NCBI RefSeq assembly: GCF_001984155.1
Contig: NZ_MTQO01000053.1
Location: 310,001 to 374,000, forward strand
DNA: 64,000 nt
Direction of reading: 5' to 3'
Source: Actinosynnema sp. ALI-1.44
GTDB lineage: Bacteria > Actinomycetota > Actinomycetes > Mycobacteriales > Pseudonocardiaceae
Shown: positions 1 through 64,000 of the stretch, piece by piece
Layout of the letters: every line of letters begins with the position of its first letter
Numbering within the stretch: the stretch's first letter is position 1
Made by a program: the position numbers and the translations under genes
Notes under the pieces: model-generated
The model's input: only the letters and a program-made list of their open reading frames with translations
Told to the model about the DNA's origin: nothing
Databases searched by the model: none

Positions 1-1145
1 CCCACTCTGTGCCGTCCCTTCTTGCCACCCGGCCCGGTGGGGACCCGGATCTCCCACTCGGTGCCCGCGCCGGGGGCGGTCTCCAGGGTGATCGTGCCAC
101 CGAGATCCGCGACACGCCCACGAATGGACCGGGCCACTCCCATTCGGCCATCGGACGCGGCCTGGTCGAGCCGTCCGGCCGGGATGCCGGCACCGTCGTC
201 GCGGACGCTGATCACCACCTCGTCGCCGAGGTCCTCCACCAGCACCCAAGCCCGTGCGTTCTCACCCGCGTGCTTGGTGACGTTCAACAGCGCCTCGGAC
301 ACCAGTGAAGTCAGCTCGGTGACCGTCGTGCCCGGCAACCGGACCGGCGTGCCCGGCACCGACACCTGCACGGTTTCAGTTTCCATCACCTGCAGCCGTG
401 ATCGCAGGTCCGCCGATCCGTCGTCGCTGGACTCCGGTGGCGTGGTGGCGACAAGGGACCGAAGCGCGACCTCCTGCTCACCGGCCATCCTGGCCAGGTC
501 GGCCGCCTCGCCACCGAGTTCTTTCCCACGCTTGCGGACACGCGCCAGCACTTGCAGCACACTGTCATGGATGTTGCGGGCGAGCCGTTCCCGCTCGGCG
601 GTCGCGGCCTCGACACGTGCTGCCTGTGCCATCCGCTCCTGAGCACGCCGTGCCGTGACGGACGCGAGCCCGACGACGAAACCGCTGCCCATGAGTAGGA
701 CAGCGTCCCTGGTCACGTCCGTTGTCAGCGCACCGCGAGTCAGCCCGGTTGACACCGCCACGAGGGCGCCCGCGAGCACACCGGCCGTCCGGCCGTTCAA
801 CACGGCGGCGGCGATCGGCGGTTCGCTCACCCACACAGTGGTGATCAGGGGCGAGATCTCGGTCATCTGCTGCGGCGACAGGATCCACACCGACGTGTAC
901 ATCAGCGCACACGTGACCAGCACGTCCGCCCACACCACCGCCACCCGGCGGCCGAACTTCAACAGATACGCCGGGACCGTGAACAACGTCCACGCCGCGA
1001 TCAGGCCAAGCACGATCCAGGCCAGGCCCGGCCGTTGGTAGCCGTCCTGGTGCACGAACACGGCGACGACCGCGAAGCCGAACGTCACCACCCGCAGGAT
1101 GGCGACGCTCGACCACAGCGGTGCTGTGGCGTCACTCTTCTGCAC
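1..1145 (-). CDS. Sensor histidine kinase, MacS-like (3' end cut by window)
   Basis: Membrane sensor kinase of a NarL-type two-component system; it would phosphorylate a response regulator presumably encoded left of the window. 381 codons are visible. About five hydrophobic segments occupy residues 12-165, followed by a HisKA_3 dimerisation helix with the motif LARNIHDSVLQVL (phospho-acceptor His about residue 193). The ATPase part shows an N box (SEALLNVTKHA), a DDGAGIP motif and GRMGVARSI. The GTG start at 1145 lies 14 bases inside the end of the upstream permease gene, so translation is probably coupled. The family assignment (MacS type, short HisKA_3 kinase) is from memory of motif layout; the signal sensed is unknown. 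The stop codon lies outside the window. Confidence 0.85.
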   Translation of the reverse strand, partial: MQKSDATAPLWSSVAILRVVTFGFAVVAVFVHQDGYQRPGLAWIVLGLIAAWTLFTVPAYLLKFGRRVAVVWADVLVTCALMYTSVWILSPQQMTEISPLITTVWVSEPPIAAAVLNGRTAGVLAGALVAVSTGLTRGALTTDVTRDAVLLMGSGFVVGLASVTARRAQERMAQAARVEAATAERERLARNIHDSVLQVLARVRKRGKELGGEAADLARMAGEQEVALRSLVATTPPESSDDGSADLRSRLQVMETETVQVSVPGTPVRLPGTTVTELTSLVSEALLNVTKHAGENARAWVLVEDLGDEVVISVRDDGAGIPAGRLDQAASDGRMGVARSIRGRVADLGGTITLETAPGAGTEWEIRVPTGPGGKKGRHRV

Positions 1146-2298
1146 GGCTTCCCGGCCTCGAACCCGAGTCGTCCAGCACGTCCACGTCGTCGCCGTCCAG
1201 GTGCCGGTCGCGGTCGCTGAGCAACGACCGGATGCCCGCGTTCAGCACCGCGAGCAGCGGAACGGCCAGCAGCGCACCGGGGATGCCCGCCGCGACCAGA
1301 CCGGCCGTGATCGCGAGGACCACAGCCAACGGGTGCAACCGAACCGCGCGGCCGAGCAGCCACGGCTGCAGGATGTGGCTCTCCAGCTGCATGACCGCGA
1401 TCACGATCGCCAGCACGATCAGCGACGCGACGAAGCCGTTGGCCACCAACGCGACCAGCACGGCCACCGCACCGGCGATCACGGCACCGATGATCGGAAT
1501 GAACGCGCCGAGGAACACCAGCGCGGACAACGGGACCGCGAGCGGCACGCCCACGATCGCCAGCCCGATGCCGATGCCGACCGCGTCGACCACCGCGACC
1601 GCCGCTGTCGCTCGCACGTAGCTGACCAGCGAGGCGAAGCTGCGCCGACCGGCCACGTCCACCCGCTCGCGCACGTTCGCCGGGACGCCGCGGCACAGGA
1701 ACTTCCAGATGCCCTCGCCGTCGTAGAGGAAGAAGATCAGGATGAACAGCGTCAGGATGAACCCGGCGAGCCCCTCACCGATGCTGGCCGCGGTGGTCAG
1801 CGCACCGGAGGTGATCTCGGCCTGGTTCTTCTTGATCGTGTCGATGATGTTGTCGAGGAAGTCCTTGAGCTGTTCCTGGCGCAGGTGCAGCGGACCGTCG
1901 ATCAACCACGCCTTGATCGTCTCGAGCGACTGCGCGACCTGGGTCTGCAGCTGCGGCAGACCGGTGGAGAACTCCGAGATGACGAACGTCAGCAGCCCGC
2001 CGATCACCGCGAGCCCGGCGATCAGCACGATCGCCGCGGCCAGTCCCTTCTTCACCCGCCATTCGACCAGCTTGTCCACACCCGGCACCATCAGCGCAGC
2101 GAGCAGCAAAGCGATCCCCATCGGGATGAGCACGGTCGCGAAGTACCCCGCGACCAGCATCAACCCGTACAGCGCGAGGGCGACGACCGCCAGGCGCCAT
2201 GCCAGCGCGGCGGCCACACGCAGTCCGCGCGGCACCACATTCGTCACTTCCAGCGGGGCCAACGGCCGCTTCCTTGGCTCGCTTGTCACGCGAGTCAC
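1132..2298 (-). CDS. AI-2E family transporter / PerM-like permease
   Basis: A 388-residue polytopic membrane protein of the AI-2E transporter (PF01594, PerM/TqsA) family, whose members export small molecules or act as Na+/H+ antiporters; the substrate here cannot be told. Hydrophobic helices run in the typical pattern: pairs near residues 35-75, a long amphipathic stretch with LPQLQTQVAQSLETIK, then a dense cluster to the end including GAFIPIIGAVIAGAVAVLVA and ESHILQPWLLGRAVRLHP, which are family hallmarks. The start is GTG at 2298 or 2289; the much longer open frame running up to 3723 is only the antisense of the neighbour. Its 3' end overlaps the sensor kinase gene by 14 bases, suggesting an operon. 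The C-terminal tail is acidic (DGDDVDVLDD). Confidence 0.88.
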   Translation of the reverse strand: MTRVTSEPRKRPLAPLEVTNVVPRGLRVAAALAWRLAVVALALYGLMLVAGYFATVLIPMGIALLLAALMVPGVDKLVEWRVKKGLAAAIVLIAGLAVIGGLLTFVISEFSTGLPQLQTQVAQSLETIKAWLIDGPLHLRQEQLKDFLDNIIDTIKKNQAEITSGALTTAASIGEGLAGFILTLFILIFFLYDGEGIWKFLCRGVPANVRERVDVAGRRSFASLVSYVRATAAVAVVDAVGIGIGLAIVGVPLAVPLSALVFLGAFIPIIGAVIAGAVAVLVALVANGFVASLIVLAIVIAVMQLESHILQPWLLGRAVRLHPLAVVLAITAGLVAAGIPGALLAVPLLAVLNAGIRSLLSDRDRHLDGDDVDVLDDSGSRPGSRAEE

Positions 2299-2361
2299 GT
2301 TATCGGTACGGGCAGACGAAATGGGCAGCTTGCCCACGCGTCCGCGCGAAAGAATCTTGGT

Positions 2362-4455
2362 GTGTCCCGATACGAGCTGACTGAGACCGAGCAGCACCTG
2401 GCCGACGCGTTTCACCGAGGTGAACGGATCGACCTCGGCGGCAAGGAGATCCGCGGCCAGGTGCTCGCCGAACTGCTCGACGGCTCCGGGACACCCAGCC
2501 TGATCAGGCTGAGCGGCGCGCGGATCACCGAGTACTTCAGCCTGCAGGGCAAGCACGTCCGGCAGGTGGTCGACCTGCGGGACTGCGTGTTCGAGCACCG
2601 GCTCGACCTGCGGATGGCCCGGTTGATCGGGCTGCGCATGAAGGCGTGCCGGATGCCCGGCGTGATCGGCCGCAACCTGCGCGTCGAGAGCGACCTGATC
2701 CTCGAACCGCGGTTCACCTGCGACGGCACGCTGGACCTGACCGACGCGACCATCGACGGGTCGCTGCGCATCTCCGGTGCCGTGCTGCACGGACCGTTCC
2801 TCGGCGCGCGGCTGCGGATCTCCGGATCGCTGCAGGCGGTGGTGGTCCGCGTGAACGGCGAGATGCGGCTGTCGGGTGCGAAGGTCGGCGGCAACCTGCA
2901 GCTCACCGGGTCGTGCCTGATCAACCCGGACGGCATCGCACTGGACGGCACGGGGATGTCCGCCGAGGGCAACCTGTTGGCCGACGCGCGGGGCGGCCGG
3001 TTCCGTTCCGTCGGCCGCGTGGTGCTGCGCGGCGCTCACATCTGCGGTGACATGCGGTTCACCGGCGCGGAGTTGACCGCGCCCGACCGTTCGCCGTTGA
3101 ACGCGGACCGGATCACGGTCGACGGCAACGTGTTGCTGAACAGAGGCCTCACAGTCCGGGGCGCGGTCCGGCTGGCGGACGCCCGGATCGGCGGTTACCT
3201 GCGGCTCACCGGTGCCACGCTGGGCTGCGAGCAGACGTTGACCGATGAGAACGGCGACCGCGCCCCGGTCGCGTTCTTCGGCGACGGCATCGAGGTCGGC
3301 GGTGATCTGAGCGCCCGGTCCGGAGAACTGGCCGGTGCGCCGAACGACGCGCCGCTGATCGCGTACGGCCAGGTCCGGCTGCCTGGCGCCAAAGTGGACG
3401 GCAGCGCCAGCTTCTCCGGCGCCCAGCTGCACTGCCCCGGACGGGACGCGTTGTTCGCCGACCGGTTGAGCGTCGGCGAGACGCTGTTCATGGAGGGTGT
3501 CCGGGCGACCGGGTCCATCCGGTTGCAGGACAGCAGGATCGGCGCGTCGCTGAACGTCACCGGGTCGACGTTCGCCGAGCCGAGGCAACGCGCCGACGGC
3601 AGCCGCAAGCCTTCCCTCGACCTGCAGTTCGCCGCGATCGGGCACAACCTCTTGTGCAGCCGGAACGTTGTCGCGAAAGGCGGGGTCAGCGCGCGACTCG
3701 CCGAGGTCCGGCACACGGTGCACCTTTCACACGCGGTCATGGGCGACGGCAAGCCGGACAGCGTCGCGTTCGACGGCTACGGCATGAAGGCACACCAACT
3801 TGTGATGCAGTTCTCACCGGACGAACCACCGCAGGGCGCTGTCCGGCTCGGCAACGCGCACGTCCGGAAACTGTCCGACGGCCCCGGGTTGTGGGCGGCC
3901 GTCGGCGGCCTGGACGTCGACGACTTCGTGTACGAGTCCATCGAGGCCAACGGCGGCGCGACGGTCAAGGACCGGCTGGCGTGGCTGCGGCAGGTCCAGC
4001 CGGACTTCGCGCCGGGTCCGTACGACCACCTGGTGACCGTGTACCGGGAGGCGGGCGAGGAGGAACTCGCCGAGAAGGTGTTGATGGAGAAGCAACGCAG
4101 GCGGCACGCCGAGCTCAAGCTGGCCGGCCGGGTCTGGGGCTTCCTGCAGGACAAGACGGTCGGCTTCGGCTACCGGCCCTGGCTCGCCGTGGTGTGGATC
4201 GCGGTGTTCTGGCTGCTCGGCACGGTCTGGTTCGCCTTCCACCAACTGTCCCATTTGGACAACGACCAGAATCCGGTGTGGAATCCCGCGATGCTGTCGC
4301 TCGACCTGCTGCTGCCGATCATCGACCTCGGCCAGGACAAGATGTGGCGGATGGACGGCAACTCGGAATGGGTGTCCGGAATCCTCATCGCCGCAGGGTG
4401 GGTGCTCGCCACCACGGTCGCGGCCGGTGCGACGCGGTTGCTGAAACGAACTTGA
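2362..4455 (+). CDS. Beta-repeat membrane protein, unknown function
   Basis: 697 residues from a GTG start (VSRYELTETEQ). Most of the chain (about residues 30-540) is an irregular repeat of short strands of the form LxLSGAxIxGxLxLTGAxL, suggesting a right-handed beta-helix or bactofilin/pentapeptide-like solenoid. The C-terminal quarter contains two transmembrane helices (around AVVWIAVFWLLGTVWFAF and GILIAAGWVLATTVAAGA), so the solenoid is tethered to the membrane. Streptomyces homologues carry the automatic name 'membrane-associated oxidoreductase', but no cofactor motif is visible and I do not endorse that function. Divergently transcribed from the AI-2E permease with about 63 bases between starts. 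The start is chosen where repeat homology begins; upstream the same frame is antisense to the permease. Confidence 0.75.
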   Translation: MSRYELTETEQHLADAFHRGERIDLGGKEIRGQVLAELLDGSGTPSLIRLSGARITEYFSLQGKHVRQVVDLRDCVFEHRLDLRMARLIGLRMKACRMPGVIGRNLRVESDLILEPRFTCDGTLDLTDATIDGSLRISGAVLHGPFLGARLRISGSLQAVVVRVNGEMRLSGAKVGGNLQLTGSCLINPDGIALDGTGMSAEGNLLADARGGRFRSVGRVVLRGAHICGDMRFTGAELTAPDRSPLNADRITVDGNVLLNRGLTVRGAVRLADARIGGYLRLTGATLGCEQTLTDENGDRAPVAFFGDGIEVGGDLSARSGELAGAPNDAPLIAYGQVRLPGAKVDGSASFSGAQLHCPGRDALFADRLSVGETLFMEGVRATGSIRLQDSRIGASLNVTGSTFAEPRQRADGSRKPSLDLQFAAIGHNLLCSRNVVAKGGVSARLAEVRHTVHLSHAVMGDGKPDSVAFDGYGMKAHQLVMQFSPDEPPQGAVRLGNAHVRKLSDGPGLWAAVGGLDVDDFVYESIEANGGATVKDRLAWLRQVQPDFAPGPYDHLVTVYREAGEEELAEKVLMEKQRRRHAELKLAGRVWGFLQDKTVGFGYRPWLAVVWIAVFWLLGTVWFAFHQLSHLDNDQNPVWNPAMLSLDLLLPIIDLGQDKMWRMDGNSEWVSGILIAAGWVLATTVAAGATRLLKRT

Positions 4456-4603
4456 GCACGTTCACACGATCGGGCGGACTGGTCGTGTCGGGCGTGCGAA
4501 ACACCGGTCGGCTTTGGCAGTCTTGCGGACGCACCCCGGTCGTGATCCATCCGTTGCCGGGTTGCCACCACCATTCGCCAGACCGGAAGACAGGCATAGC
4601 ACC

Positions 4604-5374
4604 GTGGATACGGCAAGGACTGAGAGGGCCGCTCGACTGCGGCGAATCCTCTCGCGTGCTGCCGTTGTCGTCGGTGGTGCCGCTGCCGCCTGGTTGCTCT
4701 CGACGGCGACCGCGTCGGCCGAAACGTCCGAACAGGACGTGGTGCAGCCGGTCGTCGACGCGCTGACTCAGCAGAACACGGTGCCAGCCAAGGATTTGGC
4801 CGACGCCGTGCTCCCGCAGCCGTCTGCACCGCCCGCCGGCCTGAAGGACGTCGGCCAGCAGGTGCACGGCGCGGTCGAGAAGGTCGCCGCGCAGCTGAAG
4901 CAGCTGCCCGCGCCCACGACCGGCATCGGCGAGGTCGAAGAGCCCGCCAAGCTGAGGCTGCTGACAGTCGACGACGCCGATGCCGACACGTGGTCGGTCG
5001 TCACCCCGGTTGCCGCCAACCCCCAGCTCGCTCCGGCCCCGTCCGCCGGACCGGAGCGAGTGGCGGCGCACGACGCCGGTCGTGCACCCGTTGCCGAGTC
5101 GCCCCGGCGTGCTCCGCCGGTCGGCGACGCGGCACCGGAACTCCCCGCCCTCCCCCGCCTTCCGCTGCCGATGCCGTTGCCCGTGCCCGTCGCGCCTGCT
5201 GGCGTGTGCACGTCCTGTGGCAACGGCGGATCCAACAACGACGACTTCTTCGTCGCTGTGGCACACGTGTGGCCGTTCCCGACTTCGGGATTCGCCACCT
5301 CGCAGGCGCTGCGCCTGATCTCGCAGCACGTTGCCCCGGCTGCTGGTGAGCAGCCCGGCGTCACCCCTGACTGA
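4604..5374 (+). CDS. Exported protein of unknown function
   Basis: 256 residues from a GTG start preceded by GGAAGA about 15 bases upstream. A classical Sec signal peptide is clear: arginine-rich n-region (RTERAARLRRILSRA), hydrophobic core VVVGGAAAAWLLSTATASA and an ASA/E cleavage site near residue 39. The mature part is Ala/Pro-rich with low complexity; a conserved-looking CTSCGNGGSNNDDFF segment (CxxC) sits near residue 205, which could form a disulfide or an anchor to partner proteins. It opens a cluster of three exported proteins in the same direction. No known domain recognised. Confidence 0.7.
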   Translation: MDTARTERAARLRRILSRAAVVVGGAAAAWLLSTATASAETSEQDVVQPVVDALTQQNTVPAKDLADAVLPQPSAPPAGLKDVGQQVHGAVEKVAAQLKQLPAPTTGIGEVEEPAKLRLLTVDDADADTWSVVTPVAANPQLAPAPSAGPERVAAHDAGRAPVAESPRRAPPVGDAAPELPALPRLPLPMPLPVPVAPAGVCTSCGNGGSNNDDFFVAVAHVWPFPTSGFATSQALRLISQHVAPAAGEQPGVTPD

Positions 5375-5534
5375 CGCGAGCACGCGCGGCCTTCGATAGC
5401 GCCCGTGTGCTTTCGCGCGCTGTCGGCCGTGCACCTCCACCCCAAGACCCGGGTGGTCGCATGCCCCGACGCCTTTGCCGTCCGGCCACCCGTTCCCACC
5501 CTTGCTACTGCCCAAGGAAAGGAGAGACACCCGG

Positions 5535-8500
5535 ATGCAAACCTGGGCGCGGCGCGGTCTTCAGACCGCGCTGGTCACCGGTGGTTTGCTGATGCTCGGT
5601 ACAGGCATCGCTTCTGCCAGTGAAAACGTCAACCCGGATCGGCCGGCATCGCCGCTCGATCCGAAGGTGAAGATCCCAGTTCGGATACACGACAACGCGC
5701 TCGGTACCCCGCTCGGCCAGCAGAACCTGCCAGGTGTGCACCGCGACGCCGTAGTGAGTACGGACGCCGTGATGAAGGGCACCCCGGTCGCGAAGGTCGA
5801 GCCGGTGGTCGGCAAGGCGAAATCCGTCGCCGGCAACGTCCCCGGCGTCCAGCGGATCACGGCCAAGGCGGCCGATGCGTTTCACGGCAACAAGGTCACC
5901 CCGCACGTCGTCGTGCCCGTCGAGTTCGCGGGCAACGCGATCGCGGCAGGGGGTGACGCCGCCGTGAGCGCCACCTCCAGCGAGACCGACACCAACTCCA
6001 GTCCGGTGTTGACCAGCGGCTCGGACGGCGTTCTCGGCGGCAACGTGGTCAACCTCGATTGGGCATTGCCCGTCCGGATCAGCGGCAACGCGATTGCCGC
6101 GCTGGGCAAGGCGACCACGTACTTCGTGTCCGAGAACACCACTGTCTCCGGCGGTGACATCGTCACCGACGGCGCCAACAGCGTGCTGGCAGGCAACGTC
6201 GCGTCCGGCCAGTTCGCCACGCCGGTCGGCGTGACCGCGAACGCGGTCTCCGCGGCCGGTATCGCCACGGCCGTCACCGCGATGGACGACGAGGCACACG
6301 CTCCCGGCACCATCACGACCAACGGCGACAACACCGTGGTCGGTGGCACCGGCGCCGGTGTGCCGATCGCACTGCCGGTCGGCGTGCACGGCAACGCGGC
6401 CTCGGCCGGCGGTAAGTCGTGGGTCGCCGAGAAGAACACCGTCGCCGCGACCGCAGGGCAGGCACTGGGCAACCGTGCCAAGGCCGGCAACTTCATCACC
6501 ACCAGCGGCAAGGAGTCGGTGCTGTCCGGCACCGTCGCCGAGCCCGCGATCGCCGGGACGGTCGACGTCACGTGCAACGCGGCAACCCTGCTGGGTACCG
6601 GTGACTGCGACGGTGCCACCGGCACGGTCACGCAGTCCGGCGGCTCGACGAGCACCAACGGTGACAAGTCGACGGGTGGTGGCACCGCGCTGACCCCGTC
6701 GGCCGCCTCGCCTGTGCAACTCTTCGCCAACTCGGCCACGCTCGGCGGGCTGACCGACGTCCACCACGTCAACACCGACACCTCGAAGGCCGGTGGAAAC
6801 ACCGTCACCAGCGGCAAGGACGCCGTGCTTGCCGGAACGATCGCCGATCCCGCGCTCGCCGGTCCCGTCGAAGCCTTCGGCAACGCGGCGAGCGTGCTCG
6901 GCATCGCCAAGACGGACTCGCTGAACGCCACCGTCACCAAGGCCGGTGGACACGCGTTGTCCAATGCGGACAACAGCGTCGTCTCCGGCACAGTGGGCAG
7001 CGCAGCCGTGGCGATGCCCGCGGAGGTCTTCGGCCTCGCCGCCAACGTCGGTGGCCAGACCGAGGCACTGGTCGGTGAGCACAAGGTCTCCACCGCCGGT
7101 GGTGACTCGGTTGTGCACGCGGACAACTCCGTGCTCGGCGGTAGCGCCGTGCGGCCGTCGGCGGCCGGGCCCGTGCAGGTGCTGAGCAACTCCGCGACCG
7201 TGCTTGGCCGCGGCAATACCGATGTTTGCAACGACGTCGTCACCAAGGCAGGTGGTGTCACCGGCACGACGGGCAATGACAGCTCCGTCGGCGGCAACGC
7301 CGTGACCCCGGCCGTCGGTCTGCCGGCCGAAGTGCTGGGCAACAACGCCAACCTCGCCGGTCTGACCTCCAGCAAGGTCGATGAGAACAAGGTGACCGCC
7401 GCTGGTGGCCTGACCAACACCCATGACGACGCCGGTGTGCTGGCGTCGAACGCCGTGGTCACCTCTCTCGCCGGGCCGGTGCAGGTGTTCGGCAACTCGG
7501 CGACGGGTGGCGGTATCGCCAAGGCAACGGCGATCAAGGACACGATGGTCACGGCCGGTGGGCCGGTCATCGCCAAGGGCACCGGCGGCGCCGCGTCCGG
7601 CAACGTCGCGGCCGTCCCGCTGGCCTTGCCCGGACAGGCGTTCGGACTGGCCGCGGGTGTGGTCGGCAAGCCCACCTCGTGGGCAACGGGTGACACTTCG
7701 TCCACCTCGGGCGGCACCGTCACCACCGACGGCAAGGCGGGCACGATCAACGGCAACGTCGCTTCGTTGCCCGGTGCCGGTGCGATCCAAGTCTTCGGTG
7801 ACGCGCTCGGGATCGGTTCGGTCGCCAACGGCTCCGCCGACAACGACACCGACGCGACCGCCGGTGGCAACGTCCTGACCAACGGCCAGGACGGCTCGAT
7901 CGCAGGCAACGTGGCCAGCGTCCAGCCGCTGGCAGTCGGTCAGGCCTTCGGTGACGCCGCGGCGCTCACCGGTCTGTCGAACGGCTCCGGCCACAACGAC
8001 ACCGTGGTGACCAACGGCGGTGACATCACCACCAGCGGTGACCGCGGTTCGATCGCGGGCAACCTGGCGGACGTGCCGGTCGCCGCGATCGCCCAGGTCT
8101 TCGGCGACGCCGCCGCTGTCGGTGGCAACGCGCTCGGTGCCGGCCCGAACGAAACAACCACTGTCAACGGTGGTGAGGACACCACGTCCGGCAACGGCGG
8201 AAACCTGTCCGGCAACCTGGCCACAGTGCCTGCCGCAGGCGCCGCGCAGATCTTCGGCAACGCGGCTTCGGCCGTCGGCAATGCCACCGGTGTCGGGAAG
8301 AACCACACCACGGCTCTCATCGGCGGCGACGCGACGACAGACGGTGAGTACGGCTCGATCTCGGGCAACCTGTTCGCCGTGCCCGTCACGGCAGCGGGTC
8401 AGGTCTTCGGCAACGCCGGGTCTGTCGGTGGGCACGCTGTCGGTGCTGCGGAGAACACCACCACCACGCTGGTGGGTGGCGACTACGAGACCGACGGTCC

Positions 8501-9206
8501 GATGAACACGCTGTCGGGCGTGAACCAGTCGATTCCGTTGGACGCGACCCAGCAGATCTTCGCCATCCCGGTTCCGGTGCTGGCACACGCCGTCGCACAA
8601 GGCAAGAACATCCCACAGGCCAAGCTCGATGACACCGCGCCGATCATCGATCTGCCGATCGCCAGGGGAGGTCTGGCCGCCAACAAACTGCCGCGGTTGC
8701 CGAGGCACGATCTGTTCTCGCCGGCCAAGACCCGTGCGGACGGGCCGGTGAGCGAACTGCCGCTCGAGAAGGTGCCGGTTGACGAGGTGCTCGGACTGCC
8801 GGGCCGGTTGACCGGGGCGCAGATGAACGTGGCCCCGAACCTGGGCACCGCGAACGTCAACGGCATGGAACTGTCCTATCTGCAGGAAATCGTCGACGCG
8901 GCGCAGACGCAGCCGATGAGCAAGGTCGTCGACGCACTGCCGATGCACCCTTCGGTGTCCGTTACCCGGACCCGGTCGAGCCTGCCGGTCGGCCATCCTG
9001 TACTGTCTAATAAGGACAGTTCTAAGCTGCCGACCGCCGGTCTGGACGACGCGTACGTCAACGGCGTCGGCCTGTCTGGCCTCAAGAACATCACCGGCGC
9101 GGCTGATTTGTCCTCATTGGACGAGATGCAGGCACTGCCCGTCGCCAAAGTGGTCAAGCAACTGCCCGTGCAGCCCGACTTCGACCGTCTGCCGAAGCTG
9201 CCCTGA
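5535..9206 (+). CDS. Large exported repeat protein (about 17 x 51 aa)
   Basis: 1223 residues. The ATG at 5535 follows a good Shine-Dalgarno (AAAGGAGAG) and opens a signal peptide (RRGLQTALVTGGLLMLGTG, cleavage near ASASE). From about residue 125 to 1005 the protein is a tandem array of near-51-residue units, each with a hydrophobic strand such as AGPVQVFGNSA, a turn, a GG-D-T-T-G motif and a closing SGNVA strand. Several unit boundaries differ by exactly 51 residues (153 bp). The pattern of alternating V/I with GN turns is reminiscent of chaplin-type amyloid strands, but no true chaplin domain with paired cysteines is present; only units 5 and 9 carry cysteines. The last 200 residues are non-repetitive and Leu/Pro-rich. 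Probably a cell-surface or aerial-structure protein; this role is inference. A palindrome at 9213-9241 follows the stop. Confidence 0.8.
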   Translation: MQTWARRGLQTALVTGGLLMLGTGIASASENVNPDRPASPLDPKVKIPVRIHDNALGTPLGQQNLPGVHRDAVVSTDAVMKGTPVAKVEPVVGKAKSVAGNVPGVQRITAKAADAFHGNKVTPHVVVPVEFAGNAIAAGGDAAVSATSSETDTNSSPVLTSGSDGVLGGNVVNLDWALPVRISGNAIAALGKATTYFVSENTTVSGGDIVTDGANSVLAGNVASGQFATPVGVTANAVSAAGIATAVTAMDDEAHAPGTITTNGDNTVVGGTGAGVPIALPVGVHGNAASAGGKSWVAEKNTVAATAGQALGNRAKAGNFITTSGKESVLSGTVAEPAIAGTVDVTCNAATLLGTGDCDGATGTVTQSGGSTSTNGDKSTGGGTALTPSAASPVQLFANSATLGGLTDVHHVNTDTSKAGGNTVTSGKDAVLAGTIADPALAGPVEAFGNAASVLGIAKTDSLNATVTKAGGHALSNADNSVVSGTVGSAAVAMPAEVFGLAANVGGQTEALVGEHKVSTAGGDSVVHADNSVLGGSAVRPSAAGPVQVLSNSATVLGRGNTDVCNDVVTKAGGVTGTTGNDSSVGGNAVTPAVGLPAEVLGNNANLAGLTSSKVDENKVTAAGGLTNTHDDAGVLASNAVVTSLAGPVQVFGNSATGGGIAKATAIKDTMVTAGGPVIAKGTGGAASGNVAAVPLALPGQAFGLAAGVVGKPTSWATGDTSSTSGGTVTTDGKAGTINGNVASLPGAGAIQVFGDALGIGSVANGSADNDTDATAGGNVLTNGQDGSIAGNVASVQPLAVGQAFGDAAALTGLSNGSGHNDTVVTNGGDITTSGDRGSIAGNLADVPVAAIAQVFGDAAAVGGNALGAGPNETTTVNGGEDTTSGNGGNLSGNLATVPAAGAAQIFGNAASAVGNATGVGKNHTTALIGGDATTDGEYGSISGNLFAVPVTAAGQVFGNAGSVGGHAVGAAENTTTTLVGGDYETDGPMNTLSGVNQSIPLDATQQIFAIPVPVLAHAVAQGKNIPQAKLDDTAPIIDLPIARGGLAANKLPRLPRHDLFSPAKTRADGPVSELPLEKVPVDEVLGLPGRLTGAQMNVAPNLGTANVNGMELSYLQEIVDAAQTQPMSKVVDALPMHPSVSVTRTRSSLPVGHPVLSNKDSSKLPTAGLDDAYVNGVGLSGLKNITGAADLSSLDEMQALPVAKVVKQLPVQPDFDRLPKLP
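5905..8550 (+). repeat. Tandem 153-bp (51-codon) coding repeats
   Basis: About 17 units in frame inside the 1223-residue exported protein. Unit identity is moderate at the DNA level and clearest at the protein level (PVQVFGNSA, VTxAGG, SGNVA). The C-terminal units 13-17 are more alike (FGDAA / SIAGNLA) than the N-terminal ones, suggesting a more recent local amplification. Confidence 0.8.
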
Positions 9207-9212
9207 TCCCAT

Positions 9213-9241
9213 GGTGGCCGGGGTCGAAATCCCCGGCCACC
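9213..9241. terminator. GC-rich hairpin between two exported-protein genes
   Basis: An 11-bp perfect stem (GGTGGCCGGGG / CCCCGGCCACC) with a 7-base loop TCGAAAT begins 7 bases after the stop of the repeat protein. There is no long U-run, only a CTCGTTTCCCTT tail, so it may attenuate rather than stop transcription into the next gene. Confidence 0.55.
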
Positions 9242-9284
9242 TCGTTTCCCTTACCCTCCACCCGTTTTCACAAGGAGAATTTTC

Positions 9285-10148
9285 GTGCGCAAGACCATCC
9301 GCCGCAGCATCCTCATCACCGCCACCGCGGCCTGTGCCCTCGGCTTCGGGGTTTTCCAGGCGTCCGCAGCGCCTGCTCCCACCCTGCCGGGTCTGCCGCT
9401 GTCCGGCCTGGGCGCGCTGACCAACCTGGGGACGTTGACCAACCTCAACGACAGCCTGGCGCTCATGCCGACCATGCCGACCATGCCGGAGATGCCAGCC
9501 GTCTCCGCCGAGGAGTCGCGTGATCTGCCGGTGGGCAATCTGCCGGTCGGGGACCTGGCTGGACTCGGTGGCCTGACGAAACTGCTTTCGGCGAGCCAGC
9601 TCACCGGAGACCTCCTCGGCGTGGGCCCCGTGACCGACCTGACCAAGCTGTCGGGAACCGGCGGTCTGCCCACCGACAAGCTCGGCCTGCCCACCGACAA
9701 GCTCGGCCTGCCGACCACCACGCGCGGTCTGCCCACCGACAAGGTCGGCCAGGTCACCGACAAGCTCGACCTGCCCGTGGACCTGACCCAGTTGCTCACG
9801 CAGCCGCAGTTGCCGACCGAGCCGAGCGACATCACCAATGCCTCGATCGTCGGCACGCTGGACCCCCACAACCTGCCCGTCGTGGCTGAGGGTGAGCACA
9901 AGATGCTGGTCGAGAGCCTGGCTCGGGGACTCGACAGCCTGGACGTCCAGGGTGGGCTGTCCAAGTCGACGGGGTCCGACCTGGCCACCCAGGCCGAGTC
10001 GGTGCAGCTGCCCGCAGGCTCGCCGCAGATGCTCAGCGTGCAGAGCGGCGGCCTGCCCGAGCAGCTGCCCGTCGTTTCCGGTGTCGACGCCGCTGACGCG
10101 TCCAGCATCACGGGTCTGGCCGGGGGGCTTGGCCTGCCGAAGGTCTGA
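9285..10148 (+). CDS. Exported Leu/Pro-repeat protein
   Basis: 287 residues, GTG start behind a strong AAGGAGAA site. Signal peptide: RKTIRRSILITATAACALGFGVFQASA with cleavage near SAAPAP. The mature chain is low complexity, rich in Leu, Pro, Gly and Asp, with a short internal repeat around residues 125-160 (GLPTDKLGLPTDKLGLPTTT). It resembles the non-repetitive tail of the preceding 1223-residue protein (LPRLP, LPVGNLPVGD), so the two may associate or derive from a common ancestor. Last gene of the exported cluster, closed by the terminator at 10166-10197. Function unknown. Confidence 0.7.
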   Translation: MRKTIRRSILITATAACALGFGVFQASAAPAPTLPGLPLSGLGALTNLGTLTNLNDSLALMPTMPTMPEMPAVSAEESRDLPVGNLPVGDLAGLGGLTKLLSASQLTGDLLGVGPVTDLTKLSGTGGLPTDKLGLPTDKLGLPTTTRGLPTDKVGQVTDKLDLPVDLTQLLTQPQLPTEPSDITNASIVGTLDPHNLPVVAEGEHKMLVESLARGLDSLDVQGGLSKSTGSDLATQAESVQLPAGSPQMLSVQSGGLPEQLPVVSGVDAADASSITGLAGGLGLPKV

Positions 10149-10165
10149 CCGTCGGTCTCGCTGAG

Positions 10166-10197
10166 CGGGCCCGAGAGCAACCGTGCTCTCGGGCCCG
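10166..10197. terminator. Bidirectional terminator hairpin
   Basis: A perfect 14-bp stem (CGGGCCCGAGAGCA / TGCTCTCGGGCCCG) with loop ACCG sits between the convergent exported-protein gene and the GGDEF-like gene; it can serve both. Confidence 0.8.
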
Positions 10198-10222
10198 TTC
10201 CCGTGTGCTCGGGCTTTCGTTC

Positions 10223-10612
10223 TCAGATCAGGGCGGCTTCGGCGCGGAACAGCATCTCGTGCACGCGGGCGGTGCCATCGCTCGTGGACCAGCCGGTTCT
10301 GGCGTTCGTGACGGTGCGGACGCGTTCGATGATCGGTTTCGCGTCGCCGTGGGGGTGTTCGGCGATGATCGCGACCAGGTCCGGCTCGTACTGGGCGACG
10401 GTGTGGTCGTCACGCATGGTCCGTCGCAACTGGACCGCGATGTCGGCGTCGCCCGGCACGAGCACGAGACTCACGAGTGTGCCGTGTGTTCTGACGCGGG
10501 TGAGGGCAAGGCCGAGGCGGTCGATCAGCAGTTCCCGGCAGGGCAGCCCGGTATGTGGATCAAGCAAGCCTTTGCCGTGCAACACTCCCATGACGAGTTC
10601 CGGCGCACGCAT
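10223..10612 (-). CDS. Degenerate GGDEF-like domain protein
   Basis: 129 residues if started at the ATG at 10612 (the frame stays open to a TTG at 10648). The N-terminal part shows the beginning of a GGDEF fold (DPHTGLPCRELLIDRLGLAL, followed by GTLVSLVLVP), but the signature GG(D/E)EF loop is absent, and the region where it should lie reads YEPDLVAIIAEH. It is therefore unlikely to make cyclic-di-GMP; it may bind a nucleotide or serve as a protein-interaction module. Same direction as the upstream dioxygenase with a 57-base gap. Confidence 0.6.
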   Translation of the reverse strand: MRAPELVMGVLHGKGLLDPHTGLPCRELLIDRLGLALTRVRTHGTLVSLVLVPGDADIAVQLRRTMRDDHTVAQYEPDLVAIIAEHPHGDAKPIIERVRTVTNARTGWSTSDGTARVHEMLFRAEAALI

Positions 10613-10669
10613 GGGTCCGAGTCTCCATTGTCCAACAAGGACACTCAAGTACCTCGGCCGGTGAGTTCC

Positions 10670-11449
10670 TCAATCGAACTGCACGGAACGCTTCGACAGG
10701 CCGTACCAGTAGCCGTCGATTGTCGTGTCCGCGTGCTCGTTGCGGTCGATGCTCGCGCCGAGCGCGACGAACAACGGCGCGAAGTGCTCGGTGCGCGGGT
10801 GGGCCAGCCGGGCGGCAGGCGCCTTGTGGCCGAAGTCCAGCAGCGCGTCGAAATCCCGTTCGGTCAGGACCTCCTTGCCCCACGCGTCGAACTCGCTCGA
10901 CCACTGCGGCGGGGTGATGTCCGTGCCCGCCGCCATGTTCATCCCGGTGAGGTTGTGGGTGAAGAAGCCGCTGCCGATGATCAGCACGCCCTCGTCGCGC
11001 AACGGCGCCAGTTTGCGGCCGAGGTCGAGCAGGCCGGACGGATCGAGCGTCGGCATCGAGATCTGCAGCACCGGGACGTCCGCCTCCGGGTACATCTCCA
11101 CCAGTGGGACGTACGCACCGTGGTCCAGGCCGCGTGCGGGCTCGTCACGCACCGGGGTGTCCGGCGACTGGACGAGCTTACGGACCTTGGCGGCCAGGTC
11201 AGGCGCGCCGGGTGCCGCGTACTTCACCTCGAAGAAGCGCTGCGGGAATCCCCAGAAGTCGTAGACCAGCGGCTGGGTGGTGGTGGCGCCGATGGTCAAC
11301 GGGGCCTCCTCCCAGTGCGCCGACACCACGAGGATCGCGGCGGGCCGCGGCAGATCCGCCGACCACCGCGCCAGTTGCCCCGTCCAGAGCGGGTCGTCGG
11401 CCAGCGGTGGCGCACCGTGGCTGAGGTACAGCACGGGCATCGTGCTCAT
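10670..11449 (-). CDS. DODA-type extradiol ring-cleavage dioxygenase (LigB family)
   Basis: 259 residues of the LigB/4,5-DOPA dioxygenase family (YgiD-like), which opens catechol rings using a single divalent metal. Expected histidines are visible in YLSHGAPPL (near residue 10), VVSAHWEEAP (near 45), GLDHGAYVPL and GFFTHNL. The ATG follows GGGAGGTG with good spacing. A palindrome at 11465-11480 just upstream is a candidate operator. The physiological substrate is unknown; soil actinomycetes carry several such stand-alone enzymes. Confidence 0.88.
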   Translation of the reverse strand: MSTMPVLYLSHGAPPLADDPLWTGQLARWSADLPRPAAILVVSAHWEEAPLTIGATTTQPLVYDFWGFPQRFFEVKYAAPGAPDLAAKVRKLVQSPDTPVRDEPARGLDHGAYVPLVEMYPEADVPVLQISMPTLDPSGLLDLGRKLAPLRDEGVLIIGSGFFTHNLTGMNMAAGTDITPPQWSSEFDAWGKEVLTERDFDALLDFGHKAPAARLAHPRTEHFAPLFVALGASIDRNEHADTTIDGYWYGLSKRSVQFD

Positions 11450-11464
11450 CGGGCACCTCCCAAA

Positions 11465-11480
11465 TGTTGAATCTTCAACA
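11465..11480. promoter_or_regulatory. Palindromic operator candidate for the dioxygenase gene
   Basis: TGTTGAATCTTCAACA is a palindrome with 7-bp arms and a 2-base centre, 16 bases upstream of the dioxygenase start. TTGAA-N2-TTCAA is the type of site bound by MarR-family regulators; no such regulator is adjacent, so the cognate factor is unknown. Confidence 0.5.
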
Positions 11481-11562
11481 ACCAGGCTACACCTGTCCTG
11501 GCTGCGTCACCACGACAAATACTGAGTTGTGAGGCCCCGGCCGGGCGGTCATCCTGGCGGGC

Positions 11563-12381
11563 ATGGACTCGGTGACGATCAACAAGGCCCACTGGGACGA
11601 GCGTGCGCCCGCCCACGCCGCATCCGCCGACTACGGCATCGCCCGGTTCCTCGCCGACCCGGCGCACCTGAGCGCCGTCGTCCGCTTCGACAAGCCACGG
11701 CTCGGTCCGATCGACGGCCTGCGTGGCGTGCACCTGCAGTGCCACATCGGCACCGACACCCTGTCGTTGGCCAGGCTTGGCGCGCACATGACCGGACTGG
11801 ACTTCTCCCCGGCCGCACTCGCCGAAGCCCGAAAGCAGACCGAAGCGGCCGGAGCGGAGATCCCCTTCCACGAATCCGATGTCCACGACGCGGTCGACGT
11901 CCTCGGCGCGGAGTCCTTCGACCTCGTCTACACCGGAGTCGGCGCATTGTGCTGGCTGCCTTCGGTTTCCCGTTGGGCACAGGTCGTCTCGTCGCTGCTG
12001 CGGCCCGGCGGCAGGCTCTTCATCCGCGAGGGCCACCCGATGCTGTGGGGCATCGACGAAACGGCACCGGTCCCGTACCCGCACTACTCGTACTTCGAAC
12101 AGGCCGAACCGATGGTCTTCGACGAGGACAGCACGTACGTCACGACCGACGTGAGTTTCCACAACGGCCTGTCCCACAGCTGGAACCACGGCATGGCCGA
12201 GATCATCACGGCCCTGATGGACAACGGGCTGCGCCTGACCCAGTTCGTCGAGCACGACAGCGTGCCGTGGAACGCCGTGCCCGGCCACATGACCTTGGAC
12301 CCGGCGACCGAGGAGTGGAGCTTCACCGAGAACCGGAGCCGGGTGGCCTGCTCGTACACCCTGCAGGCGGTCAAGCAGTAG
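11563..12381 (+). CDS. SAM-dependent class I methyltransferase
   Basis: 272 residues. The core shows a Methyltransf_11/25 layout: motif I around GVHLQCHIGTDTLSLARLG (the usual GxGxG is altered to CHIGTD, as in a known actinobacterial subfamily), motif II MTGLDFSPAAL, and motif IV FDLVYTGVGALCWL followed by LLRPGGRLFIREGHP. The N-terminal INKAHWDERAPAH motif is typical of small-molecule methyltransferases. Substrate unknown. The start could instead be the GTG three codons downstream. Divergent from the dioxygenase gene across a 113-base gap and convergent with the hydrolase, only 2 bases between stops. Confidence 0.82.
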   Translation: MDSVTINKAHWDERAPAHAASADYGIARFLADPAHLSAVVRFDKPRLGPIDGLRGVHLQCHIGTDTLSLARLGAHMTGLDFSPAALAEARKQTEAAGAEIPFHESDVHDAVDVLGAESFDLVYTGVGALCWLPSVSRWAQVVSSLLRPGGRLFIREGHPMLWGIDETAPVPYPHYSYFEQAEPMVFDEDSTYVTTDVSFHNGLSHSWNHGMAEIITALMDNGLRLTQFVEHDSVPWNAVPGHMTLDPATEEWSFTENRSRVACSYTLQAVKQ

Positions 12382-12383
12382 GC

Positions 12384-13478
12384 CTACGGGTGGTCGAAGC
12401 CGACCTCCGGGAAGTCGGCCGACGGTCCGGTGAGCAGGCGCTGCGGGATGCCACGCAGGTGCTGGTCGACGAACGCGGCGACATACGACCTGGTCATGTG
12501 GATGTCACGGGCGTCGGCCGGCCGCAGGAGGTGGGTCATGTCGGTGAAGGAGTAGTGGCTGCCGGTGGTCGCGGTCAGCCAGCGCTTCCAGCCGGACATC
12601 CGCGGCCACACCGTTTCCCACGACGGGTCGTACTCCTCGTTGCCGGGCACGTGCAGGTCCGGACTGCCGAACAGCAGGAACGGGCGGTCGAGCGGATCGG
12701 ACGGCAGCATCGCGCCGTCCATGTTGATCCCGGCGTCGATGCGCCGGTCGGCACGCATCGCCGTCGCCGCACCACTCCCGCCCATGGAATGCCCGACGAC
12801 GGCAATGTGGTGCCGGTCGACCAGCGGGTTGCGGCTCAGTTGGTCGAGCACGAACGACAGGTCGGCGCCTCGGCTGAGCGCGATCTTGCCGATCCCGATC
12901 TTGCCGGGGAGTTCGCAGGCCGAGCAGGGCAGCACGCCGCCGGGGAACTTGGTGGCGACGGACTCGTAGGCGTGGTCGACGGCCGCGGCGACGTAACCGC
13001 GTGAGGCCAGGTCCTCGGCCAGGGCGGTCATCGTGTGGCGTGGCATGGTGAAACCGGGTGACAGCAGGACAAGCGGCCGTCGACCTGACAGTGGGAGGGC
13101 GTCGGTACGCGACCACGTGCGGGTGCCGGCGAGCTTGTCGGCGGGCAGGTTCACGCTCGGGCCAGCGTGTTCCATGAGTGCTTCGGCCTCAGCGATGTCC
13201 ATGTAGCGGGCCTTGCCACCGGTCCCCCGTACAGCGGGGTAGTACGTCGTGACCATGAGCCGACGCGGTCCGGCTTCTGGCACCCACGGATCGACACGAC
13301 TGTGGTCGGTGAGGACGATCGTGGTGCGCCCAACCGCATCACGCCCAGTGGGCGCGGGCAGTGAGAGTTCTGCCGATTCCGCAGTTGCGGGTGTGGCCAC
13401 GCAAAGCAAGGCGACCGCCGCCATGACACCAACCGTTCGCACGCTCTGACTGTGCCGTGACAAACGAAGGCTCGGCAT
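12384..13478 (-). CDS. Exported alpha/beta hydrolase, PAF-acetylhydrolase-like
   Basis: 364 residues from the ATG at 13478, which opens a signal peptide (SQSVRTVGVMAAVALLCVATPATA). The mature protein has an alpha/beta hydrolase fold with the nucleophile elbow GHSMGGSGA, an acidic residue in GINMDGAML and a catalytic histidine in TGSHYSFTDMTHL; this arrangement is characteristic of PAF-AH/lipase-like secreted esterases. It likely hydrolyses lipid or short-chain esters outside the cell. Encoded on the same strand as the MFS transporter, 34 bases downstream. Confidence 0.82.
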   Translation of the reverse strand: MPSLRLSRHSQSVRTVGVMAAVALLCVATPATAESAELSLPAPTGRDAVGRTTIVLTDHSRVDPWVPEAGPRRLMVTTYYPAVRGTGGKARYMDIAEAEALMEHAGPSVNLPADKLAGTRTWSRTDALPLSGRRPLVLLSPGFTMPRHTMTALAEDLASRGYVAAAVDHAYESVATKFPGGVLPCSACELPGKIGIGKIALSRGADLSFVLDQLSRNPLVDRHHIAVVGHSMGGSGAATAMRADRRIDAGINMDGAMLPSDPLDRPFLLFGSPDLHVPGNEEYDPSWETVWPRMSGWKRWLTATTGSHYSFTDMTHLLRPADARDIHMTRSYVAAFVDQHLRGIPQRLLTGPSADFPEVGFDHP

Positions 13479-13512
13479 CGGGAACCACCCGGAGCCGACC
13501 CCTGGAACCGTG

Positions 13513-14826
13513 TCACGTGTACTCCGGGACACGGTGCCGCATCAGCACCGCGGATCCGGCCGCGGCCACGAGCGCGCCAGCGGCCACCCATTGCACCGCA
13601 GCGAAACCCGCGCCGAGGAACACGCTCCCCAGCAACGCGACCCCGAGAGTGCCGCCGAGTTGTTGCACCGCGTTGAGCAGACCAGCCGCCGAACCGGCTT
13701 CCTGCGGACCGACATCCCGCAGCGCCAACGTGAAGAACGGCGTCGTGAACAACCCGGCACCACAGCCACCGATCGCCAACGCCACCAGGACCCCCGGCTG
13801 CGGCAGGCCGAGCAGGACGACACCGACCAGCAGAACCCCAGCTCCGACGAACATCACCCGGCGCCCGTAGCGCGGCACCAGGTGCGCTCCGGCCGTCCAC
13901 GAAGCGATGCCCATACCGACCGACCACGGCACCATGGCCAACCCGGCCGCCCGCGCGTCCATGCCTTGGTCGAACTGCATGTGCAGCACCAACACCAGCA
14001 TCAACCCGGTCAGCACAGCGAAGAACACCATGGAGGTGATCAGCGCCGCCGGGAAACCGCGCCCGACGAACAGGCTGGACTCGATCAGCGTTCCGCGCCG
14101 CTGTTGTGCCGCGAACAGCAGCAGGACAACGAATCCGGCGGCGATCACCAGCCACGGCGGCACGAACCAGCCGTCCTTGCCGGTCTCGATCAACGGGTAC
14201 ACCACCAGCCCGCTGCCCAGCGCGGCCAGCGCGGTTCCGGTCAGGTCCAGCTTCGGCCGTCGCGGCGCGCGGTCCTCAAGGATGAGCGGGCTGACGGCGA
14301 GCACTGCGACCGACAGCGGCAGGTTGATCAGGAACACCGCGTGCCACGACATCCCCTGGGTGAGCAGCCCGCCTGCCACGGGTCCGCACACCGCCGCCAA
14401 CCCCATCACCGGACCGATGCTGCCCAGTGCCTTGCCCAGCTCCGCACCCCGGAACATTGCCTTGACCAGGCCGAATGTCTGAGGGATGACCATCGCCGCT
14501 GCCACCCCTTGCAGGGCACGAGCGGAGATCAGCAGCCACGGCGTGGGGGACACCGCGCACACCGCCGACGTCACCGCGAACCCGCCGACGCCGAGTTGGA
14601 AGATCCGTCGTCTGCCGGCGATGTCACCCAGCCGCCCGCCTGTGATCAGCAGCAACGCGAAGGGCAACGTGTACGCGGCTGTGTACCACTGCACTTGCGA
14701 CGCGGAACCGCCCAGCTCGCCGTGGATGGCCGGGGCCGCGACCTGGACGATCGTGCCGTCCAGCATGTTCATCGCCTCGGCCACCAGTACGGCGGTCAGC
14801 GCGAGCCAGCGCCATCGGTAATCCAT
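13513..14826 (-). CDS. MFS drug exporter, DHA2-like
   Basis: 437 residues with about 14 hydrophobic segments. Motif A of the major facilitator family (GGRLGDIAGRRRIF) lies near residue 60 and motif C-like GPVMGLAAVCGPVAGG near 140; an early MLDGTIVQVAAP motif is typical of EmrB/QacA H+-antiporters. The chosen ATG (MDYRWRW) follows GGGGAGG. Transcribed divergently from the Lrp-type regulator across 120 bases, a layout expected for a ligand-responsive exporter. It likely exports a hydrophobic compound or amino acid derivative. Confidence 0.88.
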   Translation of the reverse strand: MDYRWRWLALTAVLVAEAMNMLDGTIVQVAAPAIHGELGGSASQVQWYTAAYTLPFALLLITGGRLGDIAGRRRIFQLGVGGFAVTSAVCAVSPTPWLLISARALQGVAAAMVIPQTFGLVKAMFRGAELGKALGSIGPVMGLAAVCGPVAGGLLTQGMSWHAVFLINLPLSVAVLAVSPLILEDRAPRRPKLDLTGTALAALGSGLVVYPLIETGKDGWFVPPWLVIAAGFVVLLLFAAQQRRGTLIESSLFVGRGFPAALITSMVFFAVLTGLMLVLVLHMQFDQGMDARAAGLAMVPWSVGMGIASWTAGAHLVPRYGRRVMFVGAGVLLVGVVLLGLPQPGVLVALAIGGCGAGLFTTPFFTLALRDVGPQEAGSAAGLLNAVQQLGGTLGVALLGSVFLGAGFAAVQWVAAGALVAAAGSAVLMRHRVPEYT

Positions 14827-14946
14827 GTGTTCCTCCCCATCGGTGATTCCGGGAGCTAGTCTCAGGACAATGAGGAGAAACGAGTAGCCAAGCAGTGCCG
14901 GGTGCAAGGAACTGCCATCTGGAACCGTGATGTGGAGATATCAGCC

Positions 14947-15915
14947 ATGCTGGACGACCTGGACCGTGCGCTGGTGCACGCCCTGCACATCGACGGCCGG
15001 GTGCCGTTCAGCCGGTTGGCCGAGGTACTCGGCACCTCCGCGCAGACGATGATCCGGCGCTACCAGCGGCTGCGGGCCGAGGCCGGGTTGCGCGTGATCG
15101 GCCTGCCCAGCCCCGGTTTCGACGGGTACCAGCAGTGGATCGTGCGGCTCACCGCCGGCCCGGCCAGCGCACAGGACATCGCGCACGCGCTGGCCAGACG
15201 ACCGGACACCTCGTGGGTACAGCTGACCTCCGGCGGCACCGAGATCTCCGCGATCATCCGGGCGCTGCCCGGGGCGGACCAGCCGCATTCGTTGTTGCTA
15301 CGCGACATTCCACGAACCGCGAGCGTCACCGCCGTTTCGGCGCACTGCATCCTGCACATGTACCTCGGCGGCCCGACCACATGGCACGGGCGCACCGCAG
15401 CGCTCACACCCGACCAGGTCGCCGCGCTCAGCCCACCACAACCCACTGGGGCACACCCGGAACTCGGGCCGGTCGAACAGCGTCTGCTCGCCACGTTGCT
15501 GCACGACGGTCGCGCGAGTTACTCCGTCCTCGCCGAGGCGACCGGGTGGTCGCAGTCCACAGTGGCCCGTCGCGTGGCCGAGCTGCGGTCGAGCGGAGCC
15601 GTGTTCTTCGACGTGGACATCACCGCCGAACTTCCCGGCCAGCGCACCAAAGCGATGCTGTGGATGTCCATACCCCCGGCGGAGGTGGACGATGTCGGAC
15701 GAACCCTCGCGCAGCACGGCGAACTGGCGGTGGTGGCAGCCACGACCGGGCCGACCAACCTGCTGGCGACCGCGCTGTGCGCCAGCCCCCAAGCCCTGCA
15801 CGAGTATCTGGTCGGCAGACTGGCCCTCCCCGCCATCACGGGCATCGAGACCTCGCCGGTGCTGCACACGGTGAAGCAGGCAGGTCCGCTCACTGCGGAC
15901 GTCAGGCGGTCTTGA
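14947..15915 (+). CDS. Lrp/AsnC family regulator with duplicated HTH units
   Basis: 322 residues, about twice the usual Lrp length. Residues 1-55 form one AsnC-type helix-turn-helix (LDDLDRALVHALHIDGR ... SQTMIRRYQRL region), followed by a RAM-like ligand domain; a second HTH starts near residue 178 (GPVEQRLLATLLHDGRASY ... STVARRVAELRSSG), followed by another effector-type stretch. Such double-headed Lrp proteins occur in actinobacteria. The divergent MFS exporter is the likely target. ATG at 14947 is preceded by GGAG. Confidence 0.85.
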   Translation: MLDDLDRALVHALHIDGRVPFSRLAEVLGTSAQTMIRRYQRLRAEAGLRVIGLPSPGFDGYQQWIVRLTAGPASAQDIAHALARRPDTSWVQLTSGGTEISAIIRALPGADQPHSLLLRDIPRTASVTAVSAHCILHMYLGGPTTWHGRTAALTPDQVAALSPPQPTGAHPELGPVEQRLLATLLHDGRASYSVLAEATGWSQSTVARRVAELRSSGAVFFDVDITAELPGQRTKAMLWMSIPPAEVDDVGRTLAQHGELAVVAATTGPTNLLATALCASPQALHEYLVGRLALPAITGIETSPVLHTVKQAGPLTADVRRS

Positions 15916-15948
15916 TCGCGCCGCCGTAGCGTGCTCTGAGGCGGCGCG

Positions 15949-16629
15949 TCAGCCTGAGACGCGGGCCTTGATGCCGTCGAGGAGGAAGTCGAGGCCGGTG
16001 CGGAAGGTCTGGTCGGCATCCAGGTGCGGGCCGTCGTGGACCATCCTGGACAGCGCGGGGAACTTGCCGGTGGCGAAGGTCCGAACCAGATAAGGGCCGT
16101 AGGTGACCTGCCACTGCGTCTTGTCCATCCCCGTGGCCCGCTCGGCGCGCCGCTCGGTGATCTCCCGGCGCACCGCGCCGATCACGTACGCGTTGACCGC
16201 GTCGACCGCCGGAACGACGACGTCCAGGTCGACGCCTGCCATCGCGGCCAGCACCGCTTCCCCGCTCGCCAGCGTGTTCGGTCCGAGCTGTGGCCGTCCG
16301 CCGATCAGGTCGGCCAGCCATTCGTGCTGGTGAGCGGCCTGCCGGATGGATTGGGCAAGGGAGTGCAGCACCTCTCGCCAGTCGTCGCCGACCGGTTGGA
16401 TCTCGCTGTACACCGCGTCGACCATCAGGTCGAGCAACTCCTCCTTGGTGGCGATGTAGCCGTAGAGCCGCATCGGCCCGACGTCCAGCGCGGCGGCCAC
16501 CTTGCGCAGCGACACCGCGTCCAGGCCGTCGGCGTCGGCCAGCCGGATCGCCGCCCGAACGATCCGCTCCCGGCTCAGCGGGGCCGGTACCGGTCGATCC
16601 TGCGGCTCTGGCCTTTCCCACACCAACAT
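15949..16629 (-). CDS. TetR family repressor (TetR_C type)
   Basis: 226 residues. N-terminal HTH: LSRERIVRAAIRLADADG ... SLRKVAAALDVGPMRLYGY (residues 20-65), matching the TetR DNA-binding signature. The C-terminal region resembles TetR_C drug-binding domains (AVYSEIQPVGDDWREVLHSL, then TFATGKFPALSRM). Encoded divergently from the TetX-like monooxygenase, with a 17-bp palindrome in between, so it almost certainly represses that gene and itself, responding to the enzyme's substrate. Confidence 0.88.
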   Translation of the reverse strand: MLVWERPEPQDRPVPAPLSRERIVRAAIRLADADGLDAVSLRKVAAALDVGPMRLYGYIATKEELLDLMVDAVYSEIQPVGDDWREVLHSLAQSIRQAAHQHEWLADLIGGRPQLGPNTLASGEAVLAAMAGVDLDVVVPAVDAVNAYVIGAVRREITERRAERATGMDKTQWQVTYGPYLVRTFATGKFPALSRMVHDGPHLDADQTFRTGLDFLLDGIKARVSG

Positions 16630-16669
16630 GCGACGACAGTACAGCGCTCGGTGCGATACGGCGTACTGT

Positions 16670-16686
16670 TCGATACAGTGTATCGA
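16670..16686. promoter_or_regulatory. TetR operator candidate
   Basis: TCGATACAGTGTATCGA is a 17-bp palindrome perfect in both 8-base arms around a central G, lying in the 84-base gap between the divergent tetR and monooxygenase genes. Further GATAC/GTAC half-sites lie at about 16654-16667. It fits a TetR dimer site overlapping the promoter of the monooxygenase. Confidence 0.75.
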
Positions 16687-16713
16687 GAGACGTAGTGAAT
16701 CGAGGAGATGACC

Positions 16714-17823
16714 ATGACCATCGCCATCGTCGGAGCAGGCTTGGGCGGCCTTGCCCTAGCCAGAGTGCTGCACGTGAACGGCATCGAAGCCGTTGTGTAC
16801 GAACGTGAACCGTCACGCGACGCGCGTGGTCAAGGCGGCATGCTCGACATCCACTCGGGGCAGCGGGCGCTGCGCGAGGCCGGGCTGATGGACCAGTTCC
16901 TCGCGATCGCCCGTGGTGAGGGCCAGGACATGCGGCTGCTTGAGCCGGACGGCACCCTGTTGCTGCAGGAGGACACGCCCGACGATGCCCCGCTCTTGCG
17001 CCCCGAGGTCGACCGCGCCGACCTGCGCAACCTGCTGCTGGATTCCCTTCCCCGAGACGCGGTGCGCTGGGGACACGCCTTCGAATCCACCGACAACGGC
17101 GTGCTGCGTTTTTCTGACGGCAGCACAGCGACTTATGACCTGCTGGTCGGCGCCGACGGCGCGAACTCGCGTGTCCGCTCGATGCTCACCGACGCCCAGC
17201 CGACGCACATCGGCCAGAACGCCGTCGAACTCGGCATTCCCGACATCGACCACACCCACCCCGACCTCGCCGCGATGGTGGGCCGTGGCAACTACTGGGT
17301 GCTCGGCGACGGGAAATCCCTTGCGGCGCAGCGCAACGGTGACGGCCGCGTGCGCATCGGCCTCAGCTTCTACAACACCGCCGAGGACTGGTTCGCCGCC
17401 AGCGGGATCCCCTTCGACGACCCGGCCACCGCCCGGACGCGGCTGATCGAGCAGTTGGCAGGCTGGGACCCGCGGTTCACCGCGCTGATCGCAGCCTGCG
17501 ACGACTCGATCCGGCTGTGGCCGATAACCACGCTCCCGATCGGCCTGACCTGGCCGTCGACGCCAGGCGTCACGCTGGTCGGCGACGCCGCACACCTGAT
17601 GCCACCCGTCGGCGAGGGAGCCAACATGGCACTGCTCGACGGTGCCCTGCTCGGCCTCGCACTGGCCGCGCACCCGGACGACCACCCCGCCGCCGTCGAA
17701 GAATACGAAAGCGAGATGTTCGAACGCACCAGCGCCGCCGCCCGGAAGTCAGCGCAGATCCAGCAGTTGCTGACATCCCCGGACGCCGCCCGGAAAATGC
17801 TCGCGTTCTTCCAATCGAGCTGA
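16714..17823 (+). CDS. TetX-like FAD-dependent monooxygenase
   Basis: 369 residues. Class A flavoprotein hydroxylase: FAD-binding GAGLGGLALARVLHVNG (residues 5-22), YEREPSRDARGQGGMLDIHS, a DG motif (GADGANSRVRSML) and the second FAD motif GDAAHLMPPVGEGANMALLDG. The order and spacing of GGxLDIH, the arginine-rich segment and GDAAHLMPP match the tetracycline-inactivating Tet(X) family, which hydroxylates tetracyclines using NADPH and O2. Actinobacterial relatives may act on aromatic antibiotics or pigments; tetracycline activity is inference. Start: ATG at 16714 sits 6 bases after GAGGAG, whereas the ATG at 16708 directly abuts that site. Regulated by the divergent TetR. Confidence 0.85.
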   Translation: MTIAIVGAGLGGLALARVLHVNGIEAVVYEREPSRDARGQGGMLDIHSGQRALREAGLMDQFLAIARGEGQDMRLLEPDGTLLLQEDTPDDAPLLRPEVDRADLRNLLLDSLPRDAVRWGHAFESTDNGVLRFSDGSTATYDLLVGADGANSRVRSMLTDAQPTHIGQNAVELGIPDIDHTHPDLAAMVGRGNYWVLGDGKSLAAQRNGDGRVRIGLSFYNTAEDWFAASGIPFDDPATARTRLIEQLAGWDPRFTALIAACDDSIRLWPITTLPIGLTWPSTPGVTLVGDAAHLMPPVGEGANMALLDGALLGLALAAHPDDHPAAVEEYESEMFERTSAAARKSAQIQQLLTSPDAARKMLAFFQSS

Positions 17824-17852
17824 GCGGCATCGCGAACCGGCCGACGCGCGTC

Positions 17853-20441
17853 CTAGGCCTGCGCGAGGTCGGCGAACTTCGAGTAGTGCAGCTGGTGGGC
17901 GACGGTGATGGTCGCGGTCGGCCCGGCACGGTGCTTGGCGATGATCAGGTCCGCCTCACCGGCGCGCGGGTCGTCCCGCTCCCACGCGTCCGGCCGGTGG
18001 ATGAGCACCACCATGTCCGCGTCTTGTTCTAGCGAACCGGATTCACGCAGGTCAGCGAGCATCGGGCGCTTGTCGGTCCGTTGTTCGGGACCACGGTTGA
18101 GCTGACTCATCGCGACAACGGGAACCTCGAGCTCCTTGGCCAGCAGCTTGAGCGACCGGGAGAACTCCGAGACTTCCTGCTGGCGGCTCTCCACCCGCTT
18201 GCCCGACGTCATCAGCTGCATGTAGTCGAGCACGATGAGCTTGAGGTCGTTGCGCTGCTTGAGTCGCCGCGCCTTCGCCCGGATCTCCATCATCGTCATG
18301 TTCGGCGAGTCGTCGACGAACAGCGGCGCCTCGGAGATCTCACTCATCCGCCGCGCCAGCCGCGTCCAGTCGTCGTCGGTCATCCGCCCACCGCGCATGT
18401 CGGCCAGCCGGATCTTCGCCTCGGCGGACAACATGCGCATGACGATCTCGGTCTTGCTCATTTCCAGCGAGAAGATGACGCTGGACATCCCGTGCTTGAT
18501 CGACGCCGACCGCGCCCAGTCCAGTCCCAGGGTCGAGTTGTGCGTGGGGATCATCGAGCGGCTCGCCAGATACAAGTGGTCAGCGTTGTCGACCTCGACG
18601 CACCGCACTGGGACACTCGCGACCGCGCGCACATCGGTGATGTACCGCGTCCGCGCCCGCTGCGGCCGCCCGGTCAGCAGCTCCTTTTGCAGCAGGTGCT
18701 TGCGCTCCAACCAGAAGACCCGATCCTGCGTGGTGAAGGTCAGCGTGTAGCAGGTCGACGTTTCCACGGACCGACCCTTGACCCGCTTGGTCGTCATCCG
18801 GCACCGGTAGCCGAGGCTGACGATCAGTTCGAGGGTGTCCTGCGCCAGCCGACGGTTGGTGGAAGCGAACTGCGCTGAACCGCTCGCTGTCACCGTTCCA
18901 TCGGTGTCCAGCAGTCCCGCAAGCAGCGCGCGTCGTTGCGATTCCGAGGCACGCAGGTACTCAGCTGGAATGTGCTTGTTGTTGAGCACGCCGATGGACC
19001 GCAACATCGCGTTGACCGTGCCATGGTGGCCTCGGCAGCTCTGACACTGCCGAAGGCCGCTGGACGGCCCACCGCAGTCGGGACATGCCGGTGACGGCAC
19101 CGGCTGGGACACGTGCTGCGCCTTCGCACCGCACGACCGGCCGCAGCTCCGGACCTGGCTGGTCTGTGGGTAGAAGGGCGTGCCACACACCACGCACTCG
19201 CGTTCGTCGACCTCATACGTGTCGGGTACGCGGAGTTGGTAGAGCATGTTGCCGCGCGGGAACGCGTCGATTCCCTCGCGCTCGATGTACCAGATGATCT
19301 CCGGGTCGGCCGTTGTGAACCGGGCTGTTGCTGAATGACCGTCGCCCAACCACGCACCGAGGACGTACGGCGACAGCAGGAGCTCACGTTCCGGCAGGTC
19401 GAGTGGCCGGGCGTTGGTCACGGAATGATTGGCGCGACCGTCGGCGGTCGCGCAGCGAACTGTGTCCGCCAGTTCCCGGGTCGTGCGGATGCCCGCCGGG
19501 AGCTTGCTGTCCCTGCGGGAGGCGCGCGTGTCCGTCAGCCACTGGTGTTCGGCGTCCGCGACGATCACAGTGCCGTCGGAGAACTCGACCTCGTAGCACG
19601 GACGGTCGTGCATCACATCCGTTGCGGCGATGACGGTCGTCGGTTTGCCGGAAGCGTCGATCAACCGGTCGCCGACCTTGACCTCGCCCATGGTCGTCCA
19701 GCCGGTCGGGGTGGGCAGCGGGGTGTCCAGTGCGAGTGCCTTGCCCACGCCGGGGCGGGCGGCGACGATGATCATCTGGCCGGGGTGCAGGCCGTTGGTG
19801 AGGTCGTCGAAGTCCGCGAAGCCGGTGGGGACACCGAGCGACGAGCCGCCGCGGGAGGCGATCGCGTCGATCTCGTCCATCGTGGGCTGGAGCAGTTCCT
19901 CCAGCGCCACGTAGTCTTCCGTCGTCCTGCGCTCGGTGACCTCGTAGATCGCCGACTGGGCGCGGTCGACGATCTCGTTGATGTCGCTGCCGTCCTGGCC
20001 CGCGTAGCCGAGTTGGACGATTCGGGTTCCCGCTTCGACCAGGCGGCGCAGGACCGCCTTCTCCGCGACGATCTCCGCGTAGTAACCCGCGTTCGCCGCG
20101 GTGGGCACTGTGGCGATCAGCGTGTGCAGGTAGGGGGCGCCGCCGATTCGGCGCAGCTCTCCCCTGCGCTCCATCTCCGCCGCCACCGTGATCGGGTCGG
20201 CGGGTTCGCCGCGGCTGTAGAGGTCGAGGACGCAGTCGTAGACGTTCTGGTGCGCCGGCTTGTAGAAGTCTCCCGGCCGCAGGACCTCGACCACGTCGGC
20301 GATCGCGTCCTTGGACAGCATCATCCCGCCGAGCACCGACTGCTCGGCTGCCTGGTCCTGGGGAGGCTGCCTGTCGAACGCCGGGGTGCTCGACCCGCCG
20401 TTGTCCGCCGGTGCCGGTCCCCGGTCATCCGTGAGCGCCAC
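17853..20441 (-). CDS. dnaB: Replicative DNA helicase DnaB, intein-containing
   Basis: 862-residue precursor: N-extein 1-234, intein 235-635, C-extein 636-862, giving a 461-residue hexameric helicase that unwinds DNA at the fork. The N-terminal DnaB domain reads AAEQSVLGGMMLSKDAIADV and the RecA-like domain has ARPGVGK at the intein junction, followed after splicing by STLGLDWA to rebuild the P-loop GVGKST. Walker B is LIVLDYMQLM and the C-terminal motifs SQLNRGPEQR, DLRESGSLEQDAD and AKHRAGPT are canonical. The stop lies 29 bases from the convergent monooxygenase stop. Upstream is a 401-base gap with DnaA-box-like sequences. Confidence 0.97.
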   Translation of the reverse strand: MALTDDRGPAPADNGGSSTPAFDRQPPQDQAAEQSVLGGMMLSKDAIADVVEVLRPGDFYKPAHQNVYDCVLDLYSRGEPADPITVAAEMERRGELRRIGGAPYLHTLIATVPTAANAGYYAEIVAEKAVLRRLVEAGTRIVQLGYAGQDGSDINEIVDRAQSAIYEVTERRTTEDYVALEELLQPTMDEIDAIASRGGSSLGVPTGFADFDDLTNGLHPGQMIIVAARPGVGKALALDTPLPTPTGWTTMGEVKVGDRLIDASGKPTTVIAATDVMHDRPCYEVEFSDGTVIVADAEHQWLTDTRASRRDSKLPAGIRTTRELADTVRCATADGRANHSVTNARPLDLPERELLLSPYVLGAWLGDGHSATARFTTADPEIIWYIEREGIDAFPRGNMLYQLRVPDTYEVDERECVVCGTPFYPQTSQVRSCGRSCGAKAQHVSQPVPSPACPDCGGPSSGLRQCQSCRGHHGTVNAMLRSIGVLNNKHIPAEYLRASESQRRALLAGLLDTDGTVTASGSAQFASTNRRLAQDTLELIVSLGYRCRMTTKRVKGRSVETSTCYTLTFTTQDRVFWLERKHLLQKELLTGRPQRARTRYITDVRAVASVPVRCVEVDNADHLYLASRSMIPTHNSTLGLDWARSASIKHGMSSVIFSLEMSKTEIVMRMLSAEAKIRLADMRGGRMTDDDWTRLARRMSEISEAPLFVDDSPNMTMMEIRAKARRLKQRNDLKLIVLDYMQLMTSGKRVESRQQEVSEFSRSLKLLAKELEVPVVAMSQLNRGPEQRTDKRPMLADLRESGSLEQDADMVVLIHRPDAWERDDPRAGEADLIIAKHRAGPTATITVAHQLHYSKFADLAQA
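18537..19739 (-). mobile_element. DnaB intein, class 3 with LAGLIDADG homing endonuclease
   Basis: 401 residues between GVGK and S of the DnaB P-loop. Residue 1 is Ala rather than Cys/Ser, so the normal first acyl shift is impossible; instead the class 3 'WCT' residues are present: Trp67 in block B (DAEHQWLTD), Cys380 in block F (VRCVEVDN) and Thr399 in block G (MIPTHN), with terminal His-Asn and a +1 Ser. Two endonuclease motifs, YVLGAWLGDG (125-134) and ALLAGLLDTDG (271-281), retain their acidic residues, so homing could still work. Between them are two Cys4 clusters (C182/C185/C199/C203 and C219/C222/C232/C235). Confidence 0.92.
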
Positions 20442-20842
20442 CGTGCAGCCCCTCCTCGCTCATATGTTCGAATCTACACCCCGGGCGACGTGCTGGAGGC
20501 AACGGCGTCGGGGGTGTCCCGATGCACGCTAGAGGTCCTCCCCGGCCCTCGCCAAACCGTCGTTGTGGACAACCTGTGGATGAATGACCGAAGCTGACCA
20601 CAGGGCTCGGTTGGCCTGTGGGCAAGTTGTGGACAACTGCCGGTATAAGAATCGAAAACCCAGGTCAGAGGCTGTGCGCAAGGTGTGGAAGAACTTGCCG
20701 AAACTGCCTCGGCGTGTCGCCGTGAAACGGTGTCTTCGGCGTGTCGCCGGAGGTGGTTAACCCCAAGAAGGGCCCCAACCTGTGGATAGAAGAACCACCC
20801 TCCCGAGCACGGGGCAAGGGAGGGTGGTTCGACGAAACCGCG
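20442..20842. other. dnaB-rplI intergenic region with DnaA-box-like sites
   Basis: 401 bases without a gene. TGTGGACAA (reverse of the actinobacterial DnaA box TTGTCCACA) occurs at 20564-20572 and 20628-20636, with near matches TGTGGATGA (20575-20583), TGTGGGCAA (20617-20625) and TGTGGATAG (20781-20789). The density suggests DnaA control of dnaB or a titration site; it is not clustered tightly enough to call an origin. The rplI terminator lies at its right end. Confidence 0.5.
20792..20830 (-). terminator. Terminator after the rpsF-ssb-rpsR-rplI operon
   Basis: Perfect 13-bp stem GAACCACCCTCCC / GGGAGGGTGGTTC with a 13-base loop, 12 bases beyond the rplI stop, followed on the minus strand by TTCTATCC. 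Confidence 0.75.
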
Positions 20843-21298
20843 TCAGCTCGCGGCGGTGACTTCCAGCTTCACCGCGACGTTCACGTCCGGGTGCAACCGG
20901 ACGCTGGCGGTGTGCTTGCCGACGTTCTTGATGTGACCGGCCAGCTCGACGCTCCGCTTGTCCAGCTGCGGGCCACCGGCCGCCTTGATCGCCGAGACGA
21001 TGTCGGCCGTGGTGACCGAACCGAACAGCTTGCCGGACCCGGCAGCCGCCTTCGCCCTGAGCGGGATCGCACCGAGCCCTTCGAGGGTCGCCTTGATCTC
21101 CTTGGCGTGGTCGAGGTCGCGCACCCGGCGGGCGTCCTGCGCACGGCGGATGGTGCGGACGTTCTTCTCCGCGCCCTTGGTGGACTGGATCGCCAGGCCA
21201 CGCGGGAGCAGGTAGTTGCGGCCGTAGCCGTCCTTGACCTCGACGATGTCGCCGGGGCCGCCCAGACCGCTCACATCGGTGGTGAGAATCAGCTTCAT
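20843..21298 (-). CDS. rplI: Large ribosomal subunit protein bL9
   Basis: 151 residues with the bL9 N-domain signature: [20 protein letters not shown] ... [13 protein letters not shown], a central helix ([20 protein letters not shown]), and the C-terminal RNA-binding domain ([20 protein letters not shown]). Length is normal for actinobacteria. Last gene of the ribosomal/SSB operon, 14 bases after rpsR and followed by a terminator. Confidence 0.97.
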
Positions 21299-21312
21299 TT
21301 CTCAGTCTCCGA

Positions 21313-21555
21313 TCAGCGCGCGGTCGACGTGTAGGGCAGCAGCGCCATCTCGCGAGCGTTCTTCACCGCGATGGCGACGTCCCGCTGGTGCTGGCTGCAG
21401 TTGCCCGTCACCCGACGAGCGCGGATCTTGCCGCGGTCGGAGATGAACTTGCGCAGCAGCGCGGTGTCCTTGTAGTCGATCAACGTGTCCACAGCGTCCT
21501 TCTTGCAGAACGCGCAGACCTTCTTCTTCGGCTTGCGAATGGGTGGCTTTGCCAC
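21313..21555 (-). CDS. rpsR: Small ribosomal subunit protein bS18
   Basis: 80 residues. Has the bS18 core [25 protein letters not shown] and ends LLPYTSTAR. The N-terminus [10 protein letters not shown] with CxxC plus a later Cys (GNCSQHQR) marks the zinc-binding (C+) paralogue; actinobacteria often carry a second, cysteine-free copy elsewhere that is used under zinc starvation. Between ssb and rplI in the conserved order. Confidence 0.97.
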
Positions 21556-21582
21556 GGGAACTACTCCTGAGAGGTCTTGGGG

Positions 21583-22107
21583 TTAGAAAGGCGGTTCGTC
21601 GGAGAAGCCGCCACCGCCGCCGCCACCCGCCGGAGGCGCGGAGCCCCACGGGTCGTCGGACGGCGGGGCCTGGCGGTTTCCGCCGCCACCGCCACCGCTG
21701 TTGCCGCCGCCACCACCGAATCCACCGCCGCCGCCTTCACCACGGCTGACGCGGTTGACCTTGGCGGTCGCGTACCGCAGCGAGGGACCGATCTCGTCGA
21801 CCTCGAGCTCGATGACGGTGCGCTTCTCGCCCTCGCGGGTGTCGTAGGACCGCTGCTTGAGCCGGCCGGTCACCACGACCCGCGCACCGCGGGTGAGGGA
21901 CTCGGCCACGTTCTCGGCCGCCTGGCGCCAGATGCTGCACCGCATGAACAGCGCCTCGCCGTCCTTCCACTCGCCGCTCTGGCGGTCGAAGGTGCGCGGC
22001 GTCGAAGCCACCGTGAAGCTGGCAACGGCCGCACCGGACGAGGTGAACCGCAGTTCCGGGTCGGCGGTCAGGTTGCCGACCACCGTGATGATCGTGTCGC
22101 CTGCCAT
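21583..22107 (-). CDS. ssb: Single-stranded DNA-binding protein
   Basis: 174 residues. OB-fold domain residues 1-115 ([50 protein letters not shown]), a glycine-rich linker with long G-runs, and the acidic tail SDEPPF that recruits replication and repair partners. Sits 28 bases after rpsF and 27 bases before rpsR. Confidence 0.97.
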
Positions 22108-22135
22108 ATCGGCTCCCTAGCTGAGGTGGTGGAGA

Positions 22136-22444
22136 TCAGGCCCGAGCGGCCGGACGCTTGTCGACGCGGCGCAGCACCTTGGTGCGCAGGATCGACTCGG
22201 ACAGGCCCAGTTGACGGTCCATTTCCTTGACGGCGTCGGGCTCGGCGTTCACGTCGAGCACCGCGTAGATGCCCTCGGCGTGCTTGTTGATCTCGAACGA
22301 GAGCCTGCGCTTGCCCCAGACCTCGACCTTCTCGACCGAACCGCCGGAGTTGCGGATCACGTTGAGGTAGTTCTCCAGCGACGGCTGCACGTTGCGCTCG
22401 TCGGTGCTGGGATCGAGGATGATCATTACTTCGTAATGACGCAT
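22136..22444 (-). CDS. rpsF: Small ribosomal subunit protein bS6
   Basis: 102 residues, starting [20 protein letters not shown] and containing the conserved [22 protein letters not shown] and [11 protein letters not shown]. The ATG at 22444 is preferred over an upstream GTG because the family starts with MRxYE and the AGGAGGTGA site (about 12 bases before) is too close to the GTG. First gene of the operon rpsF-ssb-rpsR-rplI. The leader contains two CCATGG hexamers 5 bases apart (22475-22491), which I could not link to a known S6:S18 leader motif. Confidence 0.96.
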
Positions 22445-22525
22445 GAAGACCACTCACCTCCTGTGGACTCGCGGCCATGGTGTCTCCATGGCAGGAGGGT
22501 CTACGGCCGAAAAGGTTAACAGGGT

Positions 22526-23527
22526 CTAGACGGCGGCTTTGCGCAGGACCCATGTCCGCACCAACGCGGCGGTCACACCGGACAGCGCGAGCACCGCGAG
22601 CAGCACGGACACGTCGATGTCGGTGCGCCCGGACGTGCCGCCGATCGCTTCGGCGTGTCCGGCGGCCTGGACGCCGTCATTGGGTGGGTTGTCCACGCCG
22701 AGGATGCCGAACTGCGGGCTGTAACCCGGCACACCCGAGCCGTACCGGACCGCCGGTGACGGCGCGTACAGCCCGGCTTGGGCGAACGGGATCGTGCTGT
22801 AGTCGGTCATCGGCGAGCGGCCGGTGTTCAGGCCGGTCCAGCCCATCAGCGGTGGCGCACTCGGCGCCCCGCCCATCACGGGCAGGGTGGGTGGCGTCAC
22901 ACCGGTCCCAGCGCCGGGCGGCAGGGTGGTCTCGTTGGGCGGGGGCTTGGTCTGGCCGCCGCCGTTCGTCGGCGGCTTGCCCGTTCCCGGCTTCGAGCCG
23001 CCCGCGCCCGGCATGATCGACTTGGCGGCCTGGTTGGCCTTCTCGGCCAGTGCGGCGGTGGTGTCCTGGGCCTGCGCGGCGGCGGTGTTGGCGATCTGCA
23101 CGGTCACGCCGCACAGCCCGGCGAGTGTGTCCTGCACGCCCTTGGCCACGCCGCCGATGATCGGGCCGACCAGCGGGATCTTGGTCAGCTCCTTGATCAC
23201 GCCGTTGGCGATCTGACCGGCGGTGATGAAGCCGCCGCCCACGGGGATCGCGCCGATCGGGATCGGCGGCAGCGCCGCGAACACCGACCGGACGGTCGGG
23301 GTGATCAGGTTCAGCGGGTCCAGCGCCTTGACGATGTTGACGACGGGTTCGAGCACCGCCGCCGGTTTGAGCTGGATCGGGGTGCCCGCAGCGCCCTGGA
23401 CAGTGGCCGCGCAGCTGCCGATCACGACGGGAGTCGCCGCGACCGCGGTGTTCCCGCCAAGCAAGCTGCTCGTCAACACGACGATGGCAACCGCGAACGC
23501 GGCGGCCAGCCGTTTGGCGAGTCGCAT
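22526..23527 (-). CDS. Exported membrane-anchored protein, unknown
   Basis: 333 residues; ATG follows GGAGG with good spacing. Signal peptide RLAKRLAAAFAVAIVVLTSSLLGG, then a hydrophobic Ala/Pro/Ile-rich mature domain with two cysteines about 115 residues apart (IGSCAAT, AGLCGVT) likely forming a disulfide, a proline/glycine linker (GGSKPGTGKPPTNGGGQTKP), and a C-terminal transmembrane helix VSVLLAVLALSGVTAALVRTW. Orientation: extracellular protein anchored at its C-terminus. Located next to rpsF as a lineage-specific insertion. No family recognised. Confidence 0.75.
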   Translation of the reverse strand: MRLAKRLAAAFAVAIVVLTSSLLGGNTAVAATPVVIGSCAATVQGAAGTPIQLKPAAVLEPVVNIVKALDPLNLITPTVRSVFAALPPIPIGAIPVGGGFITAGQIANGVIKELTKIPLVGPIIGGVAKGVQDTLAGLCGVTVQIANTAAAQAQDTTAALAEKANQAAKSIMPGAGGSKPGTGKPPTNGGGQTKPPPNETTLPPGAGTGVTPPTLPVMGGAPSAPPLMGWTGLNTGRSPMTDYSTIPFAQAGLYAPSPAVRYGSGVPGYSPQFGILGVDNPPNDGVQAAGHAEAIGGTSGRTDIDVSVLLAVLALSGVTAALVRTWVLRKAAV

Positions 23528-23741
23528 ATCCAGTCCTCCGTCGTACCGGCGAGTAGCCTCTACGGGATCCAACGACAGTACGCCCGGTTGGTGACGCCGA
23601 ACACCAGGAATCACCCACACGTCGGCATCGGCGGTGACCTGACGGTGACCTGTGCCCGTCTTCGCCCAGGTGGAGTAGCGCGCCCCCGGCAGGCCTACCA
23701 CCGGCTCGTTTGCTAGTGAAGGCCGACTACGCTCGCTGGCC

Positions 23742-24512
23742 ATGCGTATAGGTGCCCATGTCCGCGACGACGATCCGCTCGCCGCCGCGCGCGAGCGTGG
23801 CGCCGAGGTGGTGCAGTTCTTCCTCGCCGACCCGCAGTCGTGGAAGAAACCGCCTGAGCACCCCCATGCCGAGGCGCTTCGGGCCACTGACCTCGACGTC
23901 TTCGTGCACTCGCCGTACCCGGTGAACATCGCGTCGATGAACAACCGGATCCGGATCCCGTCCCGCAAGACCGTCACCCAGCACGCCGAAGGCGCTGCGG
24001 CGATCGGCGCGAAAGGCCTGGTCGTGCACGGTGGGCACGTCACCGGGGGCGAGGATCCGGCTGACGGGATCGCCAACTGGCGGAAGTTCTTCGAACGGCA
24101 GGCCAAGGACGGCGGCTTCCCGTTGCCGATCCTGATCGAGAACACGGCTGGCGGCGACAACGCCATGGCGCGCCGGTTCGACGTGCTCGCCAGGCTGTGG
24201 GACGCGGTCGGTGAGTTCGGCGCCGGGTTCTGCCTGGACACGTGCCACGCGTTCGCCGCGGGTGAGGAGCTGGTCGGCATCGTCGACCGGGTCAAGACCA
24301 TCACCGGCCGGATCGATCTGGTCCACTTGAACAACTCGCGTGACGAGTTCGGATCGTCACGCGACCGGCACGCGAACATCAGTACTGGCACCATCGAACC
24401 TGAGGTGCTCGCGGCGGTGGTCGCCGCGGCAGGGGCTCCGGTCGTGGTCGAGACACCGTCCGACGGTCAGGCGGAGGACATCGCTTTCCTCCGCCAGGCG
24501 CTTGGCGGGTGA
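23742..24512 (+). CDS. nfo: Deoxyribonuclease IV / AP endonuclease (Nfo family)
   Basis: 256 residues. TIM-barrel AP endonuclease 2 family, cleaving DNA 5' to abasic sites in base excision repair using three Zn2+. Visible ligand motifs: RIGAHV (residue 5), VVQFFLADPQSW, VFVHSPYPVNIAS, LVVHGGHV, ILIENTAG, FCLDTCHAFAAG, LVHLNNSRDEFGSSRDRHANI and VVVETPSD. Slightly shorter than E. coli Nfo (285). Followed only 3 bases later by the GT87 gene, so probably cotranscribed. Confidence 0.93.
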   Translation: MRIGAHVRDDDPLAAARERGAEVVQFFLADPQSWKKPPEHPHAEALRATDLDVFVHSPYPVNIASMNNRIRIPSRKTVTQHAEGAAAIGAKGLVVHGGHVTGGEDPADGIANWRKFFERQAKDGGFPLPILIENTAGGDNAMARRFDVLARLWDAVGEFGAGFCLDTCHAFAAGEELVGIVDRVKTITGRIDLVHLNNSRDEFGSSRDRHANISTGTIEPEVLAAVVAAAGAPVVVETPSDGQAEDIAFLRQALGG

Positions 24513-24515
24513 CTC

Positions 24516-25982
24516 GTGGTGCGTCCGGGGCAGGTGTCCGAGGAGGCGGAGAGGTCGGTGGGCCAGCACGAGGCGGGCGAGCCGACATCCGCGCAGGGGC
24601 GGTCCGGCAAGGTTCTGCGGTACGGCCGGTTCGCGCTGGCGCTGACGGTGTTCCTGTGCGGCGTGGCCCTGGTGCTGGGGTTCGCCAACAAGGACAGGTG
24701 CACAGGTCCCAACTTCGACAAGTGGGGCCGCAGCGAGCCGGACTACACGCAGCGGGCGCGCAGCGACGCCTGCTACTCGGACATCCAGTACCTGTGGATG
24801 GGCCGTGACATCGACAAGCACGTCTTCCCGTACGTGCACGGCGGCATCAACGCCAAGGGCGAGCTGACCGGCGGCACGGTCGAGTACCCGGTGCTCACCG
24901 GCGTGGTGATCTGGCTGGGCGCGTTGTTCGCCGACACCGACGCGGGGTTCCTGCTCGGTTCGGCGATCCTGATGGCGCCGTTCGGGCTGCTCACCGCGTG
25001 GATGCTCGGCAAGCTGAGCAGGTGGCGTGCGCTGCTGTGGGCGATCGGGCCACCGCTTGTGCTGTACGCGTTCCACAACTGGGAACTGCCGGTTGTGCTG
25101 TGCGCGGTCGCCGCCGTGTACGTGGTGCACCGCGGGTGGGGCAGAGCCGGTCCGAACCGCCCGTTGATGGAACGGGCGACGTTCGCCGCTGTCCTGCTCG
25201 GCCTCGGGTTCACGTTCAAGCTCTATCCGGCGATCTTCGTGATGCCGTTGATGCTGTACGTGCTGACCGGCGGCAGAGACGGCCGGGAGTTGCCGGAGGG
25301 CAAGAGCCACAACGTCAAGGGCATGTTTCAGGTCGCGTGGGTGGCGTTGCTGACCGCGGTGCTGGTGAACCTGCCGTTCGCGCTGGCCGGGTTCGACGGC
25401 TGGAAGGCGTCGTTCACGTTCCAGGGTCTGCGGCAGGCCGACATCACCACGAACTCGTTCTGGTTCTGGGGTTTCCGGCCGGAGTCGGATCCGAAGAACG
25501 TCGAGTTCCAGGACATGGTCACGCTGTGGTCGCCGGTGCTGGTGCTCGCCTCGTTCGCGCTGGCGCTGTACCTGGGCTGGCGGCGGTACCGCAAGGACGG
25601 GACGTACCCGTGGATCGCGGTCTCGGCCGCGATGCTGTGCGGGTTCCTGCTGCTGCACAAGGTCCACTCGCCGCAGTACACGCTGTGGCTGGTGCCGATG
25701 TTCGTTCTGCTGCGGGTGCACATCGGCTGGGCGATCTCGTACTACATCGCGGACTTCGCGATGGGCGTCGGGATCTTCAGGTGGTACCACGCGATCGACG
25801 TCAACAAGGCGACCACCATCTACGACGGCTTCACCGCCCAGATGGTGATGATCGGCGTGTGGGGCCGGGCGGCGCTGCTGGTCGGCCTGTTCATCGCGTT
25901 CCTGACCGCGAAGTCCACAGTGGACGACGATCCGGTGCCGGACTTCCTGCCACGCGCCCGCAGGACGGCCACGCTCAGTTAG
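24516..25982 (+). CDS. GT87-type polyprenyl-phosphate-dependent mannosyltransferase
   Basis: 488 residues with about 10-11 transmembrane helices after a cytosolic N-terminus. GT-C fold glycosyltransferase; DUF2029/GT87 family members in mycobacteria extend lipomannan and phosphatidylinositol mannosides using polyprenyl-phosphomannose. Marks: VEYPVLTGVVIWLGALF, FKLYPAIFVMPLMLYVL, NSFWFWGFRPESDP and the HKVHSPQYTLWLVPMFVLL motif. Start is one of two adjacent GTG codons (24516 or 24519). Convergent with a paralogous gene at 26007-27527. Confidence 0.83.
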   Translation: MVRPGQVSEEAERSVGQHEAGEPTSAQGRSGKVLRYGRFALALTVFLCGVALVLGFANKDRCTGPNFDKWGRSEPDYTQRARSDACYSDIQYLWMGRDIDKHVFPYVHGGINAKGELTGGTVEYPVLTGVVIWLGALFADTDAGFLLGSAILMAPFGLLTAWMLGKLSRWRALLWAIGPPLVLYAFHNWELPVVLCAVAAVYVVHRGWGRAGPNRPLMERATFAAVLLGLGFTFKLYPAIFVMPLMLYVLTGGRDGRELPEGKSHNVKGMFQVAWVALLTAVLVNLPFALAGFDGWKASFTFQGLRQADITTNSFWFWGFRPESDPKNVEFQDMVTLWSPVLVLASFALALYLGWRRYRKDGTYPWIAVSAAMLCGFLLLHKVHSPQYTLWLVPMFVLLRVHIGWAISYYIADFAMGVGIFRWYHAIDVNKATTIYDGFTAQMVMIGVWGRAALLVGLFIAFLTAKSTVDDDPVPDFLPRARRTATLS

Positions 25983-26006
25983 CACCCCGGACGGCGCCGG
26001 GCCGCG

Positions 26007-27527
26007 TCATGGGCGAAGCGGTGCCACTCGCCCTGCTCTGAGCAGGAACCTGTCGTCGGCCCCGTCGAGCACACCGCCGGCGGGGTCGTCGTCGCCGACC
26101 TTGCGGACCAGGTCGCGTTCCGGGTGGTAGATCTCGTAGATCACCAGTGCGCACAGGGCGATCACCACGAGGTCGCGGACGAGTACCGCGCCGAGGAACC
26201 ACTCGACCGGCAGGCCCTTGTGGTCGGTGCCGAGGTAGTACATCATCCGCGGCGCCCAGACCAGCGCGTCGACAGTCATCCACGCCAGCAGGATCTTCCA
26301 CCGCGGCATGGCGAGCACGGCCAGCGGAACGAGCCACAGCGAGTACTGCGGGCTCCACACCTTGTTGATCAGCAGGAACGAGGCGACCAACAGGAACCCG
26401 AGCTGTGCCAGCCGTGGCCTCGTCGGCGCGGACAACGCCATCCACCCGACCGCCGCGCACGCGATCAGGAACAGGATCGCGGTGAGCGTGTTCAGCACGG
26501 TCGGTGCTTGCCACGGACCGAGTTCGCCGTCGAACCCCGCCCAACCGGTGAACCCGGAGATCACGTTGTAGATCGAGTCGGTGTCGGCCGCCCGCGCGGT
26601 GTTGCGCCGGAAGAACTCCCACCAACCGGCGGGGTACTGCCACGCGATGGGCGCGTTCACCACCAGCCACGTGGCGAGCGCGGTGACAGTCGTTCTCTGC
26701 CATTCGCGCAGTTTCCCCGCTCTCAGGCAGAGCACGAACAACGCGCCGATGAGGAACAACGGGTAGAACTTCGCCGCGCCACCCAGACCGATCAGGACAC
26801 CGGCGAGCACCGGTTTCCGCCGGGCCCACGCCAGGATTCCGGCGGCGGCGGCCGCCGTGGCCAACGCGTCGAAGTTGGTGAACGCGTGCACCAGGACCAG
26901 CGGTGACGCGGCCACGAGCAGGGCGTCCCACGGTCGTCGACGGGCCGTGCGCATGGTCGCCCACAGTGTGATGAGCCACGCCAACGCCAGCCAGAACGCC
27001 GTGATGTTGAAGTAGATCGCGACCGGCAACGCGCTCGCCAGGCCCATGTCGAGCCAGCCCGCGGTCAGCTTCGCGTTGACCCACTGGAACAGCCCGGTGA
27101 TCACCGGGTACTCCATGTACCGGGTCTGCTGGGTCGGCTTGCCCTCGTCGTCGATCCAGCTCGTCTTGTACGGGAACGTGTCCGGCTTGTCGAGCTGCTC
27201 GGCGGTGTAGAGCGGGACGACATCCGAGTAGCACATCGCGATGTACGGCCGGGCCGTGCGCCAGTCGAGCTCGAACTGGCCCTGCTCGTTGGTGTACTGC
27301 TGGATGCAGCCGACCTTGCCGAACCAGCTCAGGGTCAGCGCGAACACCCCGACGAGGAACGCGATCCGCAGCGGCGTCCAGAACCACTGTCTGCCCACCT
27401 GCGCGTGCCGCCCGAGTGGACCGCCGATGACGGCCGCCGCGCTCCTGGCCAACGGTCCGGTGCGGGTGGGAACGACTCGCTCGGCCGGAGCGAGCGAGTC
27501 GGTGTCACCGGTTTCTTCGGGCTGCAC
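26007..27527 (-). CDS. GT87-type mannosyltransferase, second copy
   Basis: 506 residues, paralogous to its convergent neighbour: shares KVGCIQQYTNEQG, a YMEYPVITGLFQW motif, AAKFYPLFLIGALFVL and NKVWSPQYSLWLVPLAVLA. It is the syntenic counterpart of M. tuberculosis Rv0051 beside ponA1. About 11 transmembrane helices. Likely role in cell-envelope mannolipid assembly; substrate inferred only from family. Downstream of the penicillin-binding protein gene by 48 bases in the same direction, so perhaps one transcript. Confidence 0.85.
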   Translation of the reverse strand: MQPEETGDTDSLAPAERVVPTRTGPLARSAAAVIGGPLGRHAQVGRQWFWTPLRIAFLVGVFALTLSWFGKVGCIQQYTNEQGQFELDWRTARPYIAMCYSDVVPLYTAEQLDKPDTFPYKTSWIDDEGKPTQQTRYMEYPVITGLFQWVNAKLTAGWLDMGLASALPVAIYFNITAFWLALAWLITLWATMRTARRRPWDALLVAASPLVLVHAFTNFDALATAAAAAGILAWARRKPVLAGVLIGLGGAAKFYPLFLIGALFVLCLRAGKLREWQRTTVTALATWLVVNAPIAWQYPAGWWEFFRRNTARAADTDSIYNVISGFTGWAGFDGELGPWQAPTVLNTLTAILFLIACAAVGWMALSAPTRPRLAQLGFLLVASFLLINKVWSPQYSLWLVPLAVLAMPRWKILLAWMTVDALVWAPRMMYYLGTDHKGLPVEWFLGAVLVRDLVVIALCALVIYEIYHPERDLVRKVGDDDPAGGVLDGADDRFLLRAGRVAPLRP

Positions 27528-27575
27528 GCGCGAGATGCTACGTGGATCGGATCATGCGGTGTGGGCTATCCGTCC

Positions 27576-30341
27576 CTATCTGCCGATCAGATCGTTGGTG
27601 TCCCCACCGCCACCGCCTCCGCCGTGGCCGGGGTCGCCGCATCCCGGAGTACCCGGCGGGCTGCCCGGCGGACAGGGATTGAGCGTGCCACCACCGCCGC
27701 CCGGCCTTGTTCGGGTGGTCGTGGTGGTCGTGGTGGTCGTCTGCGTGTTGGTGTTGGTGTCGGGCTGCTGGGTCTGCGGGTTCGATGACGGCGTGTTGGT
27801 GTTGGCCGCCGAGCTGGAGTTCTTCGACGACTCCGCCGCCCGCGACTCGGACTCCGCCTGCTGCGGCGACTTGCCGATCGCGACGTACTTGCCGAAGTCC
27901 GCCTTCGGCTTGCCCTTCAGGTAGGAGTCCATGAACTTCTTCCAGATCTCCGACGGCAGGCCGCTGCCGTAGACCGGTCCGCGCGACTTGTTCTTCAGCG
28001 CCGAGTTGTCGTCGGAGCCGACCCAGACCGATGTGGAGATCTGCGGCGTGTAGCCGACCATCCAGGCCGCGCAGTTGTCGGACTTCGTGGTCTTGCCTTC
28101 CCGGTAGTCACAGCCGTGCGTACCGGTCTTGCCCGCGCACTCGCGACCCTCCGCGCACTTGAACTGGCCGTTCTTCGTCGTCTGGATGACCGGGATCAGC
28201 GACTCGGTGACGTTCCGGGCGATCTGGGCGTTCTTGCCGGGGTCGTTCTTGTCGAACGCCAGCGTCGCCGCGCCGACGCTCTTGTCGCCGTCCCAGATGA
28301 CCTTGTCACCGTCGTTGGGGTTGGTCACCTTGGACACGATGTGCGGCGTGCGTTTCGTGCCGCCGGACGCGAAGGTCGCGTACGCGCCTGCCATGTCGAG
28401 CGGCCGGGCCACGTAGCGACCACCGCCGATGCTGATGTTCAGGTCGAGGGGGTTTTCCTTGTTGCCCTCGAGCGGCACGCCCTTGCTGCCGATGTTCTGC
28501 GGGATGCCCGCCTCGATCGCGGCCGCGGCGACTGCCTTGAGACCGACTTCGTTGAACGCGATGTCGGCGAACACGGTGTTGACGGACTTCTCCATCGCCT
28601 TGGCGACGGTGCAGTTCTCGCCACAGCCGTTGTACTCCTCGGAGTTGTTGATCTTGGCGCCACCGAACTCACGCCCCGACCTGCCGTCGTACGTCTCACC
28701 GAGGCCGATGTTCTTGTGCAGGAGCGCCACCAGGTCGAAGGGCTTGAACGACGATCCGGGGTTGAACCAGCGGCTCGCGTAGTCGATGCCGTTCTTGGCC
28801 TGGTTGAAGCCGTAGTACGCGATGATCCGGCCGGTACCGGGGTCGACGGCGACGAGAGCCTTGCGCAGGTTCTCCGGCTGCCCGTTCATCACCGAGTCAG
28901 CGGCGGCCTTGGCGGCTTCCTGCGCGCCCTTGTCGATGGTGAGCTCGATCTTGTAGCCGTTCTTGCTGATCTGCTGCTCGTCGATGCCCGCCGCGGCCAG
29001 CTCGTCCTTGGCGTGTTGCCAGATGAACTGCATGTCCGGCGTCATCTGCCCGTTGTCCACCTTCTCGACCGGTGGCGGGAAGGGATTCGCCTGCTTCTCC
29101 TGCGGGGTCATCCACTTGTTCTCGATCATCTTGTCCGTCACGTACTCCCAGCGACGGAGCTGGTACTCGGGGTCGTTGGCCTTGGACGGCGTCTGGATGA
29201 TCCCGGCGAGCAGTGCGGCCTCGGACTTGGTGATGTCCTTGAGGTCCTTGTTGTAGAACGCCTTCGCCGCGGCGACGATCCCGTAGGCCCGCTTGCCGAA
29301 GTAGATGGTGTTCAGGTACCCGGTGATGATCTCTTCTTTGCTCTTGGTGTTCGACAGCTTGTACGCCGTGACCAGCTCGAGCGCCTTACGGGTGAGACTG
29401 TGCTCGTCGTTGCCGGTCGCCTTCTTCACGTACTGCTGGGTGATACCCGAGCCACCACCCTTGCCGCCCGTCAGGTTCCGCCAGACGGCGCTCGCGATGC
29501 CGGAGAGGTCGAAGCCCTCGTTCGTCTCGAACGTGGCGTCCTCGGACGCGTAGAACCCGTGCAGCACGTCCTTGGGGATGTCCTCGTACTTGACCAGCGT
29601 GCGGCGGCCCTCGGGCGCGACCGTGGTGAAGTCGCTGCCGTCGGCCCACTTGACCGAGACGGTCTTGTCCAGCTGTTCGGCCAGCTTGACCGGATCCGGC
29701 ACGTCGACGAGCTGGTACGCGATGAAGAAGGCGATGATCGGGCCGATCATCATCAACGCGAGGAAGACGTAACTCGTGCGCCTGACCCGTCGCCAGATCT
29801 TCTTCTTGCGCAACCGGCGCGCCTCCTCGTCGGAGACCACCGGCTCGTCATACTGGCTGTCAGGATCGTCGTACTCGTCGTAGTCATCGAATTCGCGGTG
29901 CGTGAGCAGCTCGGGCTCAGGCGCGACACGACCACGTCCACCGCTGCCCCCGACCGGGCTGACCACGTCGGTCGGCTGCTCGGCCGGAGCGCTCTGCGGG
30001 ACACGGACAGTCTGCTGGCCTGGTGGAGGACCCCCGGGCGGGCGGGCGCCGGGTGGCGGCATCGGCTGTCCCGGCCTCGGTCCGCCGGGCGGACGTCCCG
30101 GTGGGCGAGGAGGGCCGCCTCGCGGAGCGCCCACGGGCTGTCGTTCCTGCTGGCCACGAGCGGGACGCTCGGGTGGTGCTTCCGTCGGCCACTGCGGTTG
30201 CTGTGCGGGTGGCGCGTCGTCTTCGTCGAAGGACGGCTTCCAGAAGCCGGTGCTCTCTCCCGACTGTTCCTGGCGACGCCCGCGCCTGCCGGCGTCCGGG
30301 TCGTCACCCGTGGGCCATTGCGGGTCTCTGTGGTCGTTCAC
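27576..30341 (-). CDS. ponA: Bifunctional class A penicillin-binding protein (PBP1)
   Basis: 921 residues. Peptidoglycan glycosyltransferase plus DD-transpeptidase. A proline-rich cytosolic N-terminus (about 160 residues, repeated PPGGPP), a transmembrane helix near 190-208 (LALMMIGPIIAFFIAYQL), the GT51 domain with catalytic Glu in ASEDATFETNEGFDL (about 266) and SGITQQYVKK, then the transpeptidase with SSFK (about 529), SVN (about 589) and KTG (about 737). The C-terminus is a Thr/Pro/Gly tail (long T-run, then PPGSPPGTPGCG). GTG start at 30341 after GGAAGG. Syntenic with mycobacterial ponA1. Confidence 0.95.
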   Translation of the reverse strand: MNDHRDPQWPTGDDPDAGRRGRRQEQSGESTGFWKPSFDEDDAPPAQQPQWPTEAPPERPARGQQERQPVGAPRGGPPRPPGRPPGGPRPGQPMPPPGARPPGGPPPGQQTVRVPQSAPAEQPTDVVSPVGGSGGRGRVAPEPELLTHREFDDYDEYDDPDSQYDEPVVSDEEARRLRKKKIWRRVRRTSYVFLALMMIGPIIAFFIAYQLVDVPDPVKLAEQLDKTVSVKWADGSDFTTVAPEGRRTLVKYEDIPKDVLHGFYASEDATFETNEGFDLSGIASAVWRNLTGGKGGGSGITQQYVKKATGNDEHSLTRKALELVTAYKLSNTKSKEEIITGYLNTIYFGKRAYGIVAAAKAFYNKDLKDITKSEAALLAGIIQTPSKANDPEYQLRRWEYVTDKMIENKWMTPQEKQANPFPPPVEKVDNGQMTPDMQFIWQHAKDELAAAGIDEQQISKNGYKIELTIDKGAQEAAKAAADSVMNGQPENLRKALVAVDPGTGRIIAYYGFNQAKNGIDYASRWFNPGSSFKPFDLVALLHKNIGLGETYDGRSGREFGGAKINNSEEYNGCGENCTVAKAMEKSVNTVFADIAFNEVGLKAVAAAAIEAGIPQNIGSKGVPLEGNKENPLDLNISIGGGRYVARPLDMAGAYATFASGGTKRTPHIVSKVTNPNDGDKVIWDGDKSVGAATLAFDKNDPGKNAQIARNVTESLIPVIQTTKNGQFKCAEGRECAGKTGTHGCDYREGKTTKSDNCAAWMVGYTPQISTSVWVGSDDNSALKNKSRGPVYGSGLPSEIWKKFMDSYLKGKPKADFGKYVAIGKSPQQAESESRAAESSKNSSSAANTNTPSSNPQTQQPDTNTNTQTTTTTTTTTRTRPGGGGGTLNPCPPGSPPGTPGCGDPGHGGGGGGGDTNDLIGR

Positions 30342-30411
30342 AACTGGGCCTTCCAGACGTCCGCGAGCATGCGGAGCAGTTTGTGACGGGTCGAGTGCGT
30401 TTGCAACCGCC

Positions 30412-30816
30412 TTACTCCGCCACTGTCCTCCTGCGTGGCTTGCCGGAACGCAGACCACGCGTTCCCAAGACGTATGACTGCACTAGGTGGTTCCATGAAC
30501 ATGTGCGGCAAACTTCTACCGCATACACGGTGAACTCCTCGTAGAGGTTCGCCAGCTTGGCGAGTTCTTCTGGAGCCCTGGCGGAACCGGACGCGTGCTT
30601 GAGCTCGTCACCGTAGATCCACGACACCAGAGTCAGCGGTTCCTTGCGGCAGACCGGGCACTGCACGTCCGTCGGCTGGCCGTGGAACTTCGCAGCTCGC
30701 AGCAGGTACGGGCTGGCGTCGCAGACCTCCATGGTGCCCACCCGGCCGGAGTAGACCTCGGCCAGCAGCGCACGGCGCTGCAGCGCATAGTCCACTACCT
30801 GACGTTGGGTCCGCAC
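30412..30816 (-). CDS. DUF5318 family zinc-ribbon protein
   Basis: 134 residues from the GTG at 30816 (a GTG at 30840 is an alternative). Recognised by RTQRQVVDYALQRRALLAEV, CDASPYLLRAAKFHG, two CxxC pairs (CPVCRKEPLTLVSW and CRTCSWNHLV) that probably bind zinc, and YGDELKHASGSAR. Homologous to mycobacterial Rv0049, in the same place before ponA. Unknown function; strict conservation beside ponA suggests a link to envelope synthesis. Confidence 0.88.
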   Translation of the reverse strand: MRTQRQVVDYALQRRALLAEVYSGRVGTMEVCDASPYLLRAAKFHGQPTDVQCPVCRKEPLTLVSWIYGDELKHASGSARAPEELAKLANLYEEFTVYAVEVCRTCSWNHLVQSYVLGTRGLRSGKPRRRTVAE

Positions 30817-31007
30817 ACGGGACAGACTACGGGTCCTCACCTGTTCACCGCTGCGCCGTTCAGACCAGCGCACCTCCGGCAACCCCTCGACCTGCGGTTC
30901 GTGCCGTGGGTGTCGATTGCCACAGCCTCATATCGTTGAAACGGCCCCCGATGTATCGCCACGATATAATCAGCCGGTAGGTCACCGTGTCCGGGAAGGA
31001 GGTCTCG

Positions 31008-31550
31008 GTGCTTGAGTTCGCCATCCTCGGGCTCCTGCACGAGGCCTCGATGCACGGCTACGAACTGCGCAAACGCCTGTTCGACCTGCTCGGCACCCTG
31101 CGGACGTTCTCGTACGGATCGCTGTACCCGACGCTGCGCCGGTTGCAACGCGCCGGCTGGATCGTCGAGGAGGAACCGGACGAGAACCGGGCGTGGGGCC
31201 GCCGTGCCAAGCGGGTCTACAAACTCACCGCGGAGGGCAAGGAACGCTTCGCCGAGCTGCTGGCCGACGCCGGTCCGCAGACTTGGGACGACGAGGGGTT
31301 CGGCGTCCACATGGCGTTCTTCTCCCGGACACCCGCCGAGGTCAGGATGCGGATCCTGGAAGGCCGTCGCCGGCGTGTCGAGGAACGCAGGGAAGGCCAG
31401 CGCTCCGCGATGTCGCGGATGGGCGAGCAGATCGACCGGTACACCCGCGAGCTGCACCGGATGGGACTGGAGAGCAGCGAACGCGAGGTCCGGTGGCTCA
31501 ACGAGCTGATCGCCGAGGAGCAGCGCGAGCAGGACGGCGGCGCGCTGTGA
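31008..31550 (+). CDS. PadR family transcriptional regulator
   Basis: 180 residues. Winged helix [24 protein letters not shown] with the PadR hallmark [18 protein letters not shown], then a C-terminal coiled-coil dimerisation region rich in Arg/Glu ([19 protein letters not shown]). The GTG at 31008 follows a strong GGAAGGAGG, so it is preferred over an upstream in-frame GTG at 30987. Homologue of Rv0047c and encoded just before ino1 (67-base gap), the same pair as in mycobacteria; probably regulates the inositol gene or itself. Confidence 0.92.
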
Positions 31551-31617
31551 GGCGGCGGAAAGACCAGTGGCGGCAGCTGAAGGCGCCGTCAGCGGAAAGA
31601 AGATAAGGAGAACCGGC

Positions 31618-32700
31618 ATGGGCCAAAGCGTGAAAGTGGCCATCGTCGGCGTCGGCAACTGCGCGGCTTCGCTGGTGCAGGGCGTCCACTACTACCGCGA
31701 CGCCGATCCAGCCACGCGCGTGCCCGGCCTGATGCACGTGCAGTTCGGTGACTACCACGTCCGCGACGTCGAGTTCGTCGCGGCTTTCGACGTGGACGCC
31801 AAGAAGGTCGGCCGTGACCTGTCCGAAGCCATCGTGGCCAGCGAGAACAACACGATCAAGATCTGCGACGTGCCCCCGCTCGGGGTGACCGTGCAGCGCG
31901 GCCACACCCTCGACGGGCTCGGCGAGTACTACCGCGAGATCATCACCGAGGCCGACGAGGACCCGGCCGACGTGGTCAAGGTGCTCAAGGAGTCCGGCGC
32001 CGACGTGCTCGTGTCCTACCTCCCGGTCGGTTCGGAGGAGGCGGACAAGTTCTACGCCCAGTGCGCCATCGACGCCGGTGTCGCGTTCGTCAACGCGCTG
32101 CCGGTGTTCATCGCCTCCGACCCCGTGTGGGCCGAGAAGTTCCGCGCGGCGGGCGTGCCGATCGTCGGCGACGACATCAAGTCCCAGGTCGGCGCGACGA
32201 TCACGCACCGGGTGATGGCGAAGCTGTTCGAGGACCGCGGCGTGGAGTTGCTGCGGACGTACCAGCTGAACTTCGGCGGCAACATGGACTTCATGAACAT
32301 GCTGGAGCGCAAGCGCCTGCAGTCCAAGAAGATCTCCAAGACCCAGTCGGTCACGTCGCAGATCCCGCACGAGATGGAGAAGGCCGACGTGCACATCGGT
32401 CCGTCGGACCACGTGCCGTGGCTGGACGACCGCAAGTGGGCGTACGTCCGCCTCGAGGGCCGGTCCTTCGGCGACACCCCGCTGAACCTGGAGTACAAGC
32501 TCGAGGTCTGGGACTCCCCCAACTCGGCCGGTGTGATCATCGACGCGGTACGCGCCGCCAAGATCGCCAAGGACCGCGGCATCGGCGGCCCGATCCTGTC
32601 GGCCTCGTCCTACTTCATGAAGTCCCCGCCCGAGCAGTACTCGGACTCCGAGGCGTTCGACGCGGTCGAAGCCTTCATCCGCGGTGACGTCGAAGCCTGA
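31618..32700 (+). CDS. ino1: Inositol-3-phosphate synthase
   Basis: 360 residues. Converts glucose-6-phosphate to 1L-myo-inositol-1-phosphate with bound NAD+, the first step toward phosphatidylinositol, mycothiol and mannosylated envelope lipids. NAD-binding [14 protein letters not shown] (residues 9-22); conserved active-site stretches [43 protein letters not shown] and [13 protein letters not shown] follows AAGGAGA. Ends in a strong bidirectional terminator at 32711-32758. Confidence 0.96.
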
Positions 32701-32710
32701 CCCATAAAAC

Positions 32711-32758
32711 CCTCGTGAGTGGTTAACCGTGTTAGAACACGGTTAACCACTCACGAGG
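32711..32758. terminator. Perfect 23-bp bidirectional terminator
   Basis: Arms 32711-32733 and 32736-32758 are perfectly complementary over 23 bases with a 2-base centre. T-run TGTTTTTG follows on the plus strand and GTTTTATGG on the minus strand, so it serves both ino1 and the convergent phoX-like gene. Confidence 0.93.
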
Positions 32759-32769
32759 TGTTTTTGCCC

Positions 32770-34860
32770 TCAGTCGCAGATCGAGCCGCGGCGTGGCCAG
32801 ACCGCGACCACGGACGGCCGCGGCTGGCTGTTTCCGCCGTCCGGCCAGTGCGACAGCGGGTTGTCGGCGCTGGCGCCGGTGAGCTCACCCGGGTGCTGCA
32901 CGGACACGAGCACGAAGTCGTTCTCGACGACCGGCCCGCAGGTCTCCGCGCCCTTCGGCACGGTCAGGAACTGCTTGACCCGGCCGCGGTAGCGGCCCTC
33001 GGTCGGCACAGCGAACAGGCCGTCGTTGGACTTCAGCGCGTTGCCGTCGGTCGAGATCCAGAGATTGCCCCGCTTGTCGAAGGCGACGTTGTCCGGGCAC
33101 GAGATCGGGCTGACCTGGGTCTTGTCGTAGCCGCCGAAGTAGGTGTCCGGCGAGGCCGGGTCACCGCAGACCAGAAACAGCTTCCACGCGAACTTCGTGG
33201 CTGTCGGGTCGTTGCCGCGCTCTTCCCACTCCAGCACGTGGCCGTGCTTGTTGTTGACGCGCGGGTTGATCTCGGTCGCGCCTTCCTTGCCCGCCGCCAC
33301 ACCGCGGTCGGTGTTGTTGGTCAGCGCGGCGTAGACACGGCCGGTCTTCGGGTTGGCCTCGATGTCCTCGGGGCGGTCCATCTTGGTCGCGCCGACCTTG
33401 TCGGCGGCCAGCCGCGTGAAGACGTAGACCTCCTCGGCGGTGAAGCCGTCCACGAAGGACTTGTTGCCGCTGGCGAGCGGGATCCACTCACCGGTGCCGT
33501 CGAACTCGCCGTCGGACGGCAGCTTGCCGGTGCCGTCGATCTCGCTCGCCGGGCTGTCCCCGGTGAACTTGGCGACGTACAGCGTGCCGTCGGTGAGCAG
33601 CTTCTTGTTCTCCTCGCGCACCCGCTGGCTGCTGCCGTGCTTGAAGCGGTTCTTCGAGACGAACTTGTAGACGTAGTCGAAGCGCTCGTCGTCACCCATG
33701 TACGCGACCACGCGACCGTCGCGCGCGATGCGGATGGTGCAGCCCTCGTGCTTGAAACGGCCGAGCGCGGTGTGCTTGACCGGCGTCGAGTGCGGGTCGT
33801 GCGGGTCGATCTCGACGACCCAGCCCGCCCGGTTGAACTCGTTGGGCTCCTGTGCGACGTCGAAACGCTTGTCGAACCGCTCCCACTTGCGCGTGGTCGA
33901 CTTGCCCAGCTTGCCGTAACGGGTCACGCGCGGGTCGGTCGACGCGGTGCCGCTGTTGGCGTAGTAGCCGTCGAAGTTCTCCTCGCCGGACAGGATCGTG
34001 CCCCAGGGGGTCACGCCACCGGCGCAGTTGCCGAACGTGCCGAACACCTTGCGGCCGGTCTTGTCGGCGGAGGTCTGCAGGTACTTGCTGCCCGCGGCCG
34101 GTCCGGCGAACGCGAACTCGGTGGTGACCGTGATCCGGCGGTTGTAGTGCCGGTCGAGGACGGGCACGAGCTTGCCCGACCAGAAGTCCTTCTGCACCAC
34201 GACGACCGAGAAGCCGTGTGCGGCCCAGCCGATCTTGACCTGCTCCTCGGTCGGGTTCTCGGCGCTGTAGCCCTTGAACATGAAGGTCTCGGACGTGTAC
34301 TCGTGGTTCGAGCCCATCAGCCAGCGGTTCCAGCCGAGCGGGACCAGGCCGCAGAAGTCGTTGTTGAAGCCGAACTGCTTGGCCTGGGCGGCCGCGGTCT
34401 GCTTGTCGAAGTCGAACCTCGGCGCGCCGGGCAGCACCGCGTCGCCCCAGCGGATCACGACAGCCTGGTCGTAGCCCGCGGGCGTGACGATCCTGTCCTC
34501 GGTGTTCGGCGCGACCGGGTCGAAGTTCAGCCCGTCCCGGCCAGGCCTGCGCCCTTGGGCGTCAACTGCCTGCTCCTTCGTGTCGGGCGCGAACTGTTCC
34601 TTGGTGTCAGCCGCGGCCGTGCCTCCGAGCGCGGTCACCCCGGCACCGGCGACAGCGAGCACGGCACCTGCCTTGAGCATTCCGCGCCGCCGAACCACAT
34701 CGCGGACGACGTCACCGAAGTACTCGTTGTCAGAGGTGTTGGGCGCATCGTGGAAACACGCGTTGTTGCAACGATACTGACAGGTGATGGCCTGCCGTCC
34801 GTGGTGGTTTTGGGTGAGCAACGGCAGCATGCGGCGGCCATGCTCGGGGCGTGAGGACAC
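32770..34860 (-). CDS. PhoX-type alkaline phosphatase/DUF839 protein, Tat-exported (copy 1)
   Basis: 696 residues, GTG start 6 bases after GGGAGG. Odd N-terminus: an N-terminal CxxxCxxxC motif (Cys27, 31, 35) precedes the twin-arginine signal RRRGMLKAGAVLAVAG (about residues 57-72). The PhoX domain includes NNDFCGLVP, NHEYTSETFMFKGY, NCAGGVTPWGTILSGEEN (Cys plus Glu ligands to the Fe/Ca cluster in characterised PhoX), GRFKHEGCTIRIA and the C-terminal PDNVAFDKRGNLW. PhoX enzymes release phosphate from esters outside the cell. Paralogous to the next gene. No Pho box identified. Confidence 0.9.
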   Translation of the reverse strand: MSSRPEHGRRMLPLLTQNHHGRQAITCQYRCNNACFHDAPNTSDNEYFGDVVRDVVRRRGMLKAGAVLAVAGAGVTALGGTAAADTKEQFAPDTKEQAVDAQGRRPGRDGLNFDPVAPNTEDRIVTPAGYDQAVVIRWGDAVLPGAPRFDFDKQTAAAQAKQFGFNNDFCGLVPLGWNRWLMGSNHEYTSETFMFKGYSAENPTEEQVKIGWAAHGFSVVVVQKDFWSGKLVPVLDRHYNRRITVTTEFAFAGPAAGSKYLQTSADKTGRKVFGTFGNCAGGVTPWGTILSGEENFDGYYANSGTASTDPRVTRYGKLGKSTTRKWERFDKRFDVAQEPNEFNRAGWVVEIDPHDPHSTPVKHTALGRFKHEGCTIRIARDGRVVAYMGDDERFDYVYKFVSKNRFKHGSSQRVREENKKLLTDGTLYVAKFTGDSPASEIDGTGKLPSDGEFDGTGEWIPLASGNKSFVDGFTAEEVYVFTRLAADKVGATKMDRPEDIEANPKTGRVYAALTNNTDRGVAAGKEGATEINPRVNNKHGHVLEWEERGNDPTATKFAWKLFLVCGDPASPDTYFGGYDKTQVSPISCPDNVAFDKRGNLWISTDGNALKSNDGLFAVPTEGRYRGRVKQFLTVPKGAETCGPVVENDFVLVSVQHPGELTGASADNPLSHWPDGGNSQPRPSVVAVWPRRGSICD

Positions 34861-34996
34861 GCGAAGCCTCCCGTACGAGGGTCAGTCCGGAACGGCTGAA
34901 ACGTAAGCTCGAGAAGGGGTGATCAGCCGAAATCCAGGTGAACGCGGAGCGAACAGCTGACGCCATCGCACGGGAGAATCGCCTGGTTACCGCACG

Positions 34997-37036
34997 TTAT
35001 GACCCGATCTTGTCCGGTCCGTGCCGTCCCGGCTTCCACACCGCGACGACCGACGGCCGCGGCTGGCTGTCCCCGCCGTCCGGCCAGTGCGACACGGGCT
35101 TGTCCGCGCTCGCGCCGTCGAGCTCACCGGGGTGCTGCACGCAGACCGTGACCAGCCGCTCCTGCACGATCGGCCCGCACGTCTCCGCGCCCCTGGGCAC
35201 CGTGAGGAACAGCTTGAGGTTGCCGCGCTGCGGGCCTTCGGTCGGCACCGCGTACAGGCCGTCGTTGATCCCCAGCGCGCCTGCCGAGTCCGAGGAGATC
35301 CAGAGGTTGCCGTACTGGTCGAACGCGACGTTGTCCGGACTGGAGATCGGGCTGACCTGGTCCTTCGGGAAACCGGCGAAGTACGTGCCCGGGTCCTTCG
35401 GATCACCGCACACCAGGAACAGCCACCAGTCGAACCGCAGTGCCAACGGGTCGTGCTCAGTCAGCTCAAGGACGTGGCCGTGCTTGTTGTTGTTGCGCGG
35501 ATTCGGCTCGGTCGCGCTTTCCTTGCCGGGCAACACACCCCGGTCGACGTTGTTGGACAACGCCACGTAGACCTTGCCTGTCTTCGGGCTGGCCTGCACG
35601 TCCTCCGGGCGGTCCATTTTCGTCGCACCGGCCTTGTCGGCGGCCAGCCGCGTGAAGACGTAGACCTCCTCGGCGGTCATGCCCGGCACGAACGAGCGAG
35701 TGCCACTGGCCAACGGGATCCACTCGCCGGTGCCGTCGAACCTCCTGTCGGACGGGAGTTTCCCGGTTCCGTCGATCTCGCTCGCCGGGCTGTCCCCGGT
35801 GAACCTGCCGACGTACAACGTGCCCTCGTCGAGCAGGGTCATGTTGTAACGACGCGCGGCACGGCTGTTGCCCTTGCGCATCTTGTTCTTGGACACGAAC
35901 TTGTACAGGTACTCGAAGCGCTCGTCGTCGCCGGAGTACGCGACCACACGCCCGTCACGCGCCACACGGATGTTGGCGCACTCGTGCTTGAAACGGCCGA
36001 GCGCGGTGTGCTTGACGGGCATGGACTCCGGGTCGTTCGGGTCGAGTTCGATGACGTACCCGAAGCGGTTGACCTCGTTGGGCTCCTGCAGCATGTCGAA
36101 CCGCTTGTCGAACCGTTCCCACTTGCGGGTGGTCGCACCGGTCGCGACGCCGTAGCGCGCCGCCCGTGACTTGACCGGCTCGGCGGTCTGGCCCGCGTTG
36201 GCCCAGTACCCGTTGAAGTTCTCCTCACCGGACAGGATCGTCCCCCACGGCGTGACGCCGCCCGCGCAGTTGTTCAACGTGCCGAGTGCGAGCGTGCCGC
36301 TCGGGTCGGCGGACGTCTTCAGCAGGTCGCTGCCCGCGGCGGGCCCGGTGATCCGGAACGGCGTCGTCATCGTGATGCGCCGGTTGTGGCGGCCGATCAC
36401 CGGCTTCAGCCTGCCCGACCCCCGGACCTGCTCGACCTCGACGACCGACAGGCCGTGCGCCGCCCACGCGATCCTGGCCTGTTCCTCGGTCGGGTTGGCG
36501 GCCGAGTAGCCCTTGAACATGAAGCTCTCGGACGTGTACTCGTGGTTGGTGACCAGCAGCTGGTTGCGGCCGGGCCCCGGCAGCAGCGCCGCGAAGTCGT
36601 TGTTGAAGCCGAACTGCATGGCCTGCGCGGCGGCGGTCTGCCTGTCGAAGTCGAACGCCGGGGCGCCCGGCAGCACCGGGTCGCCCCACCTGATGACGAT
36701 CGCCTGCTCGTAGCCGTCGGGCACGACCACGGCGTCCTTCGTGTTCGGCTGGACGCGCTCGAAGTTCATCCCGGGGATCCCCCGGTCCTGGTCTTCGTCG
36801 GCCGCGGCTGTGCCGCTGAGCCCGGCCACACCGCTCGTGGCGAACGCGACCACGGCACCCGCCTTGAGCGCCGACCGCCGGGAGATCACGTCGGTGACGA
36901 TGTCGCCGAGGTAGTCGTTCGCCGAGGGGTTCGGCGCCGGGTGCGAGCAGGCGTCGCCGCAGCGGTACGCACAGGTCACCGCCGCCCGGCTACCGCCGTT
37001 GAGCAGGGGCAATGGGATGCGTGGTGGTGAGGTCAA
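34997..37036 (-). CDS. PhoX-type alkaline phosphatase/DUF839 protein, Tat-exported (copy 2)
   Basis: 679 residues, apparently starting at TTG 37036 behind GGAGGAG; no better start is near. Same build as copy 1: N-terminal CxxxCxxxC (Cys22, 26, 30), Tat signal SRRSALKAGAVVAFAT (52-67), NCAGGVTPWGTILSGEEN, NHEYTSESFMFKGY and PDNVAFDQYGNLW. By eye the two copies are closely related throughout, so an ancient tandem duplication. 136 bases separate it from copy 1, whose own Shine-Dalgarno suggests separate translation. Confidence 0.9.
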   Translation of the reverse strand: MTSPPRIPLPLLNGGSRAAVTCAYRCGDACSHPAPNPSANDYLGDIVTDVISRRSALKAGAVVAFATSGVAGLSGTAAADEDQDRGIPGMNFERVQPNTKDAVVVPDGYEQAIVIRWGDPVLPGAPAFDFDRQTAAAQAMQFGFNNDFAALLPGPGRNQLLVTNHEYTSESFMFKGYSAANPTEEQARIAWAAHGLSVVEVEQVRGSGRLKPVIGRHNRRITMTTPFRITGPAAGSDLLKTSADPSGTLALGTLNNCAGGVTPWGTILSGEENFNGYWANAGQTAEPVKSRAARYGVATGATTRKWERFDKRFDMLQEPNEVNRFGYVIELDPNDPESMPVKHTALGRFKHECANIRVARDGRVVAYSGDDERFEYLYKFVSKNKMRKGNSRAARRYNMTLLDEGTLYVGRFTGDSPASEIDGTGKLPSDRRFDGTGEWIPLASGTRSFVPGMTAEEVYVFTRLAADKAGATKMDRPEDVQASPKTGKVYVALSNNVDRGVLPGKESATEPNPRNNNKHGHVLELTEHDPLALRFDWWLFLVCGDPKDPGTYFAGFPKDQVSPISSPDNVAFDQYGNLWISSDSAGALGINDGLYAVPTEGPQRGNLKLFLTVPRGAETCGPIVQERLVTVCVQHPGELDGASADKPVSHWPDGGDSQPRPSVVAVWKPGRHGPDKIGS

Positions 37037-37127
37037 AGCTCCTCCAGTCCGCTCGGGAGGAGATCGACACTAAGCCGCGGCGGTCGGAAAGTGAACGACC
37101 GAACGTCGCCTTGTGTTCACCTCGCGT

Positions 37128-37919
37128 TCATGTACCGCTGTAGAAGATCTCGTCGGCATCGTTGTACAGCGAGTACGCCGACGGCGGCCTGGCCGAGTTC
37201 ATGTAGGCGCCGAAGAGCACCACGTCTTGGCCGAACTGCTTGGTCGTGGCCGGGAGCAGGTCGTTGTCCTCGACTCGGCGCAGCATCATCTTGTGAGCCG
37301 GGCGGCTCATCACGTACACCCAGACACCCTTGGTGCCGTCACCGAGAAACTTGTCCGGCACCTGCCTGCGGCCCCAGTCGTACTTGCCGTTCTTCGGCTG
37401 GCTGACCGGTGTGCAGTCGGGTTCACCGAAGGTCAGCTGGTCCGGTCCGTTGATCACGCCGCCGTCCGGCGTCTGAGCCAGGCACATGAGTCGCTCACCG
37501 CGCCTCGTCTGGATCACGTATGCCCACGTGATCAGGAACTTCTTGTCGGCAAGCTGCTTGGTCATGAGGCTCGCCGGCTGGATCACGACGGTTTCGCCGT
37601 CACGCGGTACGTACTTGGCTCCCCACCCGCTGTCCGGCAGCGGCTGCCCGGAGGTCGTCCTGCCCGCCGGGCCGGTGGTCTCCGGCAGAGCGCCCGGCTG
37701 GACCGGGGCGGTCGCCTGTTGGATGACCATGATCGGGACGGCGATCAGAACCGCCGCCGCTGCCGCCACGATGGCCGTGACCGCAGGGCGAAACCGCTGC
37801 TTGCGGCTTTTCAGGGCGAGCCTGCGTTGGTGTTCGTCCCATGCGCTGTGGCTCGGCGGCACCTCCTCGGCCATCGAGGTGAGTGTCGAGCGCAGCCGTT
37901 GCTCCAGCTCGTCCATCAC
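37128..37919 (-). CDS. Membrane protein, probable anti-sigma partner
   Basis: 263 residues. A cytosolic N-terminus (MMDELEQRLRSTLTSMAEEV ... AWDEHQRRLALK), one transmembrane helix (VTAIVAAAAAVLIAVPIMVI, about 47-66), and an extracytoplasmic domain with a conserved-looking Cys pair (RLMCLAQ, EPDCTPV). The ATG overlaps the stop of the sigma gene as ATGA, so the two are translationally coupled. This arrangement is usual for ECF sigma factors with membrane anti-sigma factors, but no ZAS zinc motif is present, so the assignment is inferential. Confidence 0.72.
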   Translation of the reverse strand: MMDELEQRLRSTLTSMAEEVPPSHSAWDEHQRRLALKSRKQRFRPAVTAIVAAAAAVLIAVPIMVIQQATAPVQPGALPETTGPAGRTTSGQPLPDSGWGAKYVPRDGETVVIQPASLMTKQLADKKFLITWAYVIQTRRGERLMCLAQTPDGGVINGPDQLTFGEPDCTPVSQPKNGKYDWGRRQVPDKFLGDGTKGVWVYVMSRPAHKMMLRRVEDNDLLPATTKQFGQDVVLFGAYMNSARPPSAYSLYNDADEIFYSGT

Positions 37920-38398
37920 CAGTCCTCCAGGTGCTTGCGCAGATTGGTCATCGCGTGCGACGTGGTCGCCTTGACCGTGCCGACCGCGACACCCAGCGTC
38001 TCGGCGATCGCGGCCTGATCGAGATCCAGCCAGTAGCGCAACACGAGTACCTCGCGTTGCCGCCGGGAGAGTTTGCCGAGTGCCTCCCTGATTCGTTTGT
38101 GCTCCTGCCGCGCCATGGCGTGCGTTTCGGCGGACAGCTCGTCCAGCATCACATCCGGTGGTGTGCGTCGCACAACACGCAGATGCCTGAGCCTCGAGCG
38201 GCTCAGATTCACCACCATCGCCCGCAGGTACGGCAACGCCTTGCTGTCGTCGTACAACGTGTCCCAGCGGTGATGCAGCCGGACGAACGCCTCCTGCGCG
38301 ATGTTCTCCGGGTCGTCCGCACCGAGCAGGTACGCGAGTCGCTTCATCGCCTCGAAGGACTCGTCGAACAACGTCGAGAAAGCAGCCATCGGGTCCAT
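37916..38398 (-). CDS. ECF RNA polymerase sigma factor (SigE family)
   Basis: 160 residues. Region 2 in FDESFEAMKRLAYLLGADDP and AQEAFVRLHHRWDTLYD; region 4 in ALGKLSRRQREVLVLRYWLDLDQAAIAETLGVAVGTVKATTSHAM. Typical SigE-like ECF length. It directs RNA polymerase to an envelope- or stress-type regulon; which cannot be told. ATG at 38398 overlaps nothing upstream; its stop overlaps the putative anti-sigma start by four bases. Divergent from the dprA-like gene. Confidence 0.88.
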   Translation of the reverse strand: MDPMAAFSTLFDESFEAMKRLAYLLGADDPENIAQEAFVRLHHRWDTLYDDSKALPYLRAMVVNLSRSRLRHLRVVRRTPPDVMLDELSAETHAMARQEHKRIREALGKLSRRQREVLVLRYWLDLDQAAIAETLGVAVGTVKATTSHAMTNLRKHLEDW

Positions 38399-38537
38399 TC
38401 TGGACGGTCCGATGTCAGAGCTCGCAGCAGCCACCGCTTCCACAACCACTACACGTCCCAGCCGACGTTCGGGTTTAGTGGCAAGATACGGACCGACCCG
38501 GGACCGCTGATGAACGTGTGTTCGATAGGATGTCGGT

Positions 38538-39428
38538 GTGGCTGATCGTCGCGAGCAGGCGGCCCTGCTGCTGGCGTTGCGAACCAGCGAGCTGGCATGG
38601 CCCAAGATTTCTCGTAGGGTCGAGGAATCCGGCTCCGCGCTGGAGCTGCTCGAGGAACTGACCGCGCCGACGGCGCCCACGCTCGACTATCGACCACTCG
38701 ATCTCGACGCCGCGATCGTCGCGATCGAGGACGAGATAGAGCAGTGGTCCGCCGAAGGTATGGCTCTGGTCACTCTGCTCGACGAGAGCTATCCCACACA
38801 GCTGCTGATGGTTCACCAGCGACCGCCGTTTTTGACGTTCCGCGGGTTGCCTGAGCCGTCCGAGATGAACGCCGTCGCTGTTGTCGGTAGCCGCGCGGCC
38901 AGCCCGGCCGGTGTCCAGCGCGCCCGAAATGTCGCGACCCTCTTGGCGAATCACGGCACGACCGTGGTGAGCGGTCTGGCCGCGGGCATTGACGCCGCAG
39001 CACACCGTGCGGCGTTGGATGCCGGTTCGCGGACAGTCGCGGTCGTGGGAACTGGCCTGCGACACTGTTACCCAGCCGAGAACCGCGATCTGCAGAAGCA
39101 GATCACCCGCACCGGTGCGGTGATATCGCAGTTCTGGCCGGACACGGGACCAGCGAAACACCAGTTCCCCATGCGCAACGCAGTGATGAGCGGGCTCACT
39201 GCGGCAACCGTGATCGTCGAGGCCGGTGAGCACAGCGGAACGCGAACGCAGGCCCGCATTGCCTTGGAACACGGCAGGCACGTCTTCCTGATGCGGGAGA
39301 CACTGACCAACGACTGGGCCCGAGCGATCGCGGACCGCCCCAACACCACTGTGCTGGAAGGCCCGAACCAGCTGATCGAAGTCCTGGACGATCTGCTCGC
39401 CGAGGTGCCCGACCTGATTGCCGGATGA
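38538..39428 (+). CDS. DprA/SMF-like protein, SLOG fold
   Basis: 296 residues, GTG start. The C-terminal 200 residues are a DprA Rossmann-like domain: VAVVGSRAASPAG, VVSGLAAGIDAAAHRAALDAG, AVVGTGLRHCYPAENRDL, FPMRNAVMSGLTAATVIVEAG. It differs from competence DprA in the end of the fold: the usual SGSLITARxA ... VFAVPG is SGTRTQARIALEHGRHVFLMRETL, and it lacks a winged-helix tail. Overlaps the next gene as ATGA. Local G+C is lower than the surroundings. Probably a conflict/defence or stress-related DprA paralogue; the role is inference. Confidence 0.8.
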   Translation: MADRREQAALLLALRTSELAWPKISRRVEESGSALELLEELTAPTAPTLDYRPLDLDAAIVAIEDEIEQWSAEGMALVTLLDESYPTQLLMVHQRPPFLTFRGLPEPSEMNAVAVVGSRAASPAGVQRARNVATLLANHGTTVVSGLAAGIDAAAHRAALDAGSRTVAVVGTGLRHCYPAENRDLQKQITRTGAVISQFWPDTGPAKHQFPMRNAVMSGLTAATVIVEAGEHSGTRTQARIALEHGRHVFLMRETLTNDWARAIADRPNTTVLEGPNQLIEVLDDLLAEVPDLIAG

Positions 39429-40177
39429 GCCCGCTGTCGCGGACGTTGGAGAGCTACCGCAACGTGCTGGTAGCTGTTCCACCGACAGGGACCGGTGTCT
39501 GCCAGGTCTGCTGGCGTGACACCAAGAACTACCTGCATTGCTGGCGATGCCACGAGCACCACCAGGAGCACGCGCATTTGCTGGCCGACCTCGTGGTTCC
39601 GATCGCGCTCGCCGAACAATCGAAGCAGTTCGCACACGAACTCCGTCAATATAAGGACGGCCGGGACGACATTCGGCGAAGGTTGTACATCGGCCTCACG
39701 GCGGTACTCGCCGAATTCCTGCGCCTGCACGAGCGGTGTCTCGCGGTAGCAGCCGGCGTGGAGGTCTTCGAGCGGGTCACCTATGTACCCAGCACGAGAA
39801 GTCGTCAGCCTCATCCGTTGGTGAGGATGCTTGATGAAGCCATCCTCCAGACCAAGAGCCGGTTTGTGCAGGTCCTGGAGCCAAGGAAAGGTACTTCAGC
39901 TGATCGAGTTGTGGTGGCTGACCGGTTTTCCGTGCGCCAGGACGTTGCTGGGCTGAGCATTCTGCTTGTCGATGATGTCTGGACAACTGGCTCTCGCATG
40001 CAATCCGCAAGCGTGGCTCTGAAGAACGCCGGTGCGGCCAAGGTCGTCGGACTGGTACTTGGCCGATGGTTCGATGACGACTACCCACCTGCGAGGGCGT
40101 ACCTGCGGAACGCTAAAGCGGAGCCGTTCGATTGGGGCCGCTGTTGCCTTGGCCGGTCCGGACTCGGCAGGTGCTGA
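39425..40177 (+). CDS. ComF-like phosphoribosyltransferase domain protein
   Basis: 250 residues starting in the ATGA overlap with the DprA-like gene. N-terminal double CxxC ribbon (GVCQVCWRDTKNYLHCWRCHEHH), as in ComFC, then a type I phosphoribosyltransferase fold with the PRPP loop LLVDDVWTTGSRMQSA near residue 180 and VVGLVLGRWF. Spacing and translational coupling to the dprA-like gene suggest one functional unit. Substrate unknown. G+C in bases 39901-39960 is 60 percent by my count, compared with 80 percent in 40261-40320, hinting at recent acquisition. Confidence 0.78.
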   Translation: MSPLSRTLESYRNVLVAVPPTGTGVCQVCWRDTKNYLHCWRCHEHHQEHAHLLADLVVPIALAEQSKQFAHELRQYKDGRDDIRRRLYIGLTAVLAEFLRLHERCLAVAAGVEVFERVTYVPSTRSRQPHPLVRMLDEAILQTKSRFVQVLEPRKGTSADRVVVADRFSVRQDVAGLSILLVDDVWTTGSRMQSASVALKNAGAAKVVGLVLGRWFDDDYPPARAYLRNAKAEPFDWGRCCLGRSGLGRC

Positions 40178-40195
40178 TCTCTTAGGGTTAAGGGC

Positions 40196-40855
40196 GTGAA
40201 GAGAGCTCTGGTGACGGGTGCGTCCGGCGGGATCGGGGCGGCGATCGCCCGGCTGTTGGCGCCGACGCACGAGGTGTGGCTGGGCGGCCGCACGATCCCC
40301 GAGGACCTGCCGGGCCGGCCCTGGCCACTGGACCTGCGGGATTTCGACGCGTTCGAGGAGCGCACCGCCGAGATCGGCGACCTCGACGTGCTCGTGCACA
40401 GCGCGGCCATGAGCGACCTGGGGCCGGTGGCGACCACGTCGCTGCAGACCTGGCGTGACACGTTCGAGTTGAACGTCTTCGCTGTGGCGGAGCTCACCAG
40501 GGTGCTGCTGCCCAAGCTCCGGGCGGCCAAGGGGCACGTGGTGCTGATCAACTCCGGCGCCGGGATCCGGATCAACGCAACGTGGGGGTCCTACGGCGCC
40601 AGCAAGTTCGCGTTGCGGGCGTACGCCGACGCACTCAGGGCCGAGGAGCCTGACCTGCGTGTGACCTCGGTCTTCCCTGGTCGGACGGCCACCGAGATGC
40701 AGCGCAAGGTGCGCGCGACCGAGGGCGGCGCGTACGAGCCGGAGAACTACCTCAAGCCCGAGTCGGTCGCCACGGCGGTGCTCAACGCCATCAACGCGAC
40801 CGACGACGCGCACCCGACCGAAGTGATCATCCGCCAGCGAGCAACCGCTGGCTGA
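40196..40855 (+). CDS. Short-chain dehydrogenase/reductase
   Basis: 219 residues, GTG start. Classical SDR: cofactor motif TGASGGIGAAIARLLA (7-22), LVHSAAM (NNAG equivalent), and catalytic YGASK with an upstream Ser in INSGAGI. Shorter than average, with Thr in the NxTAT... C-terminal half. NADPH preference is likely from the lack of an acidic residue after strand 2 (GGRTI). Substrate unknown. Its 3' end overlaps the convergent amidohydrolase gene by 29 bases. Confidence 0.87.
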   Translation: MKRALVTGASGGIGAAIARLLAPTHEVWLGGRTIPEDLPGRPWPLDLRDFDAFEERTAEIGDLDVLVHSAAMSDLGPVATTSLQTWRDTFELNVFAVAELTRVLLPKLRAAKGHVVLINSGAGIRINATWGSYGASKFALRAYADALRAEEPDLRVTSVFPGRTATEMQRKVRATEGGAYEPENYLKPESVATAVLNAINATDDAHPTEVIIRQRATAG

Positions 40856-42137
40856 CGGCGCCGGCCAGGGCCTGTGCCTCGGCCCGGTCCACCCGTGTCG
40901 TCTCGAAGTCCTCGACCACCTTGTCGCCCGCGACCCACACGTCCTCGACCTGACGCGCACCCGCCGCCCACACCACATTGGACAGCAGTTGCGCGTCGGG
41001 CACGTCGACACCGGCCGAGAACGCGGGCGCGTCGGTGCTGATGTGCACGAGGTCCGCCCAGCGCCCCTGTTCGATCGCGCCGATGTCGTCGCGGCCGATC
41101 GCGGCCGCGCCGTGCCGGGTCGCCATCAGCAGCACGTCCGGCGCGATCAGCGCTGAGGCGTCCATGGTGGACAGGCGGCTGAGCAACGCGGCCAGCCGCA
41201 CCTCCTCCCACAGGTCCAGGTCGTCGTTGCTGGCGGGGCCGTCCGTGCCGATGCCCACTGTCACACCGGCTTCGCGCAGGTCGCGCACCCGCGCGATGCC
41301 GGATGCCAGCTTGGCGTTCGAGCCGGGGCAGTGCGCGACCGCGACCCCGTGCCTCGCGAAGATCGAGATGTCCTCGTCGGACAGGTGGACGCAGTGCGCG
41401 GCAATCACCCGGCCGCCGTAGAAACCCAACGATTCCAACAACTTCGGTACCGAACCGTGCTCGGCGCGCTGCACCGAGTCCTCAAGCGCCGCTTCGGCGA
41501 CGTGGATGTGCATCAAGGCGCCACGGTCGTGCGCCGCGGCCGCGACCTCGGTCAGGATCTCCGGCGGCAGCGTGTACGCCGAGTGCGGGCCGTACCCGAT
41601 CTCGATCCGGTCACCCGGCCCGAACCGCAGGCCCTCGACGTCGATCAGCCTGCTCACGTCGTCGATCAGCGACCGCAGCTTGAAGCCGGGCGCGTCGATG
41701 ATCCCGCCGGTCAGCACCGCCCTGCCCCCGGTCCGCAGCACCACCTCGGCGAGTTTGTCCAGGTTGAAGTACATCTCGACACTGGTGGTCACCCCGGCGC
41801 GGAGCATCTCGACCGACCCGAGGAGCATCCCCGCGGCCATGTCCGACGCGCTCAGTTGCGCCTCGGCAGGCCAGATGACTTCATGCAGCCAGCGCAGCAG
41901 CGGCAGGTCGCCGCCCATCCCGCGCAACACCGTCATCGGGGTGTGCGCGTGCGTGTTCACCAGTCCCGGCATCAGGATTCCGGAAAGCTGGGTGACCGGT
42001 TCGTCGCCGGGCGCGTCGGCGAGCGGGCCGACGTACCCGATGCGGCCGTCGTCCTCGATGTCCACAACGGCATCGCGCAGCACAGAACAACCCGGGTCGC
42101 ATGGCAGGACGATCGGAGCACGCAAACGCTGACGCAT
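40827..42137 (-). CDS. TRZ/ATZ-type amidohydrolase (SAH/MTA deaminase-like)
   Basis: 436 residues of the metal-dependent hydrolase superfamily. Metal ligands: NTHAHTP (HxH), HIHVAEAALE, AAHCVHLSDEDI and IGTDGPASNDDLDLWEEV (Asp). The DLDLWEE motif and overall length match S-adenosylhomocysteine/5'-methylthioadenosine deaminases and guanine deaminase-like enzymes. It would deaminate a purine nucleoside or related heterocycle; specificity cannot be decided. ATG at 42137; 9 bases follow the stop of the NOS-like gene upstream, so it may be part of that operon. Confidence 0.84.
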   Translation of the reverse strand: MRQRLRAPIVLPCDPGCSVLRDAVVDIEDDGRIGYVGPLADAPGDEPVTQLSGILMPGLVNTHAHTPMTVLRGMGGDLPLLRWLHEVIWPAEAQLSASDMAAGMLLGSVEMLRAGVTTSVEMYFNLDKLAEVVLRTGGRAVLTGGIIDAPGFKLRSLIDDVSRLIDVEGLRFGPGDRIEIGYGPHSAYTLPPEILTEVAAAAHDRGALMHIHVAEAALEDSVQRAEHGSVPKLLESLGFYGGRVIAAHCVHLSDEDISIFARHGVAVAHCPGSNAKLASGIARVRDLREAGVTVGIGTDGPASNDDLDLWEEVRLAALLSRLSTMDASALIAPDVLLMATRHGAAAIGRDDIGAIEQGRWADLVHISTDAPAFSAGVDVPDAQLLSNVVWAAGARQVEDVWVAGDKVVEDFETTRVDRAEAQALAGAVSQRLLAGG

Positions 42138-42146
42138 GCGGAAACG

Positions 42147-43129
42147 CTATCCCAGAAAACGGGGTGCGTGCTCCTCCGGTTCGCGCCTGGCAGGGCGCGC
42201 GTCCCGCGGTGCGATGCTCACACCCGCTGATCGGAACGAATGCAGCACCGCCCGGTCGAGTTCGAGCGCGGCGCGTTCTCGCCACAGCGAATCGTCGGTC
42301 GACGTGTCCAGGCCGAGGTGTTCGGCGATCACCCGGCCGAATCCGTACGCCCGGTCGTCGCCGAGCGCGTTCGCGCCGATCGCGGACGACGTGTGGATCC
42401 CGTTGAACACCACCGGGTACTCCAGACCGCCGATCGACAACAGCTGCGACCGCGCGCCGACCGCGTGCCAGCGCAGTCCCAGATCGACGAACCAGCCGAG
42501 CTCGGGGTGCTCCAGCGGAACCTCCCGTACGACATCCCGCGGCAACCCGAACAACCGAACGCCTACGCGATCGTCGCGCACGACGAGCGGCAACAGGTCG
42601 AAGGCGCTGCGCGCGGTCGGCGAACGCCAGCCCATCTTGCGCACTGTCTCGGTGAACGCGACATGCTGCGGTCGCCCATCACCTGACCGTGTTGGGCGTA
42701 TCCCGCGTACCGGATCAGGTGTTCGTTGATCAGCCTCGGGCTGTCCGGCGCGAAGATGGTCACAGTGGGCCGGATCCGGCCTTTGCTCGCAGCGAACCGC
42801 AGGTGTTGCACGCACCCGGTCGCGACCTCGGTCGCGGTCGCCGCCAGGCGCAGGTCACGCACCAGCAGACCGCGCCACGGGATCCCGTCCGTGTAGACAT
42901 CGCTGTCGCGCAAGGCGATCCGCGCGCCGTACGCCAGCTCCGCACGAGTGTGTTCGTACGTCCCGGTTTCCGCGATCTGTGCGCGGACTTCGCCGAGCCT
43001 CGTCCGCACGTTCCCGGCACGCGGACGCGCGCGGTGGTAGCGGTGCAGGAACTCGTCGGCGGCGACCAACTCGGTGGATAACAGGGCAGTCACCCACTGC
43101 TTATCGGCCGAATGCAGCAGTGGGCTCAA
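42147..43129 (-). pseudogene. Nitric oxide synthase oxygenase-like gene, frameshifted and truncated
   Basis: Two frames together give a NOS oxygenase: the first (start TTG 43129 or GTG 43093) reads TGTYEHTRAELAYGARIA, GRIRPTVTIFAP and HLIRYAGYAQHGQVMGD; the second, from about 42670, reads HVAFTETVRKMGW, FDLLPLVVRDD, VVREVPLEHPELGWFVDLGL, RWHAVGARSQ, GGLEYPV and ELDRAVLHSFRSAGVSI. Restoring one C after GAC gives GDPQHVAFTE, matching the conserved GDPxxxxFTE. The heme cysteine (WRNxxRCIGR) is replaced (LRDSDVYTDG, Tyr at the Cys position), the arginine-binding Glu (GTEIG) is SSAIG, and about 80 C-terminal residues are missing. Either decayed or altered in function. Downstream of trmB. Confidence 0.82.
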
Positions 43130-43866
43130 CTACCTGGTCGGGTGTTGCCGCGGCCGGGCGAACTACGGAGTGTGTGCCTTTCGAAGATCAGGTCGCGGAT
43201 CTCCCGGCCTTCGGTGTGCGCGCGTGACTCGAACTTGGTCACCGGCCGCCATTCCGGCCGCGGTGCCCAGCCGGAGTACACATTGCGCAGTGCCGTCTCG
43301 GCCGAACACACCTCGAGCATGTGCTCGGCGTAGTGCTCCCAGTCGGTCGCCATGTGGAACCGGCCGCCGGGGGCGAGCCGCGACGCCACCAGCGACACGA
43401 AGTCCGGCTGGACGATTCGGCGCTTGTGGTGCCGTTTCTTGGGCCACGGGTCCGGGAAGTACAGCCGAACCTCGGACAATGTGCCGGGTTCGATGTGGTC
43501 GGTGAGCAGGATGACGGCGTCACCGCGCAGCAGCCGCAGGTTGTGCACGTCCAGGTCGGCCGCGCGCATCATCAGTTGCGCCAAGCCCGCTTGGTACACC
43601 TCGACCGCGAGGTAGTTCACCTCCGGCGCCGCGGCGGCCAGTTTGGACGTCGTCTCGCCCATCCCCGACCCGATCTCCAGCACGACGGGCGCGGACCGGC
43701 CGAACCACGAGCCGGTGTCCAACGGCCCGGCAGGCAGGCCGGAGACGTCCTGGCCCCACCGTGGCCAATAGCGTTCCCAAGCCCGTTCCTGGCCGACCGT
43801 CATCCGCCCGCCGCGCTGGACATAGCTGACGACTGTGCGCCTGTGTACCTGTTGCTCCACCCGCAA
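43126..43866 (-). CDS. trmB: tRNA (guanine-N7-)-methyltransferase
   Basis: 246 residues. TrmB makes m7G46 in tRNA using SAM. Features: SAM motif VVLEIGSGMGE (61-71), YLAVEVYQAGLAQLM, FPDPWPKKRHHKRR (signature), ATDWEHYAEHM and FESRAH. The N-terminal extension (about 20 residues, basic) may be a false start. Stop overlaps the NOS-like gene; it lies 4 bases after the upstream unknown gene, so a three-gene operon is likely. Confidence 0.94.
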   Translation of the reverse strand: MRVEQQVHRRTVVSYVQRGGRMTVGQERAWERYWPRWGQDVSGLPAGPLDTGSWFGRSAPVVLEIGSGMGETTSKLAAAAPEVNYLAVEVYQAGLAQLMMRAADLDVHNLRLLRGDAVILLTDHIEPGTLSEVRLYFPDPWPKKRHHKRRIVQPDFVSLVASRLAPGGRFHMATDWEHYAEHMLEVCSAETALRNVYSGWAPRPEWRPVTKFESRAHTEGREIRDLIFERHTLRSSPGRGNTRPGS

Positions 43867-43870
43867 GAAG

Positions 43871-44464
43871 CTAGAACACCGTCTCCCACCGGGCGAGATT
43901 GGACCGCAGATCGCCCATTCCCTTCACGGCGAGCGGCGTCGGCGACTGCGCGGTGGTCAGGTGCACGGGGTGGATGTCCAGCCAGCCGTCGTGCCGGTGG
44001 GTGAACACCAGCGTCGTCGGCACGGCCGGTCCGGTGACGCGGCGCTCGGAAGGCATGTACTCCCAATAGCCGCTGTCGCCGTCGCTGTACCACGGCACGA
44101 AAACCCACCCGGGACGGGCGTCGAGCAATTTGCCGACCCGGTCCTCCAGAAGGAAACCTTCCGCCCGCGAGCTCAGTTCGCCTGCTGCCAACGCCTTCAG
44201 CCACCACGGCGCGGCGAGCTGCCTGTCGACCTTGGACGCCGACGTGTACAAGGCGAGCACCTGGTCCTCGGGTGCGCGGTGGATCCACGCGCGGCGCGTC
44301 TCGGCCGGTCTGGTCGCTCCCGCGATCGACGCCAACGCGGTGTGCGGCTCGATGGCCTGCGACCATTCGAGCTCGATCATCGGCTCGACTCGTAGTTCAC
44401 GGCGTGCCCTTGGCACGACCGGCTCCTGTGGTTCGGTAGGAGCGCTTACATCAGTGACCGTCAA
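43871..44464 (-). CDS. Unknown protein upstream of trmB
   Basis: 197 residues if started at the TTG at 44464, which follows GGAGG by 6 bases; a longer frame to 44551 lacks a ribosome-binding site. No transmembrane helix or signal peptide. Contains two domain-like segments: MIELEWSQAIEPHTALASI ... AWIHRAPEDQVLALYTSA and a C-terminal region WVFVPWYSDGDSGYWEYMPS ... VFTHRHDGWLDIHPVHLTT. No family recognised. Predicted first gene of the operon with trmB and the NOS-like gene. Confidence 0.65.
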   Translation of the reverse strand: MTVTDVSAPTEPQEPVVPRARRELRVEPMIELEWSQAIEPHTALASIAGATRPAETRRAWIHRAPEDQVLALYTSASKVDRQLAAPWWLKALAAGELSSRAEGFLLEDRVGKLLDARPGWVFVPWYSDGDSGYWEYMPSERRVTGPAVPTTLVFTHRHDGWLDIHPVHLTTAQSPTPLAVKGMGDLRSNLARWETVF

Positions 44465-44657
44465 CGTCCACCTCCGATGGTTCGTGACGGGGTCAACATC
44501 GATCTGAGCGCTAGTCGAACACCGTTGTCCGCGAACTGTGCAAGGACTCACAGCCTCTTTACGTGGTCTTAACCAGACCGCATGCGCTAGATCGCTTCGT
44601 TACATCCTTGCAAGCGCGTGCGGTGATCGCAACCGTCCGTGACCAGACCAACAGAGG

Positions 44658-44691
44658 AACCCGGGCCACCCCCCGACAGGTGACCCGGGCT
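44658..44691 (-). terminator. Candidate terminator after ABC permease gene
   Basis: Imperfect stem AACCCGGGCCACC / GGTGACCCGGGCT (one mismatch) about 60 bases beyond the permease stop. Confidence 0.5.
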
Positions 44692-44750
44692 CTCATTCCC
44701 CCGTTGGCCCCGGCAGATCCCCCGATTGACCTGCCAGGTGGTTCTTTCGT

Positions 44751-45509
44751 TCAGGCGTCGCGCCTCTTGGCGACCACGATGGCGATCACCAGCATGACGA
44801 CGGAGAAGCCCGCGAAGTAGGCGAGCGCGGCCCACGGCGGGAGGGTGCTGGTCGACGAACCGGGACCCTGGAAGTCGACCGCTCTTTCCGGGTTGCCGGT
44901 CAGGAACCGGTAGGCGACGTTGAACGGCAACCACTTGTGGATGTCGGCGCCGACGCTCGGGATGAGCTGGACCAGGTTCTCGGCGACCAGCGAGTACGCC
45001 AGCAGGATCGAGACGGCACCAGCGGTCTGCCTGATCAGGATGCCGACGGACACCGCGACCACCGCGGCGAAGAGCGTCACCAGGCCGGTGCCCGCGATCT
45101 GGCGCCAGTCGGCCTCGCTGTTGAGCGCCATGTCGGCGTTCGGCTGGATCAGCGAAGCGATGCCCAGCGACCCGAAGGCCGCGACCAGACCGAGCACGCC
45201 CGCGGTGAACGCGACCACGATCGTCTTGGCCAGCAGGGCGGACGTCCGGCTCGGCACGGCCTGGAACGTCGTCTTGATGGTGTTGAAGCGGTACTCGGTG
45301 GTCACCGACAGCGTGGCGAGCACGAGGATCACGGCGAGCGCGAAGCTGAACCCGAACTGGGAGACCGGGACCGACACCTGACCAGGGTTGCTGGCCGACG
45401 CGCTGACCAGTCCGGCGAAACCGACCATCAGCCCGAGTGCCAGTGCCATGCACCACCACGGCGAGCGCGTGGAGAAGAGCTTGATTCGTTCGACAGCGAG
45501 CAGGGTCAT
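44751..45509 (-). CDS. ABC-2 type transporter permease
   Basis: 252 residues with six predicted transmembrane helices; opens MTLLAVERIKLFSTRSPWWCMALAL and includes SVTTEYRFNTIKTTFQAVPSR, a typical ABC-2 permease loop. Forms an exporter with the upstream ATPase (4-base ATGA overlap). Likely drug or lipid efflux; the neighbouring NarL two-component system may control it, as is common in actinobacteria. Confidence 0.87.
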   Translation of the reverse strand: MTLLAVERIKLFSTRSPWWCMALALGLMVGFAGLVSASASNPGQVSVPVSQFGFSFALAVILVLATLSVTTEYRFNTIKTTFQAVPSRTSALLAKTIVVAFTAGVLGLVAAFGSLGIASLIQPNADMALNSEADWRQIAGTGLVTLFAAVVAVSVGILIRQTAGAVSILLAYSLVAENLVQLIPSVGADIHKWLPFNVAYRFLTGNPERAVDFQGPGSSTSTLPPWAALAYFAGFSVVMLVIAIVVAKRRDA

Positions 45510-46444
45510 CGGTTCACATCCACCATCTGGTCAACGGATTCGGCAAGTTCGGTGCGGTACTCGACGGAGTCGCCGGTCAGCTGCATGAACGCCTCTTCCA
45601 GCGATCCGCGCTGCGGGCTGAGCTCGTGCAGCACGACCTGGTTGGCCGCGGCGATCTCCCCGATCTGCGCGGCGTCCACACCGGACACGATCAACGCGTC
45701 GGCGTCGTCGCGCATGGCCGCGTTGGTTCCGGCGAGCGCGTCACGCAGCTTGCTCACCTGCGGGCTGCGCACCTTGACGGTGTTCTCCGTCGCGGCGTGG
45801 ATGAAGTCCTCAGTGGAGCGCTGCGCGATCAGCCGTCCGCGCCCGATCACCACGAGTTCCTGCGCGGTCAGCGACATCTCCGACAGCAGGTGGCTGGAGA
45901 CCAGCACGGTCCTGCCCTCGTCGGCCAGCCGGTGCATGAACTTGCGGATCCAGAGGATGCCCTCCGGGTCGAGGCCGTTGACCGGCTCGTCGAACAGCAG
46001 GATGCCCGGGTCGCCGAGCAGCGCGCCCGCGATGCCGAGCCGCTGTGACATGCCGAGCGAGAAACCACCCGCGCGCTTCTTGGCCACGGCGGTCAGGCCC
46101 ACGAGGTCGAGCACCTCGTCCACCCGGCGGGTGGGGATCTTGTTGGACACGGCCATCCAGCGCAAGTGCGCGTAAGCCGACCTGTTCGGGTGCACCCACT
46201 TGGCGTCCAGCAGTGCGCCGATCTGGCGCAGCGGGTGGTGCAACTCGCGGTAGTGCTTGCCGTCGATCAGCGCGACACCCGCTGTCGGGTTGTCCAGGCC
46301 GAGCATCATCCGCATGGTGGTGGACTTGCCCGCACCGTTCGGTCCGAGGAAGCCGGTGACCCGGCCGGGCTGAACCGTGAACGACAGATCGTTGACCGCG
46401 AGGGTCTTCCCATACCGCTTGGTGAGGCCCCGTGCCTCGATCAT
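45506..46444 (-). CDS. ABC transporter ATP-binding protein
   Basis: 312 residues. Walker A GPNGAGKST (35-43), Q-loop region, signature GFSLGMSQRLGIAGALLG, Walker B LLFDEPVNGLDPEG, and H-loop VSSHLLSEM. The C-terminal 90 residues are the usual DUF4162-like extension (VLHELSPQRGSLEEAFMQLTG). ATG follows AAGGAG. Operon with the permease downstream. Confidence 0.93.
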   Translation of the reverse strand: MIEARGLTKRYGKTLAVNDLSFTVQPGRVTGFLGPNGAGKSTTMRMMLGLDNPTAGVALIDGKHYRELHHPLRQIGALLDAKWVHPNRSAYAHLRWMAVSNKIPTRRVDEVLDLVGLTAVAKKRAGGFSLGMSQRLGIAGALLGDPGILLFDEPVNGLDPEGILWIRKFMHRLADEGRTVLVSSHLLSEMSLTAQELVVIGRGRLIAQRSTEDFIHAATENTVKVRSPQVSKLRDALAGTNAAMRDDADALIVSGVDAAQIGEIAAANQVVLHELSPQRGSLEEAFMQLTGDSVEYRTELAESVDQMVDVNR

Positions 46445-46677
46445 GGTCGCTCCTTCTTCGGTGGTTCCCGCCTCGACGGGTCAAATAGTGTCGCGCCCGG
46501 GTGTCCGACCGCGTCCTCCCAGAGTCCGGAGTCGCCTCCTCCGGTGGTCGGAACTCGGGGTCGACCCGTAGTCGTAGCGTGGCGGACAATCTGTCCACCC
46601 GCGATCCGGGACATCCCCCACTTGTCCCGGGGGTGCCAGGTCAGGGTCGGCACGACACCCGTTCCCCCAGGGGGTTC

Positions 46678-47334
46678 TCAGGCCTCACCTGGGCGGACGA
46701 GGCCGGTCTCATACGCCAGCACGACAGCCTGCACGCGGTCGCGTAGCTCCAACTTGGCGAGCACGCGGCCGACGTGCGTCTTCACCGTCGCCTCCGACAG
46801 GAACAACTTCCGGGCGATCTCGGTGTTCGACAACCCCTGCGCCATCAGCACGAGCACCTCGCGCTCACGGTCGGTCAACGCGTCCAGCACCGAGGCGTCC
46901 CGCAGTTGCCCACCCGAGGCGCCGAGGAAACGGTCGAGCAGGCGCCGGGTGACGCTGGGCGAGACCACGGCGTCGCCGCTCGCGACCGACCGCAGCGCCG
47001 CGACCAGGTGATCCGGTGGTGTGTCCTTGAGCATGAAACCACTGGCGCCGTTGCGCAGCGCGGCGAGCGCGTACTCGTCCAGGTCGAAGGTCGTCATCAC
47101 GAGGACCTTCGCCGTGCCGGCCTCGGTGATCAGTTTGGTCGCCTCGACACCGTCGAGGACGGGCATGCGCACGTCCATCAGCACCACGTCCGGCCGCAGC
47201 CGCGCCGCCAGTTTCACGGCCGCGTCGCCGTCCCCCGCCTCGCCGACGATCTCCATGTCCGGCTGTGCGCCGAGCACCATCCTGAAGCCGACGCGCATCA
47301 GCTCCTGGTCGTCGACCAACACCACTTTGATCAT
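46678..47334 (-). CDS. NarL/LuxR family response regulator
   Basis: 218 residues. Receiver domain with Asp54 in VVLMDVRMPVLDG and Lys in GFMLKDTPPD, then a LuxR HTH (LTDREREVLVLMAQGLSNTEIARKLF). Translated from ATG 47334, five bases after the kinase stop. Partner of the sensor kinase; probable regulator of the adjacent ABC-2 exporter. Confidence 0.95.
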   Translation of the reverse strand: MIKVVLVDDQELMRVGFRMVLGAQPDMEIVGEAGDGDAAVKLAARLRPDVVLMDVRMPVLDGVEATKLITEAGTAKVLVMTTFDLDEYALAALRNGASGFMLKDTPPDHLVAALRSVASGDAVVSPSVTRRLLDRFLGASGGQLRDASVLDALTDREREVLVLMAQGLSNTEIARKLFLSEATVKTHVGRVLAKLELRDRVQAVVLAYETGLVRPGEA

Positions 47335-47339
47335 GTTCT

Positions 47340-48530
47340 CTAGGTTCCCTGGATTGGTAGTACCGCGTGGACGTGCCACCCGCCGCCCGGCCTCGGCCCG
47401 GCCTGGAGGCTGCCGCCGAAGACGTTCGCCCGCTCGCGCATCCCGATCAGGCCGTTGCCACCGGAGATCGACACCAGCTCGTGCGGCGTGCCGAAACCAT
47501 CGTCGGTGATGTCCAGTTCGACGTTGTCACCGACCCGTGCGACACGCACGACCGCGGACGCCCCCGCGCCCGCGTGCTTCAACGTGTTCGTCAGTGCTTC
47601 CTGCACGATGCGGTAGATGCCCAGACCGATGCCCGCGGGCAGCCCGTCCAGCTCGCCCTTGAGCTTCAGCCGCACAGGCAAGCCGACGAGGCGGACGCGT
47701 TCGGCGAGGTCGTTGAGCGAGTTCGTGCCCGGCTGCGGGGTGCGTTCGTCGCCGCCGCCTTCCTCGGCGCGCAGCACGCCGAGCAACCGGCGCAGTTCGG
47801 TGAGGGCTTCACGGCCGGTCGACGAGATCGTCTTGATCGCACGCTCGGCCAGCTCGGGATTGGTGTGCACGGCGTACGTCGCGCCGTCGGCCTGCACGAC
47901 CATGACGCTGACCGCGTGCGCCACGACGTCGTGCAGTTCACGGGCGATGCGGGCGCGTTCCTCGGCGACGGCGATCTTGGCCTGGTGGTCGCGTTCTGTC
48001 TCCAGCAGACGCAGGCGCTGCTCCACCTCGGCCTGGTAGGCGCGGCGGGCGCCGACGAACTCGCCGAGCGTCCAGCAGAACGCCAGCAGGACGAAGATCG
48101 AGACCCCGGCGATCCACCACTGGTCGTTGATCCGCGGTTTGACCAGCCAGACGGCCCACAACACGGTCCCGATCGTGATCCAGACCGCGTAGATCGACGC
48201 CTGTCGGCGGCCGACGTAGACGACCATCGTGTACAGCGCGATCCCGACCGCGATGTTCGCGGGCCGGAGCACGGTCGGCTCGTCGGCCAGTGCATCGGTG
48301 ATCAGCTGCACGTACCCGGTGAGCAGGATCAGGTAGCACGCCACCATCGGACGGCGCCTGCGCAGCACGAGCGGGCCGATCATGCCGACATCGACCAGCA
48401 GGTACAGCCACAGCGGCTGCGGTGGGCGGTCGCTGACGAAGATCAACGACTCGAACAGCGCCAGGAAGAAGGCCAACAGGGAGTCGCCGAACGTCGGATG
48501 CTTCCGCATCCACAGGCTCAGCCGTCGCAC
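47340..48530 (-). CDS. Sensor histidine kinase, HisKA_3 type
   Basis: 396 residues. Four or five transmembrane helices (residues 15-155), a coiled-coil linker (QAEVEQRLRLLETERDHQ), phospho-acceptor His200 in ARELHDVVAHAVSV, and the HATPase module (VQEALTNTLKHAGAG, LDITDDGFGTPHEL, GNGLIGMRERANVFGG). GTG start. Together with the response regulator it forms a two-component system of the DesK/LiaS type, often sensing envelope or antibiotic stress. Confidence 0.92.
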   Translation of the reverse strand: MRRLSLWMRKHPTFGDSLLAFFLALFESLIFVSDRPPQPLWLYLLVDVGMIGPLVLRRRRPMVACYLILLTGYVQLITDALADEPTVLRPANIAVGIALYTMVVYVGRRQASIYAVWITIGTVLWAVWLVKPRINDQWWIAGVSIFVLLAFCWTLGEFVGARRAYQAEVEQRLRLLETERDHQAKIAVAEERARIARELHDVVAHAVSVMVVQADGATYAVHTNPELAERAIKTISSTGREALTELRRLLGVLRAEEGGGDERTPQPGTNSLNDLAERVRLVGLPVRLKLKGELDGLPAGIGLGIYRIVQEALTNTLKHAGAGASAVVRVARVGDNVELDITDDGFGTPHELVSISGGNGLIGMRERANVFGGSLQAGPRPGGGWHVHAVLPIQGT

Positions 48531-48606
48531 ACGAGCAGCCTAAGCCGACTCAGCCCCCGGCGCGTCGAGCCGGAGGCTGAGTCGGGTCGGACCAGAGGTT
48601 GACGTT

Positions 48607-49074
48607 CTACGGTGCGAGGTACGGCGGCGGGGGGTTGGTCGGCGACTTCGGGGTGATCGTGGACGTCGGCGTCGTGTCGACGCTGGGCTCCGGCGGCTGC
48701 TCAGCGCGCAGCGGCGAGTGCGGGTGCGTCATCTCCTCGGCCAGTTGTTCCTGGATCTGGTGCTCCTTGATCCGGGCGAGGATCGCGATGGTCACCCCGT
48801 GCGCCGCGGCCAGCAGCAGCAGGACGATGCCGAGCCGGATGATCACACCTTCGGCCTGGTTCTCCCCGACATCGACGGTCGAGACAAGCATCAGCAGACC
48901 GAGCACCACGAGGTGGAACAGCACGGTGACCAAGCGCGCCATGGACGTGCCCGCACCGGAATCGCCATAGGAACGCTCGAGGTACTTCCGTCCGCTCCGA
49001 TAGATGATCTGCCCGTCGATGGCCACGAGGATGACACCTATCACGATGAAGGCGATGTAGCTGTTCGTGTCCAT
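48607..49074 (-). CDS. Membrane protein, unknown
   Basis: 155 residues with three hydrophobic helices (IAFIVIGVILVAIDGQIIY; VLFHLVVLGLLMLVST; LGIVLLLLAAAHGVTIAIL) and a proline/threonine-rich cytosolic or external tail. Divergent from the dynamin operon. No family recognised. Confidence 0.75.
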   Translation of the reverse strand: MDTNSYIAFIVIGVILVAIDGQIIYRSGRKYLERSYGDSGAGTSMARLVTVLFHLVVLGLLMLVSTVDVGENQAEGVIIRLGIVLLLLAAAHGVTIAILARIKEHQIQEQLAEEMTHPHSPLRAEQPPEPSVDTTPTSTITPKSPTNPPPPYLAP

Positions 49075-49142
49075 GGCAGGTGGATACCCCTTAATGCCGG
49101 GTTTGCAACCGTGCGTCGCCTGGACGTGGCACGATTTCTCGC

Positions 49143-50711
49143 GTGACTACGGCGACCGATCAACAACAGCACCTGGCAGGCCCCCTGTCGGCCGCGGTCG
49201 CGCAGCTGTGTGTCCGGCTGCAGTCGCAGGTCACTGCCCGTACGGCCGCCGGGTTCCGCGAGGTCCTGCGCAGGCTGTCCGCGCCGCTGCAGGTCGCCGT
49301 CGCCGGTCGGATCAAGTCGGGCAAGTCGACGCTCGTCAACGCGCTGATCGGTCGCCGGGTCGCGCCGACCGACGTCGGCGAGTGCACCCGACTGGTGACC
49401 AGGTTCCAGTACGGCACGGTCGACCGGGTCGAAGTGATCTTCAACGACGGCCGCAAGCAGGTGTTGCCGTTCGACGCGAGCGGCATGATCCCCAACACCC
49501 TCGACCTGGACTTCGACCAGGTGTCGCACATCGAGGCGTACCTGACCAACGCCGTGCTGCGCGACCTGACGGTCATCGACACGCCGGGTCTCGGCTCGCT
49601 GGACGCCGCGTCGGTGGCCCGGACCGAGCAGCTGCTCGGCGCGGCCAAGCCTGCCGACGCCACACCGGACGACGAGGAATCCAGCGACGACCTGGACGAC
49701 ACGTCCCGCAACGCGGTAGCGGGCGCCGAAGCCGTGCTCTACGTCGTCACCCAGGGTGTACGAGCCGACGACCAGCAAGCGCTTGCGGCGTTCACCGCGG
49801 CGACCGCCAGCCGTGAAGCCGGACCGGTGAACGCGATCGCGGTGCTGAACAAGGCGGACACGATCGCGCCGGAGTCCGTGACCGGCTCGGACGGCGACGT
49901 CTGGAAGGCAGCGTCGCTGCTGGCCGAGAAGCAGGCGCTCACCCTCAAGCCGAGGGTCGCCGACGTGCTGCCGGTGATCGGGCTGCTCGCCGAGACGGCC
50001 GAGTCCGGCGGGTTCACCCAGGCCGACGCGGACGCGCTCAAGCAGCTCGCCCAGCTCGACGAGGTCACCTGGGAGATGCTGCTGGTCTCGGCGGACATGT
50101 TCACGTCGTGGGACTGCGACGTGCCCAGCGGCACGCGCCTGCGCCTGCTGGAGAAGCTCGACCTGTTCGGCATCAGCCAGGCTGTCGAAGCAGTGCGGCA
50201 GGAACCCGAGCTGACGGCGGGTGCGTTGCGGCGCAAGCTGCTTGACGCGTCAGGTCTGGCTGGCGTGCGCGCCCGGCTGGACGCGGTGTTCCGCGCCCGC
50301 GCCGACGGGATCAAAGCCGCCGCCGCGCTGGCTTCCGTGACCGCGCTCGCGCAGGCGTCCGGTGATCTGGGCGAACGGCAGCGCGTGCACGACGCGATCG
50401 AGGTGCTGCTGGCCAAGCCGGAAGCACACGCGTTGCGCCTGCTCGAAGCCCTCACGCTGGTCACGTCGGGCGCGGTGTCGATGCCGGACGACCTGGCCGA
50501 GGAGGTGCTGCGGGTCGGTGGCAGCGCGGACGTCGGCGAGCAGCTCGGCATGAAAGGCCGTCCGCAGCAGGAGTTGGTCGCGTACGCGCTGGAGCGCGCC
50601 GGGTGGTGGCGGTCGTTCGCGTCGTTCGGGGCGACGCCGGCGCAGAGCCGGGTGGCGCACGTGGTGCACCGGGCGTATTTCCTCATCTGGCAGCAGCTTC
50701 GGGGCAACTAA
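49143..50711 (+). CDS. Dynamin-like GTPase (IniA/DynB type)
   Basis: 522 residues, GTG start. GTPase motifs: GRIKSGKST (55-63), G3 DTPG (146-149), G4 NKAD (236-239). The rest is helical with no clear membrane helix. Such bacterial dynamins act in membrane remodelling; in Streptomyces DynA/DynB stabilise sporulation septa, and mycobacterial IniA/IniC respond to cell-wall drugs. First gene of a three-gene operon. Confidence 0.88.
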   Translation: MTTATDQQQHLAGPLSAAVAQLCVRLQSQVTARTAAGFREVLRRLSAPLQVAVAGRIKSGKSTLVNALIGRRVAPTDVGECTRLVTRFQYGTVDRVEVIFNDGRKQVLPFDASGMIPNTLDLDFDQVSHIEAYLTNAVLRDLTVIDTPGLGSLDAASVARTEQLLGAAKPADATPDDEESSDDLDDTSRNAVAGAEAVLYVVTQGVRADDQQALAAFTAATASREAGPVNAIAVLNKADTIAPESVTGSDGDVWKAASLLAEKQALTLKPRVADVLPVIGLLAETAESGGFTQADADALKQLAQLDEVTWEMLLVSADMFTSWDCDVPSGTRLRLLEKLDLFGISQAVEAVRQEPELTAGALRRKLLDASGLAGVRARLDAVFRARADGIKAAAALASVTALAQASGDLGERQRVHDAIEVLLAKPEAHALRLLEALTLVTSGAVSMPDDLAEEVLRVGGSADVGEQLGMKGRPQQELVAYALERAGWWRSFASFGATPAQSRVAHVVHRAYFLIWQQLRGN

Positions 50712-50753
50712 AGGTAACTTCGGCGCGACAGTCGTTCTCATCTCGCAGACAGG

Positions 50754-51191
50754 GTGATCTCGTTGGCTTCCCTATTCCGCCGCACCAAGGCCGACGACGA
50801 CACCGACACGACCACCGAAGTGAGCGCGGACATGATCGCGGGCATCGACAACCCGGACCAGACCGACCAGCCCGACCAGGCCGAGACGCTCAAGAAGGCG
50901 CTCACCGAGCGGGACACGCTGGTGCAGCTCTGCCTGTACGCCCTCGACCGCGCCCGCAGCCCCGGCGTGGTCGAGCGGCTCGAGGAGGGCCTTTCCGGCA
51001 TCGGGGTGTCGGCGATCCGGCCGGACGGTGACGTGTTCGACCCGGCGCAGCACGAGGCGGGCGGCACCGTACCGACCCAGGACGTCACGATGGACGGCGT
51101 GGTCGCGGAGACGGAAGTGGTGGGGTTCGCCGACCGCGGGCGTCTGCTGCGCGCGCCGATCGTGACCGTGTACAAGGTGAAGCAGCCGTGA
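50754..51191 (+). CDS. GrpE-like nucleotide-exchange domain protein
   Basis: 145 residues. After an acidic N-terminus, KKALTERDTLVQLCLYALDR forms a helix, and the C-terminal segment FDPAQHEAGGTVPTQDV ... VVGFADRGRLLRAPIVTVYK matches the GrpE beta domain (DPxxHEAV ... GY ... GRVLRPAxV). Shorter than canonical GrpE. Sandwiched between two dynamins; its stop overlaps the next GTG by four bases. Likely a nucleotide-exchange partner of an Hsp70-like protein not encoded here, or adapted to the dynamins. Confidence 0.75.
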   Translation: MISLASLFRRTKADDDTDTTTEVSADMIAGIDNPDQTDQPDQAETLKKALTERDTLVQLCLYALDRARSPGVVERLEEGLSGIGVSAIRPDGDVFDPAQHEAGGTVPTQDVTMDGVVAETEVVGFADRGRLLRAPIVTVYKVKQP

Positions 51192-53062
51192 CAGCACCAG
51201 CCCAGCCCAGCCTGCCCAAGCAGGTCGCCGCACACCGCGAGCAGATGCTGACCCTGCTGCGTGAGGTCGCACCGGACTCCGCGGCGTGGGTGGAGCAGCT
51301 GCGGGCCAGCCGCAGGCGGCAGCCGACCGTTGTCGTCGTCGGCGAGACCAACCGCGGCAAGAGCTCGCTGGTCAACGCCCTGCTCGGGCAGCCGGGACTG
51401 TCGCCTGTGGACGCCGACGTGGCGACGGCGACGTACCTGGTGTTCGGGCACGCCGAGCAGTGGGAGGCGCGGGCGTGCTACCCGGGCCACCTCGCCCCGA
51501 TCCAGGTCGACATCGGCAGCCTGATCAACTGGGTCTCGGCCTCGCACGAGCTGCCGGAAGGACACCTGCCGCCGAGGTACGTCGAGGTGGATGGCCCGGT
51601 CGAGCTGCTCGACAAGATCTCCATCGTGGACACCCCCGGTGTCGGCGGGCTCGACTCGGTGCACGGCGAACTCGCGCTCGAGGCCGCGGCCAGCGCGACG
51701 GCCCTGCTGTTCGTGGTCGACGCGTCGGCGCCGTTCACCGCCGGCGAGCTGAACTTCCTGCGCAACGTCGGCGACCGCGTCGAGACGGTGCTGTTCGCGT
51801 TGTCCAAAGTGGATCAGTTCCGCGGCTGGCGGCAGGTGCTCGAAGCCAACCAGGAGCTGCTGCGCGAGCACGCGCCCCGGTTCGCCGACACGGCGTTTCA
51901 CCCCGTCTCGGCCCGGATGGCCGAGATGGCGGGCAAAGCACCCAACCAGCAGGCCGCCGACATGCTCAAGGAGAAGTCGGGACTGACCGCCCTCGCGGAC
52001 GCCTTGCAGGAGCTGGTGATCGGCAAGGCCGCGATGCTGGCGGAAGCCAACACGATGCGGGCGCTGACCACCTCGCTGGACGAGGTCAAGGTCAAACTGG
52101 CCGGCGAATCGCGTGCGTTGACCACCGGCGCCGACGAGGTCAAGGCGCTGAAGGCACGCAAGGAGGAGCTCGCCGTCCAGCGCAAGTCGGCCACGCGCGG
52201 CTGGCAGGTGAAGATGCGCGGTGAGATCCAGCGGGCCCGCATGGAGAACACCCACGAGGTCAGCCGCGAGATGCGCGACATGCAGGCCTGGTTCCGCCAG
52301 CAGATCGACGTGGCCGACAAGGACGCGTTGGCGTCGCTGTCCGCCCAGGTCGACGCGGCGCTGCAACTGGTGTCCCGCCGGGTCAGCGCGTCGGTCGGCA
52401 GCAGGCTGAACAAGATCGGCGAGAACGTGCTGACCGGACTGTTCTCCCCGGACGAGCTGGCTATCCTGCAAGCGCAGTACGCACGAGCGGGTCAGCCCCC
52501 GGTCGTGCTGCGCTCACCGGAGAAGCGACCGGGCACCTCGGAAGACAAGCTCATGGTGATGATGGGCATCTCCGGCGGCGTCGGCCTCGGGAAACTCGCC
52601 ACCCTGCCGCTGGGGCTGTTCGGCGCGGCGGCGGCCGGAACACTCGGCGTGATCGTCGCCCCGGTGACGATCATCCTCGGCCTCGGCGCGGGCTGGTGGA
52701 TCTCGAAAACCCGGCGCCACGCCCAGGACAAGCAGCACATGAAGACCTGGCTGACCGACGCGATCGCCGACGCCAGGTCCACACTGGACCAGATGGTGGC
52801 CGACCAGCTGATCCAGGCCGAGCAGGAGCTGTCACTGGCACTGGACGACGCCCTCGGCCGCCGCATCACCAGCATCGAGACAGAACTGCGCGAAGTCGAC
52901 AAAGCCATGCGCCTCGACGCGACCGAGCGCTCCAAACGCCTGCAAGTCGTGAACAAGCAGACGGCCCAGGTCGAATCCGGCATCGAAACCGCCAAAGCCC
53001 TCCTGGCCCGCATCCGCACGACGAAGGTCAAGGTAGCCACCCCCGCCGCCAGCCCAGCCTGA
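51188..53062 (+). CDS. Dynamin-like GTPase with transmembrane segment (IniC/DynA type)
   Basis: 624 residues. G1 GETNRGKSS (52-60), G3 DTPG (148-151), G4 SKVD (206-209). A long helical region follows (ALTTGADEVKALKARKEELA), then a hydrophobic hairpin near residues 465-500 (GLFGAAAAGTLGVIVAPVTI ... GLGAGWWI) that should insert in the membrane, and a C-terminal coiled coil. Partner of the first dynamin in a heteromeric remodelling complex; this is inference from the Streptomyces pair. Confidence 0.9.
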   Translation: MTAPAQPSLPKQVAAHREQMLTLLREVAPDSAAWVEQLRASRRRQPTVVVVGETNRGKSSLVNALLGQPGLSPVDADVATATYLVFGHAEQWEARACYPGHLAPIQVDIGSLINWVSASHELPEGHLPPRYVEVDGPVELLDKISIVDTPGVGGLDSVHGELALEAAASATALLFVVDASAPFTAGELNFLRNVGDRVETVLFALSKVDQFRGWRQVLEANQELLREHAPRFADTAFHPVSARMAEMAGKAPNQQAADMLKEKSGLTALADALQELVIGKAAMLAEANTMRALTTSLDEVKVKLAGESRALTTGADEVKALKARKEELAVQRKSATRGWQVKMRGEIQRARMENTHEVSREMRDMQAWFRQQIDVADKDALASLSAQVDAALQLVSRRVSASVGSRLNKIGENVLTGLFSPDELAILQAQYARAGQPPVVLRSPEKRPGTSEDKLMVMMGISGGVGLGKLATLPLGLFGAAAAGTLGVIVAPVTIILGLGAGWWISKTRRHAQDKQHMKTWLTDAIADARSTLDQMVADQLIQAEQELSLALDDALGRRITSIETELREVDKAMRLDATERSKRLQVVNKQTAQVESGIETAKALLARIRTTKVKVATPAASPA

Positions 53063-53100
53063 CCCGAAACCGGAGGCTGGACACTGCCCGAGCACGGGCA

Positions 53101-53757
53101 CAGGAACTTCGGCGAGATCGGACTGCTGTCAAAGGCGACGTTCCAGGCACCTTTGGCTCACTTTCCTTGGCATCCTGGGACGCTGCGGCGCCCGCCGACG
53201 AGTCCTATGTGGATCTGGTGCGCGCGACGTCGCAGCAACTGATCAGGCTGGATAGCCAGTGGGGCGGGATCGATGTCGCCGGTCTGGCCAACCGGGCCTT
53301 CAGTGTTGTGCGGCAGCGGATCAACACCGGTGGATACTCCACACGGGTGGAACGTGATCTCCATGCCGCCGGAGCGGAACTCGCCGAGGTGGCTGGGTGG
53401 ATCGCCTTCGACGCCGAGCGGCAGCCGCTGGCCACAGAACTGAACCATGAGGCTCTGTATCTCGCCCGACTAGCTGGCGATCGAGACATCTCGCTTCTGA
53501 CACTGTTGAACGCGAGCCTGCAAGCTTGGTATCTCCGACACGAGCGCCTGTCCATCGCGACCGCGCAAGCAGTGATCGATGACGGTTGGATCACTCCTCG
53601 AATCCACGCCATGGCACTTGTCCGTCAAGCGCGGGCGCATTCCCGCGCAGGCCACCGCGCGGATGCGCTTCGTGCATTCGATCAGGCAAGATCGTTGCAC
53701 CTCGATGGCGTGTCCGGGCAGCATCCATCGGCTCAGCCCGCGCTGTCACCTTGCTGA
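53101..53757 (+). pseudogene. Remnant of XRE-family regulator (C-terminal part)
   Basis: A frame of about 210 residues without a proper start reads SLASWDAAAPADESYVDLVR, WGGIDVAGLANRAFSVVRQR and LNHEALYLARLAGDRDISLL, then RQARAHSRAGHRADALRAFD. This is the tetratricopeptide-like C-terminal half common to actinobacterial XRE-type regulators. The N-terminal HTH is missing and the C-terminus stops early (HPSAQPALSPC). G+C is visibly lower than neighbours. Probably a truncated relic. Confidence 0.6.
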
Positions 53758-53842
53758 GGAAGACCGCTGGAGCACTCGACCGAGCCGCCGCGCCCGTCAC
53801 ACTCCGCGACACGGTCCATCACATCATTGCCCACCGATGAAA

Positions 53843-53872
53843 ACGGCCCCGAGGATGAATCCTCGGGGCCGT
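53843..53872. terminator. Terminator downstream of pckG
   Basis: 14-bp perfect stem ACGGCCCCGAGGAT / ATCCTCGGGGCCGT with a 2-base centre, 13 bases beyond the pckG stop; followed on the minus strand by TTTTCATCGG. Confidence 0.88.
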
Positions 53873-53884
53873 CACCGCACCTGG

Positions 53885-55699
53885 CTACGCTGACAGGCGC
53901 TGCTTGAGGGCTTCCAGTTCGTCACGCAGCGACGTCGGAAGCTTCTCGCCCATCTTGTCGAACCACTCCTCGATCAGCGGGATCTCCGCGAGCCACTCCT
54001 CGCGGTCGACCTTCAGCACGGCCTCGAGGTCTTCGGCCGGGGCGTCGAGGCCTTCGGTGTCCAGGTCGGCCACCGTGGGCACCCAGCCGATCGGGGTCTC
54101 GTGCGCGGCGGCCTTGCCCTCGATGCGCTCGATCGCCCACTTGAGCACGCGCGAGTTCTCGCCGAATCCCGGCCACAGGAACTGCTTCTCCGCGCCGCGG
54201 CGGAACCAGTTCACGTAGAAGATCTTCGGCAGCTTGTCCGCGTCCGCGCGCTTGCCCGTGGCGATCCAGTGTGCGAAGTAGTCCGCGGCGTTGTAGCCGA
54301 TGAACGGCAGCATCGCCATCGGGTCCCGTCGCACGACTCCGACCTTGCCCTTGGCGGCGGCCGTCGTCTCGCTCGACAGCGTCGCGCCCATGAAGGTGCC
54401 GTGGTTCCAGTCACGCGACTCGGTCACCAGCGGGATGGTGTCCTTGCGGCGGCCGCCGAAGAAGATCGCCGAGATCGGCACACCCTTCGGGTCGTCCCAC
54501 TCCGGCGCCAGGATCGGGCACTGCGACATCGGCGTGCAGTAGCGCGAGTTCGGGTGGCTCGACGGCTCGTCCGAGTCCGGCGTCCAGTCCTGCTTCTTCC
54601 ACGAGGTGAGGTGCGCGGGCGGCTCGCCCATGCCCTCCCACCAGATGTCGCCGTTGTCGGTCAGCGCCACGTTCGTGAAGACCGTGTTGCCGCGCTCGAT
54701 CGTGCGCATCGCGTTCGGGTTGGTGTGCCAGTCCGTTCCGGGGGCCACACCGAAGAACCCGGCCTCCGGGTTGACCGCGTAGAGGCGACCGTCCTCACCG
54801 AACCTCATCCACGCGATGTCGTCACCCAGCGTCTCGACCTTCCAGCCGGGGATGGTCGGCTCCAGCATCGCCAGGTTCGTCTTGCCGCAGGCGCTGGGGA
54901 ACGCCGCGGCGATGTAGTAGACCTTGTTCTCCGGCGAGATCAGCTTGAGGATCAGCATGTGCTCGGCCAGCCAGCCCTCGTCCCGGCCGATCACCGACGC
55001 GATCCGCAGCGAGTAGCACTTCTTGCCCAGCAGGGCGTTGCCGCCGTAGCCGGAGCCGTAGCTCCAGATCTCCCTGGTCTCCGGGAAGTGGCTGATGTAC
55101 TTCGTCTCGTTCGCGGGCCAGGGCACGTCCTGCTGACCTTCGGCCAGCGGCGCGCCGACCGAGTGCAGGCACGGCACGAAGTCGGCGTCGTCACCGAACT
55201 TGGCCAACGCCTTCGAACCCATGCGCGTCATCACTCGCATGGACACGACGACGTACTCCGAGTCGGTGATCTCCACACCCAGCATGGGCTTGTCCGCCTC
55301 AAGCGGCCCCATGCAGAACGGGATCACGTACATCGTGCGACCACGCATGCAGCCCCGGTAGAGCTCGGTCATGGTGGCCTTCATCTCGGCCGGGTCCATC
55401 CAGTTGTTCGTCGGCCCCGCGTCCTGCGGGTCGACCGAACATATGAACGTCCGTTCCTCGACCCTGGCGACATCGCCCGGATCCGACGCGGCCCAGAACG
55501 AGTTGGGTTTCTGCTTCAGCGCCGTGAACGTTCCTGCGTCGACCAGCTTCGCGGTGAGCCGGTCCCACTCCTCGTCCGAACCATCGGCCCACACCACGCG
55601 GTCCGGTGTGGTCAGCTGGGCAACCTCGTGCACCCACTCGAGAAGCCGCTGGTGCGTCGTCGGTGCGGTGTCCAGACCTGGAATGGCCAATGCGGTCAT
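53885..55699 (-). CDS. pckG: Phosphoenolpyruvate carboxykinase (GTP)
   Basis: 604 residues. Converts oxaloacetate and GTP to phosphoenolpyruvate in gluconeogenesis. Motifs: [23 protein letters not shown], the P-loop [12 protein letters not shown] with the reactive cysteine (about 270), metal-binding [35 protein letters not shown] and YFAHWI near the substrate lid. Length normal for the GTP-dependent actinobacterial enzyme. ATG with a GAGGCGAGATG context. Confidence 0.97.
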
Positions 55700-56328
55700 C
55701 TCGCCTCGTCTCCTGACTGGGGTTCATAATCCGCGACCGGACGCCGTTGTCTCAAGCGCGGGGACTGCGACGTCCTCACCAATGGCTTCGCCCACCCACC
55801 GGAGGAGATGGGCGTGCCGTGAAAAGGGATGCAGCGAGGTTAACCAGGTGACGGCTGGTTAAACGACAGCTGGCGTGTGGGTTGCCTCACCGGACCGATA
55901 AGGGAATCGATTCAGCACTCGAATGCGCACGTGGGCTTTCCCACACAACCGCCGATCCCCGGGAAGATTTCCGGGCAGAGTCCGATTTCCTGATCGGTTC
56001 AGCGATCGGTTCAGAACCCGAAGGCCGCCACGCCACGCTCCGCAGTCCTTTTGCCCCAGACAGCCAAAAGGACGATGCGCCCGAGGCCACACAAATCCGG
56101 CTTTTCCTTGCCACACAAGGAAGCCGCCGATTCGCCCACACACAGTCCCCCACCCGACCCGGGGGGCGTCCCTGCTCCAGTCTACCGGGGATAGCGCTGG
56201 TCAAAGGGGTTACCGGTCGGTTGTGGACAACTGGATTCGTCGGTGATCCCACCGGTGCGAATCGAATCCGGACATGCGACCGGCCCCTGCCCGCGAACCG
56301 CGGACAGGGGCCGGAGACGGTCGGGCGG
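55700..56328. other. Intergenic region upstream of pckG
   Basis: 629 bases without a credible gene. It holds two direct copies of GATCGGTTCAG at 55992-56002 and 56004-56014 (13-base period), a TGTGGACAA DnaA-box-like site at 56222-56230, and the terminator at 56281-56313. Two short frames (55859-56143 and 55887-56252) overlap on opposite readings and have no homology cues. Probably contains the pckG promoter and operator. Confidence 0.5.
56281..56313 (-). terminator. Terminator after the acidic DxDxDG protein gene
   Basis: Near-perfect stem CGGCCCCTGCCCGCG / CGCGGACAGGGGCCG (one mismatch), loop AAC, 15 bases beyond the gene's stop. Confidence 0.8.
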
Positions 56329-56979
56329 TCAGCCCTTCTTGCTGTCGGGGACGTAGTTGCCGCTCGAGTCGACGTGGCCCTTCTCGACCTCGGTCCACTC
56401 GTCCTCGCCGGTGTGCTGCGAGATCGTGACGCTGCCGTCGGACTCGATCACCGTCATCTGGTCGGCCTCGCCGTCGCCGTCCCTGTCGGTGAAGCCGATG
56501 GTGTCGCCGTCGTCGGTCTTGACGACCGCCGTGTCGTTCTTGCCGTCCTGGTTCATGTCCACTGTGGCCGGACCGGCGCTCTTGTCCTGCGATTCGCCCG
56601 GAACGTCCACTTTGATGTCACCGCTGGCCGACGACGACTGGCCCGCGGTGGAACCGGTCGACTGGTGGTCGTCACCGCCACCGCTCTTCGGGTCGACGGG
56701 AACCCACTCGCCGGAGGCCTCGTCGTAGCGCGCGGCGCCGGTGACGTTGCCCTGCTCGTCCATCTCCACCGCCACGTCGGCGTCGCCGTCGTTGTCCACG
56801 TCGGTGAAAGCGACCTTGCTGCCGTCGTCGCCGGTGATGATCGCGGTGTCGTTGTCACCGTCCTTGTTGAGGTCGTAGTCGGCCTCGACCTCGTACTGCT
56901 CACCGTCGACCGTCACGGTCATCTCGTCGCCGTGACCGCTGTTGTTGGTGTGGTCCTGGCTGGAGTCGTCTTCGTACAC
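56329..56979 (-). CDS. Acidic DxDxDG-repeat protein, calcium-binding-like
   Basis: 216 residues, very acidic. Repeats of dockerin/EF-loop-type DxDxDGxxD: LNKDGDNDTAI, VDNDGDADVAV, MNQDGKNDTAV, DRDGDGEADQM. Two copies of a 70-residue beta domain (TVTVDGEQYEVEADYD ... and TVDMNQDGKND ...) joined by a Ser/Gly linker. No signal peptide. FG-GAP/VCBS-like proteins elsewhere bind Ca2+; here cytosolic location makes the role unclear. A family of this type is named DUF6802 in Pseudonocardiaceae, as far as I recall. Confidence 0.7.
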   Translation of the reverse strand: MYEDDSSQDHTNNSGHGDEMTVTVDGEQYEVEADYDLNKDGDNDTAIITGDDGSKVAFTDVDNDGDADVAVEMDEQGNVTGAARYDEASGEWVPVDPKSGGGDDHQSTGSTAGQSSSASGDIKVDVPGESQDKSAGPATVDMNQDGKNDTAVVKTDDGDTIGFTDRDGDGEADQMTVIESDGSVTISQHTGEDEWTEVEKGHVDSSGNYVPDSKKG

Positions 56980-57293
56980 AGCGGCCCCCTGGGGTGAAGT
57001 TGGTCCCGATTACTACGGCAGGTTGGACTCACGATAGGGCCATTCGGTTCCGGTCGCGGCCCGGCCCGCCGAATTGTGGCCTATCCACAGCCGGTGCGAC
57101 CGATGTGGCCATTGTGACTCGTGGTGCAAGGGCTGGAGCTGGGTATCCACGGATTTGTCCACAGCCTGTGGATAGAACTGTGCACAGCCTGGGGACGAGA
57201 CCTCGCCGTGACCGCGTCGAAACTCAGTTGTCCCCGGTCGCAGGAAACGAGGACCCTGGTCATGCGTCATACAGAGACGAGGAACACACGAAG
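56980..57293. other. Intergenic region with DnaA-box-like sequences
   Basis: 314 bases. Contains TTGTCCACA (57155-57163), TGTGGATAG (57167-57175), CTATCCACA (57081-57089) and a partial TATCCACGG (about 57144), all within 95 bases. No gene seen. Confidence 0.45.
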
Positions 57294-57467
57294 GTGGTGT
57301 CAGAAGTGGTTGTCGCCGGATTGGCCATGATGGTGCTGGCACTGGCCGCCTTGTTGATGGTCGTCATGACGTCGACGGAGACCGACCAGGAGCCCGCGAA
57401 CAGCGAACCCGTCGCGCCCGCGCGCGACGGGCTTCGCCCGCTAGCTGGGCAGCGCTCCCTGGCCTAG
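57294..57467 (+). CDS. Possible small membrane protein
   Basis: 57 residues from adjacent GTG codons (VVSEVVVAGLAMMVLALAAL): one strongly hydrophobic helix (residues 5-24) and a polar tail rich in Glu and Pro. A weak GAGG lies about ten bases upstream. The 3' end overlaps the convergent lipoprotein gene by 27 bases. No homology cue; coding status is unproven. Confidence 0.4.
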   Translation: MVSEVVVAGLAMMVLALAALLMVVMTSTETDQEPANSEPVAPARDGLRPLAGQRSLA

Positions 57468-58283
57468 GTTGCGCAACCGGACTTTCACCGGACGGGTGGC
57501 TTCGGCGTAGCAGACCAGGTTGGTGTAACCGCGGGCCCACGATTCGGCGTTGGGCAGTCGCCACGCGGTCGTCACTTCTTTGCTGGCGCCGCCGAGGTAT
57601 TTCTTCACCAGCGCGGGGCATTTCGCTCCCGCGGTCCGGTTCATCGAATCGTTGCCGGGGATCGCGCCGCCCGGCTTTCCGACGCTGATCACGCCGGGCA
57701 CCGCCTCGCCGAGGTGTGGCCCGTCGCACGGCCCACGGCGGATCTTGGCGTCGCGGGACGGCGAGGACACCGAACACGTCTGGAACCGGAACAACTCGTT
57801 GCCCTGCAACGCGCCTTCGACCGAACCGGTGCGCTTCACCAGGTTCTCGTCCGACCCGACCTCGGCCACCGTGCACAGCAGCCACCGCTCGCCCTTGGCC
57901 CACTGCTCCTGGTTCGGCCACAACGGCATGGCCACGAGATTGGTCGCGTCCATGTCCGGTCCGCCCAGGTACTCGGCGATCTTCTCGCGGCACGGCGGGA
58001 TGGTGAGCGTGGCCGCGGTCGCCTCGTCCGGCATCGACGTCGCGGTGAGCTTGCCGGTGTTGACCACTTCGGCGTCGTGCGGATCGGCGCAGTCGACGAC
58101 GATCGCGTTGCCGGTGTCCAGGCACTGCCCCGGCTTCGGTGGATTCTCGCCGTACATGTTGGCGGGCACGGTCACGCGCCCCGATGGCGACGTCGCCGGT
58201 GGTGCCGACGGGGACGCGGCGGGTTCACAGGCGGTGATGCCGAGTAGGACCGCGCAAGCGGCCAGCCCCCAAGCGATCCGCAT
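57441..58283 (-). CDS. Lipoprotein with two septum-formation domains
   Basis: 280 residues from the ATG at 58283. Lipobox LLGITAC gives a lipid-anchored protein after cleavage. The mature part has two repeats of a Cys-containing domain (PGQCLDTGNAIVVDCADPHDAEVV with a CREKIAEYLG segment; later RRGPCDGPHLGEAV with CPALVKKYLGG), matching the Septum_form (PF13845) pattern of actinobacterial surface proteins. Exact role unknown. Confidence 0.82.
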   Translation of the reverse strand: MRIAWGLAACAVLLGITACEPAASPSAPPATSPSGRVTVPANMYGENPPKPGQCLDTGNAIVVDCADPHDAEVVNTGKLTATSMPDEATAATLTIPPCREKIAEYLGGPDMDATNLVAMPLWPNQEQWAKGERWLLCTVAEVGSDENLVKRTGSVEGALQGNELFRFQTCSVSSPSRDAKIRRGPCDGPHLGEAVPGVISVGKPGGAIPGNDSMNRTAGAKCPALVKKYLGGASKEVTTAWRLPNAESWARGYTNLVCYAEATRPVKVRLRNLGQGALPS

Positions 58284-58458
58284 GACGTGACCGTACCGGC
58301 GCCGGTGCGTTATGTGACTGCCCGAAGTCACGATTCGGCCACTGCTGCGCACTGGCTGGATCAAGCCGGGATCCCGCGACCGGAATGTAATGCATCCGGT
58401 GCCGTGTCATGTCTACGATCCGCCCTACGTAATGGCCCGATGCGGGAGTGGGACGTCG

Positions 58459-58734
58459 ATGTCAGAGTCACCTGGGAAGACCGGGTACGGCCTGCGGTGG
58501 AACAACTGGAACCTGCTGCTGCTGGTTCCGCTGGCCATGTTGATCACACCACTGATCAACTTCGATGGCCCGCACCTGTTCGGCATGCCGTTCTTCTACT
58601 GGTCGCAGTTCGTCTTCGTGGTCGTCGGTGTGATCTGCGTGTGGGTCGTCTACGTCAAGACGAAGGATGAGCCAGTCAGCCACCAGCCCGACCGGTTGAG
58701 CGTGGACGACCTGGACGAGGGGACCACCAAGTGA
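58459..58734 (+). CDS. DUF3311 small membrane protein
   Basis: 91 residues with two transmembrane helices (NLLLLVPLAMLITPLINF and FFYWSQFVFVVVGVICVWVVY). DUF3311 proteins are obligate small partners of MctP-type symporters. Overlaps the next gene GTGA by four bases. Confidence 0.88.
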   Translation: MSESPGKTGYGLRWNNWNLLLLVPLAMLITPLINFDGPHLFGMPFFYWSQFVFVVVGVICVWVVYVKTKDEPVSHQPDRLSVDDLDEGTTK

Positions 58735-60377
58735 GCAACCTGCAGTGGACCGAGATCATCATCTTCGCGGTCCTCTTCCTTGTCGTGACCGTCCTCGGTT
58801 TCGTCGCGGCGCGCTGGCAGGCGGGCAGCACGCTGGACCACCTGGACGAATGGGGGCTCGGCGGCCGCAAGTTCGGCTCGTGGATCACCTGGTTCCTGGT
58901 CGGCGGTGACCTCTACACCGCGTACACGTTCGTCGCGGTGCCCGCGCTGGTGTTCGGCGCCGGTGCGCTCGGCTTCTACGCGTTGCCGTACACCGTGATC
59001 CTCTATCCGATCGTGTTCCTGCCGTTGCTGCGGATGTGGTCGGTGTCGCGAGTGCATGGATACGTCACGCCCGCCGACTACGTGCGCGGCCGGTACGGCT
59101 CCCGCACGCTGGCTCTGCTGATCGCGGTCACCGGGATCGTCGCCACGATGCCGTACATCGCGTTGCAGCTGGTCGGTCTGGAAGCGGTGCTGCGCACCAT
59201 GGGCTTCAACGGCTCCGGTTTCCTCGGGCACCTGCCGCTGCTGATCGCGTTCGTCGTGCTGGCTGTCTACACCTACCAGTCCGGCCTGCGCGCGCCCGCG
59301 CTGATCGCGTTCGTCAAGGACATCCTGATCTACATCGTCATCCTGGTCGCGGTGTTCTACCTGCCGTCCAAGCTGGGTGGGTGGGAGACGATCTTCAACA
59401 CGGCACAGGCGAAGTTCGATGCGACCAAGGACAACCCGAACGACGGTGTCCTGCTCAGCCCGGCCAACCAGTTGCAGTACGCGACGCTGGCGTTGGGCTC
59501 CGCGCTCGCGCTGTTCCTGTACCCGCACTCGTTGACAGGTGCGTTGGCGTCGCGGGGACGTAACGTGATCAAGCGCAACATGGTCGCGCTTCCCGCTTAC
59601 TCTCTGTTGCTGGGTTTGTTGGCGTTGCTGGGCTTCGTGGCCATCCAGGCGGCGTCGAAGCCGATCGTGAACCAGGCGACCGGGCGGCCGGACACCAACA
59701 CGATCGTTCCCGTGCTGTTCGACCAGCAGTTCCCGGCGTGGTTCGCCGGTATCGCGTTCGCCGCGATCGGGATCGGCGCGCTCGTGCCCGCCGCGATCAT
59801 GTCGATCGCCGCGGCGAACCTGTGGACGCGCAACATCTACAAGGAGTACATCAAGAAGGACGCGGACCCGAAGCAGGAAGCCAAGCAGGCCAAGCTGGCG
59901 TCGCTGATCGTGAAGTTCGGCGCGGTGCTGTTCATCCTGCTCGTCGACCCGCAGTTCTCCATCGACCTGCAGCTGATCGGCGGCGTGATCATCCTGCAGA
60001 CGCTGCCCGCGGTGGCGATCTCGTTGTACACGCGGTGGTTCCACCGGTGGGCGCTGGTCGCGGGCTGGGTCGCCGGGATGGTGTGGGGCTTCGCGATGCT
60101 CTACGAGATCCCGAACAAAGCTGCGGGCAAGGCGCACTTCGGCGGGTCGGCGCTGCCGCTCGGGCAGCTGAGCCTGTTCGGCTGGCACCCGTTCGCCGGT
60201 TCGCTCACCCAGATCTACGTCGGGTTCGTCGCACTGATCGGCAACCTGGTCGTCGCGGTCATCGCGACCTGGATCCTGCGGGCCATGAAGTCGCCCAACG
60301 GCATCGACCAGACGCAGAACGAGGACTACCACGCCGACGAGGGCGATCCGCGGCTCAAGGAAGTCGCTGTCCACTGA
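58731..60377 (+). CDS. Sodium:solute symporter, MctP-like monocarboxylate transporter
   Basis: 548 residues, about 13 transmembrane helices. SSS family: WGLGGRKFGSWITWFLVGGD, TPADYVRGRYGSRTLAL, SGLRAPALIAFVKDILIYI, and YPHSLTGALASRGRNVIKRN. The association with DUF3311 and the sequence match MctP-type carriers of lactate, pyruvate and propionate driven by Na+ or H+. Fits with the nearby gluconeogenic pckG. Confidence 0.88.
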   Translation: MSNLQWTEIIIFAVLFLVVTVLGFVAARWQAGSTLDHLDEWGLGGRKFGSWITWFLVGGDLYTAYTFVAVPALVFGAGALGFYALPYTVILYPIVFLPLLRMWSVSRVHGYVTPADYVRGRYGSRTLALLIAVTGIVATMPYIALQLVGLEAVLRTMGFNGSGFLGHLPLLIAFVVLAVYTYQSGLRAPALIAFVKDILIYIVILVAVFYLPSKLGGWETIFNTAQAKFDATKDNPNDGVLLSPANQLQYATLALGSALALFLYPHSLTGALASRGRNVIKRNMVALPAYSLLLGLLALLGFVAIQAASKPIVNQATGRPDTNTIVPVLFDQQFPAWFAGIAFAAIGIGALVPAAIMSIAAANLWTRNIYKEYIKKDADPKQEAKQAKLASLIVKFGAVLFILLVDPQFSIDLQLIGGVIILQTLPAVAISLYTRWFHRWALVAGWVAGMVWGFAMLYEIPNKAAGKAHFGGSALPLGQLSLFGWHPFAGSLTQIYVGFVALIGNLVVAVIATWILRAMKSPNGIDQTQNEDYHADEGDPRLKEVAVH

Positions 60378-60436
60378 CGACTCGCGAACCGGAGCCGGTC
60401 GTCCTGTCCACTGCGGACAGTGCGGCCGGTTTCGCG

Positions 60437-60943
60437 TTACGAGGCGCGGGTCTGCAGCGCGGAGAGGGCTTTGGCGGCGTAGTCGCGGGCCGGTTTGCAC
60501 GGCGCGAGGTGCGGGTCCGCCGCTCCCTTCTGGCGGTAGACGATCATCAGGATCTGGTCGTGGGCCACGTCCAGCGCGACGCGGCACGAAGCGATGCCGT
60601 CACTGCCCGATCCGTTGGACAGCTGGATCGCGGGGAACTTGTCGATGCCGAGCCAGCGCACGGTGTCGCCGTCGACATCGCCGGAGTAACGGCGTAAACC
60701 GCCGTCCACCCTCGGGATGACGTAGATCTCGGCCGTGCCGTTCTCGGCCATCAGGTGGCAGCCGGAGGTGATCCGGTCGGCGCCCAACGTGGCGCACACG
60801 TCCTTGTTCCGCAACGAGATGTCGGCGGGTCGTTCCAGTGGCGACATGGGTAAGTCCCACTGACCGTCGGCCATGCCGCACGCCGCGAGTAACCCCGTGG
60901 CGAGCACCGCCGAACCAATACCCGTGATGGCGCGACCAGGCAC
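60437..60943 (-). CDS. Lipoprotein, DUF3558-like
   Basis: 168 residues. Signal GIGSAVLATGLLAAC with lipobox LLAAC. Mature domain of about 145 residues with Cys pairs (KDVCATLGADRITSGCHLMAEN and ASCRVALDVAH ... APCKPARDYA), typical of DUF3558 actinobacterial lipoproteins. Convergent with the symporter. Function unknown. Confidence 0.78.
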   Translation of the reverse strand: MPGRAITGIGSAVLATGLLAACGMADGQWDLPMSPLERPADISLRNKDVCATLGADRITSGCHLMAENGTAEIYVIPRVDGGLRRYSGDVDGDTVRWLGIDKFPAIQLSNGSGSDGIASCRVALDVAHDQILMIVYRQKGAADPHLAPCKPARDYAAKALSALQTRAS

Positions 60944-61074
60944 GCCGACCTCCCTCGAAACAGCGGAAATTCCCAGGTGACCACCAAACCACTGTTCGGC
61001 TGGTTAGTCGATGCTGCGTTCGAGTGTGATTTGTTCAACCCCGGCGGGTGCAATTGCGTTCCGCGCTTTTTCGA

Positions 61075-62001
61075 CTACCGGTCGTCAAGGTCCTTGCTCC
61101 AAGTTTCTGCGGTCTGACCTGGGGCGAAGTCGTCGTGACGCTCGGATTCGACCACCGTGAAACCCCGGCTCTGGTATATCCGTCGCGCCGAGGTCAGCAC
61201 GTTCATCGTCCACAGTTGAATTGTTCGGTAGCCGACCGAAGTCGCGAACCGCAGGCACTCGTCGACCAATCGGCCGCCGACGCCCATACCGCGGGCAGTT
61301 GGTTCAACCAGTAGTAACCGCAACTTCGCGGTGACGTTGTCCTTGCGTGTGCAGAACACGCTACCGACGCGTTCCCCGTTGATTTCCGCAATCCAGCCCG
61401 CTTCGTACTCCGGGTCGTGGTTCGCCGCGAAGTCGGCGATGATCCGCGCGACGACCGCTTCGTAGGGCCTGCCCCACTGGCGCTCCTGGGCGTAGAGCGC
61501 GCCGTTGCGTTCGACGACCCACCCGAGATCTCCCGGCCGGGGTGGGCGCAGCACAACCGTGTTGTCCCGATGGGTCGCGTCGAGACGGCGGCGGATCACG
61601 TCCATGGCCGTGACGAGTTCGCGCTGGTCGTTGTCGCCGAGCGGATCGAGCAGCCGGTGGACCGCTGCCTCGGATCGCTCGTTGAGCATCTTCATGGTGG
61701 TCCGGCCGACCTCGGTCAGTCCGGCCACCTGGCGCCTGCCGTCGGTCGCCGACTTGTCGCGGTCGACCAGGCCGTCGGCCTCGAACCGGCTCAGCAGCCG
61801 GGACAGGTAGCCGGCGTCCAGGCCCAGATCCCGGCGCAAGGTCGTGACCTCGGTGTGCTCGCGTTGGCTCAACTCGTAGAGCACGCGCGACTCGGTGAGC
61901 GAGTAGGGCGTTTCGTTCAAGCCTTCGGCGAGCACGCCGAGTACGCGCGTGTAGAAGCGGTTGAACTCACGGATGGACTGGACGCGTTCGTCCGGGATCA
62001 T
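61075..62001 (-). CDS. MarR-GNAT bifunctional regulator/acetyltransferase
   Basis: 308 residues. Residues 1-145 are a MarR winged helix (NETPYSLTESRVLYEL ... SRLLSRFEADGLVDRDKSATDGRRQ); residues 150-308 a GNAT acetyltransferase with acetyl-CoA motif VEPTARGMGVGGRLVDECL and ARRIYQSRGFTVVESE. Such fusions are widespread in soil bacteria; substrate unknown. ATG is preceded by GAGGTGG. Confidence 0.9.
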   Translation of the reverse strand: MIPDERVQSIREFNRFYTRVLGVLAEGLNETPYSLTESRVLYELSQREHTEVTTLRRDLGLDAGYLSRLLSRFEADGLVDRDKSATDGRRQVAGLTEVGRTTMKMLNERSEAAVHRLLDPLGDNDQRELVTAMDVIRRRLDATHRDNTVVLRPPRPGDLGWVVERNGALYAQERQWGRPYEAVVARIIADFAANHDPEYEAGWIAEINGERVGSVFCTRKDNVTAKLRLLLVEPTARGMGVGGRLVDECLRFATSVGYRTIQLWTMNVLTSARRIYQSRGFTVVESERHDDFAPGQTAETWSKDLDDR

Positions 62002-62048
62002 TGGACCACCTCAAAGAACTCTTTGACGCAGTCAAATATATCGGGCCG

Positions 62049-62126
62049 TCAACCCTTGGTTGTGTGGTCGACAACGGCTCCGGCCGCGATCTTGGTTCCA
62101 CCGACGTCCAGCGCGAGAACGGTCAT
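62049..62126 (-). pseudogene. N-terminal fragment of a ROK-family sugar kinase
   Basis: Only 25 codons, MTVLALDVGGTKIAAGAVVD and five more before TGA. This is the first strand of ROK glucokinases (phosphate-1 motif DVGGTKIAAG), with a good ATG context, but the rest of the gene is absent: the reading continues into the region before the MarR-GNAT gene. Remnant left by deletion. Confidence 0.7.
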
Positions 62127-62405
62127 CCCCACGCGGGACACACCAACGAGGGAACGTCTACCCGGTTCGTGACCGGCTGGCGACCGCCCGGGCCGCCGGG
62201 CCGGACCACCGGCCCGAGACAGTGGAAGACCCCGGGATGCTGCCAGGTCGGGGGTCCGCCAGCATCTCGGGGTCACTGGGAACATCGCCGGTCTGTACCA
62301 AGTCGTTACCGACTTCCCGGATGTGTTCCAGCTCACTCTTTCGAGTGTACTTATTCAGCTGTTGGTGGATGGCTCAACCACTCTGCGTGCTGGCCCGACC
62401 CTGGG
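62127..62405. other. Intergenic region, no gene identified
   Basis: 279 bases between the ROK fragment and a small gene. Longer frames through it show no homology and have unlike codon use; it may be deleted remains of the ROK locus. Confidence 0.4.
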
Positions 62406-62555
62406 TCAGCGAAGGTGGTTGGCCTGCTGGTGCTGCGCGATCATGATCAGCTCGTGACGCATCGCGGGCGTCGCGGCACTGTCGATCGCACGGTTGACTG
62501 CTCGCCGGGTACGGGCCTCGGCGCGGCGGGCACGAATCTTGGCGGCGATGTTCAC
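62406..62555 (-). CDS. Small basic protein, unknown
   Basis: 49 residues from the GTG at 62555 (AGGGG about 10 bases upstream): VNIAAKIRARRAEARTRRAV then NRAIDSAATPAMRHELIMIA. Arg-rich amphipathic helices, no membrane segment. Resembles small Pseudonocardiaceae proteins of unknown role from memory. Longer frame to 62654 is less likely. Confidence 0.5.
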   Translation of the reverse strand: MNIAAKIRARRAEARTRRAVNRAIDSAATPAMRHELIMIAQHQQANHLR

Positions 62556-62742
62556 AGGTACTGCACCCCTTGGCTTGTGTCTCGGTGGTTCTGTACCTAT
62601 TATGCGCGCTCGCGCCCGAGAATGCACCCGATTGTCCGGTGATATGACGCACACGCCGACGATTCGTTGGTCAAAGAGGGTGCTCGGCCGGACATGTCGT
62701 CTTATCCCGCCGTCTACCTGGCGGACTAGAGTTCGTTAGACG

Positions 62743-63939
62743 TCACTCCTCGCGGCCCAACAGGAAGCGTCCGAAGTGCGGCACGGTGAACGCGATCCGG
62801 CCCCGTTCGGCGGAGTACACGAGGCCCTTCTTGATCAAGCTGTCCCGTGCGGGCGACAGCGACGACGGCTTGCGCCCCAGGAAGACAGCGATGTCCGTGG
62901 TGCTGACGCCCTCGTCGCGCCCCTCGGTCAGCTCGGCTATCGCCCGCAGGTACTCCCGCTCGGCGGGCGTCGCGCGTTCGTAGCGTGAGCCGAAGAACCC
63001 GACGGCCAGTTCCGTCTCCGCCTCCGGCGCCGCCACCTGCACGTCCTCGGCCGTGATCGGATCGCTGGGCGCGGCGTCCCACGCCGCCTTGCCGTACGCC
63101 TGGATGAAGTACGGATAACCGCCGGACGCCTCGAACAAGGCGTCCAACGCGTCCGAGGTGATGTCCGCGTCCTCACGGGTGACCGGCGCGAGGATCGCCT
63201 GGTGGGCATCCTCCTGGTCGAGCCGGTCGATCCGGACGTACCGGAACAGCCTTTCCGAGTAAGACTTGCTCGCCGACAACACCGCGGGCAGGTGCGGCAG
63301 CCCCGCCCCGACGACCACGAGCGGCGCCTGGTTCTGCGACAGCTCGTGGCAGGCGGCGCACATCGCGGACACGTCATCGGGCAGCAGGTCCTGCATCTCG
63401 TCGATCAGCAGCGCGACCCCGGTTCCCACGTCCTGCGCGAGTTCGGCGACGTCGGTGAACAACTCGACCAGGTCGATCTCGATGTCGCCGGAGTCCGCCC
63501 GTCCGTTGGCCGCGGGCACGTCGATACCGGGTTGCCAGCGGTCCCGCAGCTTGGCGCCCTCCGGCGCGGCCCGCAGCGCAAACGCTTTCAGCACGCCGAG
63601 GACGTGTTCGACGCGATCCGGCGCGCGGTGCCGCACGGCCAGATCCCGTACGGCGCGGTGCAGGGCGGCGGACAGCGGCCTGCGCAGATCCGCGTCGGGG
63701 CGTGCTTCGATCTTGCCCGCGCCCCAGCCGCGTTTGAGCGCCATCGACCGGAGTTCGCCGAGCAGCACGGTCTTGCCGACACCCCGCAGGCCGGTCAGGA
63801 CAAGGCTGCGCTCCGGCCGCCCGCGTGCGATGCGTTCCAGCACGACCTCGAAGGCGGCGACTTCCTTGTCCCGACCGGCGAGCTCGGGCGGGCGCTGGCC
63901 CGCGCCGGGAGCGAACGGGTTGCGTACCGGGTCCATCAT
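62743..63939 (-). CDS. AAA+ ATPase with C-terminal winged-helix region
   Basis: 398 residues. Walker A LTGLRGVGKTVLL (near 48-60), Walker B VALLIDEMQDLLP (near 193), sensor-like PLVVVGAGLPHL, and a C-terminal tail LTEGRDEGVSTTDIAVFLGRK ... SLIKKGLVYSAERGRIAFTV that looks like a winged helix. Resembles the Orc1/Cdc6-like or STAND-related archaeal-type ATPase group (PF01637 type) found singly in actinobacteria. Role unknown; there is no adjacent effector within the window. Confidence 0.85.
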   Translation of the reverse strand: MMDPVRNPFAPGAGQRPPELAGRDKEVAAFEVVLERIARGRPERSLVLTGLRGVGKTVLLGELRSMALKRGWGAGKIEARPDADLRRPLSAALHRAVRDLAVRHRAPDRVEHVLGVLKAFALRAAPEGAKLRDRWQPGIDVPAANGRADSGDIEIDLVELFTDVAELAQDVGTGVALLIDEMQDLLPDDVSAMCAACHELSQNQAPLVVVGAGLPHLPAVLSASKSYSERLFRYVRIDRLDQEDAHQAILAPVTREDADITSDALDALFEASGGYPYFIQAYGKAAWDAAPSDPITAEDVQVAAPEAETELAVGFFGSRYERATPAEREYLRAIAELTEGRDEGVSTTDIAVFLGRKPSSLSPARDSLIKKGLVYSAERGRIAFTVPHFGRFLLGREE

Positions 63940-64000
63940 CGGAAGGTATCGGCCTGTCTAGCGTCGATCCGATATTCCCGGATACATCGGTACGGCGTGT

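Follow-up and report, generated by a model that had tools for sequence, protein, structure and literature searches.

The 64-kb window (the whole stretch of DNA analyzed here) carries on its minus strand, at 42147-43129, a gene homologous to the oxygenase domain of nitric oxide synthase (NOS). By sequence comparison, it is the local member of a conserved family of shortened, trmB-linked NOS relatives in the bacterial family of the window, coded f1, which we take to be Pseudonocardiaceae. The evidence suggests that this family has put the NOS fold to a different use, and its branch containing the window gene has lost most of the residues on which NOS chemistry depends.

A NOS-like gene in two frames

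Two overlapping frames match the Pfam family PF02898 (NOS oxygenase), in agreement with the first-pass annotation. The pieces and the two codons read from them are as follows (residue numbers such as Cys194, Trp188, and Glu371 follow the iNOS numbering).

42563..43129, minus strand: N-terminal piece of the short NOS-like gene, ORF of 188 aa, homologous part about 43129-42671
42147..42815, minus strand: C-terminal piece of the same gene in the other frame, ORF of 222 aa, homologous part about 42677-42150
42893..42895, minus strand: Tyr codon at the position of the heme Cys (iNOS Cys194), in DVYTDG
42381..42383, minus strand: Ala codon at the position of the arginine-binding Glu (iNOS Glu371), in SSAIG

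The N-terminal piece covers positions 8-156 of the 362 positions of PF02898 (E 1.6e-32) and the C-terminal piece positions 144-299 (E 7.2e-44). Against a profile from which the window's own subfamily had been excluded, the pieces scored 170 and 202 bits, against 5.7 bits for the best of 2000 shuffled copies. Random similarity, against which the first-pass annotation had asked for such a control, is therefore ruled out by both the Pfam E-values and the shuffles. The two pieces were compared separately and not joined into one frame.

The replacement of the heme Cys by Tyr and of the arginine-binding Glu by Ala, as well as the absence of the C-terminal part, had all been claimed beforehand and were confirmed: the match stops before the C-terminal part, and profile positions 300-362 (the pterin/dimer part) are absent. 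Read directly, the window frames also have Leu at the Trp188 position, which together with the truncation is a trait of the trmB-linked short family described below.

Intact orthologues and selection

We recovered an intact gene of the window type in all seven other genomes compared of the genus (Kibdelosporangium/Actinocrispum), as open frames of 327-345 aa whose PF02898 match ends at 299-300 in each case. All seven share the replacements Cys194 to Tyr, Trp188 to Leu, Pro344 to Gly, Trp366 to Ile, and Glu371 to Ala, and have Asp or Glu in place of Arg375; Val/Ile346 is replaced by Arg in six of them and by Cys in one. With the C-terminal segment, all seven have also lost Trp455, Trp457, and Phe470, and they keep the pocket residues Phe363, Asn364, and Gly365.

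Pairwise dN/dS ranged from 0.046 to 0.266 among the window-type orthologues (21 pairs), compared with 0.087-0.168 for canonical NOS (15 pairs) and 0.074-0.299 for the second copy, which keeps the Cys (21 pairs). The values of up to 0.27 with the Actinocrispum copy and of 0.26 between K. persicum and K. banguiense indicate that constraint is looser than among the canonical pairs. Because the substitutions are fixed in 7/7 orthologues and pairwise dN/dS is low, the window-type protein is, by these measures, a maintained protein under purifying selection, and a pseudogene that decayed before the residues were lost is rejected.

The homologue search and dN/dS comparison proposed at first pass thus favored one of its two readings, a divergent subfamily whose chemistry changed first: Tyr, Ala, and the truncation are common to all intact orthologues, and the gene order is conserved. 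The observation named there as speaking against it, intact relatives that keep Cys and Glu, was not made among the orthologues of the genus and applies only to deeper members of the locus family. One record, titled Rhodococcus rhodnii NRRL B-16535 (JOAA01000011.1, L062), carries the Kibdelosporangium locus (proteins 96% identical) and matches a genome assigned to the window's genus; it is probably a mislabeled strain.

The frame break

The reading frame of the NOS-like gene shifts between about 42660 and 42690. This break is present only in the window's assembly, the gene being whole in the seven other genomes, and the pieces share 139/153 (N-terminal) and 159/172 (C-terminal) residues with the intact orthologue of genome G005. 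Counting only sites where three outgroup copies agree, and the two pieces apart, the window branch has 14 nonsynonymous and 10 synonymous changes and the intact G005 branch 13 and 10; the corresponding counts on the window branch are 7 and 9 for trmB and 8 and 8 for the amidohydrolase gene. No clear excess of amino-acid changes is seen on the window branch, and since the break is moreover confined to the window's assembly, decay did not come first. The other reading of the first-pass annotation, a decaying gene under relaxed selection, is thereby weakened.

We lean toward a sequence error or a very recent mutation as the origin of the break. For the stronger statement that it is a sequencing or assembly error and that the gene is whole in the organism, we see about equal chances either way. 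Besides the lack of a clear decay signature on the window branch, it is favored by the fact that 5 of the 69 G005 proteins with a match are split across frames in the window's assembly, canonical NOS among them, against 0/30 in a control that compared same-region G005 proteins with G001 and covered the window's region only. Two of the five splits lie in the region covered by this control, however, one being the NOS-like gene itself and the other a weak partial match, and the reverse test, with window-assembly frames against G005, also gave 5/67 split, so that some splits are real differences or faults on the G005 side. The window's assembly may thus be error-prone, but the reverse test makes the case a modest one. 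We consider it very improbable that the subfamily is a relic drifting after the loss of NOS activity, with the window copy as a pseudogene. Such drift would fit the out-of-frame window copy, the canonical NOS of the same genome, which is also in pieces, and a share of nonsynonymous changes on the window branch (14/10) slightly above those of trmB (7/9) and the amidohydrolase (8/8), but the gene is intact in 7/7 other genomes of the genus, dN/dS among orthologues is 0.05-0.27, and the intact G005 branch has nearly identical counts (13/10).

Four types of short NOS-like proteins

A search of the window's bacterial family gave a NOS-fold match at E 1e-30 in 255/390 genomes, and neighborhoods of a number of such genes were fetched. 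The trmB-linked members obtained in this way represent 18 of the 46 genus codes in the search, one of them (g3) being represented by a gene in two frames (L194). We distinguish four short types, named here and assigned by motif in scripts. Type II has a LRDSGWCTSG-like motif and, at the Glu371 position, Glu in 19/26 and Asp in 7; type IIb has a GWCGSG motif and Thr in the Glu column (3/3); type III has a GWCP motif and Glu in 0/23, with Ala in 19. Type IV is the clade of the window, with Tyr at the heme-Cys position and Ala at the Glu position. The heme Cys is kept in 52/52 short proteins of types II, IIb, and III, and it is present in the 23/23 rows classed as canonical, which include three divergent full-length forms (L015, L016, and L023); Glu is kept in 0/30 proteins of types III and IV.

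The C-terminal pterin/dimer segment (Trp455, Trp457, and Phe470) is missing from each of the 59 aligned short proteins, and 56 of them have Leu at the Trp188 position. They end instead in a tail of their own in which one Pro, mostly within Pro-Ala-Phe or a similar triplet, hardly varies; in the type III structure model it belongs to a short strand. Of 135 profile matches, 82 entered the underlying alignment; the 53 others, which scored below 420 or had an identical domain, include both window pieces and the split canonical NOS of the window's genome. Two genes, the trmB-linked L194 (genome G011) and the canonical NOS L195 (genome G806), are each in two frames in single assemblies and stand outside the residue table.

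Gene order around the short NOS-like genes

The genes around the NOS-like gene of the window are the following.

43126..43866, minus strand: trmB, tRNA (guanine-N7-)-methyltransferase, upstream (TIGR00091, 163.6 bits, cut-off 112.65)
40827..42137, minus strand: amidohydrolase of the TRZ/ATZ type, downstream (PF01979, E 3.8e-63)
43871..44551, minus strand: uncharacterized 226-aa gene upstream of trmB, syntenic (conserved order; no match in Pfam or NCBIfam)
44751..45509, minus strand: ABC-2 type permease, syntenic (PF12730)
45506..46444, minus strand: ABC transporter ATPase, syntenic (PF00005)
40196..40855, plus strand: short-chain dehydrogenase, convergent, syntenic in many loci (NF006073, 289.8 bits, cut-off 218)

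The window thus has the order UNK-trmB-NOSL-AMH-SDR that identifies the trmB locus of the short family. At its first possible start the NOS-like gene overlaps the stop of trmB, although the true start may lie further downstream, and its end is only 9 bases from the start of the amidohydrolase gene on the same strand; together, these spacings suggest a single transcript. The first-pass annotation had coupled the gene to trmB and an unknown gene; this order is conserved, and the amidohydrolase has to be added as a neighbor.

Among the fetched short-type loci (stretches of 8-19 kb), trmB was found in 48/49, the exception being a second copy (L091), and in 47 of these 48 it lies on the same strand as the NOS-like gene; it was found in 0/9 canonical NOS loci. 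The two genes are not always direct neighbors, intervening genes being present for instance in L073, L075, and L107. The edges of the amidohydrolase match lie less than 300 bases from the NOS-like gene in 5/5 type IV and 17/22 type III loci, but in 0/19 type II and 0/3 type IIb loci, so this adjacency is limited to types III and IV; in type IIb, the amidohydrolase was found in none of the three loci. In 11/19 type II loci a gene for a histidine kinase homologue follows the NOS-like gene and precedes the amidohydrolase. Loci L061-L067, being repeats of the same species, were counted neither in these tallies nor as separate rows of the residue table. A histidine kinase was also observed near the short NOS-like gene in the window, beyond the ABC genes (46678-48530), and in L087, L096, L106, and others, with a LuxR-type response regulator in some.

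Phylogeny and order of the losses

The 82-protein tree grouped all short types in one clade (SH-aLRT 99), and type IV likewise (100). Type IV branched within a group of types III and IV (97), which were joined by type IIb with a support of 81, and support for type III alone as a clade was low (50). With the Cys and Glu columns left out, another tree, built from 98 proteins, again recovered the short clade (98) and type IV (100).

The order of the losses can be read because deeper members of the locus family keep the Cys (52/52) and those of type II the Glu (19/26). In the simplest order, the C-terminus and Trp188 would have been lost at the base, Glu next, and Cys last and only in the window's clade, the last step being placed there because all 52 members outside type IV keep the Cys. 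Under this simplest order, Glu would have been lost either once, before types IIb, III, and IV parted, or twice.

The genome of the window (11.7 Mb, 54 contigs) contains three NOS-fold genes: the window gene, L001, and a split canonical NOS. L001 is a 357-aa open frame of the type II short form at an aldolase locus, at 462 kb, 110 kb from the window gene, with the heme Cys kept. It was considered as an intact version of the window gene and rejected, as it sits on a different branch of the tree. A recent duplication of the local canonical NOS was likewise rejected as the origin of the window gene, the short types having their own clade and their own locus. The second short copy in the genus, of type II (L001, L017-L021, and L029), has Asp in place of the arginine-binding Glu in 7/7. 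The canonical NOS (G000:C51:1021356-1022385; loci L002, L004, L006, and L007) is in four pieces in several frames, each of them well conserved, and a further weak NOS match on contig C36 is below the cut-off. Genome G005 has five NOS-fold genes (L014, L016, L023, L029, and L030), namely a canonical NOS, two divergent full-length forms, and one short gene each of types II and IV.

Loss of the heme ligand outside the family

A second loss of the heme Cys was found in another actinobacterial family, coded f59 (genus code g192), which we take to be possibly Cryptosporangium, where 4/4 genomes encode a short NOS-like protein with Gly at the heme-Cys position.

L190-L193, genomes G791, G808, G801, and G815: f59 Cys-to-Gly short NOS-like proteins, motif AWANAD[KR]GIGRLRW

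These proteins keep Trp188 and the Glu, and the WSWIVPP segment is absent. No match to trmB was found in the 9-kb stretches fetched around their genes. They branch outside the trmB-linked clade, their exact place among other NOS being weakly supported (67), and the heme ligand was therefore lost at least twice.

At the level of the class, 55/394 genomes gave a match at E 1e-60 or better, 53 of them outside the window's family and the other two being the window's own genome and one of the same family; the canonical Cys motif was present in all 28 of the 53 outside genomes that were examined. At the level of the order, 49/249 genomes matched, 25 of them outside the family, of which six were read (G888, G806, and the four of f59). 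With a profile of the short type, the best score outside the family was 480 bits, for the canonical protein of G888, compared with at least 559 bits for whole short types among the matches listed. Since the samples from outside the family were canonical or from f59, and given this difference in score, the trmB-linked short type is likely restricted to one bacterial family.

Possible role of the protein

The heme thiolate, the adjacent Trp, the substrate-binding Glu and Trp, and the C-terminal part are all gone from the window's clade, which for this reason very likely does not function as a NOS. It would lack heme-thiolate chemistry and, with it, the capacity to make NO, so that NO synthesis by this clade is very unlikely.

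The first-pass annotation had proposed a repurposed NOS-like fold, and this is upheld as the best reading, the role itself being deduced by comparing sequences. In the form that we consider most likely, and somewhat better than evenly probable, the NOS fold would now serve a heme-free ligand-binding or accessory protein. Such a protein would be co-produced with TrmB and the downstream amidohydrolase and would bind a small ligand in the remodeled pocket of the former active site; alternatively, it may be an accessory subunit of the amidohydrolase. Both partners are proposed from gene spacing, and as gene order alone can persist by descent, the proposal is limited in this respect. The geometry of the type IV pocket is also uncertain, because the confidence of the structure model is lower at the heme loop (about 80) and at the Glu loop (about 72).

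Loss of the Cys is no proof of heme loss, as Tyr can ligate heme in other proteins such as catalases. Next in rank, though unlikely, would thus be a type IV protein that still binds heme through its conserved Tyr in a catalase-like manner, as a heme enzyme or a gas or peroxide sensor with new chemistry. The replacing residue is indeed always Tyr (7/7), with Phe363, Asn364, and Gly365 of the pocket kept, but all seven lack Trp188, Pro344, Trp366, and the C-terminal segment, Arg replaces Val/Ile346 in 6/7, and the type IV heme loop is modeled somewhat less confidently than that of the Cys-bearing type III. It is more doubtful still that all short types are arginine or guanidine oxygenases working with another electron donor. 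Retention of the Cys in types II, IIb, and III (52/52) and of Glu (19/26) or Asp (7) in type II would agree with such an activity; the absence of the pterin/dimer segment from 59/59 proteins and of Glu from 30/30 proteins of types III and IV does not, and an oxygenase would fit type II at most.

Keeping to the repurposed fold, a broader proposal can be made, on which we are evenly divided: on at least two independent occasions in actinobacteria, the NOS fold may have given rise to a conserved protein that lacks heme-thiolate chemistry. In the trmB lineage, this would have happened stepwise (C-terminus and proximal Trp, then Glu, then the ligand) and have led to a new function tied to the partners in its operon. 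If this is true, a vertically inherited family that dismantles the NOS site stepwise under selection would be a natural experiment on the NOS fold without NO and would show how a heme enzyme turns into something else. For annotation, NOS oxygenase matches in these actinomycetes are not necessarily a sign of an NO source.

Comparison with known systems

The short types II, IIb, and III and the Cys-to-Gly family of f59 are described here; short NOS-like forms were not mentioned in the titles and abstract openings listed by a literature search in which subscription papers were mostly not included.

With the bacterial NOS oxygenases of B. subtilis and G. stearothermophilus, the window protein shares PF02898 sequence and fold homology, and identity to solved NOS chains was 34-39% over about 300 residues among the matches listed. 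Unlike these enzymes, the window's clade has neither the proximal heme Cys nor its hydrogen-bonded Trp, neither the arginine-binding Glu nor Trp366, and no C-terminal pterin/dimer segment. On these residues, the window protein is to be classed as a NOS homologue and not as a functional NOS.

According to a review (PMC9500659, section 4.2), bacterial and mammalian NOS have a highly conserved catalytic site, and the catalytic centers of the natural-product enzymes TxtD, RufN, and PtnF are highly conserved too. These three are bacterial NOS relatives, as are the proteins of the window's clade, whose center is dismantled.

The f59 proteins resemble the window type in sequence and in lacking the heme Cys and the C-terminal segment, but they keep Trp188 and Glu371 and stand outside the trmB-linked clade, with no trmB match in their 9-kb stretches. 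Types II, IIb, and III of the window's own family have in common with the window type the trmB locus, the replacement of Trp188 (mostly by Leu), the truncation, and the tail with its nearly invariant Pro; they keep the heme Cys throughout, and type II mostly the Glu, whereas the window type has neither.
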